Below, in pieces: positions 1 through 47,862 of a stretch of 47,862 nucleotides of DNA. The stretch is from a virus. The stretch spans positions 1-47,862 of IMG/VR virus record IMGVR_UViG_3300020445_000897, one strand, 5' to 3'. A program made the position numbers and the translations under genes. Numbering within the stretch: the first letter of the stretch is position 1; each line of letters starts with the position of its first letter. The notes under the pieces were generated by a model that did no database searches, was not told the origin of the DNA, and saw only the letters and a program-made list of their open reading frames with translations.

Positions 1-2419
1 GATGAACTAAAGATCCAACATTTAATGTACCTTCAAGATCTGTATTACCATTATCTGTATCAACTGTAAACTTGTCTGCAGCTGCAGCAGTTTGAATTTT
101 AAAGAACTTGTTATCTGCCTTGATAGTAGTAGCATCAGATACTGTTAAAGTACCTGCTATAGCAGTGTTACCAGATGCTGCTGTGATATTAAACTTGTTA
201 CTATTAACATCAACGTTACCTGTAACAGCAAGAACACCTGCCATTGTTAGGTTACCAGATGTAGTTACTGCAGTAATTTTAGCGTTATTACTACCATCCT
301 TAAGTATGAAATTCTTAGAAGCACCTTTAATTACTACTTCATCAGTAAAGAGTGATGTGCCTGTGACACCTAAGTTAGTATCGATATCTACTGAACCACC
401 GATATTGACACTACCACCGATACCAGCACCACCTGCGACCACTAAGTCACCAGTAGTATTAGTTGTAGATGCTGTACCAGTTGTAAGTTTTAAGTTACCA
501 GCGATGATCCCTGCATCTGTTCCAGAGAATACCTCTGCGGTATTTGTGGCATTGTAGAGGAATGTGAATGACCCTGCATGTCCTCCAAGATCGTTGGCCG
601 AATCGTCGTAACCAAAGAATCCAACTCTTGCTTGAGAGTCATAATATCTGAATTCAATTCCTCTGTCCTTATTGTCATCTGACGCTGGAGCAGTATCACC
701 ACCAAGAGTGATAATAGGGTCATCCAGAGTAGTGACTGCTGAATTAATTGTTGTAGTCGTTCCATCTACTTGTAAGTCCCCCATTATTTGAACTTTACCA
801 GCCACTGCTCTATCATCACCAGGATCAAGGATCATAGTGGCAGCAGAGGAAGCAATGTAATCCCCTTGGAAGTACATGTCTTCTACTTGTACTTTACCAG
901 CAGCATCTGATGCAGTTATGGTAACAGCATCCTCTGCACCAATAATTACTTTACTATCACCAGAACCTAAGTTAGTTGCAAAAATACTTAAAGATCTAGT
1001 AGATGTTGAGTTCTGTGTAGTCTGGAATGTTAGATTACCATCTCCAGTCTTATCTAAAGTTTGTGCAGTCGTTCCATCGAAGGTAATGTCTGCATCACTG
1101 AAATAAAGTCTTGCGTTAATATCAACTTCTCCAGCACCACTATCACCAGTATTATTCGCACCAAACAGTAGATTACCGCTTGTATCATTAACCTTGACAT
1201 AGTTGAGATAATTAAATCCACGATATCCTGTAGTAGCAGTTAGTTCTTGGTCGAGGGCAAAGTCCTCTTTCGTGTTGCCGTCAGCAAAGGAAACTCTACT
1301 GTTTTGAAGTTGAGTATTGTCAATACCAGCAGTAGCGAAAGTAACGTGACCTGCTGCAGATACATCAAAATCCTCCTGAGAGAAGGAAGCGAGACCCTTT
1401 TGCGGTGTCGCACTCGCAGCAAGATATCTCCACGACCCTGCATCGCTAGTATCTGAATGAGTAGGTGCCCCAGCTCCAGCCGAAACACTTGCAATGGCTT
1501 GATAAAGCTTCGATGCATTAGTGATTTTATCACCACGGGAATAGGTCGAGGCATTGTTATACGCTGCTGCTACTGTACCTTCAGTTGCTGTTGCGATTGG
1601 CAACGTTGCTGATGCTGTTAGTCTACCATAATCGTCAACAGTATAGTTAGTTGCGTTAACAGTTTCTGATCCTGCAGCAGATGTTAATGATGCTGCATTG
1701 TATTCACCAAGGGTTACAGCAGTTGTAATAAGATCAATGGTTGGGTTTCCAGATACACCATTACCATTAGTAAGACCAATTCTAGTAGCAGTACCAGTAA
1801 TAGTTCTGGTTGCCATAGCACCACCACTGGTTCTTGAAATAATACCTGTAGTCGTTAGACCAGAAATTGCAACTAAGTCAAGGTCATATGGTTGAGCAGA
1901 TGAACCTTCTACAGTTCCATTAAGATTGTAATCTGCAAGAGTTGAAGGGGTTGAAGCATTGGTAATTCTACCTTTAGCATCTACAGTTAACTTTGTATAT
2001 GTCCCAGATGAAGAAGCAGTACCATCATAATGAGGTAATGTTGAAATTAATCCTAGTGAAGAAGCAAGGTTTAAGTTTGTAGAACCATCGAAGTTACCTG
2101 TGGCAGTAAGGTCTCCCGATATTTGTATTTGTCTAGTTGAAGCAAGTCTAGCAGCAGTCGATGCATTACCAATAATGGTTGCAGTTATAGTACCTGCAGC
2201 AAAGTTACCGTCTGCGTCCCTTTGAACTAATGTATTTGCGGTGTTTGATGTTGATTCTACTGGACGTTCATATCGTAATGTGTTCCATGCAGATACACCA
2301 TCACCGATTTTAAACCGACCAGTATCTAGTTCAATACCAAGTTCGCCTTGAGCTAGTGTAGGGTTAGCGTTTGCCCACTCCTGTGCACCACCTCTTCTTA
2401 ATTGAATTCTATTTGCCAT
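1..2419 (-). CDS. Tail fibre protein, N-terminal part (runs off the left edge)
   Basis: The frame is open from an ATG at 2419 to base 1, giving 806 complete residues of a longer protein. Residues 1-50 contain IQLRRGGAQEW, then LAQGELGIELDTGRFKIGDG, the pattern of the major-tropism-determinant N-terminal domain common in phage fibres. The rest is Thr/Gly/Asn-rich beta repeat sequence typical of trimeric fibres. Residues about 286-335 (YSRGDKI ... KLYQA ... W330) resemble a CBM5/12 chitin-binding module. Residues about 560-620 carry DDPIITLGGDT followed by GFFGYDD, a motif I associate with cyanophage structural fibres. The role is probably host-surface recognition at the virion tail. A late promoter and a terminator lie just upstream, so it begins its own transcription unit. 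The start is firm: no other ATG fits the Mtd-like N-terminus. Confidence 0.85.
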   Translation of the reverse strand, partial: MANRIQLRRGGAQEWANANPTLAQGELGIELDTGRFKIGDGVSAWNTLRYERPVESTSNTANTLVQRDADGNFAAGTITATIIGNASTAARLASTRQIQISGDLTATGNFDGSTNLNLASSLGLISTLPHYDGTASSSGTYTKLTVDAKGRITNASTPSTLADYNLNGTVEGSSAQPYDLDLVAISGLTTTGIISRTSGGAMATRTITGTATRIGLTNGNGVSGNPTIDLITTAVTLGEYNAASLTSAAGSETVNATNYTVDDYGRLTASATLPIATATEGTVAAAYNNASTYSRGDKITNASKLYQAIASVSAGAGAPTHSDTSDAGSWRYLAASATPQKGLASFSQEDFDVSAAGHVTFATAGIDNTQLQNSRVSFADGNTKEDFALDQELTATTGYRGFNYLNYVKVNDTSGNLLFGANNTGDSGAGEVDINARLYFSDADITFDGTTAQTLDKTGDGNLTFQTTQNSTSTRSLSIFATNLGSGDSKVIIGAEDAVTITASDAAGKVQVEDMYFQGDYIASSAATMILDPGDDRAVAGKVQIMGDLQVDGTTTTINSAVTTLDDPIITLGGDTAPASDDNKDRGIEFRYYDSQARVGFFGYDDSANDLGGHAGSFTFLYNATNTAEVFSGTDAGIIAGNLKLTTGTASTTNTTGDLVVAGGAGIGGSVNIGGSVDIDTNLGVTGTSLFTDEVVIKGASKNFILKDGSNNAKITAVTTSGNLTMAGVLAVTGNVDVNSNKFNITAASGNTAIAGTLTVSDATTIKADNKFFKIQTAAAADKFTVDTDNGNTDLEGTLNVGSLVH

Positions 2420-2458
2420 TTTATTCTAGGACAACTCTATGAGTACATGCTTCCAAGT

Positions 2459-2466
2459 TATTTATG
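2459..2466 (-). promoter_or_regulatory. T4-type late promoter before the tail-fibre gene
   Basis: The minus strand reads CATAAATA (within GCATAAATAA), one base from the T4 late consensus TATAAATA and matching the NATAAATA form described for cyanophage late genes. It lies 40 nt upstream of the fibre ATG and 5 nt beyond the T-run of the preceding terminator. Confidence 0.7.
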
Positions 2467-2470
2467 CCAT

Positions 2471-2493
2471 AAAGAAAGGGGACTTTCGTCCCC
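2471..2493 (-). terminator. Intrinsic terminator with GAAA tetraloop
   Basis: The minus strand reads GGGGAC, loop GAAA, GTCCCC, then TTTCTTT: a perfect 6-bp GC-rich stem capped by a GNRA-type tetraloop and followed by a T-rich run. It begins 5 nt after the stop of the 83-aa gene and marks the end of the baseplate transcription unit. Confidence 0.88.
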
Positions 2494-2498
2494 CTGTC

Positions 2499-2750
2499 TT
2501 AATCTTCAGTTGTTTTTTCTGGGGGACTATCGGAAAGGTTATCCACTGTGCCCTCTTCTGGGGGATTATAATATTCTAATGCTTCAATAGCACCCTGAAG
2601 CTTGAGTGCTGTTGCTTCATTTTCTCTGATTTTACCTGCAAGAGCTTTATTCTCTTCAATCAGATTAGAATACCTTGTTTTAAACTGTTTAAGCATCTCA
2701 TCTTGAGTTACTTTCTCCAATGGAGGAGCAGTTGTTGGGGTCTCTGTCAT
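2499..2750 (-). CDS. Small coiled-coil hypothetical protein (83 aa)
   Basis: I do not recognise a named family. The N-terminus (MTETPTTAPPLEKV) is Pro/Thr-rich and flexible. Residues about 18-60 are a strong amphipathic helix with heptad-like hydrophobic spacing (FKTRYSNLIEENKALAGKI), and the C-terminus is acidic and disordered. The ATG overlaps the stop of the preceding 75-aa gene by ATGA, suggesting translational coupling. It is the last gene before the 2471-2493 terminator. Its place after the large DUF4815-type protein, together with the neighbouring coiled-coil protein, suggests a minor virion or assembly role, but the sequence does not show this. Confidence 0.75.
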   Translation of the reverse strand: MTETPTTAPPLEKVTQDEMLKQFKTRYSNLIEENKALAGKIRENEATALKLQGAIEALEYYNPPEEGTVDNLSDSPPEKTTED

Positions 2751-2974
2751 GATCCTTTGTTAGCTAACGTTATTAAAAGTGACTTGATCTCACCTATTTC
2801 TGATTTTAACCCAGAAACATCTTTTTGTAAAGCCTCAAATTCTAATTTCTTAACTTCCTCTGCTTTTTTTGCCCTCATATACTTAGTGTATGTTGACTCA
2901 TCAGCACAGGATAGAGATCCAGAATCTGCATCTCTAAACCAGTTATCAGCATCTTTTACAGGAATCTGACTCAT
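2747..2974 (-). CDS. Small coiled-coil hypothetical protein (75 aa)
   Basis: No family was recognised. Residues 1-35 are polar with a Trp (NWFRDADSG). Residues about 36-72 form a Lys/Glu-rich amphipathic helix (KAEEVKKLEFEALQKDV, then LKSEIGEIKSLL) with clear heptads, so it probably oligomerises. The ATG overlaps the stop of the 2,420-aa gene as TAATG, and its own stop overlaps the next ATG as ATGA. These three genes are therefore translationally coupled. It could be a chaperone or trimerisation partner for the large upstream protein; that is inference from position only. Confidence 0.75.
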   Translation of the reverse strand: MSQIPVKDADNWFRDADSGSLSCADESTYTKYMRAKKAEEVKKLEFEALQKDVSGLKSEIGEIKSLLITLANKGS

Positions 2975-5900
2975 TATACAGCAAGAGCAATCGCTCTAAG
3001 TTCTTTGATAATAGGTGAATACGCTTGGTTGGATGACACAAATACGATCTTAATTTGATATTGGTCAAAACTTAATCCCGAAACTTCATATTCAAATTCA
3101 TTGAATATTTCAGATTCTGTTGCAGCAGGTACACTTGCAGCAGTAGATGGGAAGAATTCATATCCAAGTTTAGAAATCGGATCTGTTGAACCAACTGGAC
3201 GCACTCTATATAGTACCTTAATTTCACTGCCTGGCGGACGGAATCCCGCAAAGTAAACCTTAATAGATCCAGATGGATTAGTTAGATTTGCAACACGAGA
3301 AATGTATACACCATCATGCTCATCTCCAACAGCAAGTTTAGCAGTGTTAGGATCACTAGGATTATTAATCCTATTTGAAACACATGTGATAGACATTCTA
3401 TCAGTATCAATCACTGGAGAAATATTACCCTTATTACTTGTAAGAGTTAAGTCCATTCTAAAGGACTTAGCACCACTAAGTTCAGACGATTCGTTGATAC
3501 TAGAACAAATCAACTGAGGAGAAGTTAAAGGATTATCTTCACTTAATGTAATATCACTAAACACTCCATCATTCGAGAATGAAGATTGGAGTATGGCAGA
3601 TCCATCATTGATAGAAGTACCAGTTATAGTATTAATTCTTGCAGTAACATCTGTGCCAGGAAGGAGCATTCTCTCAATTTGAGGAACTAATGTTTCATAC
3701 TGTATGTTCTGTGTTGCAGTAGCAACAGGACCACCAGATACAATACCTAATCTAGCAATAGATGTAGTTGACAATTCATAGTAATCAAGAGTTGGATTCA
3801 GAATACCAGTATGTGTCTTATTAATCTCTGTTAGAGGTATACCATCTAAGTTGTAGCACTCTACTCTAGTTTCATCAGCATGGGATCTAGCAGTTGTACC
3901 TCCTAAACCTCTTTCTTGGACAGTAATTGTCTTACCATCACTACTGATTGCATTGTATGAAACAATCTCAGAGTAAGTCTGACTTAGACCAACAGAAGTA
4001 TTCCATATCCTTATATAACCAACGTTAGTTGCACTAACTGATTGACCATTAATAATCTTATGGAATGCACTAGCATCAGAAACTGATATAGAAGTATCAC
4101 TAGCAGATATAGCAGCAGTTAATGTTGTAGGTGAAACTTCAGATTCCACATCTGATACAGTAACATTGTTTGCAACATCATGCATACCATGATTACTGTG
4201 TAGAACCCTAACCTTCCTTTGAGTTGTAGCAAAGGTTGGTGTTGACTGAGGATATGAATTTTGGATTGATCCAGTCTTAACTGCGTCTCCAGTAGGAGTA
4301 AATGCAGTAGATGATGCAGCTGTAGTTGCCTGACCATTAGTACCACCACCTGCTCCATCACCAGTGATTGCCTCACTATTTTGGAAGTCTAAAGAACAAT
4401 ACTTCAATGCCAATGTGGTTGCATTAGTGACAGTTGTAATTTCAGCAGTAGCACCAGATGTACCACCTGTAATTACGTCTCCGACTGCATAACCAGATGT
4501 GGATGCAACTGTTAATGTACCAAGTGTTTTGGATGATACCAGTCTATTAGTTGTAGAAGTACCTTGTGCAAACGTACCAGTAATGTCATTTAATACCAGT
4601 AGTACACCATTTACTGCACCAGTAATTTGTGTAATTGTACCTTGTGCAAGAGTTGTCTTCTGATAAACTCTAGCACCAACAGTGTATGGAGTATTTGCCA
4701 ATACATCATTTGTTAAGATCTGTATTTCAGGAACGAATGTCTGAATAGGATCATTTCTAAGAGCTAGAACTCCACCATTACCTTCTGCAAGAGCAATGTT
4801 ATTAAGTACAACCTTACTGTTGGCAGCAGTATTAAATTCTGCTCTGTAAATAGAGAACTTAAGATCTTCATACTGGTCTGCAGTCCATGTAGATGCGTTC
4901 TGTGATTTGAATAGAACACCAGCATAAGGCTGTTCTGATATAGTTCTGTCTCCAGTTATATCAATTTCTCCCATCCTAGAGATCCAAATCTTATATGAGT
5001 TAGAGTCAGAAAGTAGAACAAAGCAATGTTCAACTGATTGAGGTATATAAACTGGTGCTTTAAATGTAAACTTAGTAGCAACAGCACCTGTTTCAGATGT
5101 TTGTATTACAGAAGGTTCTAATGTAACATCAGAGAATGGTAGAATACTTGTTGTTGGATATCCATTTTCCATTGTTCTAATTTGCATAGAAACAGGAATG
5201 TTTGTATCCTTAGTATTAAAGTAAACTTCTACAGATGTTATGAATACACCACCTGCCTCATCAGCAATAAAGGATTGAGCAAGAGGGTCATACCAACCAA
5301 TCTGTCTTGTTTCAGTTCTAATAGTGTTAAAGTTTCTTGTCTGGTTAACAGTATCACGAACCACCTCAGCATTACGAACAGCAAGGACGTTTTCACGTAC
5401 TCTGTTTAGAGTACCCTTTGCTTCGTATTCTGCTTCAGCAGATGAATCAACTGCACCTGCAAGTCTTGAATCATTCTCGTCTGTAGTTAAACGTAAAGTT
5501 CTTGTACCAGTTCTCCAACGTGGATTACTATCTACATTTGTTCTTGGTATAAAGAATGAAGATTGCATCTTACCAAAACGGTCAGAAACAAGTCTACGAT
5601 CTTTAACAACTGCTTTAGCACCAGATGTACCAATCAGAACTTCACCAACTTGTACATTACCAAAGTAAGCACCAGATGCTTGTTGAGCACTTGCATCAGC
5701 ATCAATATTCAAGAATGCTGTAGTAGATGCATAAGATGATGGTAACTCAGTATCATCATATGGGTTATACTTATAAACGTCATTAGGAGCAGCAACCCTA
5801 AATCTACATCCAGATGATTGTCCTCTAACAGTTTCACCAATCACAAACGGTGTGGAGTTTGTTCTTGCGTCTGTAGAAGGGTTCTTAATAAGTTCAACTA

Positions 5901-8900
5901 ACTTAGGAGTCTGATAGTCATTAATCTTTCTTCCATCAAAGAATGAGTAGAAACGTGTTCTAGGCTTAAGTCTTTCAACATTAACCTTAACGTTTCTTGA
6001 ACGAATCCAAGGAATAGATGTACTTGATACGATACTATCTCCAAGAGATCTTCTATCAATTCTAGGAATAACTCTAGTTCTAATACCACTTCTAGTTTGT
6101 CTAGTCTTAGTCTGTACAACAGTTTCCCTATTAACACGACGCATTCCTCGACCACCCCATACCCAAGCATTAGGTGAACGACCTACGTCTTCTCTTAACC
6201 AATGATTATTTCTAACAGTTCTACTTGATATTGTACGAGTAGCAGTCCATTGATCTCTCCATGCACCCCACTGAACAGGAGCAAAACCATTTTGGTCAAC
6301 TCTCAATTCAGAAGAAACTGCTCTGAAATCACCTTCAATTTGAGTAACTTGTACTGGAAGTCTTCTTGTATCTAACCAGTCATCAGATGCTGGAGTTAAA
6401 TCAATACGTCCAATGTAAGTAAATACGTTGAATGGGTTGATATTTTCAACTCTTGAAGCATATGGTTGGTCAATAATCTTCTTCTCTGTATAAGGAAGAG
6501 TTAATGCAGGACCAGTTTGTGTATAATTGGTAGATAATGATGCATTAATTTCAACACCTATGTTAGTAGTGTAGTGAGATGCACGGCAATAACCTTCTGT
6601 AAAGTCTAATGCAGCAGCAAAGTCCTCATTAGAAACATCAGATTTACCATGATCTGAGAAATCATCAACGATAAATCCATTTTTCAAACGATCTTTACCA
6701 TCAGCATCTATAATTTTAGTATTATAGGTATCTGTTTCAAGTAAATTTAATGAAGTATAGTACTCAACCTGATCTAATCTACGTTCTAAACCACCGATAT
6801 CACGCATAGTAAAGCGTTTGTTATCAGATCTTACAATAGCAACGTCATCTTCAGGGTTGAAACCATATGGTTTATGGTTAATGGTTGCTAAAAGCATACC
6901 ATCTTTAAGATCATCAGGTTCTTGTGGTGCCTCGGCAGATTTTCCTTTAATAATTTGGAACTCACCGTCAGGTGTGATAAATGCTTTGTCAGTTCTAGGT
7001 AGATACCAATCAAAATCACAACGGAAATCGGTATTTAACTTAGGAACATCGAATAAAGTAGCATTAGGTGATCCAGATACATTGAATACTCTTGAATTAA
7101 AATCAAAAGTAGACGCATTTACATATGCTGGAGATGCTACAGTACCTGTTCCACTGTATAGATTCTTAACTCCTGGTCTGAAGTCTAAGAAATCTGCTAG
7201 GAATAGGTAAGTATAGAATGGAATATCTGAGTAACTAGTATTCAGATAAGATTGACCACCGAAATAATCACCAGTTGCAGAGTGTGTATAGTAATCAACA
7301 ACTATTTTTAATTTTCTAATTGGTGTTGCAACACCTTTCTTACGAACAATCTTAGAAATATCATATAAGAATCCAGTTTGATTGACTTCTAGGTAATAGT
7401 TGTCAGTAATAACTTTAGATCCTACTACAACAGATCCTGAACTATCATTAATAATTGCAGAAATTGCAGTATTATTACTATCAAAACCATCAATCGTTTC
7501 ACCAGCAACGAATGTTCCGTCTAAGTAAACGAGTGTTAGTTTTAAATTACCAGAGGCAAAGTCAACAACCTTTGCTCTTGCTTTAGATGTCTTACCAGTT
7601 ACAATACTTCCTGTTGCAAAGAACACTGGTTCTACAAGTGTTACTGAAGGTAGAATTGGATCATTATCATCTAATGATTCATAGACTGCATGTAATCTAT
7701 AGCAGTCAGCAAGTCCTAGAGAAACATCTCTATCTTCAATTCTATTACCGTAAAGATTAGAGTAAACTAAATTATAATTTTGCTTATCAAGATCTTGAAT
7801 AGTCTTATCTACTTTAAGAACAAACATCTGGTTTCCAGACTTAGTTTTTCTAGTAGTAACGTTCTTAGAGATAGTACCAGTTACCTTAACGGATGTAATA
7901 TCTGTTAGATTATCAACCTGTAAAGTAGTTCTATCACTAGATGTGAATGTTGTATAACTAAGAGCACCAGAGTTAGTAGTATTCAAAGGTAATTCAGAAC
8001 CTACTGCTGGAGGTGAACCACTACCACTAACTGCCATTACAGTCATAGTGTAGTTCTCATTTGTAATTGCTTGGAACTGTTCGTTCTCTGGGAGAGTAAT
8101 TGATATAGAACTAGAAGCAACAGTCTGAGAATCAAATGTTCTCCTTACAACCATTGACTCATCAGAAATACTCTTAACATACTTCTTAGGCATTGGGCTG
8201 AATAGATCAGCATTCTGTGCATCATTTAATCTTGCACGATACCTTAATAAACTTGTGTAAGTACCTGCAGAAGGTGCTGCACCGCCACCTGGAGGAGTAA
8301 CTTTAACTGTCTGTCCTGTTGAAGCAGTATAATCAAAAATGGATCCAATACCTGTAGTAGGTAGAGAATTAGGGTTTACATAATCAACATCAACATATTG
8401 AGTATTGTTAAAGTAAATTCTATCACCTGGTCTTAAATCTAATGCAAAGTTTGATTGTAAACCAGTAATTTTCTCTGCACTACCTGTAGCATCATATGTA
8501 AATGTACTACCTTGTACTCCTAAAGCATCTTCTAATATAATGTCAGCAGTAAATTCTGTTGCATTAGTTGACTCATCCTTAGAAACAAGTTGACGTGTAT
8601 CGGAGAATGAATATGTGTGTATAGTAGTTACAGTATCTTTATCTAATCCATCAACAGTAATCATTTCACCTGCAACAAAATTACCCTCAACTTGGTAAAG
8701 ATCAATATGATCTGCAGCTGAGAATGCCTCTGTTACATAACCTCTTGCACCTGAAGTCTTACCAACTACTAATGAACCTGCAGCGATTGTCTGAGCAGTA
8801 TTCATATCCAAGATGGTGAACATCTGAACATCAAATAATACTGTCTTATAGACATCATCTGCATCACCAAACGTAGAGTTAGGATCATTAGCATGTTCAC

Positions 8901-10236
8901 AAGTAAGTATCCTAGCAAGTCCGATAATATTACCAGCACCTGATCCAGGAGAACTACTAAATGCGTCTCTTAATTCTGTCTTTTGATATGCATTACTAAG
9001 TGTAGATCCAGTAGCATTAGGAAAACCGTAGATATTTTCGATATTTACTGAGTTTCCAACCTCAAATGGAATGATAGTATTCTGTAATGAATTGGTATCA
9101 CGTGGTTTATCAAGATCAACATATGTTGGAGATAAAGTTTTAGTTCTATAACCTCTTACATAAGCAGTACCAGGACCAAACTCAACTGCATACATGCTCT
9201 CTGCAGTAGTATTACCATCAGCAGTAGTAGCACCAGCACCATATACACCATTATTGAACCCATCATCTAGGTTCTCTCTTAAGTTAATATCAAAATCTCT
9301 TACAACATAATCACCTGACTCTTCATATGTTCTAGTAGCAAGTGATCTTTCTAATTCATTAAATGCACTACGATCAACTAACTGTTCTACTTTAGATTCA
9401 TTGATACGTAATAGTTCGATGAAATCTTTATCAGCATCATCTGTTAAAAGTTTCTTGACCAGCTTTGTGGTGATTCTAAATCTATGAGCACCAGGAGCAG
9501 CATAGTTAGATGTTCCAGCAGCATTATCGTTGAGTGTGAGGTCATCTTCAGGAGTGATGATGGATTCCTGTATGTCGAGACCAATACGATATGATGGGTT
9601 GCTTCCATATTGATCGAGTAAGATATATTGATATGCTACATCAACAAAGAATCCTCTAATGAAGTAGACACCTTCTTGCACATAAGCAACAGATCCAATC
9701 TGTAATGCACCTGTTGGTAGTAACTGAGCAAATGGTGAACCAATTTCAATCAGAGTAGTTCCAAATGTTATTTCTGTATCAGTAATTAACTGTTCGTTAT
9801 TAGAGAAAGTGGATTGTGTATTTCCTGTACCACCAGACTCAATATACTTAACATATAATGTGATATAACCTTTATCTGATTCAGTATCAGATATACTATA
9901 AAGTACTTTTGCTTTAACTCCTGAAGTCAAACCTGTAATAATTTTACCTGTTAGCTGACTACGATATAATTCAACGTCAGCACCCAAGAAAGACTCCTGA
10001 AGCATAATTGCTTGAACTTCCAAGTCATAACCAACTTGACCTGGTATAACCATTGCACCATCTTTAAATAGGTGCGAACCGACATTCTCTACCTGATTCT
10101 GCAGAACACTCTGCATAGTAGTAAGTTCCCTTGCCTGAATTGGAAAGCCAGGACGGAACAGCACTCGATAAAAGTTTTTCGTTTTATCAAAGTCGTCGTA
10201 ATACGGTGTTACGTTTAAATTAGTATTTTGTGCCAT
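2974..10236 (-). CDS. Large virion structural protein, DUF4815-type N-terminus (2,420 aa)
   Basis: The N-terminus (YYDDFDKTKNFYRVLFRPGF, then PIQARELTTMQSVLQNQ) is the signature of the DUF4815 family in T4-like marine phages. There these very long proteins follow gp8, where T4 has gp9/gp10, so a baseplate-peripheral or fibre-connector role is likely. Residues about 1320-1437 form an unusually Arg-rich segment. Near residue 1650 is a conserved-looking WYDPLAQSFIADEAGG motif, followed by a beta-sandwich-like stretch. The protein has several cassettes of the type GKTSGARGYV ... VEGNFVAGEMI, also found in its neighbours. The C-terminus (FEYEVSGLSFDQYQIKIVF) is typical of the family. The ATG lies 4 nt after the gp8 stop with no strong Shine-Dalgarno, so translation probably depends on coupling. 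Confidence 0.9.
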   Translation of the reverse strand: MAQNTNLNVTPYYDDFDKTKNFYRVLFRPGFPIQARELTTMQSVLQNQVENVGSHLFKDGAMVIPGQVGYDLEVQAIMLQESFLGADVELYRSQLTGKIITGLTSGVKAKVLYSISDTESDKGYITLYVKYIESGGTGNTQSTFSNNEQLITDTEITFGTTLIEIGSPFAQLLPTGALQIGSVAYVQEGVYFIRGFFVDVAYQYILLDQYGSNPSYRIGLDIQESIITPEDDLTLNDNAAGTSNYAAPGAHRFRITTKLVKKLLTDDADKDFIELLRINESKVEQLVDRSAFNELERSLATRTYEESGDYVVRDFDINLRENLDDGFNNGVYGAGATTADGNTTAESMYAVEFGPGTAYVRGYRTKTLSPTYVDLDKPRDTNSLQNTIIPFEVGNSVNIENIYGFPNATGSTLSNAYQKTELRDAFSSSPGSGAGNIIGLARILTCEHANDPNSTFGDADDVYKTVLFDVQMFTILDMNTAQTIAAGSLVVGKTSGARGYVTEAFSAADHIDLYQVEGNFVAGEMITVDGLDKDTVTTIHTYSFSDTRQLVSKDESTNATEFTADIILEDALGVQGSTFTYDATGSAEKITGLQSNFALDLRPGDRIYFNNTQYVDVDYVNPNSLPTTGIGSIFDYTASTGQTVKVTPPGGGAAPSAGTYTSLLRYRARLNDAQNADLFSPMPKKYVKSISDESMVVRRTFDSQTVASSSISITLPENEQFQAITNENYTMTVMAVSGSGSPPAVGSELPLNTTNSGALSYTTFTSSDRTTLQVDNLTDITSVKVTGTISKNVTTRKTKSGNQMFVLKVDKTIQDLDKQNYNLVYSNLYGNRIEDRDVSLGLADCYRLHAVYESLDDNDPILPSVTLVEPVFFATGSIVTGKTSKARAKVVDFASGNLKLTLVYLDGTFVAGETIDGFDSNNTAISAIINDSSGSVVVGSKVITDNYYLEVNQTGFLYDISKIVRKKGVATPIRKLKIVVDYYTHSATGDYFGGQSYLNTSYSDIPFYTYLFLADFLDFRPGVKNLYSGTGTVASPAYVNASTFDFNSRVFNVSGSPNATLFDVPKLNTDFRCDFDWYLPRTDKAFITPDGEFQIIKGKSAEAPQEPDDLKDGMLLATINHKPYGFNPEDDVAIVRSDNKRFTMRDIGGLERRLDQVEYYTSLNLLETDTYNTKIIDADGKDRLKNGFIVDDFSDHGKSDVSNEDFAAALDFTEGYCRASHYTTNIGVEINASLSTNYTQTGPALTLPYTEKKIIDQPYASRVENINPFNVFTYIGRIDLTPASDDWLDTRRLPVQVTQIEGDFRAVSSELRVDQNGFAPVQWGAWRDQWTATRTISSRTVRNNHWLREDVGRSPNAWVWGGRGMRRVNRETVVQTKTRQTRSGIRTRVIPRIDRRSLGDSIVSSTSIPWIRSRNVKVNVERLKPRTRFYSFFDGRKINDYQTPKLVELIKNPSTDARTNSTPFVIGETVRGQSSGCRFRVAAPNDVYKYNPYDDTELPSSYASTTAFLNIDADASAQQASGAYFGNVQVGEVLIGTSGAKAVVKDRRLVSDRFGKMQSSFFIPRTNVDSNPRWRTGTRTLRLTTDENDSRLAGAVDSSAEAEYEAKGTLNRVRENVLAVRNAEVVRDTVNQTRNFNTIRTETRQIGWYDPLAQSFIADEAGGVFITSVEVYFNTKDTNIPVSMQIRTMENGYPTTSILPFSDVTLEPSVIQTSETGAVATKFTFKAPVYIPQSVEHCFVLLSDSNSYKIWISRMGEIDITGDRTISEQPYAGVLFKSQNASTWTADQYEDLKFSIYRAEFNTAANSKVVLNNIALAEGNGGVLALRNDPIQTFVPEIQILTNDVLANTPYTVGARVYQKTTLAQGTITQITGAVNGVLLVLNDITGTFAQGTSTTNRLVSSKTLGTLTVASTSGYAVGDVITGGTSGATAEITTVTNATTLALKYCSLDFQNSEAITGDGAGGGTNGQATTAASSTAFTPTGDAVKTGSIQNSYPQSTPTFATTQRKVRVLHSNHGMHDVANNVTVSDVESEVSPTTLTAAISASDTSISVSDASAFHKIINGQSVSATNVGYIRIWNTSVGLSQTYSEIVSYNAISSDGKTITVQERGLGGTTARSHADETRVECYNLDGIPLTEINKTHTGILNPTLDYYELSTTSIARLGIVSGGPVATATQNIQYETLVPQIERMLLPGTDVTARINTITGTSINDGSAILQSSFSNDGVFSDITLSEDNPLTSPQLICSSINESSELSGAKSFRMDLTLTSNKGNISPVIDTDRMSITCVSNRINNPSDPNTAKLAVGDEHDGVYISRVANLTNPSGSIKVYFAGFRPPGSEIKVLYRVRPVGSTDPISKLGYEFFPSTAASVPAATESEIFNEFEYEVSGLSFDQYQIKIVFVSSNQAYSPIIKELRAIALAV

Positions 10237-10240
10237 TCGA

Positions 10241-11773
10241 TTAGAACTCGATTACGATTTTAATATCTTCTACCTGGTCGTTTGCACGACTAATGGATCT
10301 CCTATTATCTATGTAAACAACGTCACCGCTATTTGATTCGATCTCAGGTTTCGCATAACCATTATTAAATTTCATACCTAAGTCATACTCAGTGTTGTTA
10401 ATTGTCCTTGCAGATGAGTTAGGAACTGCGGGGAAGTTAACATCAGGTGCACCAGCAGCACCAGAGGTTGCACCACTAACAACGTTAGATCCGTCAAACT
10501 CATTTTGTGTACCAGTAACTTCTGGGAAGATACCGTCAACTGCGTTCTGATAATATTTCAGAACTTTAGTTGTTGCATTCCAAGAAATAACCCTACCACG
10601 AGCAGTAACGTTAGTACCACCTACAACTCTTGTTTGAGTAATAATTTCATCAGGAACATAATTACCTTGGAAAGTTGGTGAGAATATCACCGCCTTTGTT
10701 GCTGAAACTGTCAAATCAGATATCAGTTCAGCAGTACCAAACTTAAGTGGGTTTGTAATCAAACCAATACGACGATAGTCGTTATCAACTGGGAAATCTC
10801 CCGCACCTTCATCATATGATAACTTAGCGTTGATCATGGTTCTAAAAGCACCAAGTTCAACTACCGAGTCCTTCCCATGACCACCTGGAGGAGGAATGAT
10901 AACATCCACCTGACCAGAAGTACCAGTACCAATACCTGTAATATTATCCACAGAAATCTTACCGAAAGTATACCCAGTACCACCAGAAGTAACAGTAGCA
11001 GAGATAATTTTACCTCCATCAACCACAATACTGACACGACCACCAGTGCCGTCACCGTTAATAGCAACATTATCATAAGTTCCGTTATTATATCCTGAAC
11101 CTGCAGCGTTAATAACTACAGTATCAACCTCACCAGCAACTGCGTTCGTTTGAACTGCTGCGTTGGTAAACACAGGCATATAGTCGTTAGAGAAGAATTT
11201 AAGAACAGAAGCAACAGGAATAGTGTACATATACTTCCATCTATAACCATCACCAGTAGTAATGATTGAAGTTGAAGTACCTGTAGGTTCAACGGTAGAA
11301 GGTTTACCGTTAGGATCACTAGGTGATGTACCGTTATAGATGCACTTATAAACTTGATACTGAGAGTTTACAACGTAAAAATCAGAATCATATAGTTTAG
11401 TTGCACCAGAAGCAGCAGTCTTACTTGGAGAATAATCATGACGATACATGTCATAAGTAAATCCTAAACCACCAGTAGTTTGTTCTGGGGATACCCAGTC
11501 AATCCTACGTACAACCTGTACGGTGTCAGAAGCGAGTACACGCTTCAAAGATACCATGTCATCATAAGACCCTGAAAATTCAGAGAATGAATCTACCGCT
11601 TGAGGCGGTGCGTTTTCATTATCCCAACTTTGCGGTCTTCCAATGAATAGATATAGACGATCTCTTGTTGCACCAGCAGCTGTATCGCTTTGGGTTGCAT
11701 CTGGACCTTCTAAAGCTTTAATGAATTTCTTCGCAGAAAAAATTCTAAATTGATCAGTTAATAGAGCTGCCAT
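10241..11773 (-). CDS. gp8: Baseplate wedge protein gp8 (510 aa)
   Basis: The N-terminus (LTDQFRIFSAKKFIKALEG, RLYLFIGRPQSWDNENAPP) and the DGYRWKYMYTIPV motif near residue 175 are characteristic of T4-like gp8, a dimeric component of the baseplate wedge bound by gp7 and gp10. T4 gp8 is 334 aa. This one is longer mainly because residues about 222-300 contain GSGYN/GTGYT beta repeats and residues about 360-450 an SGA-type cassette, both shared with the neighbouring giant proteins. The ATG at 11773 has a late promoter 25 nt upstream and an AGGAGG sequence about 16 nt upstream, farther than usual. The stop lies 4 nt before the next gene. Confidence 0.93.
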   Translation of the reverse strand: MAALLTDQFRIFSAKKFIKALEGPDATQSDTAAGATRDRLYLFIGRPQSWDNENAPPQAVDSFSEFSGSYDDMVSLKRVLASDTVQVVRRIDWVSPEQTTGGLGFTYDMYRHDYSPSKTAASGATKLYDSDFYVVNSQYQVYKCIYNGTSPSDPNGKPSTVEPTGTSTSIITTGDGYRWKYMYTIPVASVLKFFSNDYMPVFTNAAVQTNAVAGEVDTVVINAAGSGYNNGTYDNVAINGDGTGGRVSIVVDGGKIISATVTSGGTGYTFGKISVDNITGIGTGTSGQVDVIIPPPGGHGKDSVVELGAFRTMINAKLSYDEGAGDFPVDNDYRRIGLITNPLKFGTAELISDLTVSATKAVIFSPTFQGNYVPDEIITQTRVVGGTNVTARGRVISWNATTKVLKYYQNAVDGIFPEVTGTQNEFDGSNVVSGATSGAAGAPDVNFPAVPNSSARTINNTEYDLGMKFNNGYAKPEIESNSGDVVYIDNRRSISRANDQVEDIKIVIEF

Positions 11774-11798
11774 TTCCTAAGACTATTGTCCTCCTGTT

Positions 11799-11806
11799 TA
11801 TTTATG
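11799..11806 (-). promoter_or_regulatory. T4-type late promoter before gp8
   Basis: The minus strand reads CATAAATA inside GGCATAAATAAAC, identical over the core to the promoter before the tail-fibre gene. It lies immediately after the stop of the 1,407-aa gene and 25 nt before the gp8 ATG. Confidence 0.7.
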
Positions 11807-11807
11807 C

Positions 11808-14800
11808 CTATTTCGAGCGAACAGTTGCTGAGTAATCAATTCTCTTGATTCTATAAGACGCACCACCGTTCCCATTAATCTTTTCTCCACCTAAAACTGC
11901 CTGTGCAGCAGCATTAGCACCAGTTGTATCACCAGAAGCATTTGTGAAGGTTACTGTTGGATGAATCGCATAAGTTCCATCTACAGTTTGTGGAATACCA
12001 TATCCACCATTAGTTACAGTTAATGATGCAACTTGGTCTCCTGCAGCAGTTAGTACCGCAGTTGCAGTTGCTTGTATATCACCTGTGTTTTCAATAGCAA
12101 CAACAGGTGGTAGTGAATAGTTAGTACCTGGATTTTGAATAACAAAATCTACAATACTATTCTTCTCTGAGAATTCATAAAGATATCCAGCAATACCAAC
12201 GTTTATATTATTAGTATTGTAAGGAATAATATCCTTAACTATTAACAATCCATCTGAAGGTGCCCATGAAACAACAGTTCCTTGTACACCAGAGATTGCA
12301 CCTGTTACAACTTCATTAACAGAGAAGTTTGCACCATTATTATCTTTTACTAAATCAACATATATGTTAATTAGTGCTGTATGTTCTACACCCTCTGAGA
12401 GTCCACCTGCAGCACTTATAGTTGCATACTTGAATGGAATACTACCATCTTTGATATTATCTCCAACTTGGAATAGAGTTGTATTAGTACCACCCTGAGT
12501 TTCCTCAATACCATAAAGAGAACTGAAAATACCACCATCAAGTGATATTTGATTCAAGAACGTAGTATTAGTATTTACCAAATCAGGAATACCATCACCT
12601 GCAGCAGTTGGTAAAATATCTTCAAATTTCTTATCTTGTAAAGTTCCTATAGGAACTGTCAATGTAGCAATACTATCACCAGTAGAATCAAGAACTGTAT
12701 GTGGTAATACACCAGCAGCAGAAGCATCTGCAACACCAGCATCAAACTGAACAATCGCATCTTCAGTAGATGGAATACCACCATCAATAAATGCTAATTC
12801 ATCAACTTCAAATGTAACTAGAAGTTCTCTAGTTGTAGGATCCCAGTCATATACTTTAGCAACCTTGTTATTAGCATTTTCAACTTTTCTAATAACTCTA
12901 TCACCAACATCAAACTGATAAGTTGAATTTCCATTACTGTCATTCTGACCAGCATCAAGAATAACCCTTTGGTCATAATTGAAGTTAACACCTCTAGTTA
13001 AACCAGTAAACTTACCTGCAGTCTTAGAAGTATATGTAATAGTCTCTTTATTCAGAATAAGAGTACCAGATCCTGGATAAGCATCTGTAGAGTTTACAAA
13101 TATATTACTATCATTTGCAGTAACGTTCTTAACTAAACCTGTTAAGAATATAGCAGTAGAATTATATGCCTGTCTTGCTCTAGTCTTACGTTTTAATTGA
13201 ACTAACTTCGTAAAGATAATATTTGGTGCAGAAGTATATCCAGTACCAGGTTCAGTAATATTAATACCAGTAACAGCACCTTGACTAATAGTTGCTTCTG
13301 CTCTAGCACCAATACCACCGCCACCAGTGATTAAAACATATGGTGCTTCTTGATAGAACTCACCTTGATCTACAACATTAATACTTGTAACTTTACCTAG
13401 TTTATCAATTTGAGCAGCACCCTCAGCACCTTGTCCACCACCACCTTCAAAGATAAGTGTTGGAGGACTAGCATATTCTCTACCAGCATTTAATAGTGAT
13501 AAACCAGTAACAGTTTGTACAACAGGACTACCAGTCGCACCTGTACCTTGACCACCTAATATTCTTGCAGCAGCAGGTCCGAAATAATTATCACCCTTTT
13601 GGGTCATCTTAATATAAGATATTTGACCAGGATTATCAGTACTTAATACAATATTTCCTTCAGCACCTTCAGGGAAATTAGTTGATAATGCTGGAAGTGT
13701 ATCACCTTCAAAATAAGGAACTCCATAATATTTTGGTCCAATAGCATAAGGATATGTAGGATCACCTGAACCATCCTCAGTCATATAATAACAGTAAGTT
13801 CCATTTGGATATTCAGGAGTTACTGCAAATCTACCATTATAAGCATCAAGAGTACCAGTAGAAGTATCCCAAATATAATCTTGTGTTAAATCTCCGAGGA
13901 TATAACCTTCCTGAACTGTTCTTACACCAGCACTAGCAGTATTATAAGCAAAGACATAAAGTAAACTAGGAGCATCTACAGGAACTGCAAATGTAATAGA
14001 TCTTGCAGTAGCAGCATTAAATCCAGCAATATATGCTGCATAGGTTACATTTGCACCATCTAATTGGTAAGTAGTACCACTGTTTCCACCTGCTGCACCA
14101 GCCCAAACAAAGTCAGTATTACCAACTAATGCTGCGTGCCATCCATCCTCAGTTGATGATATTAATAATTGATTATTAACATTAGTTGCATCATTCTGAT
14201 TAAAGACATACGTCTTACCTCTCTTAAGATTTAAGAATGCAGGAGAACCACCATCAAAAGTAAACTTGTTATTCGCTATAGCAACTGTATAAGTTACTGT
14301 ACTTGCAGTAACAACTTCAGGTCTAGTACCTGGAAGTTCAGCAGTAGTTCTTAATCTAAATCCAGAGGTCTCTCTTGCTACAGTACCACTAGCATTATAT
14401 CCCCAAGGACCGTAAATTGGATATCCATCATAGGACATACCCAATATCTTAGAGTGTCCATCTACATGTCTTGAAAGATCAATCGTATTTGGATCATTTG
14501 AATCTGATTGATAATATCCAGTATGATAATAATTATTAGGACGTGCAGAAGTATCTGGAGTGGTATTCAGTATCATATAACCTTCATCACCTGTATATCC
14601 AGACATATAACGATGATGTGCACAATGATAATAAATCTTGTTTGTTTCATCTCCATTCATTATGAATAGAGGTTGGAAATTATTCTCGTAATCTGCTGAT
14701 GGTGCTTGAGTTACACCTGTACTATTATAGTATAAAGTACCTGCTGGACTTGCAGTCGTATTTAAAGGACCATCTGGAGTCGTACTAAAGTGCATTGGAT

Positions 14801-16031
14801 GCCCTTGAGCATGAGTACCAGTAATACCATTACTTGCATCAGATTGATCCCAGATAATTAAATAATTTGCTTGTACCTGAATATTCTCAGGAGACATATA
14901 ATAGGTTCCTGGAACAAATGGTCCAAATTCATCTGCTTCATCTCCAAAATCAATATAGAAAATACCATTAGGGAATGTAATTGGTGCACCGTTAACTCTA
15001 AATTGGAATCCGTTAGATCCTAAACATAGATCAGTATCAGTAAAGGCATCTCCAGATACATTACGAAGATATATTCTACTTACAGCATTTTGATTATCTC
15101 TAACAATCTTAGCAATTTCACCTCTAGCAGTACCACCTACCTCATCAACATATCTACCAACTTCAAATTGTCCTATAGATTCATCTGGAAGAGTAACGTT
15201 AAGTAATACATTATCAAATTCTGATTTAATCTTCCAAGTAAAAGGTCTTAATTTACCCCACTCAAATACACCATTAACATTATCAAACTCTTTAATAACA
15301 TTACTGTTTTGATAATACCATTGATTACCTTCGAGAATAGCATTATAAGTTAATGACCCTGCGGTCATAACATTGTGATGTTTTACCGTATCAATAGAAA
15401 AGTTTGTTGGTGCACCACCTACAGTTCCCCATTCAGGAGTATGAAGCAGACCACCGTTTGCTAATATACCTAATACTTTATTATTTTGTTCTTCTCTAGT
15501 GCCTGGGTTAGGTACATCCTTACCACCCCTATAAATGAATTCCTGATTGAAATTTCTGTCTACAATATCACCTGAACCTCCAGGTTGCCTTTCAGTCAAC
15601 ATGATCTGAGATGGCTTAGGAGAGTTATCAGATACTATGGTTAACCTATCTGTAGATTTAGGAGGAGTACCTGTTGTACCGAATGTTGCAGTTGTAGGAC
15701 TGTTAGGATGATTTTGAAATATCCTTCTAATATCAAATGAATTTACGACATTAGGAGTTTCTTGTTCTGGTACAATTTGTAATCTTAGAGGATCATATCC
15801 TTTTCCTCTATTAAGAACACGAACGTGTATAATTCTACCAGAATCATCATCAATAATAGCTGCAAGAAGTGCTTCCTCATCTGGTGTACCACAACCAGTA
15901 ACAGTCAAACGTGGGGGATCGGATGATGTATATCCAGATCCTCCACTTATAACTCTGACTGCACGAACACCGAAAAATTCATCAAAAATCGGTTCAATGT
16001 CGGCACCAGTACCAGGGACAACTCTTGTCAT
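11808..16031 (-). CDS. Multidomain virion structural protein with cupredoxin-like and YHYH-like domains (1,407 aa)
   Basis: Similar proteins in cyanomyoviruses are usually annotated only as structural or VrlC-like. Seen in order: residues 25-60 and 60-90, GSGYT-type repeats; about 385-490, a cupredoxin-like module with GHPMHF (H411) and C470-x2-H473-x2-M476, a full type-1 copper ligand pattern; about 515-565, the first half of a YHYH-like domain ([18 protein letters not shown]); about 575-715, a second cupredoxin-like module lacking the ligands; about 717-770, the second YHYH half ([17 protein letters not shown]); about 810-945, more GSGY/GREY repeats; then SGV-type cassettes. The position between the giant protein and gp8 suggests a baseplate-associated part. 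The ATG lies 5 nt after the upstream stop, with no clear Shine-Dalgarno. Confidence 0.85.
13210..13600 (-). repeat. GSGY-type beta repeats in the 1,407-aa protein
   Basis: Successive units of about 40 residues follow the pattern [52 protein letters not shown], each with a linker of the type GAxAxAxIxxGxVTxI. The same unit occurs in gp8 and three times in the 7,891-aa protein. Confidence 0.75.
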
Positions 16032-16036
16032 TTATA

Positions 16037-17263
16037 TTAACTTACAACGTTTATTGTTCCTTGCATTGCTGCATGGAGAGTACACTGATAATACAGTGTT
16101 GTTGGAGCATCCATAGGGATAGTCCAGTATAATACAGTAGTTCCACTACCACTTTGACCAGTAGTATATGGTGTGCCAGATAATCCTTGAGTAGACTGAA
16201 TCCTGAAAGGATGTCCACTACCCTGAACTGAATTATCAAAAGCGTAAGTGAACCCTCTATAAACATAGAATGTAGGATCATTTACTGTGCCACTAAACCC
16301 AGGACCAGTTACAGTGTAATCTGCCTGACCGTTAGCATTTATTTCCCACCAAGTAATTGGACTGCGTACAGGAACCCAGTTAGTTCCATTAAAGAATAAT
16401 GAATCACCTTGAGTGATACCAGATGTATCTGTATCAGTTAAGGCAGCAAATGTTGTAGTTAGAGTTCCATCAAAGTTAATTGTTAGAACATCACCAACAA
16501 CAGCAGTAGCAATATTAGTTCCACCTGTAACAGTTAATGTGTCTGTAGCAGAATCAGCAGTTGTATTACCAGTATCACCAGCAATCGTGGCAAATAAGTT
16601 TACAGAACTTACACCTGCATTGTCATCTCCTGGAACCCACTTACTTGTACCAGTATTCCATTTTAGAACTTGGTTTGCTGTAGGTGCAGTAGTTGTAGTA
16701 TCAACGTCTGCTAAAAGATCAATACTAGAATATTGTGTTGCTAGTTTTGCTCTCACATCACCAGCACCACCTGCTGTAATATTAATGTTTACGTATGGAT
16801 TATCGTCACCATCAACAGTATAGAAATAACCAGTATAAGTTGCTGCTGCAGGAGCAGAACCAATATTGGCAAATTCGTTCTTATATTTTACCTTAGTCGG
16901 TAAATCGATCTCACCAGTGGCACCATCAAAAGTAGAAGTGATGCTTCCAACACCAAGAGTAATATCACCTGTTCCGTTTGGAGCGATATTAATGTTTCCA
17001 TTAGACGTGGATATGATAGAATTTCCATTTACATCTAATGCTGCAGTTAAGTTTGTATAATCTGAAGGGAGGAATGTGGAACCGTTGTAGCGTAATACTT
17101 GTCCTACAGCAGGGTTTGTAACACTAACTGTTAAGTTAGTGCCATTCCCTAATGCAGTATACAGTTCATCAAAATTATCATTAATCTTGTCACCACCAAC
17201 ACGGAGTGTATCACCTGTATTATCATTAGCTGCGGTTCCAAGACCTAGTGATTGTTTAGCCAT
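16037..17263 (-). CDS. Virion fibre-like protein with C-terminal cupredoxin-like domain (408 aa)
   Basis: Residues 1-40 (TAANDNTGDTLRVGG, then KINDNFDELYTALGNG) are a recurrent N-terminal motif of cyanophage fibre and structural proteins. Residues 60-300 are Thr/Gly/Asn-rich beta sequence. Residues about 300-408 form a distinct domain: YVYRGFTYAFDNS, GHPFRI with H351, then WTIPMDAPTTLYYQC with C394, H397 and M400. The spacing Cys-x2-His-x2-Met plus the distant His matches the type-1 copper site of amicyanin-like cupredoxins. Copper binding is inferred, not shown. The gene lies just after the giant gene, has its own late promoter and a weak Shine-Dalgarno, and precedes a protein with two related domains. 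It is likely a tail or baseplate appendage. Confidence 0.8.
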   Translation of the reverse strand: MAKQSLGLGTAANDNTGDTLRVGGDKINDNFDELYTALGNGTNLTVSVTNPAVGQVLRYNGSTFLPSDYTNLTAALDVNGNSIISTSNGNINIAPNGTGDITLGVGSITSTFDGATGEIDLPTKVKYKNEFANIGSAPAAATYTGYFYTVDGDDNPYVNINITAGGAGDVRAKLATQYSSIDLLADVDTTTTAPTANQVLKWNTGTSKWVPGDDNAGVSSVNLFATIAGDTGNTTADSATDTLTVTGGTNIATAVVGDVLTINFDGTLTTTFAALTDTDTSGITQGDSLFFNGTNWVPVRSPITWWEINANGQADYTVTGPGFSGTVNDPTFYVYRGFTYAFDNSVQGSGHPFRIQSTQGLSGTPYTTGQSGSGTTVLYWTIPMDAPTTLYYQCTLHAAMQGTINVVS

Positions 17264-17279
17264 TTCTCGCTATAATTTT

Positions 17280-20200
17280 TTAGTTATTTATGGGGGTTTC
17301 GGGGTCAACTTCTTCCTCACCATAAGATGATAAGTCAGGAGCAGTCCAATCGTCTGGTACAGTAGTTTCAACTGCGATATCTGGGTTCTGATAATTAGAT
17401 CCAGGATTACTAATTTCAACACCAGCAACACCAACTAGAGCACGTATATTACCTTCAAAACCAGATATAGAGTCAACTCTTACAGTTGGTCTAGTTGTAT
17501 AACTTGATCCACCTGCAGTAACCTGTACACTCTTAATAAATCCAGAAGTTAGAGCAGCACTTGCACTAGCATCTTGACCGAATACAGATCCAAGATAATC
17601 GAAGGTAATCAAGGAGTTAGAAGATTCAATAACAGCAACTTCTCTTGCTTCTGTTTCACCCTGTATATCTATGAAATCGCCTGGTTCTACAGGAGGTACG
17701 ATTTCAGCAGCATCAACGTCTGCCTCAGAACCAACGTATGAGAACGCAACGAATGTAGATCCTACACGAGGTATTTCTGAGAATATAATTCTTGAACCAA
17801 CAATCTCAAATCCAATTCCAGGTTCCTGTATAACACCATTCAGTGAAACAATAATATTATTCTCTGGACGTATAGTAGATGATTGAACACCTTCAGTCAG
17901 AGTCAAGGAGTAGAATACATTATTACGCTTGAGGTTGAATGACTGACGTAAAGAGTCAAAGTCGAATGAAATATCATCTAACTGTCTCAACTTACCTACG
18001 TAGAATCCTGTGAAGGATGCTCCTAGTTCTGGTGATTCAGTAAACTGAATCTGGTTAGAGAACGCTGTGTATGCGTTTGTAGCACCTGGAGGTTGCAATA
18101 TACCATTAATGAATATTAAGAGGTGTCCTTCGGGGTCTGGGAGGTAGCTGGTGCCATTGTTCTGTGATAGGTTGAACGTGGTCTGTGTACCATCAAATCC
18201 TTTGAATGAACGCTTAACACGTGCCTTAAGATCACCCTTAATAGAGATAACAGATTTATATCCATCAATACTCTTAATAGCATCTCTAGTACTAAATGTA
18301 CCGTTAATATCTGAAAGATATAATCTCTTCAGAGTACCAACCGTCTTAATACCCTGAACGACAGCAGATGCAGCACCAGCAGTAGTTACCTTAGTTGTAA
18401 TAGTTGCGTATCCAACTGGGAAGTTAGATGATAGACCATAGTCTCCAATAACATCACCATTTTGGAAAGGATTTCCTTGATACTCTATTGCGTAAATGTA
18501 ATTATTATCAAGATCAACTTCAGTAATAATTGCGTATGTATTAGGATCCTGAATACCAGATACAACCTTATAAAGTCTATTACCAACAGTGAATACATTT
18601 AAGTTGCTAATAATGCTAACTTGTAAACGAATGTATCCTACAGATGCAATCTTAGAACCAACGCCAATATCAAGACCAGCGTATTTAATAACATCAAGAT
18701 ACTGTCTGGAAGACTCTGGATAAACAACAGAGTTAAGTTCAAATGATCCAAGAAGTGTCTCAGTATCAACTGTCAAAGTACCACCTGTGTTATCAAGTAC
18801 AGCAGCTTCGTTCTTCAAGAATGATCCTGCAGGTTGTGCTGTCTTACCTGAATCATATCCCTTGAATGGAATATTATCTTCAAACGTACCCTTAAGATCA
18901 ATAACATGAATACGATCTTCAATAGCACTAATCTGAGCAGTTGTAGAGTTAGTAGCACCTACAACGTTATCAGTAATTGCCCAAGGTCCAGCAGTTACCT
19001 TAACATCTAGGTACTTGTAGTTTGCATCTTCATAGAATCCGTAAACAACACCAGTGATAGAAGGTGCACCCTGCTTGGCAACAACTTCATTCATAGTGAA
19101 AGGACCATCGGTAATATCACCATCGATTCTAAATCTTTGATATACCTGAACAACCTTACCTGAATTCTCTGATAGAGATTCAAGTTCACCATAACTATCA
19201 GAAGATGTACCATACATGAAGTCTGCGTTATTCAATCCACCAGATACACCTATTGGAAGTGTTCTTGTTCCATAAGTCTTAGTTGGAAGTGAAACGCCAT
19301 TATTAATATTAATCTGAGTAAAGTATGTTCCAGTCTTAATCTGATTGCGTAGAATATTAAGTTGATATCTTACCAATCTGTGAATAGATCTCTCATTATA
19401 ATCTGCGAAAGCAGTAGCATCAAAGTACTTGTAGAATCCAGCGTTAGGTGAAGGTTGTGTTAGACCATTCTGTAATGCCTGACTGATATAATCCTCAAGA
19501 ATATCAAATGTGTAATTGTTGATATTATAAGTTGCATCAGAATAGAATATAGTTCCATCACCAGACTGATAAGGATCTAGTGCAGTCTTAGTTAACTTAG
19601 CACCCCAAGCATAGATACCGTCTGTGCCATTACCAGCGTAAGACTGAGCACCAGCAGCGTTATTAACAATAATCTTATTCTGTAAAGTTGTGAAACCGAA
19701 GGAGAATGTAGTTGTGATATAGCATCTGAACCAACCATTACCTAGAGGAACTACTCCTGCAGCATCATTAGTCATACCACCTTGAGGTGTAAAGACAGTG
19801 CCGATAGTACCTGCAGTTAAGTTAAGATCGAAGAATATTCTTTGTACAGCAGCAGTTCCTTCGTCAAGAGACATCTGGAAGCGAAGTGATGTATATCCAG
19901 CAGCTTTAACAAACATTGAGAATGTAAACGTCTGCGTAGCATTTGTTCCAGCAGCACCTTCGTCAAACTTCTGACCTGAAGTATCCCACTTAATAGTACC
20001 ATCATCAAAGGTATCATAAGCAGTCAAACTATAGTTTCTACTGATAGTATGAAGACCTGTGTTTGTACTTGGTATAACCTTCTCAGCAGTAACATTTAAG
20101 TCTGGAGAAGCAATAGCATTATTAGTAAATGTTGTTTCAGTAGAAGTCCAATCACTTGCTAATGCTTCTGGATTACTATACAAGTTAGTTCCAGGAACTT

Positions 20201-23200
20201 CACCAGTAATATTAGATCCTAATGTTCTAGCATGTGCTAATGTTTGTACGTTACATGGTGTGTTGTACCAGTCATATTTTGGACCAATAGCAGATATTAC
20301 TGCAACTGCATTTGAGGTTTGACCAGTAAGTGTATTATTAGCAACCCAAGTTGGACCAGTGAAAGGACCAACAACTAAGAATTGAGTGTCGTCATCCCAT
20401 TCTAAGACTTCTGAATAAGCACCATTGCTAGAGTAAACTATTTCACCAACTTGGAATGAATTGTAAACTGAACTTAATGTAATTTCACGAGCATCTTTCT
20501 TATCTGTAATATCAGTTGTAGCGATGTCATGGCACATATCATTAATGATATTAGTCAAGAATGAATCATATGTCCATGATCCAGCACCAAATTGAGTATT
20601 AACTTGCTGAGTTAATTCTTCCTTATAATAGTTGTAGTTAAAGAGAATGTTCTTACCAGCACTTCTACCAGTTGATTTAGCAGGAGCAATTATATCTCTA
20701 GCAACATCAACTAGATACTCAAATCTATCAATTACAGAAGCAATATCTGTAGGTGTTTCTGTATCTCTAACAGCATCAGTATTTGAATATTGTGCAGCGT
20801 AGTTAGGAGATTGCTCACCACTATTAAAGTCATACTGTACATTATTAAGTACATATCCACCAATCTCTTTGATCTTATTAATAGCAAATGCAGTTGCAAG
20901 AAGTTCTTCCTCAACCTGTCCTATTTGTAAGGCAGCATCGAGATATTTTTCCATTGCAGCAATAGTACTATTATTACCACCTGTTTGTAAATCAGAGCAA
21001 ATACTTTCAATAATCAACTTAAGGTCTCTCTGGCAAGTTGTTTCACCAGCAGCACCAGGATAACTAAATGCGTTATAGGTTATTGCATTAAGAGTATAGT
21101 TAAATTCAGTACTTGTATAACCAGTACATTCTTCAGCAATATACTTTCTGTTAAAGTAAAGTCTATTACCACCAATATTATAATCATTTCCAGTAGGAGC
21201 AATCATATCATTGATTGTAGTAATCAATGTATCAACTGCAGTTGCTACGTTTGCACAGTTACCAGAACCGCTATTATCAGTAATATCCCAATCACCAACA
21301 ATAATGTCATCAGTATTATCATAAGTTAAATCACCAGTGATTGCTTGCTTAACATATACACCAATACGATCATGTGCATAGATTGACTGCCAAACTTGTA
21401 GACGTATATGAAGTAGTTCATTATTATTTCCAAGATAGAAGTTTGCTGCTTCTACACTCTTCTCATTACCACCATCTTCAATATCATTTGCAATAGCATC
21501 AACAATCAAACCAAGGTCAGTCTTACAACGTAATGTACCATCAGTAGATGTACCATTAGCATTTCTTGGCATATCTAATGCAAGATCTGGATATCTTGTA
21601 AGCATATCAAATGCTGCTTTATCAACGATAACACCTCTGTTTGCACGAATTAATTCAGCAGCATCACGGAACCTGTACTGAGTATCAGCATCTATTTGTG
21701 CAGTATAAATTAGATCACTTGTACCATCGTGATATGAAACTGGGAATCCAACTTCCCTATAGGAATCAATCGTTCCACCAACAAATTCTGCTTTTGGTTC
21801 TTGCTTAGTAATAGTAGCAAGATGATCTACAGGAGATGCTAGAACTGCACTGTTAAGTGTATCAGTTAAGATAGTGACTAAGTTATTAGCAGTTGAAGTA
21901 ACATCAGAACAATCAGCAAGACTAAACTGAGATTTAGTAATACAATCAGATGTAGAACTTACAAATGTATGTGCATATTGATCATTAATTGGTGAAGGAT
22001 TTACATTAACAGTAAATGTATTTGTAGATGCCTTCGTAATAGGTAGAAGTTGATTATATGAAGGATCAGTTAAACGAGGATAAGTGTGATTTGTAGCAAA
22101 GTTATCTTGAGCACACTTGAATGTTAGTGAATTTGGAGCAATGAATATTGCATCACCAGCACAAACTATTCCATTAGTGTCAGCAGACTGGAATGTATGT
22201 ACATAATCACCACCAGTTGTTATTGCATTAGCAAGACCAGAAACAAATCTATGATTATATCCACCACCAGTGTAAAGCATAGCACGAGTTATGGAGTTAG
22301 TATCTGCCTTAACAAATGTGTGTGTATAGTTTCCACCAGCAGTAATCGCATTAGCAGTTGCTGCTACAAAGATATGATTAGTTGTGTTAGTAGAAGGAGT
22401 CTTCTTAACAACTTTAACAGAGATAGTTGTATCAGTTACCTCAGTGATCTCAACTGGAGCATCATAAGAACTATCTTTCTTAACACTAACTCCACCAGAA
22501 ACAGCAGATACAAATGAATGTGCGTCAGTATTAGTTGAAGGTAATGTATCTAAGACTAAGATATCGAATGTATTTGTCTGTGCATTCTCAACTCTAAGCC
22601 ACTTACCGCTAATTGGGTCAGTAGATCTTGGATAAGATTTCTCGGCAGCAGAACCAGATGCACCACCAAATGCACAACTGAATGTTAATGCATTGTCAGC
22701 AAGTTTAACCCAATCACCATTACCTAAACCATGACCGTTTACAGTAATTGTTATACGACCATTACCAGTGTCATAGGCAGCAGTAGTAGGTGTAATTGTG
22801 TTAACAGTTGTTCTAGGATATGAGTGATCAGTTGCATAGTCATCATGTGCACATCTAAACTTAAGTGAACTGGTAGCAATCTTAATACTCTGTCCCTTTC
22901 TCAAATCATGACGACCAATAGTCATCTTCATTATTCCTGATGTTGGGTTGTAATCAATATCAGAAGGAGTATAGTTTTTAAGTGGAGACTTACCAACATT
23001 AACAGTAAACTTGTTGTAATCTACATTAGAAATCTCTAACCATCTGTTGTTAACTGGATCAGTTGCACGTGGATAAGAATGCAATCCAGCATCATCACCC
23101 ATATTACATCTAAAGTTAAGTGAGTTATTTGTAATCTTAATCTTCTCACCATTCTTCATTTGGTGTCCAACCTTAATGCAGTTAGTATTCTCAGATCCAG

Positions 23201-26200
23201 CAACAAAGTTATGAGTTGTTGTATCTGTAATAGTAGTTGCATCACCGTTAACATTAACAGTAATAGTTGTTGCTGCTTCATCAATGATCGTTAGATCTCT
23301 GTTATAAGCATAGTCAGCACCAGAGAATGTTGAAGCACCTGTTGCACGAGGATATGTCTTCTCAGTTGTATCACCATCACTATTGAAATCACAAGTGAAG
23401 GTTAATGAATTAGCATCAATTCTAATAGTATCACCAACACTAAGAGTATGAGATCCAATAGTTAGAACCATAACACCTGATGCTGGAGTATATGATACAG
23501 CAGTTGGAGTAAAGTTCGTTGTTGGAATTGTTAATTCTAAATCACCTGTAGTTGGTGTATAAGTTGCTGCAGATGGAGTGTACTGGTTGTAGTTAACACC
23601 AACCCATGCATGAGTTGTAGTGTTAGAAGCAGTATAACCATCTAAAGTATTAATTGTAATTGTAGTACCAGTTACAGCATCAACTGGAATTGCCTGTGCA
23701 ACTAAAGGATCACCTTCGACAATTCCACCTTTTTCAGCAGAAACGAATGTATGATTAGTAATATTCGTTGAAGGAATAGTGTCAAGAACCTGAACCTTAA
23801 ATGTAGTAGATGAAGGTACAGACTCTACAAAGAACCATCTATTAGTTGCAGGGTCAGTTGCACGAGGATAAGTATGCTCAGTTTGATCCTGATCCTTAGT
23901 ACATGTAAACTTCAAGGAGTTAGGCTCAAATCTTATTGGTGTACCAACAGCAAATCCATGTGCAGATGCAGTGGTAATTGTCATTATACCTGTTGATGGG
24001 TTATACAATGTACCAGCAGAAGCAGTATGCCTACTTTGCTCTGCTCTTGGATATGTGTGTACTGTAGCATCACTATCCTGATCACAGGTCATCTTAAGTG
24101 AATTAGGTGCTAACTTAACAGTTGAATTTGCCTTACTCAATCCACCAGATGTTGCTGATTGGAATGTATGAGGAGTTACGTTAGTAGAAGGAATTTCAGC
24201 TAAGACTTGAACATCAAAAGTATTTGTAGTTACATTACTAATAGGAACCCACTTCTTACTAATTGGGTCAGTAGATCTTGGATAAGTCTTATTACCAGAT
24301 CCATGAGTACAAGTGAATGTTAATGAATCATCTGCAAGTTTAATCTTCTCACCATTAGAGAATCCATGACCTGCAATAGTCAATGTCATTATACCTGTTG
24401 AAGGTACATAATTTGCATCAGTAACTGTATGAGTTGTTGGAGCAGGTAAACTATGTGCACCAATCGTCAATTCTAAAGCACCTGTAGTTGCATTGTAAGA
24501 TGCATCGGTAGGTGTGTAGTCAACTACTGGAGACTTACCAATATTAACAGTAATAGTATTATCACGTTTAACTATTCCATGAGGAACAGCAGATACAAAT
24601 GTATGAACGTACTGATTACCAACAAGAGCATCAAAACCAACATTAACTGTAAATGTATTCTCAGTTACAGCAGTGATTCTTAACCATCTACCTTGATATG
24701 GATCAGTTAATCTTGGATAACTAGCAACCTTCTTATTACCATCTCTTGTGCAAGTAAATCCTAATGAATGATTTTCAATTCTAATCTGATCAGTGGTTGT
24801 CATTCCATGACCAATAATAGTAATAGTCATTTCACCAGTTGCAGGATTGTATGACGCATTCTCTGCAGTCATTTCAATACCATTATTATAGATTGGTAGT
24901 GAAGTATTATAACCAGGATCATCACCTCTAGGATAAGAGTGAATTGTCTTATAATTGTCTTGATCGCACTCGAACGATATACCGTCTTTAACTATTCTTA
25001 AAGTCTCTCCAGCACGAGTCATGCTATTTGGTAAAGCATACTTGAAGGTATGAGTATAGTTTCCACCAGAGACTATACAACCAGAAGTTGCAGAAACAAA
25101 TGTATGAGTTGTGAGGTTTGTAATAGGTCCACGTCCACCGTTAACATTAACTGTGATTGTAGTAGCACCTACAGCAAGAATTTCAAGTGAAGTATTGTAA
25201 GCATAGTCAGCACCACTGTTTGTACCAGCACCTGCTGCTCTTGGATAAGATCCATTACCAAGACTACCTTGAGTACAACTGAATGTTAATCCATTTGCTA
25301 ATATTTCAATATTTTCACCAACTGATAAACTATGAGATCCTATTGTTAGTACCAATTCACCTGAAGTTGGATTGTATGTGGCACCAGTTGGAGTAAATGT
25401 TACTAAAGGAGATGCTCCTACATTAACATCAAAGGTATTTGTAGTTACACTACTAATAGGTAACCAAGTGTTGTACTTAGGATCAGTAGTTCTAGGATAT
25501 GCATGTTCAGTTGCATTACCATCCATATCACAGGTAAAGACAAGTGAGTTTCTATCAAACATCACTCTATCACCAATATGGAATCCATGATTACCAATTA
25601 CAGCACCAGTAGCAGCAGATACGAATGTATGTGCATAATTACCACCAGAAATAACAGCACCAGAAACAGCACTTTGGAATGTATGAGTAGTAGTGTTGGA
25701 AGAAATACCAACGTTAATTGTAATAGATGTGTTTGCAACAACAGACTCAACAGTAATAGCAGTTCCTTGGAATGGGTCTCTCTTCTTCTTAATTCCGTTA
25801 GTTGTAGAAGTAACATAAGTATGAGTCGTTGTGTTAGTTGAAGGTATAGAATCTAATACTTGTATAGTAAAGTCATTACCAGCAACTTCTTCTACATTCA
25901 TCCACTTACCGCTAATTGGGTCAGTAGAACGAGGATAAGCATGGTTAGTAGCACCACCATCTTGTGTACACTTGAATGTTATAGCACCATCTTCTAATTT
26001 AACAACGTCATTACACTTCTTAACGCCATCTGTAGTTGCAGATACGAATGAATGTGTATAATTTCCAAGAGCAGATGCACCTACAGGAATATCAAAGTTA
26101 TTATTGTCAGGTACAGCAACAATAGATACCCATTGACCGCTAATTGGATCACTAGGTCTAGGATATGCATGGTTAGTAGCATTATTATCCATTGTGCACT

Positions 26201-29200
26201 GGAAGGTAATAGCACCATCTTCCAATTTAACTCTATCACCAACCTTATAGTTGTGAGTAGACTTAGTAATTCTCATAATACCTGTTGAGGCATTATAAGA
26301 TGCACCTGTTGGAGTAATCTTATTTGGAGCAGTTAATCCATGACCAGCACTGGTAATTGTTAATAAACCAGTTGTGCCATTGTAAGTTGCACCAGTAGCT
26401 GAAATATCATCAGTTAAAGTTCTAGGATATGAGTGATTACCAGCACCAGCACCACAACTGAATTCAATAGATCCATCAATAAGTTTGATAGAATCACCAA
26501 CAGCAATATCATGAGTACCAATGGTTAATACCATTTCACCTGTTGCTGGAGTAAATGCAGCACCAGTAGGTGTATAGTTGACGATTGGTGTAGCACCAAC
26601 ATTAACTACGATACTCTTATCGGTTATTTTAGTAATTTCAAGATCTTGACCACTAACAGGATCACCAGATCTAGGATAAGCATGAATTGCTCTCTCCTCA
26701 TCCATTGAACACTTGAAGAACAATGAATTATTAGCAATCTTAACCTGAGTACCTATATCAAGACTATGAGGTCCAATCCAGAGTTCTAAATCTCCAGTAT
26801 CACCATCATAATCTGCATTATTAACATCGAAGTTATTATCAATGGTAATAGTCATAGCACCTGAAGATGCTGTATAAGCAACTCCAGTAGGAGTATACTT
26901 ACTACCTGGTTTTAGATCATTATCACCGATATTAAAGGTTAAGAATCCAGTCTCAGCATCATAAACTCCTGCAGTTGGTGTATAACTTACGGTTGGAGAC
27001 TTACCAACATTAACACTAAAGTTATTTGCATCGATATATGTAACTTCTAACCAACCTTGTCCAGCTGGATCATCTGATCTAGGATAACTTTGATTAACAG
27101 TATTACCATCAGATGTACAATTAAATACTATAGAATTGGGCTTAAACTTAATTCTATCTCCTTGTACAAGATTATGTCCATTAGATACAATAGTTAAAAC
27201 ACCAGTTGTAGCAGTATATGTCGAACCTGTTGCTGTAATTGTTCTAGGAGCAGCAAGTCCATGACTAGAAACTGTTAGTGTTAATTCACCAGTTACAGGA
27301 TCATAATCTGCATTTGTAGGTGTCTTCTGTACAAGACCACCATAATCAGATTCTGTTAAAGTAGCATCAAATTTCTGTATAAATCCATGATCTCCTTGTA
27401 TTTCCCAAGGTACATTATTAACGATGAATCTAACCATCTTATCCATCACTTCATATGCAAAGACAGTCATTGAAACATCTGCTTCTACTGTACTTGCTTG
27501 AATTTGAATTGGGTTAGTAGTTCTATCAACGTAGTAAGAAGCAGCAGTCCACATATGACTATTACTACCATTACGAAGATCATCTACTAATGAATTGACA
27601 ACATCTCTTACATCATCTTCACAATCAGCTTCACTACCCTTAACTGTATGTTGAGTATATACTTCCTTCATTATATGAACTGTCTCATTCTTAATGAAGT
27701 CAATATTTGATACTAATAAATCAGCAGCATCTAAGTATCTGTGTGAATTTCCAACAAATCCCTTAGAAGCAATACCAACGTTAACAGTTACAGTTGTACC
27801 AGTTACTGCAGTAATTGCTAAAGCAGTTCCATATGCAGGGTCAGTAGTTCTTGGATAAGTGTGTGATGTAGCGTTATTATCAAGTGAACAAGTAAAGGAT
27901 AACTTATTGGCACCAATAGTAAGAGTATCACTTGTTGTATAACTATGAGATCCGATAGTTAATACCAAGACACCTGTTGTGTGGTCATAAGTTGCAGCAG
28001 TTACATCCTTCTGAACACTACCAGCAGTAATTGTGATAGCATTAGATGAAGTACCACCATCATAAGTGTGCTTACCAATAGCACGAGTACTTGCTAATAT
28101 AGAATCATTATTAAACTCTTCTCCAGCAGTAAAACTCTCACCACCAGACCAATCTTCAGTGTAATTTACACCATCAGGACCATCAAAATGAATTAATAGT
28201 TTTGCATTTGCATCACCTTGATGAATACCAGTTGCTGCAGTAAATGGAAGTGTAGAATAACGAGCAGTAGGTGATACCCTTAACTCATCAATATGTCCTT
28301 TAAATCCATTAGCACCAGCATAGTCAGCACCAATTCTTATTGGTTTCTGTGGGAAGTTGCTACTATCTGTACCAGTACCAACTTCAGCACCATTAAGTAA
28401 AATCTTAGATGTAGTAGAAGATCTTTGAACCGCTACATGATACCAAACATTATTGTTCAATGTTGTAGCACCAGAAGTTACAAGATCAGATCCATTAACG
28501 TTATAACGTATTTGACCAGCTTCTAAGTAAATTCTTATAGCAACTTCAGTTGCATTTGCTCTTTGATCAAATAGAGTTGCAGTTCCACTTAAAGATGATG
28601 CATCAGCACGTACCCAGAACTCGATAGTAAATGCATTAGTAGTCCATGCAAACTCTGAAGAAGTTGCAATATTAACATAGTCAGTAGTTGCTGAATCTAA
28701 TAATAATGAAGCAGTTCCAAATTTCTTCTGTGCAGTATCAATTTGAGCACTATTGTGGAAAATTATATCATGATAATCTTCACCACTTGCTTTTGATCTA
28801 CCAATCTTACCAACATAAACAGTTTGTCTTGCTTGACTATATCCAACAACTTCTGCTTTAGTATCAGGAGTTCTAATTACTTGACCAGCAACAAAGAATC
28901 CACTACCCTTTTTATCTTTGAAAGTTATCTTTCTAACTTTACCTTCTTCACTAGCAGCAAAATCACCACTACTATTACCATATTCAATCTTATAGTTGCG
29001 AATAGTTTCGTTTTCTACTAATGCACCACTAGCATTGTCATAAGGAATGACATAGTTATTAATTTGTTCATTAGCAGGGAAGTTTTCGTTAAATGGAGTA
29101 TCGTTATCAGTGTAATTAACAATATTAACTTGAGACTTAGATATATCATCTAAGACAACGTTTGGATATGATGTAGATGTAATTCTGTTGAATAATAGTC

Positions 29201-32200
29201 CGAAGAAGGATGATCCTGGAGATATATTAACCTGTCCAATAAACTCTTGAGTTACAGGGTCTTGATATGTGCTAGTTGCTGTAATTTGAGCAACAACACC
29301 AGACTGAGCAGCAATAATGTAGTCATTTAACTGAATATCAAATAAACCTGGAGTAGACTGATATGTACCAGTAGTCTTACTTAAAGTTAAATTATTGGTA
29401 ATTGTAATATCAGTTCCATAAAGAGGTACATCTTCTTGTTGTGCAGTAGCAGTAGTTCCATTCTGTGCTCTGGTTATACCAAGAGTAGTAGAATCATTAT
29501 TCTGTGTAATAGTATCAACTCTAAAGATTTCAGAACCAAACTGATAATTCTTAGTAGTAGTAAAGGTTCCTGCAGGAACTGCCTCATCTGCAGCACTATT
29601 ATCAGTCTTATACTTAACAACTTCAACAGAAGTAGTTGAAAGACCAATAGTATAACGTAATTGAGCAAGAGGAGTTTCTTGACCTTTCTGTAGGTTAATT
29701 GCTTCTACTTGTGCAGTATCACCTTGGAAGTTAGTTACCTTCTCGTTAAAGACGAATAAACCTTGATTAACTACATTAGTAACTGAAGCAACGTTGGCAG
29801 AGAATCCAGTAGCACTAACAGTTACCAATTCACCAACTATAAAGGAATCAGATCCTACAATGAATCCATTAACAGTATTACCAACAACGCTAGTAGTTGT
29901 TAAACGAGCATTAGAACTTGTACCAACTAGATCATTACTGACGTTAGGGAAAATACCACTAATATTAGTAAATTCCATTGCAACAGTTTGAATCTGATTA
30001 ATAACAACGTTTACATATTTTACACTAGCAGGTGGTTGTGGTGCTTCACTAAAGACTATAGAGTCTTGCTGAATACTGAATGAAGTACCAGGAGTTTGTA
30101 CAACACCATTAAGAACGATCATTAACTGATTAGCGTTCGCAACAACGTTGTCCCCATTAACTGTTAGAGGGAATGATATTCTCTCACCATCAAATAGAGA
30201 GGAAACATCATCAATTCTTTGTACAACAGATGTTAAAATGTTCTCAGAAGATGTTAATCGTTTCTGTCTGAATAATACCTCTGTATTATTAAACTCAGAG
30301 TAAACAGGTTCAACAAGAGCAAAGTTTTGTATATTAGGAACAATCGCTTCCTGTGCAAGTTCAACAGACTTAGTTAACTGGAAGAATGTCTCTTTGTTTG
30401 GAATATAACCATATTCATTAAGGTTTAGTTCACCAAATACCTTGAATGATGCAGGGTGAACGTTCTTAATAAGAATCTCTTTCCACTCACTAATAGAAGT
30501 AGAAGACTTAACAGCATAAGAGAAGTCCTGATAGTAGTAAGAGTCTTGAATCTTTTGAATAATTTCAGAAGGTTTACCAACGTCATCAATAAACTGACCT
30601 GTTGTCTTAGTAATAGAACCAATTTCAAGAACACCTTTAGCAATCTTAAGATCACTAATCAAACCTGATGACTTAGAAATAACACCAGTAATTCTTTGAT
30701 TTTCTGAAAATTCTCCAGTATAATCAACAATCTTAAGTACTCTAGGTCCAATCTGCCAACCAGAGTTCTCTGAAACATATCCTGTTGCTGTAGCACTTGT
30801 AAGACTATCACCTTGATATACAAGTTCACCTTCTAAGAAGGTTGATGTAACAACGTTAGCAGTTGCAGCACCACCAAATGACTCAGTTAATACACTTTGT
30901 CTACCAGTACCAGCGTTAACGAATGAAAGTGCATCACCTAGTTCAGCGTTTGCTGCAGTAATAGCAAGTTTCAACTGATCACCTTCTAATGAGTTTGCAG
31001 TACCAGCAATAGCATAGTAAGTAGTAGATGCGTTTAATCTACCTGTTGCACCAGCAGCAAGTGGGAAATCAGCACCATCTCCAGTATCTGTAACACTAAC
31101 AGTGACAGCAGCACCGTTTTGAATACCATGTGGGAAAGCAAACTGTAGTAATCCTAAGTCAAGGTTTACAACATAGTTGAAGGATGACCTTAATGAAACA
31201 GTAGGAGTTGAAGAATATCCAGCACCAGGATCCTTAACAATAATAACGTCTAATCGACCATTCTTAATTGTTGCCTCAGCAACAGCACCACTACCACCAC
31301 CTCCAGTGATAATAACAGCAGGTGCTTGTGAATATCCAGTACCTGGGTCAGTAATGGTAATACTATCGAGAATACTTGTAGATGTTAACTGAGCATTAAT
31401 TGGGAATGTAATTTCAGGACGTAAAGTATAGTCATGTGGGTAATCATAACCAAAGTTATTGTTCTTAAGTTTCTTAATCTTACCAACCTTATCACCTTTA
31501 GTGAAGATTGATGCACCTGTACCAAATGCAGGAATAACAACTACTAATTCAGCACCTGAACCAGTAAGACCAGCTCCGAGAATACCTTCAATAGAGTTAA
31601 TATCAATAGATGCAGTTGTATATCCTTTACCTGGAGATGTTACGTTTACTGCACTTATCTGACCTGGAATTACATTACCATCAGCATCAGTACCATCTGA
31701 TACTATAATCTGTACAAAACCACCTTCACCGTTTCCAGCAATAGGAACACTATCATATTGTCCAACTGCATATTCAGTACCTGGATCATTAATTTGAATT
31801 CTTTCAATCTGTCTGCTAGAAGTAATACTGCTAACGATAGGTAATTTAGTATAGAATCCACCTGGGTTAACTATTCTGATATCTGATATAGAACCTACTG
31901 CTTTAACACTACTTGTACTATAAGAAGCTTGTGCTATAGTAGCAGCACCCTCTGGTTCATGAAGTAATGGGAACTTAATAATGTCAGCACCCCTGGTAAT
32001 TGTTGCACCAGCAATAGCACTAATCTCAAATGTACCCTTATAAGGTGAATTTACAACATCAAGATAACTTCCAGCAACAACAGGAGAATCATCACCAGTC
32101 CTTGATGGGTCAAAGTAGTAAGAAATATTTGTTACAACGCCAGTATCAACTTTTAATTTAACTGTAGGAGTAGGTTGTCCACCACCAGTAACACCAGGAG

Positions 32201-35200
32201 TACCAACCCTTTCAATAGAGTTAAAGGAGTATTCCAACTTATAGAGGTTATCCTTAGCAAATGATAGGTTTCCACCTGCCATTGAGGAATGACTTAAGTC
32301 AAAGAGATATTGATGTCCATAATACATCTTCAAAGTCGGAGACTTGACAAAGATGTTAACATTAGCAGCAGTAGTTGCTGGATCAGTTATAGCAGCTTGC
32401 TTTAACTTGTAAGTAAATTCAAGAGGACTTACAACACTATTAACAGCAAATGCACCATCATACTCATCATAAACAGTTGAACCAACAGTCTGTGATGGGT
32501 TGCCATCAACATAAATCATGTCTCCAGCACTTAGATAATGACTTGTGTCAGTAATTACATAGACTTCATCACTATTTGCTACAGCAGAAACCTGAAGAAT
32601 CTTAGTTAAGTTAGTAACCAAGGTAATCTTGAGAACCCCTGTTAGACCAGTGATTTGGGCGGTTGAATAACCAGCATTATAAGTGATATTACCAGAAGGT
32701 ATATTAATAACAGATCCAACAATATATGCTGATCCACCAGCAACTTCATCAATTCTTACTGAGTAATCATCATCACTATAAGGTTTGAATACTGCATAAC
32801 TATCAAGATTCTGTCCACCACCAGCATTATAGTTTAAACCATCTAAATTATAGTCATCTAAATCAATATCAAAAGTACCAGGAGTTGTATTATTAACTGT
32901 TGCGAATGTATAACCCTGTATTTCATTAATATCATTAGGAATATCACCAGTAATACCATAAGTACTTTGCTCATTAAACTGTTCTGTTGTTAATCTACCA
33001 GTGTTTAAATCATTAGTCCAAGTATTATTATTAACAGCAAGATATAACTTATTATTTGTAGTATCCTTTCTAATAATATAACCACTGTTTACAAAAGTTC
33101 CACCAGTATTCTTAAGCACTAACTTAGAACCAACACTAAAGTTAAATGCTTGGTTAATAGTTAATTCTTGTATATTATCAATCTTAATTGTAGGTGTTAC
33201 CTTAAAGTAGTACCTATTCTTAACAACTGCAGTTACTTTAAGTTTCTGAGAACCTGGTGAAGGAACTGTAGCAGTCCTAGAACTCCAAACATCCTGAACA
33301 TAAGTCAATGTCTCAGTATCTTGGTTCATTGTAGTTGTAGTGTCATCAAAGTCTAATGACTGATAACCAGCATCACCAAGAGCATAACCAGCAGTAGACA
33401 TTGTTAAAGACGAACCAACAACAGGAGTTACAGCAGTTCTTACAAAACTTACACCACTATTTGTTTGCTTACCTTTGTCTCCAAGTCTTGTAGCATCAGC
33501 ATCTTTATCAGATTTAATACCAAATCCAGCATAATCAATGTAATCATAACGACTCAGATGATCTGCAAACCAAGCATCATCTCCCCAGTCAAAAGTAAGA
33601 CCAAATGCACCAGCAGTAGGTAATGCAGTTATATCACTAGGAACAGAAGGTGTGACTGCTCTATTTCTTAAACGTAAATGATCAATATGGAATTGACCCT
33701 GTTCATTAGATCTGAAACTACCTGTTGTACCATCTGCACCAGGAATATTACCAAAGTGAAGATCTTTAGCACCTAAAGCAGTATTTGCAATAGTACCTGT
33801 GGCAACAGAAATTCCATTCACATATACCGTGAATGTATTACCACTCTTAACTAATGCTATTGCTTGCCATGTATTATCAGCATATAAGTTAGTTTGAGTT
33901 GATGTTAAAGAACTACCAGCAGCATTAATAGTTGTAGTATTATTAGTTACAGTTAAGGTTAAAGGACCACTCGGACCAGCAGAAGACTGATCATAGAAGA
34001 GATGTAGTCCACCAGTAGCTGTTGTACCATCACCAATAGCACATAGAGTCTCTTTAGGCTGGGAGAATTTATTTGTATTTGTAGAATCTTTAAAGATGAA
34101 GAACTCTAAAGTAAAGTCTCCAGCAAGTTTTGTACCCAACTCAGCAGCAGTAAACTTAATATTTGTGTTTACCCAACTGGTAGGTGATGCTGTTTGAGCA
34201 CCAAGGATTTTACCCCATCCATTTGCAGCATCATATGTGAATGAATCACCTGTGCTTGTAAGAGCAGCAGTATAATGTGCTGTAGTATCAGTAAGTGCAC
34301 TGGAAGTAAATGGAACTACAAATTCGTTTCTATTCCATGCAGTTTGACCAAATACATGTATATCACCAGAATTATCAACATCTAAAGTATGTGCATATAA
34401 ACCTTCAATATTATCAGCATCAAATTCAGTAGTTGTATGATTCTTAATTACACCATTATAACCAATCTTAAGTGTATCTACTGTTCTATACTCATTAGTA
34501 TTGTCATCTCTAGTGAAACCAATATTAAGATCACCAAAGATATCAATTACAGACTTACGTATAGCAGTAACTTCTCTACCAGGAGCAACATAACGATAGT
34601 TCCAGATTAATGTACCTGAAGCATTGATCTTACCTACCCATACACTGTCTCTAGTTGTATCATCAGACTTAAGACGACATGTAGCAGTGATATAGAGTTC
34701 TTGGAACTCATCCATACACAAACTTACATCACGCAATGAATATAATGTATTACTATAACCATTGATCCAATCTACAGTAATAGCATTGGTTCCAATCTGA
34801 CATTTACCTACAGCAACATCAGTATCAGCAGCATTTAAGGATGCTCCAGTCTCCATAGAGAAGTAAACATCTGTACCATCAATATGAATATCAGTAATTC
34901 TTTCATGCTTATTAGCAGAAGCAAATTTACGCTTAATAGCGAAATTACCAGATGTATCAATAGATGCTATGAAAGCATCATCAGGAGAAACAGAGTTTGT
35001 ATTTGTATAACCACCAATTAAGAAACGAGTATCAGAATACTTCTTAATTACTGTTACATTATCACCACGAGTACTACCAGAGATACCAGCATATGCTTTT
35101 TGGAAATTTAATGTTGCACTTAGACCGTTTGCTGCCTGAGTATACTTACAAAGGATAATATCAGGGTTATATGCATTAAGAAGACTACTATTTGGTTTAT

Positions 35201-38200
35201 TAATACCAACTACCCAAACAGCATCCCCATCAACATATAATCTATTAAATTCTGTATAATTTAAACCATCTGAACTTTCAAGTGTCTTTTCCCATTCTTT
35301 AACACCAGTTGCAGATAATTTAGAAACAAATGCAACTACATTAGCAGATGCATCCTTAGTTTTACCACAAATGAATACTTCCTTATTAGTATTAACAAAA
35401 ACGTCATTAACTTGAACATAATTGTTATTATTAATAAAGGATAGGTAGTAATCTGCCTTTTTGTAAATCTGTGGATGAGATAAGATAACACGAGGATTTG
35501 ATGTATATCCAGATCCAGAGTTAAGGATATTAACAGTGTCTATAGAACCAACACTGGTAACTACTGCTTGTAATATACCATCCTTACCACTATCACTATC
35601 AATAATGATAGTAGGAGGAATATCTTCATTATAACCAGATCCAGTTTGTGTTATCTGAATTTCTTCAATACCTTGATACTGACGAACAACAAAACTCTTA
35701 TTTGTGTTGTCCATTACAGGAGTGTAGTCAATAAAGACGCTATCACCTACTCCAAGGTTATGTGGTTCAACTGTAGTTAAGACACCGAAGTTATTACCAC
35801 TAATACTTTCAAATGTGTATGCTTCTACTGTTTCACCTTTAATCCTAGAAACTCTAGCAGATACACCACTACCATCAGTATCTGTGTTATCAAATACTAA
35901 ACGGTCATTAACCTGATAAGAAATACCTGGGTTTTCAACTGTGAATCCAGTTACAGATGCATCTTCAAATTTAGTGGTTGTTTCAACCTCAATATCAACT
36001 TTAGAGTCAAATTTAACTTTAGGGAAGTAATCAAATAGTTGTAAAGGTGATTCTTCAAATAATTGACCCAGATTTGTCAAATCTTGCTCATCAGCACTGA
36101 TAACACCGTCTCTATTAGTATCTTCAGCATCAAATAGGAGTATTTCACCATTCTCAGTAGTTAGAGCATTTGTAGAGGCATTTGGAGTCCTCTCAACGTC
36201 AATATCAACGTTCTCGTAAGGATCACGATATCTTACAACACCAATAGGAATATTTTGCTGAGTAGCACTTGTGCTTAAGTTCCAAGGATCAACTACTGAG
36301 TTGTAATTAGGACCAAGAACATAAGGGAACTCAGGAACACCAGCTTCAGATGCATCAATAGTTACAAAATATACGTACCTACCTTGAGGATAATCAGGAG
36401 TCTTACAGAAACGACCATTGTATTGGTCAAGATCACCAAGGTTAAAGACATATTCATAGTCTTCAACAAAATTACCAGCAGGTTCTGCATTTAGTAAAGG
36501 ACCAGCAGTTCTTTCAGGATAAGGATTACTCTGACCATCATAAACCAAATTAGTCTTTAATCTATATGATGTTCTAAGACGAGTGATTGAAGATGATTGA
36601 TCAGTTGGATCAGTATATCCATAAGGACCATAAATTGGGTTTCCATCAAACGCCCAACCAATAATAGGAGAGTGTGTTAACTGACTATCTTGCTCAGTTA
36701 TATTTCCAGCAGTAATTTCTTGTAAATTATCACCAAGAATGTATCTTAATCTTTGTGGGTTTGATAAGTGTGCATATTCACCACCATACTGGTTATTATA
36801 ACCTTCAAATACTCCACCTTTAGCAGCATCTAATGTTGCAGTTGCTTGTAGGTTGTATGTCCACTTGAATACGGATGGTGCAAAGGATGCATCTTGACCA
36901 ACAGAAGTTAAGTTGATAAGAGTTGTACCTTGGACATATCCAATACCACGGTTAACAATAGTAATACTAGTGACCCTACCTGCGTTCTCACCATCAGTGT
37001 CAATAGTTGCTCTTGCTATGGCTCCAAATCCTACACCTTGTATAGAAACTTCAGGAGCAGTAGTGTATCCAGAACCAGCAGAGATGATAGCAATCGATAT
37101 AATACGACCATTACTTACAATCGGTTGAGCAACAGCACCAGAACCAGAAGATAAACTTACAGTTGGTATAGAAGTATAGCTTGCACCACCAGAACTTATA
37201 TTAACACTCTGAATTGGACCTCTAACAGATGCAGTACCAGCAGCACCAGCTCCACCACCACCAACAATCGTAATTGAGGGCTGGGAAGTGTAACCAGAAC
37301 CACCTTGGTTGATCAAAATACGGCTTACAGCACCCTTAGTGATAATAGCAGTCGCAGCAGCACCAGATCCATCTCCACCAACAATAGAAACTAGAGGAGA
37401 AGATGTATACCCAGAACCCCCTGCTGTGACTGTGATTTCAGAGATAGATCCATCAACAGTTACAGTTGCAGCAGCACCTGAACCGCCACCACCATCAATA
37501 GTAATAACTGGAGGAGAAGCAGCATCATAATCTTTACCAGAATTACTAATATCAATACCAGTTACAGCACCGAAGGTCTTGGTTGTTGTAGATTTGTATG
37601 ACCAAACTGATACACCATTAACCCAAGTACCAATAGAACCACTAACAATAGCATTCTTGGTAGAAATAGTAGTAGGAACAGCAGGAAATCTGTTTAACTT
37701 ACGCTGGTTGCCAGGAAGAAGAGCAGATCCAGGGAATGGACCTATCGCATAGTTTGGAATACCAGTTGCAGCAACGTAAGTATAGTTGTCATTAAAGAAT
37801 GAGTTTTGTATATTTGTAGTATAAGGTCCAACAGCATTCAAAATTGCAGTATTATTGGACTTACCTTTATTAAGGTCAACAGATACGAGAATATTACCTT
37901 GAGGAATTGTAGTTCCTGGTTGTACTAATTGATACTGGAAAACAGTCTCAGAATCCCTTGATGTGACTAGGAATGTTCCGTTGTAGATAATTGGGTTTGC
38001 ACCATAGATGGTAACCTGATCTCCAACCAATAGACCATGATTATTAGCACAAGTTACGGTTGCAGATTGGTCATTTACACCACCGTAAGTAATACTAGTA
38101 ACACTGATTAATTTTTTAACGTTATATAACCAAGTTGTAAGTAGTGGAGAAATACCTGTACCACCTAACTTAGAAACTGTTAGTTTGTCTCCTGGGAGAT

Positions 38201-40955
38201 AATATGAACCTGTATCAGTAAGGCTGGTTTGTTGAGCATCAACAATACCAACAACATTCATCACTACTTCTTGAGAAGTACCTTTATTAATATAAACCTT
38301 GAAGTTAGAAGCAACTTCTGTAGCAGAATCCCAATCTTCAACAACACCATTGAATGAACGAGTACACTCAATGAACTGGTTAAGTGATTTTTCCTTATAT
38401 TGTACAACTTCTGCACCAGTACCAGTACCGATTACAAACTCTCCGTTTCTTTCTGGCCAACCAATAGTAGAGTCAACTGTAATAATTGAGTCAGTTGCAC
38501 TTAATGGTTCCGCTAGTTTTGTCTTATATGGTACAGTAAATGTGCCAGTAATAGTTTCTTCTGATAAAACAAGTTCAAATATCTCTGTTTCAGAAGTTTT
38601 AATAGAAATATAGTTTTCAACCAGTGCGGATGCTGCAGCAACGTTAGCATCAGCAATATCTGCCTCTTGTACTAAAAGACCATCTTGAATATCAGTAGCA
38701 AGACCACTTACTAAAGTAGCACGCAAAATAGTGTCTATAGACCAAGTTGCATCAGATGGTTTAATAATCTGATCTTTTGGATAAGATATACTTACTGATT
38801 CTCCGTAGAGTAGTTTGAATAAGTAAGCAATACTAAATGAAGTTCCTTTAGAACTATAAAAATCTTTTACAGTCTTAATTGCTGTACGGACATCGATCTT
38901 AGAGTAATCGAGTTCTGGTACATCAGGTAAGAACTGTTCTGTATACTTGTCTAATAAACGCTTGACAAATAGAGAATCAAGGCATTTTATAGGAGTATCA
39001 ACGATTGCAGCGGCTGCAGTTGTATCATTAGAGAATATTGCGTTGCCATCTTCACTATATGATGTAATTGCACTAGCAGAACGTGCACATCCTACAAATT
39101 GTGCTTTATTATATCCGCTTCCACTCTGTAATACCTTAAATCCAGTAACTTCGTTTACACCAATATCTGCTGACGCTTCTGCAGAAGGCGGTGCCTGAAT
39201 AACAACAGTAGGAGGTGCAGCTGCAGAATATCCACTACCGAACGCACTTACGTTAATATCAGTGATTTTACCATTGAATATAGACGCACTAGCAATAGCA
39301 CCAGTACCACCAGCATAATTTCCTTGTCCATCTACACGCTTATCAACGATATAAACAGAAGGAACTTCATCATATCCGCTACCACCATCCAATAAATCAA
39401 TTCTAATAACACGACCATCACCGTCAACAACGGTTTCTAGTATCTGTGCACCAACAGGATCAACGATTGATACTCTAGGTACGGTCTCATAACCTTGTCC
39501 AGCGTTTAATGTAGTAATACTTGCGATAGTTCCATCGGCAGCAAGTACAGTTTGGAAGGATGCTCTAATACCATTTGTACCAGTTGGTTCATCAACGTAT
39601 ATTGAAGGAGGAGTTGTATATCCAAATCCTGTATCAACTATAGTTAAACCACCACTGATAGATCCAGCATTAAGCGTTGGAGTGGCAACTGTAGCACCTC
39701 CAGGCTGCCTGAAAGTAATTCTAGGTGTAAATGTATACCCAGATCCAGATCCAGTCAAATTAATAGCACTGACACTACCGTTTGTAACGGTTGCTTTCAT
39801 AGTTGCTATTGAAGAACCATCCTTAGTTGGTTCTTGTATCTGCACAACAGGAGGGTTGCTATCACTATAACCCTTACCACCTTTCAATAATGTAATAGAC
39901 TTGACACCATTAACTAAGGCAGTTGCGGAACCACCCTTACCAACATCAGTGTTAATAGACACTTTTGGTGGGTATTCAAACCTATATCCCGTGCCATTTG
40001 CGTTAGTTGAGATACTTGTTAGTTCTCCAGAGTCATTTACACGGGCATAACCCTTTGCTCCACTACCAAATGACGGAACTGGTGCCTCAATAGAGTATAA
40101 TGATAGGAATCTTCCGTTAGTAGGTGCGGTAAGGAAGATGAAATCATCACCATCGATGAAGAAATCTACTTTAGGTGTTAATAAACGCTTATCATAAACC
40201 GCAATGACATATTCATCTACAATCGGTTCATATGGTGCACCACTTCTAGTAAGTGCAAAACTCCTCTTGGAATCACCAAATGAATTAGAAATATCATCAA
40301 TCGCTACAATATTACTTTCTACAAAACCATTTAAGTATGTAATGTAAGTTGTTGTACTATCATCTGTTGCAGTTTTAGTTCTAGGAGCAACAGCGAAGTT
40401 AATATTAGTTCCACTAATAGTATAATCTGTACCAGGTGTTAATACTTCACCATATACACTAACAATTAAGTGCTGTGGGGAAGGTGGAGCAACAGGATTG
40501 TCTTGTGAAATTAATGGGAATAATCTATCAGACCCATTAAAGGAGTTCATAGGAGAAGCAAGGTTAACCCACTTTAACTTAACCTGTTCATATGAAACAC
40601 CTGGACTTAGAGCAATGTTAGGTGAGTTAGTTGTACTCTCATAGTAGATGACCTCAGTACCTATGAGAATAGAACCATTAGACGCTAAAAAAGAGTCTAC
40701 AGACTCTACAGTAATCTTATCGGACGTAGTTGTGATTGCTTCCACCAACTTAGTAGCACCATCAAGAATCCCGATGTCCAATCGATCAATATCGAGATAA
40801 TTGAGGAATCCATTAAGTATATTCTGACCTAAACCTGTTTTTTCCTGAGACTTATAGTAGTACTCAATGAATTTTGTAAAGAGGGGGTAGTCAGACTGGA
40901 TAAATTCGGGACTCTGGGCTGTTACTGCCTGTGATACCTTGTTAATATTTGTCAT
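17280..40955 (-). CDS. Giant multidomain baseplate/virion protein in the gp7 position (7,891 aa)
   Basis: One uninterrupted frame. The ATG at 40955 overlaps the gp6 stop as TGATG; a TTG one codon earlier is less likely. N-terminal residues (SPEFIQSDYPLFTKFIEYYY, then LDIDRLDIGILDGATKLVE) match the conserved N-terminus of very large cyanomyovirus structural proteins after gp6, where T4 has gp7 (1,032 aa). Approximate map: 320-625, 1138-1342 and 3088-3258, GSGYT repeats; 1422-1552, YHYH-like; 1612-1623, EF-hand loop; 1835-2212, propeller-like; 2218-2438 and 4070-4258, LamG-like; 4312-6337, 18 YPR-motif units; 4412-4512 and 6338-6832, helical modules; 6922-7132, lectin-like jelly roll; 7585-7745, NGxxQxPG hairpins; C-terminus acidic. 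Probably a wedge scaffold carrying exposed adhesive arms. Confidence 0.9.
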   Translation of the reverse strand: MTNINKVSQAVTAQSPEFIQSDYPLFTKFIEYYYKSQEKTGLGQNILNGFLNYLDIDRLDIGILDGATKLVEAITTTSDKITVESVDSFLASNGSILIGTEVIYYESTTNSPNIALSPGVSYEQVKLKWVNLASPMNSFNGSDRLFPLISQDNPVAPPSPQHLIVSVYGEVLTPGTDYTISGTNINFAVAPRTKTATDDSTTTYITYLNGFVESNIVAIDDISNSFGDSKRSFALTRSGAPYEPIVDEYVIAVYDKRLLTPKVDFFIDGDDFIFLTAPTNGRFLSLYSIEAPVPSFGSGAKGYARVNDSGELTSISTNANGTGYRFEYPPKVSINTDVGKGGSATALVNGVKSITLLKGGKGYSDSNPPVVQIQEPTKDGSSIATMKATVTNGSVSAINLTGSGSGYTFTPRITFRQPGGATVATPTLNAGSISGGLTIVDTGFGYTTPPSIYVDEPTGTNGIRASFQTVLAADGTIASITTLNAGQGYETVPRVSIVDPVGAQILETVVDGDGRVIRIDLLDGGSGYDEVPSVYIVDKRVDGQGNYAGGTGAIASASIFNGKITDINVSAFGSGYSAAAPPTVVIQAPPSAEASADIGVNEVTGFKVLQSGSGYNKAQFVGCARSASAITSYSEDGNAIFSNDTTAAAAIVDTPIKCLDSLFVKRLLDKYTEQFLPDVPELDYSKIDVRTAIKTVKDFYSSKGTSFSIAYLFKLLYGESVSISYPKDQIIKPSDATWSIDTILRATLVSGLATDIQDGLLVQEADIADANVAAASALVENYISIKTSETEIFELVLSEETITGTFTVPYKTKLAEPLSATDSIITVDSTIGWPERNGEFVIGTGTGAEVVQYKEKSLNQFIECTRSFNGVVEDWDSATEVASNFKVYINKGTSQEVVMNVVGIVDAQQTSLTDTGSYYLPGDKLTVSKLGGTGISPLLTTWLYNVKKLISVTSITYGGVNDQSATVTCANNHGLLVGDQVTIYGANPIIYNGTFLVTSRDSETVFQYQLVQPGTTIPQGNILVSVDLNKGKSNNTAILNAVGPYTTNIQNSFFNDNYTYVAATGIPNYAIGPFPGSALLPGNQRKLNRFPAVPTTISTKNAIVSGSIGTWVNGVSVWSYKSTTTKTFGAVTGIDISNSGKDYDAASPPVITIDGGGGSGAAATVTVDGSISEITVTAGGSGYTSSPLVSIVGGDGSGAAATAIITKGAVSRILINQGGSGYTSQPSITIVGGGGAGAAGTASVRGPIQSVNISSGGASYTSIPTVSLSSGSGAVAQPIVSNGRIISIAIISAGSGYTTAPEVSIQGVGFGAIARATIDTDGENAGRVTSITIVNRGIGYVQGTTLINLTSVGQDASFAPSVFKWTYNLQATATLDAAKGGVFEGYNNQYGGEYAHLSNPQRLRYILGDNLQEITAGNITEQDSQLTHSPIIGWAFDGNPIYGPYGYTDPTDQSSSITRLRTSYRLKTNLVYDGQSNPYPERTAGPLLNAEPAGNFVEDYEYVFNLGDLDQYNGRFCKTPDYPQGRYVYFVTIDASEAGVPEFPYVLGPNYNSVVDPWNLSTSATQQNIPIGVVRYRDPYENVDIDVERTPNASTNALTTENGEILLFDAEDTNRDGVISADEQDLTNLGQLFEESPLQLFDYFPKVKFDSKVDIEVETTTKFEDASVTGFTVENPGISYQVNDRLVFDNTDTDGSGVSARVSRIKGETVEAYTFESISGNNFGVLTTVEPHNLGVGDSVFIDYTPVMDNTNKSFVVRQYQGIEEIQITQTGSGYNEDIPPTIIIDSDSGKDGILQAVVTSVGSIDTVNILNSGSGYTSNPRVILSHPQIYKKADYYLSFINNNNYVQVNDVFVNTNKEVFICGKTKDASANVVAFVSKLSATGVKEWEKTLESSDGLNYTEFNRLYVDGDAVWVVGINKPNSSLLNAYNPDIILCKYTQAANGLSATLNFQKAYAGISGSTRGDNVTVIKKYSDTRFLIGGYTNTNSVSPDDAFIASIDTSGNFAIKRKFASANKHERITDIHIDGTDVYFSMETGASLNAADTDVAVGKCQIGTNAITVDWINGYSNTLYSLRDVSLCMDEFQELYITATCRLKSDDTTRDSVWVGKINASGTLIWNYRYVAPGREVTAIRKSVIDIFGDLNIGFTRDDNTNEYRTVDTLKIGYNGVIKNHTTTEFDADNIEGLYAHTLDVDNSGDIHVFGQTAWNRNEFVVPFTSSALTDTTAHYTAALTSTGDSFTYDAANGWGKILGAQTASPTSWVNTNIKFTAAELGTKLAGDFTLEFFIFKDSTNTNKFSQPKETLCAIGDGTTATGGLHLFYDQSSAGPSGPLTLTVTNNTTTINAAGSSLTSTQTNLYADNTWQAIALVKSGNTFTVYVNGISVATGTIANTALGAKDLHFGNIPGADGTTGSFRSNEQGQFHIDHLRLRNRAVTPSVPSDITALPTAGAFGLTFDWGDDAWFADHLSRYDYIDYAGFGIKSDKDADATRLGDKGKQTNSGVSFVRTAVTPVVGSSLTMSTAGYALGDAGYQSLDFDDTTTTMNQDTETLTYVQDVWSSRTATVPSPGSQKLKVTAVVKNRYYFKVTPTIKIDNIQELTINQAFNFSVGSKLVLKNTGGTFVNSGYIIRKDTTNNKLYLAVNNNTWTNDLNTGRLTTEQFNEQSTYGITGDIPNDINEIQGYTFATVNNTTPGTFDIDLDDYNLDGLNYNAGGGQNLDSYAVFKPYSDDDYSVRIDEVAGGSAYIVGSVINIPSGNITYNAGYSTAQITGLTGVLKITLVTNLTKILQVSAVANSDEVYVITDTSHYLSAGDMIYVDGNPSQTVGSTVYDEYDGAFAVNSVVSPLEFTYKLKQAAITDPATTAANVNIFVKSPTLKMYYGHQYLFDLSHSSMAGGNLSFAKDNLYKLEYSFNSIERVGTPGVTGGGQPTPTVKLKVDTGVVTNISYYFDPSRTGDDSPVVAGSYLDVVNSPYKGTFEISAIAGATITRGADIIKFPLLHEPEGAATIAQASYSTSSVKAVGSISDIRIVNPGGFYTKLPIVSSITSSRQIERIQINDPGTEYAVGQYDSVPIAGNGEGGFVQIIVSDGTDADGNVIPGQISAVNVTSPGKGYTTASIDINSIEGILGAGLTGSGAELVVVIPAFGTGASIFTKGDKVGKIKKLKNNNFGYDYPHDYTLRPEITFPINAQLTSTSILDSITITDPGTGYSQAPAVIITGGGGSGAVAEATIKNGRLDVIIVKDPGAGYSSTPTVSLRSSFNYVVNLDLGLLQFAFPHGIQNGAAVTVSVTDTGDGADFPLAAGATGRLNASTTYYAIAGTANSLEGDQLKLAITAANAELGDALSFVNAGTGRQSVLTESFGGAATANVVTSTFLEGELVYQGDSLTSATATGYVSENSGWQIGPRVLKIVDYTGEFSENQRITGVISKSSGLISDLKIAKGVLEIGSITKTTGQFIDDVGKPSEIIQKIQDSYYYQDFSYAVKSSTSISEWKEILIKNVHPASFKVFGELNLNEYGYIPNKETFFQLTKSVELAQEAIVPNIQNFALVEPVYSEFNNTEVLFRQKRLTSSENILTSVVQRIDDVSSLFDGERISFPLTVNGDNVVANANQLMIVLNGVVQTPGTSFSIQQDSIVFSEAPQPPASVKYVNVVINQIQTVAMEFTNISGIFPNVSNDLVGTSSNARLTTTSVVGNTVNGFIVGSDSFIVGELVTVSATGFSANVASVTNVVNQGLFVFNEKVTNFQGDTAQVEAINLQKGQETPLAQLRYTIGLSTTSVEVVKYKTDNSAADEAVPAGTFTTTKNYQFGSEIFRVDTITQNNDSTTLGITRAQNGTTATAQQEDVPLYGTDITITNNLTLSKTTGTYQSTPGLFDIQLNDYIIAAQSGVVAQITATSTYQDPVTQEFIGQVNISPGSSFFGLLFNRITSTSYPNVVLDDISKSQVNIVNYTDNDTPFNENFPANEQINNYVIPYDNASGALVENETIRNYKIEYGNSSGDFAASEEGKVRKITFKDKKGSGFFVAGQVIRTPDTKAEVVGYSQARQTVYVGKIGRSKASGEDYHDIIFHNSAQIDTAQKKFGTASLLLDSATTDYVNIATSSEFAWTTNAFTIEFWVRADASSLSGTATLFDQRANATEVAIRIYLEAGQIRYNVNGSDLVTSGATTLNNNVWYHVAVQRSSTTSKILLNGAEVGTGTDSSNFPQKPIRIGADYAGANGFKGHIDELRVSPTARYSTLPFTAATGIHQGDANAKLLIHFDGPDGVNYTEDWSGGESFTAGEEFNNDSILASTRAIGKHTYDGGTSSNAITITAGSVQKDVTAATYDHTTGVLVLTIGSHSYTTSDTLTIGANKLSFTCSLDNNATSHTYPRTTDPAYGTALAITAVTGTTVTVNVGIASKGFVGNSHRYLDAADLLVSNIDFIKNETVHIMKEVYTQHTVKGSEADCEDDVRDVVNSLVDDLRNGSNSHMWTAASYYVDRTTNPIQIQASTVEADVSMTVFAYEVMDKMVRFIVNNVPWEIQGDHGFIQKFDATLTESDYGGLVQKTPTNADYDPVTGELTLTVSSHGLAAPRTITATGSTYTATTGVLTIVSNGHNLVQGDRIKFKPNSIVFNCTSDGNTVNQSYPRSDDPAGQGWLEVTYIDANNFSVNVGKSPTVSYTPTAGVYDAETGFLTFNIGDNDLKPGSKYTPTGVAYTASSGAMTITIDNNFDVNNADYDGDTGDLELWIGPHSLDIGTQVKIANNSLFFKCSMDEERAIHAYPRSGDPVSGQDLEITKITDKSIVVNVGATPIVNYTPTGAAFTPATGEMVLTIGTHDIAVGDSIKLIDGSIEFSCGAGAGNHSYPRTLTDDISATGATYNGTTGLLTITSAGHGLTAPNKITPTGASYNASTGIMRITKSTHNYKVGDRVKLEDGAITFQCTMDNNATNHAYPRPSDPISGQWVSIVAVPDNNNFDIPVGASALGNYTHSFVSATTDGVKKCNDVVKLEDGAITFKCTQDGGATNHAYPRSTDPISGKWMNVEEVAGNDFTIQVLDSIPSTNTTTHTYVTSTTNGIKKKRDPFQGTAITVESVVANTSITINVGISSNTTTHTFQSAVSGAVISGGNYAHTFVSAATGAVIGNHGFHIGDRVMFDRNSLVFTCDMDGNATEHAYPRTTDPKYNTWLPISSVTTNTFDVNVGASPLVTFTPTGATYNPTSGELVLTIGSHSLSVGENIEILANGLTFSCTQGSLGNGSYPRAAGAGTNSGADYAYNTSLEILAVGATTITVNVNGGRGPITNLTTHTFVSATSGCIVSGGNYTHTFKYALPNSMTRAGETLRIVKDGISFECDQDNYKTIHSYPRGDDPGYNTSLPIYNNGIEMTAENASYNPATGEMTITIIGHGMTTTDQIRIENHSLGFTCTRDGNKKVASYPRLTDPYQGRWLRITAVTENTFTVNVGFDALVGNQYVHTFVSAVPHGIVKRDNTITVNIGKSPVVDYTPTDASYNATTGALELTIGAHSLPAPTTHTVTDANYVPSTGIMTLTIAGHGFSNGEKIKLADDSLTFTCTHGSGNKTYPRSTDPISKKWVPISNVTTNTFDVQVLAEIPSTNVTPHTFQSATSGGLSKANSTVKLAPNSLKMTCDQDSDATVHTYPRAEQSRHTASAGTLYNPSTGIMTITTASAHGFAVGTPIRFEPNSLKFTCTKDQDQTEHTYPRATDPATNRWFFVESVPSSTTFKVQVLDTIPSTNITNHTFVSAEKGGIVEGDPLVAQAIPVDAVTGTTITINTLDGYTASNTTTHAWVGVNYNQYTPSAATYTPTTGDLELTIPTTNFTPTAVSYTPASGVMVLTIGSHTLSVGDTIRIDANSLTFTCDFNSDGDTTEKTYPRATGASTFSGADYAYNRDLTIIDEAATTITVNVNGDATTITDTTTHNFVAGSENTNCIKVGHQMKNGEKIKITNNSLNFRCNMGDDAGLHSYPRATDPVNNRWLEISNVDYNKFTVNVGKSPLKNYTPSDIDYNPTSGIMKMTIGRHDLRKGQSIKIATSSLKFRCAHDDYATDHSYPRTTVNTITPTTAAYDTGNGRITITVNGHGLGNGDWVKLADNALTFSCAFGGASGSAAEKSYPRSTDPISGKWLRVENAQTNTFDILVLDTLPSTNTDAHSFVSAVSGGVSVKKDSSYDAPVEITEVTDTTISVKVVKKTPSTNTTNHIFVAATANAITAGGNYTHTFVKADTNSITRAMLYTGGGYNHRFVSGLANAITTGGDYVHTFQSADTNGIVCAGDAIFIAPNSLTFKCAQDNFATNHTYPRLTDPSYNQLLPITKASTNTFTVNVNPSPINDQYAHTFVSSTSDCITKSQFSLADCSDVTSTANNLVTILTDTLNSAVLASPVDHLATITKQEPKAEFVGGTIDSYREVGFPVSYHDGTSDLIYTAQIDADTQYRFRDAAELIRANRGVIVDKAAFDMLTRYPDLALDMPRNANGTSTDGTLRCKTDLGLIVDAIANDIEDGGNEKSVEAANFYLGNNNELLHIRLQVWQSIYAHDRIGVYVKQAITGDLTYDNTDDIIVGDWDITDNSGSGNCANVATAVDTLITTINDMIAPTGNDYNIGGNRLYFNRKYIAEECTGYTSTEFNYTLNAITYNAFSYPGAAGETTCQRDLKLIIESICSDLQTGGNNSTIAAMEKYLDAALQIGQVEEELLATAFAINKIKEIGGYVLNNVQYDFNSGEQSPNYAAQYSNTDAVRDTETPTDIASVIDRFEYLVDVARDIIAPAKSTGRSAGKNILFNYNYYKEELTQQVNTQFGAGSWTYDSFLTNIINDMCHDIATTDITDKKDAREITLSSVYNSFQVGEIVYSSNGAYSEVLEWDDDTQFLVVGPFTGPTWVANNTLTGQTSNAVAVISAIGPKYDWYNTPCNVQTLAHARTLGSNITGEVPGTNLYSNPEALASDWTSTETTFTNNAIASPDLNVTAEKVIPSTNTGLHTISRNYSLTAYDTFDDGTIKWDTSGQKFDEGAAGTNATQTFTFSMFVKAAGYTSLRFQMSLDEGTAAVQRIFFDLNLTAGTIGTVFTPQGGMTNDAAGVVPLGNGWFRCYITTTFSFGFTTLQNKIIVNNAAGAQSYAGNGTDGIYAWGAKLTKTALDPYQSGDGTIFYSDATYNINNYTFDILEDYISQALQNGLTQPSPNAGFYKYFDATAFADYNERSIHRLVRYQLNILRNQIKTGTYFTQININNGVSLPTKTYGTRTLPIGVSGGLNNADFMYGTSSDSYGELESLSENSGKVVQVYQRFRIDGDITDGPFTMNEVVAKQGAPSITGVVYGFYEDANYKYLDVKVTAGPWAITDNVVGATNSTTAQISAIEDRIHVIDLKGTFEDNIPFKGYDSGKTAQPAGSFLKNEAAVLDNTGGTLTVDTETLLGSFELNSVVYPESSRQYLDVIKYAGLDIGVGSKIASVGYIRLQVSIISNLNVFTVGNRLYKVVSGIQDPNTYAIITEVDLDNNYIYAIEYQGNPFQNGDVIGDYGLSSNFPVGYATITTKVTTAGAASAVVQGIKTVGTLKRLYLSDINGTFSTRDAIKSIDGYKSVISIKGDLKARVKRSFKGFDGTQTTFNLSQNNGTSYLPDPEGHLLIFINGILQPPGATNAYTAFSNQIQFTESPELGASFTGFYVGKLRQLDDISFDFDSLRQSFNLKRNNVFYSLTLTEGVQSSTIRPENNIIVSLNGVIQEPGIGFEIVGSRIIFSEIPRVGSTFVAFSYVGSEADVDAAEIVPPVEPGDFIDIQGETEAREVAVIESSNSLITFDYLGSVFGQDASASAALTSGFIKSVQVTAGGSSYTTRPTVRVDSISGFEGNIRALVGVAGVEISNPGSNYQNPDIAVETTVPDDWTAPDLSSYGEEEVDPETPINN
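17285..17292 (-). promoter_or_regulatory. T4-type late promoter inside the 3' end of the giant gene
   Basis: The minus strand reads CATAAATA within CCCATAAATAACTAA. These bases also encode the last residues of the giant protein (Pro-Ile-Asn-Asn-stop). It is 22 nt upstream of the 408-aa ATG and has the same CATAAATAA core as two other late promoters here. Confidence 0.65.
21945..28020 (-). repeat. Array of 18 YPR-motif repeats within the giant protein
   Basis: Units of roughly 80-110 residues follow one plan: YTPTxATYNPxTGxMxLTI, a GHxLxxGDxIKI loop, LTFTC, D..ATxHxYPRxTDP, then WLxIxxV..NTFxVNVG and THTFVSA. I count 18 units with a recognisable YPR. The first (near 27,850) is separated from the other 17 by a helical module. 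Conservation reaches the DNA level: 22599-22625 and 25902-25928 are identical over 27 nt, and 22611-22636 and 24261-24286 over 26 nt. This suggests expansion or homogenisation by recombination. Confidence 0.85.
31180..31690 (-). repeat. GSGYT repeats, third cluster in the giant protein
   Basis: Units SPGKGYTTASIDIN, DPGTGYSQAPAVIITGGGG and DPGAGYSSTPTVSL, each with an alanine-rich GSGAVAEATI-type strand between. Confidence 0.7.
36930..37540 (-). repeat. GSGYT repeats, second cluster in the giant protein
   Basis: Six or more units of about 36-40 residues: a turn such as [20 protein letters not shown], a short AAATAII strand, then GAVSRILINQ. The regular period suggests a stacked beta-solenoid-like arm. 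Confidence 0.8.
39080..39990 (-). repeat. GSGYT repeats, first cluster in the giant protein
   Basis: Units NGTGYRFEYPPKVSI, KGGKGYSDSNPPVVQI, GSGSGYTFTPRITF, DTGFGYTTPPSIYV, NAGQGYETVPRVSI, DGGSGYDEVPSVYI, AFGSGYSAAAPPTVV and QSGSGYNKAQF follow each other at 35-50 residue spacing. Confidence 0.8.
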
Positions 40956-43024
40956 CAATAACCACTAGAAGATGTATTACTTGTACTTGTTGTCGTACTT
41001 GCAGTTGAAGTCGAACTTGACGAAGAGGTTCCAACTGCTGTTACTGAAACCAGAGTTGGTGTCTGATCAAACACTGTTGGTGTCAAACTATTTAGTGGGA
41101 TTGTAGGAGGTGGTGCAGTTCCTACAGCATTAATAGTTACTTCTGGACTAACAATATTGATAATTGTTCCTGGAGTTGATGCAGGAATTGTCGAAGAGTT
41201 AGCAGGAATGAATTGAACTGGTAGTGATAAACCTGTTGGTAATAGTGCTGGATCGGTTATAATACCTGTTCCTGAAGAAGAATCAGTGATTGAAATACCT
41301 GATGTAGCAATGTTTGTACCAGTACCTATAATATTGATAGGACCAAAGGCAATTTCGCCTGTGTCATAGTTAACTGTACCTGCCTTAGTATTTGTATATA
41401 CCTTTCTAGTACCTGTGTTATAGAACGTTCTAAGTGCTCCATAACCATCATCTTCAAACTGCTGGTCAACACCAGGTCTATCAGCACTTCTAAACTTACC
41501 AGATAGTAGAATTGGTTCCTTTGAACCGTCAGTTGCCAATGTAACCTTACTAGGAGCAGAGTTATAGAGGGATGAACCAGTAGAAATCGTATAAGTGTTA
41601 GTTTGATTAGTAACTGGTGTAACATAACGCAATAACGTTGTTTGGAGTGAAACGTCAGTTATGCAACTGTTTGACAGTGTAATTGCTTTTTCGTAGGACT
41701 GTGATCTAAATGTAGAGTTAAAGTTGTTGATTTGTGTTTGAGTTGCCCATTGACTAATGGCATTTTGAACGTCCGTCTTAATTGTAGACGTGTTTGATCC
41801 GCAACCTGTATCATAGAGCACAAATACCTTAGTATAGATGTATAAATTCTCTGGATCTATGACCACTGGGTCGATAGATGCCATCGCATACTTTCTTAAG
41901 TCTGCAGCAATGGACTTTTTAGTAGCATCGTTTAGTGTTGCACCTGTTTGAGTCTTAACAGCAATATAAACTTTTCCGTAAACAGGAGGTGTTAATGAGT
42001 CTCCACCATAAGCAACGACTGCATCTGCGTTAGGATAAACCTTTTTAGTCAAAATTGAGTAATCTTGAGCAGTTACAGCACGGTATTGTGAGGAATAATA
42101 CCTTGGAGCATTATATTTAATGGATTCTATTGTCTCAGCGTTAAATCCACCTGTGGAATTTGAGTTAATTGTTAGCGTTGTATTGCTAGAAGAGTACTCT
42201 GACCCTAAATTATCACTTAATTGACCTATGAAGTTGAACTTACTTACGTCATTTGCAGCAGGTCCAGAGGTTACCAAGTACTCAAGTACGATAACTTCCC
42301 CATCTTTTAGTGCTCTTCCAACTGAATCATCACCAAATTTGATCTCATACCGCATATCTTCCCCTTCAGAGAGGAAATAGACCCTAGATGTAGCGGTTAG
42401 GTTAGTAACAGTGTCCACTAGGTTGTATAGATCACTTGTAGTAGAGGATTCGTTTGCCTTTACTTTAACTGCAAGAGTACCTATATCCGCATCTTCCGAA
42501 GGAACTTTATAGTTCTGTGATGCAAATGTATTAACAATGTAGTTGAAGTTGACTATAGATCCTTCTTTTACCAATAAATTACTAAATTCTGCTATTCCTG
42601 TAGTTGCATTTACCTCAGCAGTAGTGTTTGCAGTTAAGTTCCAGATATAATTTCCACCAGATGCAACAGCACCCTTTGCCAAAGTAACAGTACTAGGATA
42701 TGATCCACTCGTTTGTGTAGTCTGTACGACCAGTTTAAGGTCTGCTGTAGACGCTAAAATGGATTTAGGTACATAATTAAGTAATTTTGCTATATTAACG
42801 ACATTATCACGAACTGTGGAAGAGGGTAGAAACGCCTCGTTCATTGACATATTCGCATTAAATGAGGTATAATACGTATTATATGCAAGAATATCGATTA
42901 AGTAGTTCAAAGTAGCACCTTCAAACTCATAATCACTGAACTCTGTCCTAGTTCGTAGGTATGACTTGATAGATGCTTTTATATCATCAAAATCTAGTGC
43001 TGTTAAATTATTCGGGGTTGACAT
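40955..43024 (-). CDS. gp6: Baseplate wedge protein gp6 (689 aa)
   Basis: The N-terminus (LDFDDIKASIKSYLRTRTEF, then TLNYLIDILAYNTYYTSFNA) and the region around residue 315 (YYSSQYRAVTAQDYSILTKK) are hallmarks of T4-like gp6 and the BaseplateJ family. gp6 dimers link neighbouring wedges to form the baseplate's inner ring. T4 gp6 is 660 aa. Here the C-terminal 65 residues are an added Pro-rich then Ser/Thr-rich tail (GTSSSSSTSTASTTTS) that looks disordered or repeat-derived. The ATG overlaps the gp25 stop as TAATG, and the gp6 stop overlaps the giant gene's ATG, so gp25, gp6 and the giant protein are translationally coupled. Confidence 0.95.
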   Translation of the reverse strand: MSTPNNLTALDFDDIKASIKSYLRTRTEFSDYEFEGATLNYLIDILAYNTYYTSFNANMSMNEAFLPSSTVRDNVVNIAKLLNYVPKSILASTADLKLVVQTTQTSGSYPSTVTLAKGAVASGGNYIWNLTANTTAEVNATTGIAEFSNLLVKEGSIVNFNYIVNTFASQNYKVPSEDADIGTLAVKVKANESSTTSDLYNLVDTVTNLTATSRVYFLSEGEDMRYEIKFGDDSVGRALKDGEVIVLEYLVTSGPAANDVSKFNFIGQLSDNLGSEYSSSNTTLTINSNSTGGFNAETIESIKYNAPRYYSSQYRAVTAQDYSILTKKVYPNADAVVAYGGDSLTPPVYGKVYIAVKTQTGATLNDATKKSIAADLRKYAMASIDPVVIDPENLYIYTKVFVLYDTGCGSNTSTIKTDVQNAISQWATQTQINNFNSTFRSQSYEKAITLSNSCITDVSLQTTLLRYVTPVTNQTNTYTISTGSSLYNSAPSKVTLATDGSKEPILLSGKFRSADRPGVDQQFEDDGYGALRTFYNTGTRKVYTNTKAGTVNYDTGEIAFGPINIIGTGTNIATSGISITDSSSGTGIITDPALLPTGLSLPVQFIPANSSTIPASTPGTIINIVSPEVTINAVGTAPPPTIPLNSLTPTVFDQTPTLVSVTAVGTSSSSSTSTASTTTSTSNTSSSGY

Positions 43025-43443
43025 TATTCAGGTCTCTGTAATACGAACGCAACTGTTTCTACTAATGGTACTCCAACTATTCTATAGTTAATAGTAACAT
43101 TGAAAGCATTATCACCTGGTAGATCATTTACATCTACCTCCAATAGTTCAATTCTAGGTTCAAATTGTCCAACAGTATTTATGATGTCATCTTGAATTGC
43201 GTCAGCAACCATAGGATCCATCGGTTCAAATAATAATTCCCTTACACCAGACCCAATCTCAGGTCGAAACAGTTTTTCTCCTGGTGAAGTTTGTACCAAA
43301 TTCATTAATGACTGTTTTATGGCATTCTCATTCTTAAGGACGGCAACATCCTTCGTAAAAGGATTGGCTTTAAAACCTATACCTACGTCATTGAAGAATC
43401 TCGACAGGTTATCTGCCTTTCCACTAATCTCTTTAAATGCCAT
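43024..43443 (-). CDS. gp25: Baseplate wedge protein gp25 (139 aa)
   Basis: The GPW/gp25 family pattern is complete: NENAIKQSLMNLVQTSPGEK near residue 38, LFRPEIGSGVRELLFEP at about 58-75, and a C-terminal FEPRIELLEVDV ... YRIVG strand pair. T4 gp25 is 132 aa, close to this length. It is an inner-baseplate wedge component that contacts gp6 and gp53 and helps start sheath polymerisation. The ATG is 1 nt after the SET gene's stop (TATAAAATGG), and its stop overlaps the gp6 ATG. The late promoter at 43754-43761 probably serves SET, gp25, gp6 and the genes beyond. Confidence 0.96.
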   Translation of the reverse strand: MAFKEISGKADNLSRFFNDVGIGFKANPFTKDVAVLKNENAIKQSLMNLVQTSPGEKLFRPEIGSGVRELLFEPMDPMVADAIQDDIINTVGQFEPRIELLEVDVNDLPGDNAFNVTINYRIVGVPLVETVAFVLQRPE

Positions 43444-43444
43444 T

Positions 43445-43729
43445 TTATACCTTATAGAACGTATAATTCAAAAATAGTTCCTCATTAGGCATTATTGGTT
43501 TTATAACAACAACGTACCACTTGTTTTTGACTTGATACTTATCACAATTTGGATCGTCAGAGTGGTTTATAAACCCTCCCAAGGGGGTTCTATAGAGTCC
43601 ATCGTCTAAAACTATATGTGACGTACCTAATTCAGTACCAACTTCGATATATTTGTTAGTAAATATACCTTGACCAGCAATAGGACTGTCCTTTATGAAC
43701 AGTCCGTCTGGTAACGCTTTATAAGACAC
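43445..43729 (-). CDS. Minimal SET-domain protein methyltransferase (94 aa)
   Basis: The whole protein is a SET core. It has G19-Q20-G21 (SAM-binding GxG), I54-N55-H56-S57 followed by P60-N61-C62 (pseudoknot motif), and E83-E84-L85-F86-L87-N88-Y89 with the catalytic-type Tyr. SET enzymes move a methyl group from S-adenosylmethionine to lysine side chains. At 94 aa it is even shorter than algal-virus vSET (about 119 aa). The best start is GTG at 43729: an in-frame TAG lies just upstream and the ATG nearby is out of frame. A late promoter lies 25 nt upstream, and gp25 starts 1 nt downstream. A substrate is not evident; the neighbouring Lys/Arg-rich 49-mer or a virion protein is possible. Confidence 0.85.
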   Translation of the reverse strand: MSYKALPDGLFIKDSPIAGQGIFTNKYIEVGTELGTSHIVLDDGLYRTPLGGFINHSDDPNCDKYQVKNKWYVVVIKPIMPNEELFLNYTFYKV

Positions 43730-43753
43730 CTTCGCATACTATATCTCTATCTT

Positions 43754-43761
43754 TATTTATC
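43754..43761 (-). promoter_or_regulatory. T4-type late promoter before SET and gp25
   Basis: The minus strand reads GATAAATA inside AGATAAATAAAG, the NATAAATA late form. It starts at the stop codon of the 49-aa gene and lies 25 nt before the SET gene's GTG. Confidence 0.65.
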
Positions 43762-43910
43762 TAGTTTCCTTGACCTCTATAACGCTTCTTCGCTCTGTTA
43801 CGACTCGTAGCACTCAATTTGGTGTTTTGTCCCCGCCCTTGTCTTGTCTTTTTAGGTTGTGCTGGTACATATGTTCCAGTTCCCCATGCCCCTGAACTTG
43901 CCTTTGCCAT
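43761..43910 (-). CDS. Small very basic peptide (49 aa), conserved in cyanomyoviruses
   Basis: ATG at 43910, stop TAG at 43763-43761. The sequence starts MAKASSGAWGTGTYVPAQ and continues with a Lys/Arg/Gln-rich tail (KKTRQGRGQNTK, then SRNRAKKRYRGQGN). I recall nearly the same small basic protein from other T4-like cyanophages near gp25, function unknown. It has no hydrophobic core and about a quarter Lys plus Arg, suggesting a disordered, nucleic-acid- or acid-surface-binding peptide. It sits directly before the late promoter and the SET methyltransferase. Confidence 0.85.
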   Translation of the reverse strand: MAKASSGAWGTGTYVPAQPKKTRQGRGQNTKLSATSRNRAKKRYRGQGN

Positions 43911-43940
43911 TTGTGGATCGCCCCGCTAGGATTTTTTCTA

Positions 43941-44177
43941 TTATAGCAGTCTTTGCTCTATTTTGTCCAATCTTTCGTAAATATCCTTAATTATCTCAAT
44001 AAAATGGACATATTCGCCTTTTTTCTCGTTTTTTACGAAAACTTTGTCAAATGTGGGTAGTTCTTGGAGGTTTTTCTCTATATTCTCCACTTTTTCGCCT
44101 AATTGTTGTAGGCACATGTTAATAACGTCGTGTGCCTCTGTATTATCTTGCCAAGGGTCAATCTTTTTGTTTGACAT
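43941..44177 (-). CDS. Hypothetical protein with terminal coiled coils (78 aa)
   Basis: No family recognised. From the ATG at 44177 (MSNKKIDPWQDNTEAHDVIN) there is a helix of about residues 16-42 (INMCLQQLGEKVENIEKNL) and a C-terminal helix (FIEIIKDIYERLDKIEQRLL), both with heptads. An upstream TTG would add three residues; ATG is preferred. It overlaps the end of the 87-aa gene by 20 nt. It may be a small structural or assembly helper. Confidence 0.8.
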   Translation of the reverse strand: MSNKKIDPWQDNTEAHDVINMCLQQLGEKVENIEKNLQELPTFDKVFVKNEKKGEYVHFIEIIKDIYERLDKIEQRLL

Positions 44178-44421
44178 CGTACTCAATTACAATCTTCTTG
44201 GTCATTTTACCTGTAGAGTCGAGCGTTTCCATCTGAGTGAATGTACCCTTGGATATACTCTCCATCTCTGTCTTATCAAGACCACAGAGTTGCTCGCAGT
44301 TCTCTACAGCGATTTTGACTGCCTGTGCACCACGTGGATACTCGGGCTTGGCAAAACCGTTCAGATCATTCTTCTTAGCATTCTCTAATGCCTTGTCAAT
44401 GTCTATATGAAACTCACTCAT
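44158..44421 (-). CDS. Hypothetical protein (87 aa)
   Basis: No named family. An N-terminal helix (IDIDKALENAKKNDLNGF) precedes a Pro/Gly turn (KPEYPRGAQA), a second helix with two Cys (AVENCEQLCGL), and a C-terminal beta pair (FTQMETLD ... KKIVIEYDV). The ATG overlaps the preceding gene's stop by 8 nt, and its own 3' end overlaps the next gene, so it is part of a coupled series. Confidence 0.8.
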   Translation of the reverse strand: MSEFHIDIDKALENAKKNDLNGFAKPEYPRGAQAVKIAVENCEQLCGLDKTEMESISKGTFTQMETLDSTGKMTKKIVIEYDVKQKD

Positions 44422-44644
44422 TCTTAGAAGGTGCTCTGAAGTACTTGTTAATGACCTCTATCTGATCATGGTAACGTGCAATCTTGTCGAGTTCGCATTG
44501 GATTGCTTCTGTTATGTCTGAGTGTTCTCCGATACCTGCTGGATGCTCAAGGTAAACATTAACATTCGCCTTGTGCTTCTCAATTTCGCCAGTAGCATGT
44601 GATAATACTGCTCTGATTAGTTGTTCTCTCATGTGTAAACTCAT
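44414..44644 (-). CDS. Hypothetical protein (76 aa)
   Basis: Predominantly helical: MSLHMREQLIRAVLSHATGE, then a His/Asn-rich stretch (IEKHKANVNVYLEHPAG) and a C-terminal helix (CELDKIARYHDQIEVINKYF). I believe similar short proteins occur in other cyanomyoviruses, but the function is unknown. The ATG overlaps the stop of the zinc-ribbon-like gene (ATGA). Confidence 0.8.
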   Translation of the reverse strand: MSLHMREQLIRAVLSHATGEIEKHKANVNVYLEHPAGIGEHSDITEAIQCELDKIARYHDQIEVINKYFRAPSKNE

Positions 44645-44853
44645 AGTAAGTCCTCAAATTCATCTAAAAATGTTCTACGTTGCTCCCACGTCATACCTGA
44701 TGTAGAACCCTTACAAGGATTTATACATCTTTTATCATTCGCCTCGTTACAGACTAGACCTGCTAGATCGTGCGGATCCCCATCCTTACCTGTACCCCAA
44801 TATAAGTGAAGTCCTATCCATGTTGCATTGCATCTAGGACAGACTTTAATCAT
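44641..44853 (-). CDS. Small Cys-rich, zinc-ribbon-like protein (70 aa)
   Basis: C5-P-R-C8 at the N-terminus is followed by H28, C35, C43 and C47, a layout suitable for binding one or two zinc ions. The central stretch LYWGTGKDGDPHDLAGLVCN is one I recall as highly conserved in T4-like cyanophage hypothetical proteins. The C-terminus is a helix (WEQRRTFLDEFEDLL). A nucleic-acid or protein-contact role is plausible, but no function is known to me. ATGA overlaps with both neighbours show tight coupling. Confidence 0.82.
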   Translation of the reverse strand: MIKVCPRCNATWIGLHLYWGTGKDGDPHDLAGLVCNEANDKRCINPCKGSTSGMTWEQRRTFLDEFEDLL

Positions 44854-45011
44854 TCTTCACTCTTTTTAAGTCTAAATTTTCCATCTAATACGTCATATTC
44901 TAGTTCAGTGTCTGAAGACCACCCTAGTTCTTCTATCACATCGTATGGAATTGTAAGAATGAGATCCCCATAATCGTCTTCGTCTAAACGTGTTGTGAAT
45001 CTCTTGCTCAT
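44850..45011 (-). CDS. AbrB-like small protein (53 aa)
   Basis: ATG at 45011, stop overlapping the next gene's ATG (ATGA). The sequence has RLDEDDYGDLILTIPYDVIE followed by ELGWSSDTELEYDVLDGKF: a beta strand, the IPxxVxxxLGWxxxxxLE pattern and a final strand. This is the layout of an AbrB/MazE swapped-hairpin DNA-binding domain, which usually acts as a dimer. Position among late-region genes suggests a small transcription modulator or an antitoxin-like remnant. The length suits a single domain. Confidence 0.75.
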   Translation of the reverse strand: MSKRFTTRLDEDDYGDLILTIPYDVIEELGWSSDTELEYDVLDGKFRLKKSEE

Positions 45012-45014
45012 AAC

Positions 45015-45230
45015 CTATAATCTGTTAGTTTGTTCATACGAGGTTCTGGGGAATTTCTCTTTCCATCCAGACCACAGTGTATATAGATCTTTTACATCCT
45101 GAGAGTCTTTGTTATGTGCGTAGAAATCTGCACACTCGTACATACGATGTTCTAAGTGTCCCTCGCACCTTATCAACGCCTCTAACGCCCTGACACGTAC
45201 TTCGGAAATTTCTTCTGGGGTGTTTTTCAT
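45015..45230 (-). CDS. Hypothetical helical protein (71 aa)
   Basis: No named family. Start taken at ATG 45230 (MKNTPEEISEVRVRALEALI); an in-frame GTG at 45284 would add 18 poorly conserved-looking residues. The protein is helical with conserved-looking His/Cys (RCEGHLEHRMYECADFYAHN) and a Trp-rich end (LYTLWSGWKEKFPRTSY). The Shine-Dalgarno is weak. It ends 3 nt before the AbrB-like gene's start and is the first gene of this series. Confidence 0.7.
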   Translation of the reverse strand: MKNTPEEISEVRVRALEALIRCEGHLEHRMYECADFYAHNKDSQDVKDLYTLWSGWKEKFPRTSYEQTNRL

Positions 45231-45423
45231 AATTGGAAATTTTTCTAAGGGGGTTGTAAAATTTTTTGGAATTATATGTAACACACTCGTTTGGGAACCT
45301 TTGTAGGTTAGGGTAGTTTGCCTTTTTAATAATACGGGCCGCCCAAAGACCGAGAACCCCCATAAACACTGCGATTTGGGGCGAATTCTTTATATTTAGC
45401 GGGTCATTTACCTGCCTTGGGTG

Positions 45424-45438
45424 TTACTTAGTGAGCAT
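45424..45438 (-). other. Minimal ORF with a strong Shine-Dalgarno in the leader (MLTK-stop)
   Basis: GGAGGT at 45448-45443 is spaced 4 nt from ATG CTC ACT AAG TAA. This is the strongest Shine-Dalgarno sequence in this part of the window, yet it serves only four codons. A second weaker case (AGG, then ATG ACC CGC TAA) follows about 25 nt later. It may be a leader peptide, a ribosome-stalling site or the residue of a decayed gene. The stretch 45,231-45,459 otherwise holds no convincing gene. Confidence 0.4.
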
Positions 45439-45459
45439 GATTACCTCCGAGTAAGTAAT

Positions 45460-45484
45460 AAAAAAGGGAGACTGATTGCCTCCC
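45460..45484 (-). terminator. Intrinsic terminator after the 76-aa gene
   Basis: Minus strand: GGGAG (45484-45480), loop GCAATCAGT, CTCCC (45470-45466), then TTTTTT. It begins 17 nt after the stop at 45501. A sigma70-type promoter overlaps its upstream flank. Confidence 0.8.
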
Positions 45485-45488
45485 CTTA

Positions 45489-45517
45489 ATTATACATTAT
45501 TTAAGCAAGATTGTCAA
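45489..45517 (-). promoter_or_regulatory. Consensus sigma70-type promoter overlapping a gene end and terminator
   Basis: TTGACA (45517-45512), 17-nt spacer, TATAAT (45494-45489): a perfect consensus for host vegetative RNA polymerase. The -35 is in the last codons of the 76-aa gene. The predicted +1 at about 45482 lies inside the upstream arm of the terminator, so transcripts from it would lack a full stem. It would transcribe the leader and the small late-region genes below 45,231. Confidence 0.75.
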
Positions 45518-45731
45518 GGAATTGTTGTGAAACAGTGTCGCAATCGTTGCTGTTATCTTTACCCATCCACTTGTTAATATGGCGGGAAGTTGTTACTGAC
45601 CAGTATTTTTCAGTCTTAATGTAACCTTTGCCCCACAAATACGCTGCAACAGGTGTTTTATAACTGAAGAAGATTCGTCCTTCATTTGTTTCAACTTCTG
45701 TCTGATTTGCTGCGATTGGTGTTAGTTTCAT
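45501..45731 (-). CDS. Conserved cyanophage small protein, DUF8033-like (76 aa)
   Basis: The pattern MKLTPIAANQTEV ... FFSYKTPVAAYL ... YWSVTTSRHINKWMG is one I recall from many T4-like cyanophages, in the family I believe is called DUF8033; function unknown. It has alternating short beta strands and a Cys-containing C-terminal helix (DNSNDCDTVSQQFLDNLA). It is monocistronic: a sigma70-type promoter lies upstream (45764-45792), an AAAGGA Shine-Dalgarno about 11 nt before the ATG, and a terminator 17 nt after the stop. Isolated control of one small gene suggests early, high expression. Confidence 0.85.
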   Translation of the reverse strand: MKLTPIAANQTEVETNEGRIFFSYKTPVAAYLWGKGYIKTEKYWSVTTSRHINKWMGKDNSNDCDTVSQQFLDNLA

Positions 45732-45763
45732 TTTAAAATGATCCTTTGGTTGTTTACTCTTTA

Positions 45764-45792
45764 ATTATACAATCACCTGGAGTTGTTTACAA
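45764..45792 (-). promoter_or_regulatory. Sigma70-type promoter for the 76-aa gene
   Basis: TTGTAA (45792-45787), 17-nt spacer, TATAAT (45769-45764) on the minus strand. The predicted start is about 26 nt upstream of the ATG. The -35 lies within a short inverted repeat (45781-45794). Confidence 0.7.
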
Positions 45793-45794
45793 CT
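45781..45794. promoter_or_regulatory. Inverted repeat over the -35 box (possible operator)
   Basis: AGTTGT-TT-ACAACT: perfect 6-bp arms around 2 nt, covering the -35 hexamer of the promoter for the 76-aa gene. A small dimeric repressor could bind here; no binding protein is identified. Confidence 0.3.
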
Positions 45795-45831
45795 ACTCTT
45801 GTGCCAGTTTGTTCATTGGCACATTAATTGT

Positions 45832-46011
45832 TTATACTGGGACATGGTATAATAGACCCTCTAATAGTAAGTAATTGCACATACGGTTAATGTTACTTTC
45901 CTCCATATGTTGTTCCGTATCTAACATAAATTGACAGAAATCTATCATGTCCTCGTTGTTAAGTTGTGGAAAACTTTCTTTGAGTTGTTTATACTTAGTG
46001 GGGAGAATCAT
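45832..46011 (-). CDS. Hypothetical protein (59 aa)
   Basis: ATG at 46011, stop at 45834-45832. The sequence (MILPTKYKQLKESFPQLNNE, then DMIDFCQFMLDTEQHMEE and CNYLLLEGLLYHVPV) is helical with amphipathic spacing; no family recognised. Translated codons look coherent and there is no competing frame. It sits just downstream of a consensus promoter (46042-46070), with a leader of about 24 nt and no good Shine-Dalgarno. A stem-loop without T-run follows at 45801-45822. Confidence 0.7.
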   Translation of the reverse strand: MILPTKYKQLKESFPQLNNEDMIDFCQFMLDTEQHMEESNINRMCNYLLLEGLLYHVPV

Positions 46012-46041
46012 AGGAAGGGTTTGTGATACCTTACAAGGTTA

Positions 46042-46070
46042 ATTGTACCAGAAATTGTTAGTTATGTCAA
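46042..46070 (-). promoter_or_regulatory. Sigma70-type promoter for the 59-aa gene
   Basis: TTGACA (46070-46065), 17-nt spacer, TACAAT (46047-46042) on the minus strand; predicted start near 46035, 24 nt before the ATG at 46011. The 46071-46200 stretch upstream holds no gene that I can see. Confidence 0.75.
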
Positions 46071-46200
46071 GGATATTGCGATTTCCTGATATACATTGAC
46101 AGTCGGTAATTAACGTGCTAAGACTACATTTCTTTTCCACATTTCCACAGACTAAGTAACACTCTAATAGATTTAATTAACCATTTAATGTTTTCAACAA

Positions 46201-46359
46201 TTATGCGGAATCTTGTGGAAAACTATCATTTTTCTGTTGAAAATGTCTGTTTCTCATATACTCCCACATGATACAAGTTAACTCCTTAAGTGTTATCCAA
46301 ACGTAGTTAATCTGTTCACCGTGAGTAATACTTTGTTCTCCCTTATTGTCATTCTTCAT
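46201..46359 (-). CDS. Hypothetical protein (52 aa)
   Basis: ATG at 46359, overlapping the stop of the 84-aa gene as ATGA; stop at 46203-46201. The sequence begins MKNDNKGEQSITHGEQINYV and continues WITLKELTCIMWEYM, an amphipathic helix, with a Gln/Asn-rich end. No family recognised. The 4-nt overlap is the main support that it is translated. Confidence 0.65.
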   Translation of the reverse strand: MKNDNKGEQSITHGEQINYVWITLKELTCIMWEYMRNRHFQQKNDSFPQDSA

Positions 46360-46610
46360 TGTATATCTTCATACCTATTCTCTTGTGATTTGTATATACT
46401 TTCCTCTGATACTTTCTCTCTGTCATGATAAACAATGTCCTTCCAATGTGTTCTGTAAATTAATAAATTAGTCTCCTTATATCCCCACATACTATTAATA
46501 TCCTTCCTACGATTAAGACTCATTGTTATATACTTATCACCTATAAAATTAACATGTCCAGTATCATTTTGATAGGTAATCTTCTCTCCTTTAGTAAACT
46601 TTTGGTTCAT
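46356..46610 (-). CDS. Hypothetical small beta protein (84 aa)
   Basis: The pattern MNQKFTKGEKITYQNDTGHV, NFIGDKYITMSLN, then LLIYRTHWKDIVYHD resembles a family of small SH3/KOW-like proteins that I associate with cyanophages, all of unknown function. The C-terminal 20 residues are charged and Glu/Lys-rich. The ATG has a good Shine-Dalgarno (GAGG about 8 nt upstream), and the stop overlaps the next gene by ATGA. Confidence 0.78.
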   Translation of the reverse strand: MNQKFTKGEKITYQNDTGHVNFIGDKYITMSLNRRKDINSMWGYKETNLLIYRTHWKDIVYHDREKVSEESIYKSQENRYEDIQ

Positions 46611-46632
46611 GTAATTTCCTCACTAAGTTACA

Positions 46633-46872
46633 TTATATTTGAAGGAATACTTTTCCTTCGTTATTACATAGGGGCGTATCTGTTGGTATGTATTCTTCAC
46701 AATCTTTGTCATAGATTTGTACTGTTTGTTGTAATTCATCTTTAGAAAGTTCGTGAAGTTGATGTAATAAATCAAGGTAAGTCATGGTTGGTTTGTTTAA
46801 CTCTTCGTACCGTAAACTGTCATAACAAGTTGTTAATTTGTTCCATTCAATTAGCGTCCAAGATAATGACAT
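46633..46872 (-). CDS. Hypothetical protein (79 aa; possibly 50 aa from an internal ATG)
   Basis: From residue 30 the sequence MTYLDLLHQLHELSKDELQQ, then TVQIYDKDCEEYIPTD matches a short protein type I recall in cyanomyoviruses that starts at MTY. The first 29 residues (LSWTLIEWNKLTTCYDSLRY) may be real or upstream read-through; the alternative start would be 46785. Neither ATG has a strong Shine-Dalgarno. Function unknown. A short inverted repeat precedes it at 46898-46910. Confidence 0.72.
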   Translation of the reverse strand: MSLSWTLIEWNKLTTCYDSLRYEELNKPTMTYLDLLHQLHELSKDELQQTVQIYDKDCEEYIPTDTPLCNNEGKVFLQI

Positions 46873-46903
46873 ATAGTGGGGTCAATTTGCTCACTATTAT
46901 GTA

Positions 46904-47197
46904 TTACATATACTCTAATTGTTCCCTAGTTGGTAATACATCCTCACGAATTTCTTCTAAATGTTGATACTTAGCATCCTCATCTTCGATCTGTACGTTA
47001 TCAACTAATTCATCATATAGGTCATCTGAGTAATTATCAACCTCTTCTTTTATCTCACTATCTGTTAACTTGTCAAAGTAATTTAACATCTGTTCATGTG
47101 CATATTGTTCAAGAGATTTGCAGTCCATACCATCAATAATAAGGTCAACAAATTGCTCTTTAATTGATTCTAATTGTTGTGAAGTTAGTTTGTTCAT
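46904..47197 (-). CDS. Acidic hypothetical protein, cyanophage family (97 aa)
   Basis: The first part (LTSQQLESIKEQFVDLIIDG, then CKSLEQYAHEQMLNYFDKL) and the acidic part (EIKEEVDNYSDDLYDELVDN) match a common short cyanophage protein type of unknown function. It is helical and strongly acidic, so it may mimic nucleic acid or bind host proteins; that is inference. It starts 2 nt after the stop of the preceding gene. Confidence 0.78.
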   Translation of the reverse strand: MNKLTSQQLESIKEQFVDLIIDGMDCKSLEQYAHEQMLNYFDKLTDSEIKEEVDNYSDDLYDELVDNVQIEDEDAKYQHLEEIREDVLPTREQLEYM

Positions 47198-47199
47198 TG

Positions 47200-47394
47200 T
47201 TAAGAATTGAAGTAAGTTTGCTCGACTAAAATGTTAGTTTCTAACTCAAATACCTCTGGGGTAATACCTTCTTCTCTTACAAGTGCTTCGAGAAAAATGT
47301 TAGTAACTTGCTCTAATTCGTCATCAGTTAGATACTCATAGAGGTCAATCTTTCGGTGATTCTGTTCAAATTCGTAGTCAGATTGTAGACTCAT
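47200..47394 (-). CDS. Acidic hypothetical protein (64 aa)
   Basis: Helical and acidic (DLYEYLTDDELEQVTNIFLE, then ALVREEGITPEVFELETNIL); no family recognised. Its style, with an LTDDELE-type helix start, resembles the next gene, and the two may be diverged relatives. The ATG overlaps the upstream stop as ATGA, with GGAGG 10 nt upstream (GGGGAGGAAATTAACAAATG). Confidence 0.75.
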   Translation of the reverse strand: MSLQSDYEFEQNHRKIDLYEYLTDDELEQVTNIFLEALVREEGITPEVFELETNILVEQTYFNS

Positions 47395-47555
47395 TTGTTA
47401 ATTTCCTCCCCTAATTTGTTGAATGATTTGTTTAAACAAGGGACAAAAAGTGTTCCCTCTGGTGTTAACATAGTGAGCATAAGTTCAAACCAGTTGTTGT
47501 TAGTCTCATGCTGACTTAATGTTAAATTAGCAAAGTAAGTTTGACTCCAGTTCAT
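47391..47555 (-). CDS. Hypothetical protein (54 aa)
   Basis: The ATG at 47555 gives MNWSQTYFANLTLSQHE and overlaps the upstream stop by ATGA; an ATG at 47561 would add two residues but lies only 4 nt from the GAGG. The sequence continues NNNWFELMLTMLTPEGTLFV, which alternates helix and strand. No family recognised. Its stop overlaps the next ATG. Confidence 0.7.
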   Translation of the reverse strand: MNWSQTYFANLTLSQHETNNNWFELMLTMLTPEGTLFVPCLNKSFNKLGEEINK

Positions 47556-47731
47556 TGACATAAATCCTCAAATCTTTGCATAGTTAGTTTCTCTAATGCG
47601 TCATTAGTTCCCTTACTAAATGAACATAATTCGTTCATCATTTCAACAGTTAGTTTATTACTAACTCTGAAATCTTCCCAAACTTCATCAAATAATGACT
47701 CTAATAGCATTTCGTTTTGCATACATGACAT
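47552..47731 (-). CDS. Hypothetical helical protein (59 aa)
   Basis: ATG at 47731, 2 nt after the preceding stop; stop TGA at 47554-47552. The sequence (MLLESLFDEVWEDFRVSNKL, then TVEMMNELCSFSKGTNDALE) is amphipathic helix throughout, slightly acidic; no family recognised. It belongs to the same overlapping series as its neighbours. Confidence 0.7.
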   Translation of the reverse strand: MSCMQNEMLLESLFDEVWEDFRVSNKLTVEMMNELCSFSKGTNDALEKLTMQRFEDLCQ

Positions 47732-47733
47732 AA

Positions 47734-47862
47734 TTAAATTGCCTCAAATTGGTTTACAATAACATCCTCTAATTCTGATATTCTATTATCATCAATTAGG
47801 GAAAGATAGTCTACTAAAATCTCATTTAAGAGATTCTCTCGTTTATACTCAGGATAGTCAGA
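47734..47862 (-). CDS. C-terminal end of a hypothetical protein (42 aa seen)
   Basis: The frame is open from the right edge to the stop TAA at 47736-47734. The visible residues (NLLNEILVDYLSLIDDNRIS, then ELEDVIVNQFEAI) form acidic amphipathic helices like the other small proteins of this cluster. The start is outside the window. Confidence 0.6.
   Translation of the reverse strand, partial: SDYPEYKRENLLNEILVDYLSLIDDNRISELEDVIVNQFEAI

Follow-up and report, generated by a model that had tools for sequence, protein, structure and literature searches.

The window (the whole 47,862-nt stretch of viral DNA, IMG/VR record IMGVR_UViG_3300020445_000897) encodes a 94-aa SET-domain protein that we propose is a working minimal protein-lysine methyltransferase, carried by a marine cyanophage (a cyanomyovirus) as an accessory gene of the gp46-gp25 hot spot, expressed late, and acting in trans. 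We put the probability of this reading at roughly 0.6. The SET gene would be transcribed late as a SET-gp25 unit, its product would move methyl groups from SAM to the lysines of proteins, and the target would be a protein that is made or present late in infection and is reached in trans.

The gene lies on the minus strand, where the order is the 49-aa basic peptide, an ATAAATA motif, the SET gene, gp25, and a gp6-like gene (Table 1). The two open reading frames and the intervening motif are as the initial annotation had described them, with the SET gene after the peptide. That annotation did not mention that gp25 begins just 1 nt past the SET stop codon. Two other genes in the window are worth recording. 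A single ORF of 7892 aa (17280-40958, about 24 kb) comes after gp6, and the syntenic place in S-SSM5 is occupied by T4-GC969, which is described as a virion structural protein by Sullivan et al. (2010, PMC3037559). Also, a 53-aa protein (44850-45011) has a sub-threshold match to the MazE/AbrB type (PF04014, 6e-4; phrog_661).

Table 1. Features around the SET gene, in window coordinates.
Feature	Position	Strand	Evidence
Sigma-70-like promoter (TGGACA, 18 nt, TATAAT with TG) 5' of the 49-aa peptide gene; differs from the late motif 5' of SET	43940..43969	-	
49-aa basic, probably disordered peptide, phrog_516; near-universal in cyanomyoviruses, 5' of gp25, not a specific SET partner	43761..43910	-	
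T4-type late-promoter motif ATAAATA, 24 nt 5' of the SET start; comparison with SET-less relatives marks it as the late promoter that serves gp25 there	43754..43760	-	
SET-domain protein, 94 aa, GTG start, predicted SAM-dependent protein-lysine methyltransferase	43445..43729	-	Pfam PF00856, 3e-10; phrog_28741, 4e-36; AlphaFold2 pLDDT 92; Foldseek top hit vSET (3kma)
gp25 baseplate wedge protein	43024..43443	-	Pfam PF04965, 1e-16; phrog_261, 6e-58
gp6-like baseplate wedge gene, 3' of gp25, conserved context	40955..43024	-	Syntenic gp6/baseplate wedge annotation in P-RSM6, S-SSM5, and S-RSM4

The assignment to the SET family is secure. Its score with the Pfam SET model is 40.9 bits (curated cut-off 22.4), all 61 of 61 family members match that model as well, and phrog_28741, a family without an assigned function, matches over the full length. 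The protein contains each of the motifs GQGIF, FINHSDDPNC, and EELFLNY. An AlphaFold2 model built from a 61-sequence alignment has a mean pLDDT of 92.2 and a pTM of 0.81, and when this model is compared to the PDB with Foldseek, vSET ranks first (TM 0.74 by query, 24% identity, E = 4e-6). There are 201 PDB chains at E ≤ 0.001, and each of the best 50 listed is a SET- or PR-domain entry or a complex with such a domain. A sequence-only search of the PDB also gives vSET of the chlorovirus PBCV-1 as the best match. The claim that this is a SET-fold protein, most like vSET and with intact catalytic motifs, is thus borne out.

We also aligned 135 relatives of the SET protein from viral contigs, phage records, and bacterial genomes. 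All 135 keep the second glycine of GxG, the asparagine and histidine of NHS, the asparagine of PN, and the glutamate of the last motif, and 133 keep the first glycine of GxG. The catalytic tyrosine (Tyr89 in the window protein), whose loss in homologues was the concern raised by the initial annotation, is present in 134 of 135, and the one exception stops short of that position. The family has invariants of its own as well, namely His38 and Arg47, and after these comes a PLGGF that hardly varies (49-53 in window numbering). Judging from these motifs and from the predicted structure, the protein looks intact and is probably a working minimal protein-lysine methyltransferase, although methyl transfer is something that we infer. 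Full-text searches of a literature library for a description of a cyanophage SET protein found none.

Why is the gene next to gp25? To describe its context, we used the best 80 of at least 592 SET relatives in IMG/VR, so the counts hold for close relatives of the window protein. gp25 is present on the fetched stretch in 58 of these 80, and in 55 of the 58 it lies directly after SET, with a gap of −1 to 50 nt (a stop/start overlap in 7 loci and the 1-nt gap in the window's lineage). The peptide gene is upstream in most of the SET-gp25 loci, often with other genes intervening. We also drew 80 IMG/VR loci by the peptide, irrespective of SET. In this peptide-centred sample, gp25 is downstream on the same strand in 77 loci and SET is present in 4. 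The interval between peptide and gp25 is empty in 18 of the 77 and otherwise holds varied genes, including ferredoxin, 2OG-Fe(II) oxygenases, and a family of unknown function of up to about 250 aa, which most often fills the slot directly 5' of gp25 (50/77). (This last family, which is one ORF at 4289-5047 of locus L196 and 64 related ORFs, is a single-linkage group and may be mixed; a Pfam scan of an example ORF gave no match.) The small genes between gp46 and gp25 form one of the four hot spots of cyanomyoviruses (Sullivan et al., 2010, PMC3037559). Because this published hot spot has varied occupants, the adjacency of SET to gp25 has an ordinary explanation. Judged by sequence, SET is one of the accessory genes in the variable gp46-gp25 hot spot, and its normal place is directly 5' of gp25.

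Another sample, centred on gp25, started from a SET-linked gp25; its frequency of SET (31/80) is biased and we did not use it as a denominator. As a side observation, 14 of 72 distinct SET loci (from L007-L086) have a 2OG-Fe(II) oxygenase gene no more than 2 kb from SET, as compared to 5 of 74 gp25 loci that lack SET (uncorrected P = 0.027). This is weak, and we do not claim a tie between SET and these oxygenases.

The placement of the late-promoter motif suggests how the gene is expressed. ATAAATA occurs 5 times in the window, as compared to 21 times expected in shuffles; all five are on the coding strand, and four of them sit 21-39 nt 5' of gene starts. (The roughly fourfold depletion across the window looks as if the motif were selected against outside of promoters.) In SET-less loci, the late motif precedes gp25 in 50 of 68 cases, against a background of 2.3%. 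In the eight loci where SET abuts gp25, one of which encodes a relative with 99% identity to the window protein, the motif (ATAAATA in five, CTAAATA in three) is always found about 22-24 nt 5' of SET and is absent 5' of gp25; it occurs in 0.4% of random 14-nt stretches. In 21 SET loci with a gap between SET and gp25, the motif is 5' of gp25 instead. So, in the window's lineage, a motif lies 5' of SET at the promoter distance of a T4-type late gene, and the simplest reading of these sequences is that SET was inserted between the late promoter of gp25 and gp25 itself. A gene in that position would probably be late and co-expressed with gp25, which applies to the abutting lineage and is based on the motif.

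The initial annotation had proposed late timing for the locus, and this seems likely for SET but does not extend to the peptide. None of 123 peptide genes (0/73 in SET-less loci and 0/50 in SET loci) has the late motif upstream. Instead, the window's peptide gene is preceded by a sigma-70-like promoter, and TATAAT is enriched 5' of the peptide family's genes (36/122, as compared to a background of about 4%).

The SET family (phrog_28741) is common in marine phages and is also found in some marine bacteria. Its contexts include the position after nrdB in P-SSM7, the neighbourhood of primase and a high-light-inducible gene (hli), a pelagiphage, Flavobacteriaceae, and SAR86. In a tree of 95 members, which has few alignment columns and many open forks, the window's lineage (via the near-identical L007) falls in a cyanophage clade that is dominated by the gp25 context; nested within this clade are members that lie beside nrdB-talC, primase-hli, or apparent surface-sugar genes. 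Long contigs of Flavobacteriaceae, SAR86, and Porticoccaceae also carry relatives, and so do 11 of 249 genomes sampled from a Flavobacteriaceae family group. A host-derived auxiliary metabolic gene should have a close homologue on Prochlorococcus or Synechococcus chromosomes, and this is not what we found: just 2 of 251 sampled Synechococcus-family genomes contain a homologue, and one of these is on a MAG contig with phage-like genes. Hence the gene does not seem to have been acquired recently from the host. From its sequence relationships, it is a member of a mobile marine family with representatives in several phage contexts and on some bacterial chromosomes. Two of the bacterial cases are unusual. 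In a Synechococcus-family genome, a 212-aa ORF (L300, 1477-2115) apparently contains two tandem SET units with altered motifs, and in a Flavobacteriaceae MAG (L093, 2830-8144) the SET gene lies inside what appears, judged by sequence, to be an arginine/proline biosynthesis cluster.

Because P-SSM7, a pelagiphage, and bacterial chromosomes have members of the family that are not next to gp25, a substrate reached in trans is likelier than one encoded by a neighbour. Our leading candidate for the target is a protein of the host or a phage protein that is widely shared, with a chance that we would place a little short of even. A point against a hot-spot gene that acts in trans is that the constant adjacency to gp25 could reflect a real functional tie. 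In particular, SET might methylate gp25 or another baseplate or tail protein of the same late transcript and so tune the assembly or stability of the baseplate. The close spacing of the two genes and the placement of the late promoter favour this, and several lysines of gp25 are commoner in SET-linked gp25s (for example, columns 58 and 69; P ~ 1e-4 or lower, uncorrected for multiple tests or for relatedness). We nevertheless consider it unlikely: the slot next to gp25 is a known hot spot that is also used by ferredoxin, 2OG oxygenases, and the family of unknown function, the last often directly 5' of gp25; P-SSM7-type phages, primase-hli phages, a pelagiphage, and bacteria carry members of the same SET family in contexts other than that of gp25; and most gp25s, including those of relatives, work without SET. 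A slightly different form of the idea, in which a late phage lysine methyltransferase is translated in step with gp25 and modifies a baseplate protein or some other virion protein, seems to us rather unlikely as well.

SET enzymes are mainly known for writing marks on chromatin. Like vSET (A612L of PBCV-1), which is a histone H3K27 methyltransferase, the cyanophage protein is a small stand-alone viral SET domain with GxG, NHS..PN, and a C-terminal catalytic tyrosine motif. Its host, unlike that of vSET, is a bacterium and has no nucleosomal histones. vSET is packaged and has H3K27 as its target (PMC7019647), whereas the cyanophage protein is not known to share either feature. The viral structure library also includes SET-annotated proteins from uncultured Caudovirales phages (such as A0A6J5PTS6), which are larger than the window protein or more distant. 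The cyanophage protein is also shorter than vSET (94 instead of 119 aa), with about 18 fewer residues in the region between GxG and NHS (SET-I), and this counts against a working enzyme. Conceivably, the fold has been kept by a protein that is no methyltransferase in practice and serves, for instance, as a SAM- or peptide-binding inhibitor. The very short SET-I and the lack of a separate post-SET region would fit, but the catalytic and cofactor motifs are strongly conserved over 135 diverse members, which makes this improbable.

Finally, the initial annotation viewed the 49-aa peptide as a histone-tail-like candidate substrate, with gp25 or other late proteins as alternatives, and took the co-occurrence of the two genes across cyanophages as a check. 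The peptide is basic (6 Lys, 6 Arg, no Asp or Glu; computed pI of about 12), and its AlphaFold2 model has low confidence (pLDDT 60) and almost no secondary structure, which fits with disorder, so the peptide is probably disordered. It matches phrog_516 (E = 1e-20), to which no function is assigned, and a search of the PDB for a homologue found none up to E = 10. Also, the peptide and SET genes overlap by 4 nt in 11 IMG/VR SET loci and in P-RSM6 and AG-345-P14, so in those loci they can be co-translated. However, co-occurrence did not hold in the way that would count for a pair. Among 50,697 phage records, we found the peptide in 447, all from cyanophages or marine single-cell viruses, and SET in 6 (two of P-RSM6, two of P-SSM7, a single-cell virus contig, and pelagiphage Kolga). 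S-SSM5 has the peptide directly 5' of gp25 and lacks SET. In P-SSM7, SET is between nrdB and talC at 164 kb while the peptide gene is near 51 kb (L185), or about 113 kb away on the linear record. Conversely, the pelagiphage and bacteria have SET without the peptide. The peptide's two invariant lysines are present in 64/64 SET-linked and 102/102 SET-less distinct peptides, and a comparison of the two groups for SET-specific lysines in the peptide found none. A substrate gene that is consistently linked to its enzyme, as expected for a vSET-like histone methyltransferase, is therefore not what we see, and once the peptide-centred sample had given SET in 4 of 80 loci, we dropped co-occurrence as evidence for an enzyme-substrate pair. 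With SET at so few peptide loci, the two genes far apart in P-SSM7, SET found without the peptide, no late motif 5' of the peptide genes, and the same lysines kept with or without SET, it is very improbable that SET methylates the adjacent peptide as vSET does the histone tail. The peptide gene seems to belong to the cyanomyovirus core and to have a role of its own, and its link to SET looks accidental.

The nearest precedent for the peptide as a substrate comes from a prokaryotic SET protein whose target is associated with DNA: Goe1-SET of the archaeon Methanosarcina mazei, which is described as methylating the chromatin protein MC1-alpha (Manzur and Zhou, 2005, as cited in PMC10117894). The likeness is by that description. 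Goe1-SET has a nucleoid protein as its substrate, whereas no tie is seen between the cyanophage SET protein and the 49-aa peptide.

If the target of the SET protein were a baseplate or other virion protein after all, this would put phage tail assembly or infectivity under post-translational control of the SET type. Isolates that carry the gene exist (P-RSM6 and P-SSM7). More broadly, a very small, widespread, and conserved SET family in marine phages and bacteria that lack nucleosomes is a compact model for the roles of SET proteins outside of chromatin.
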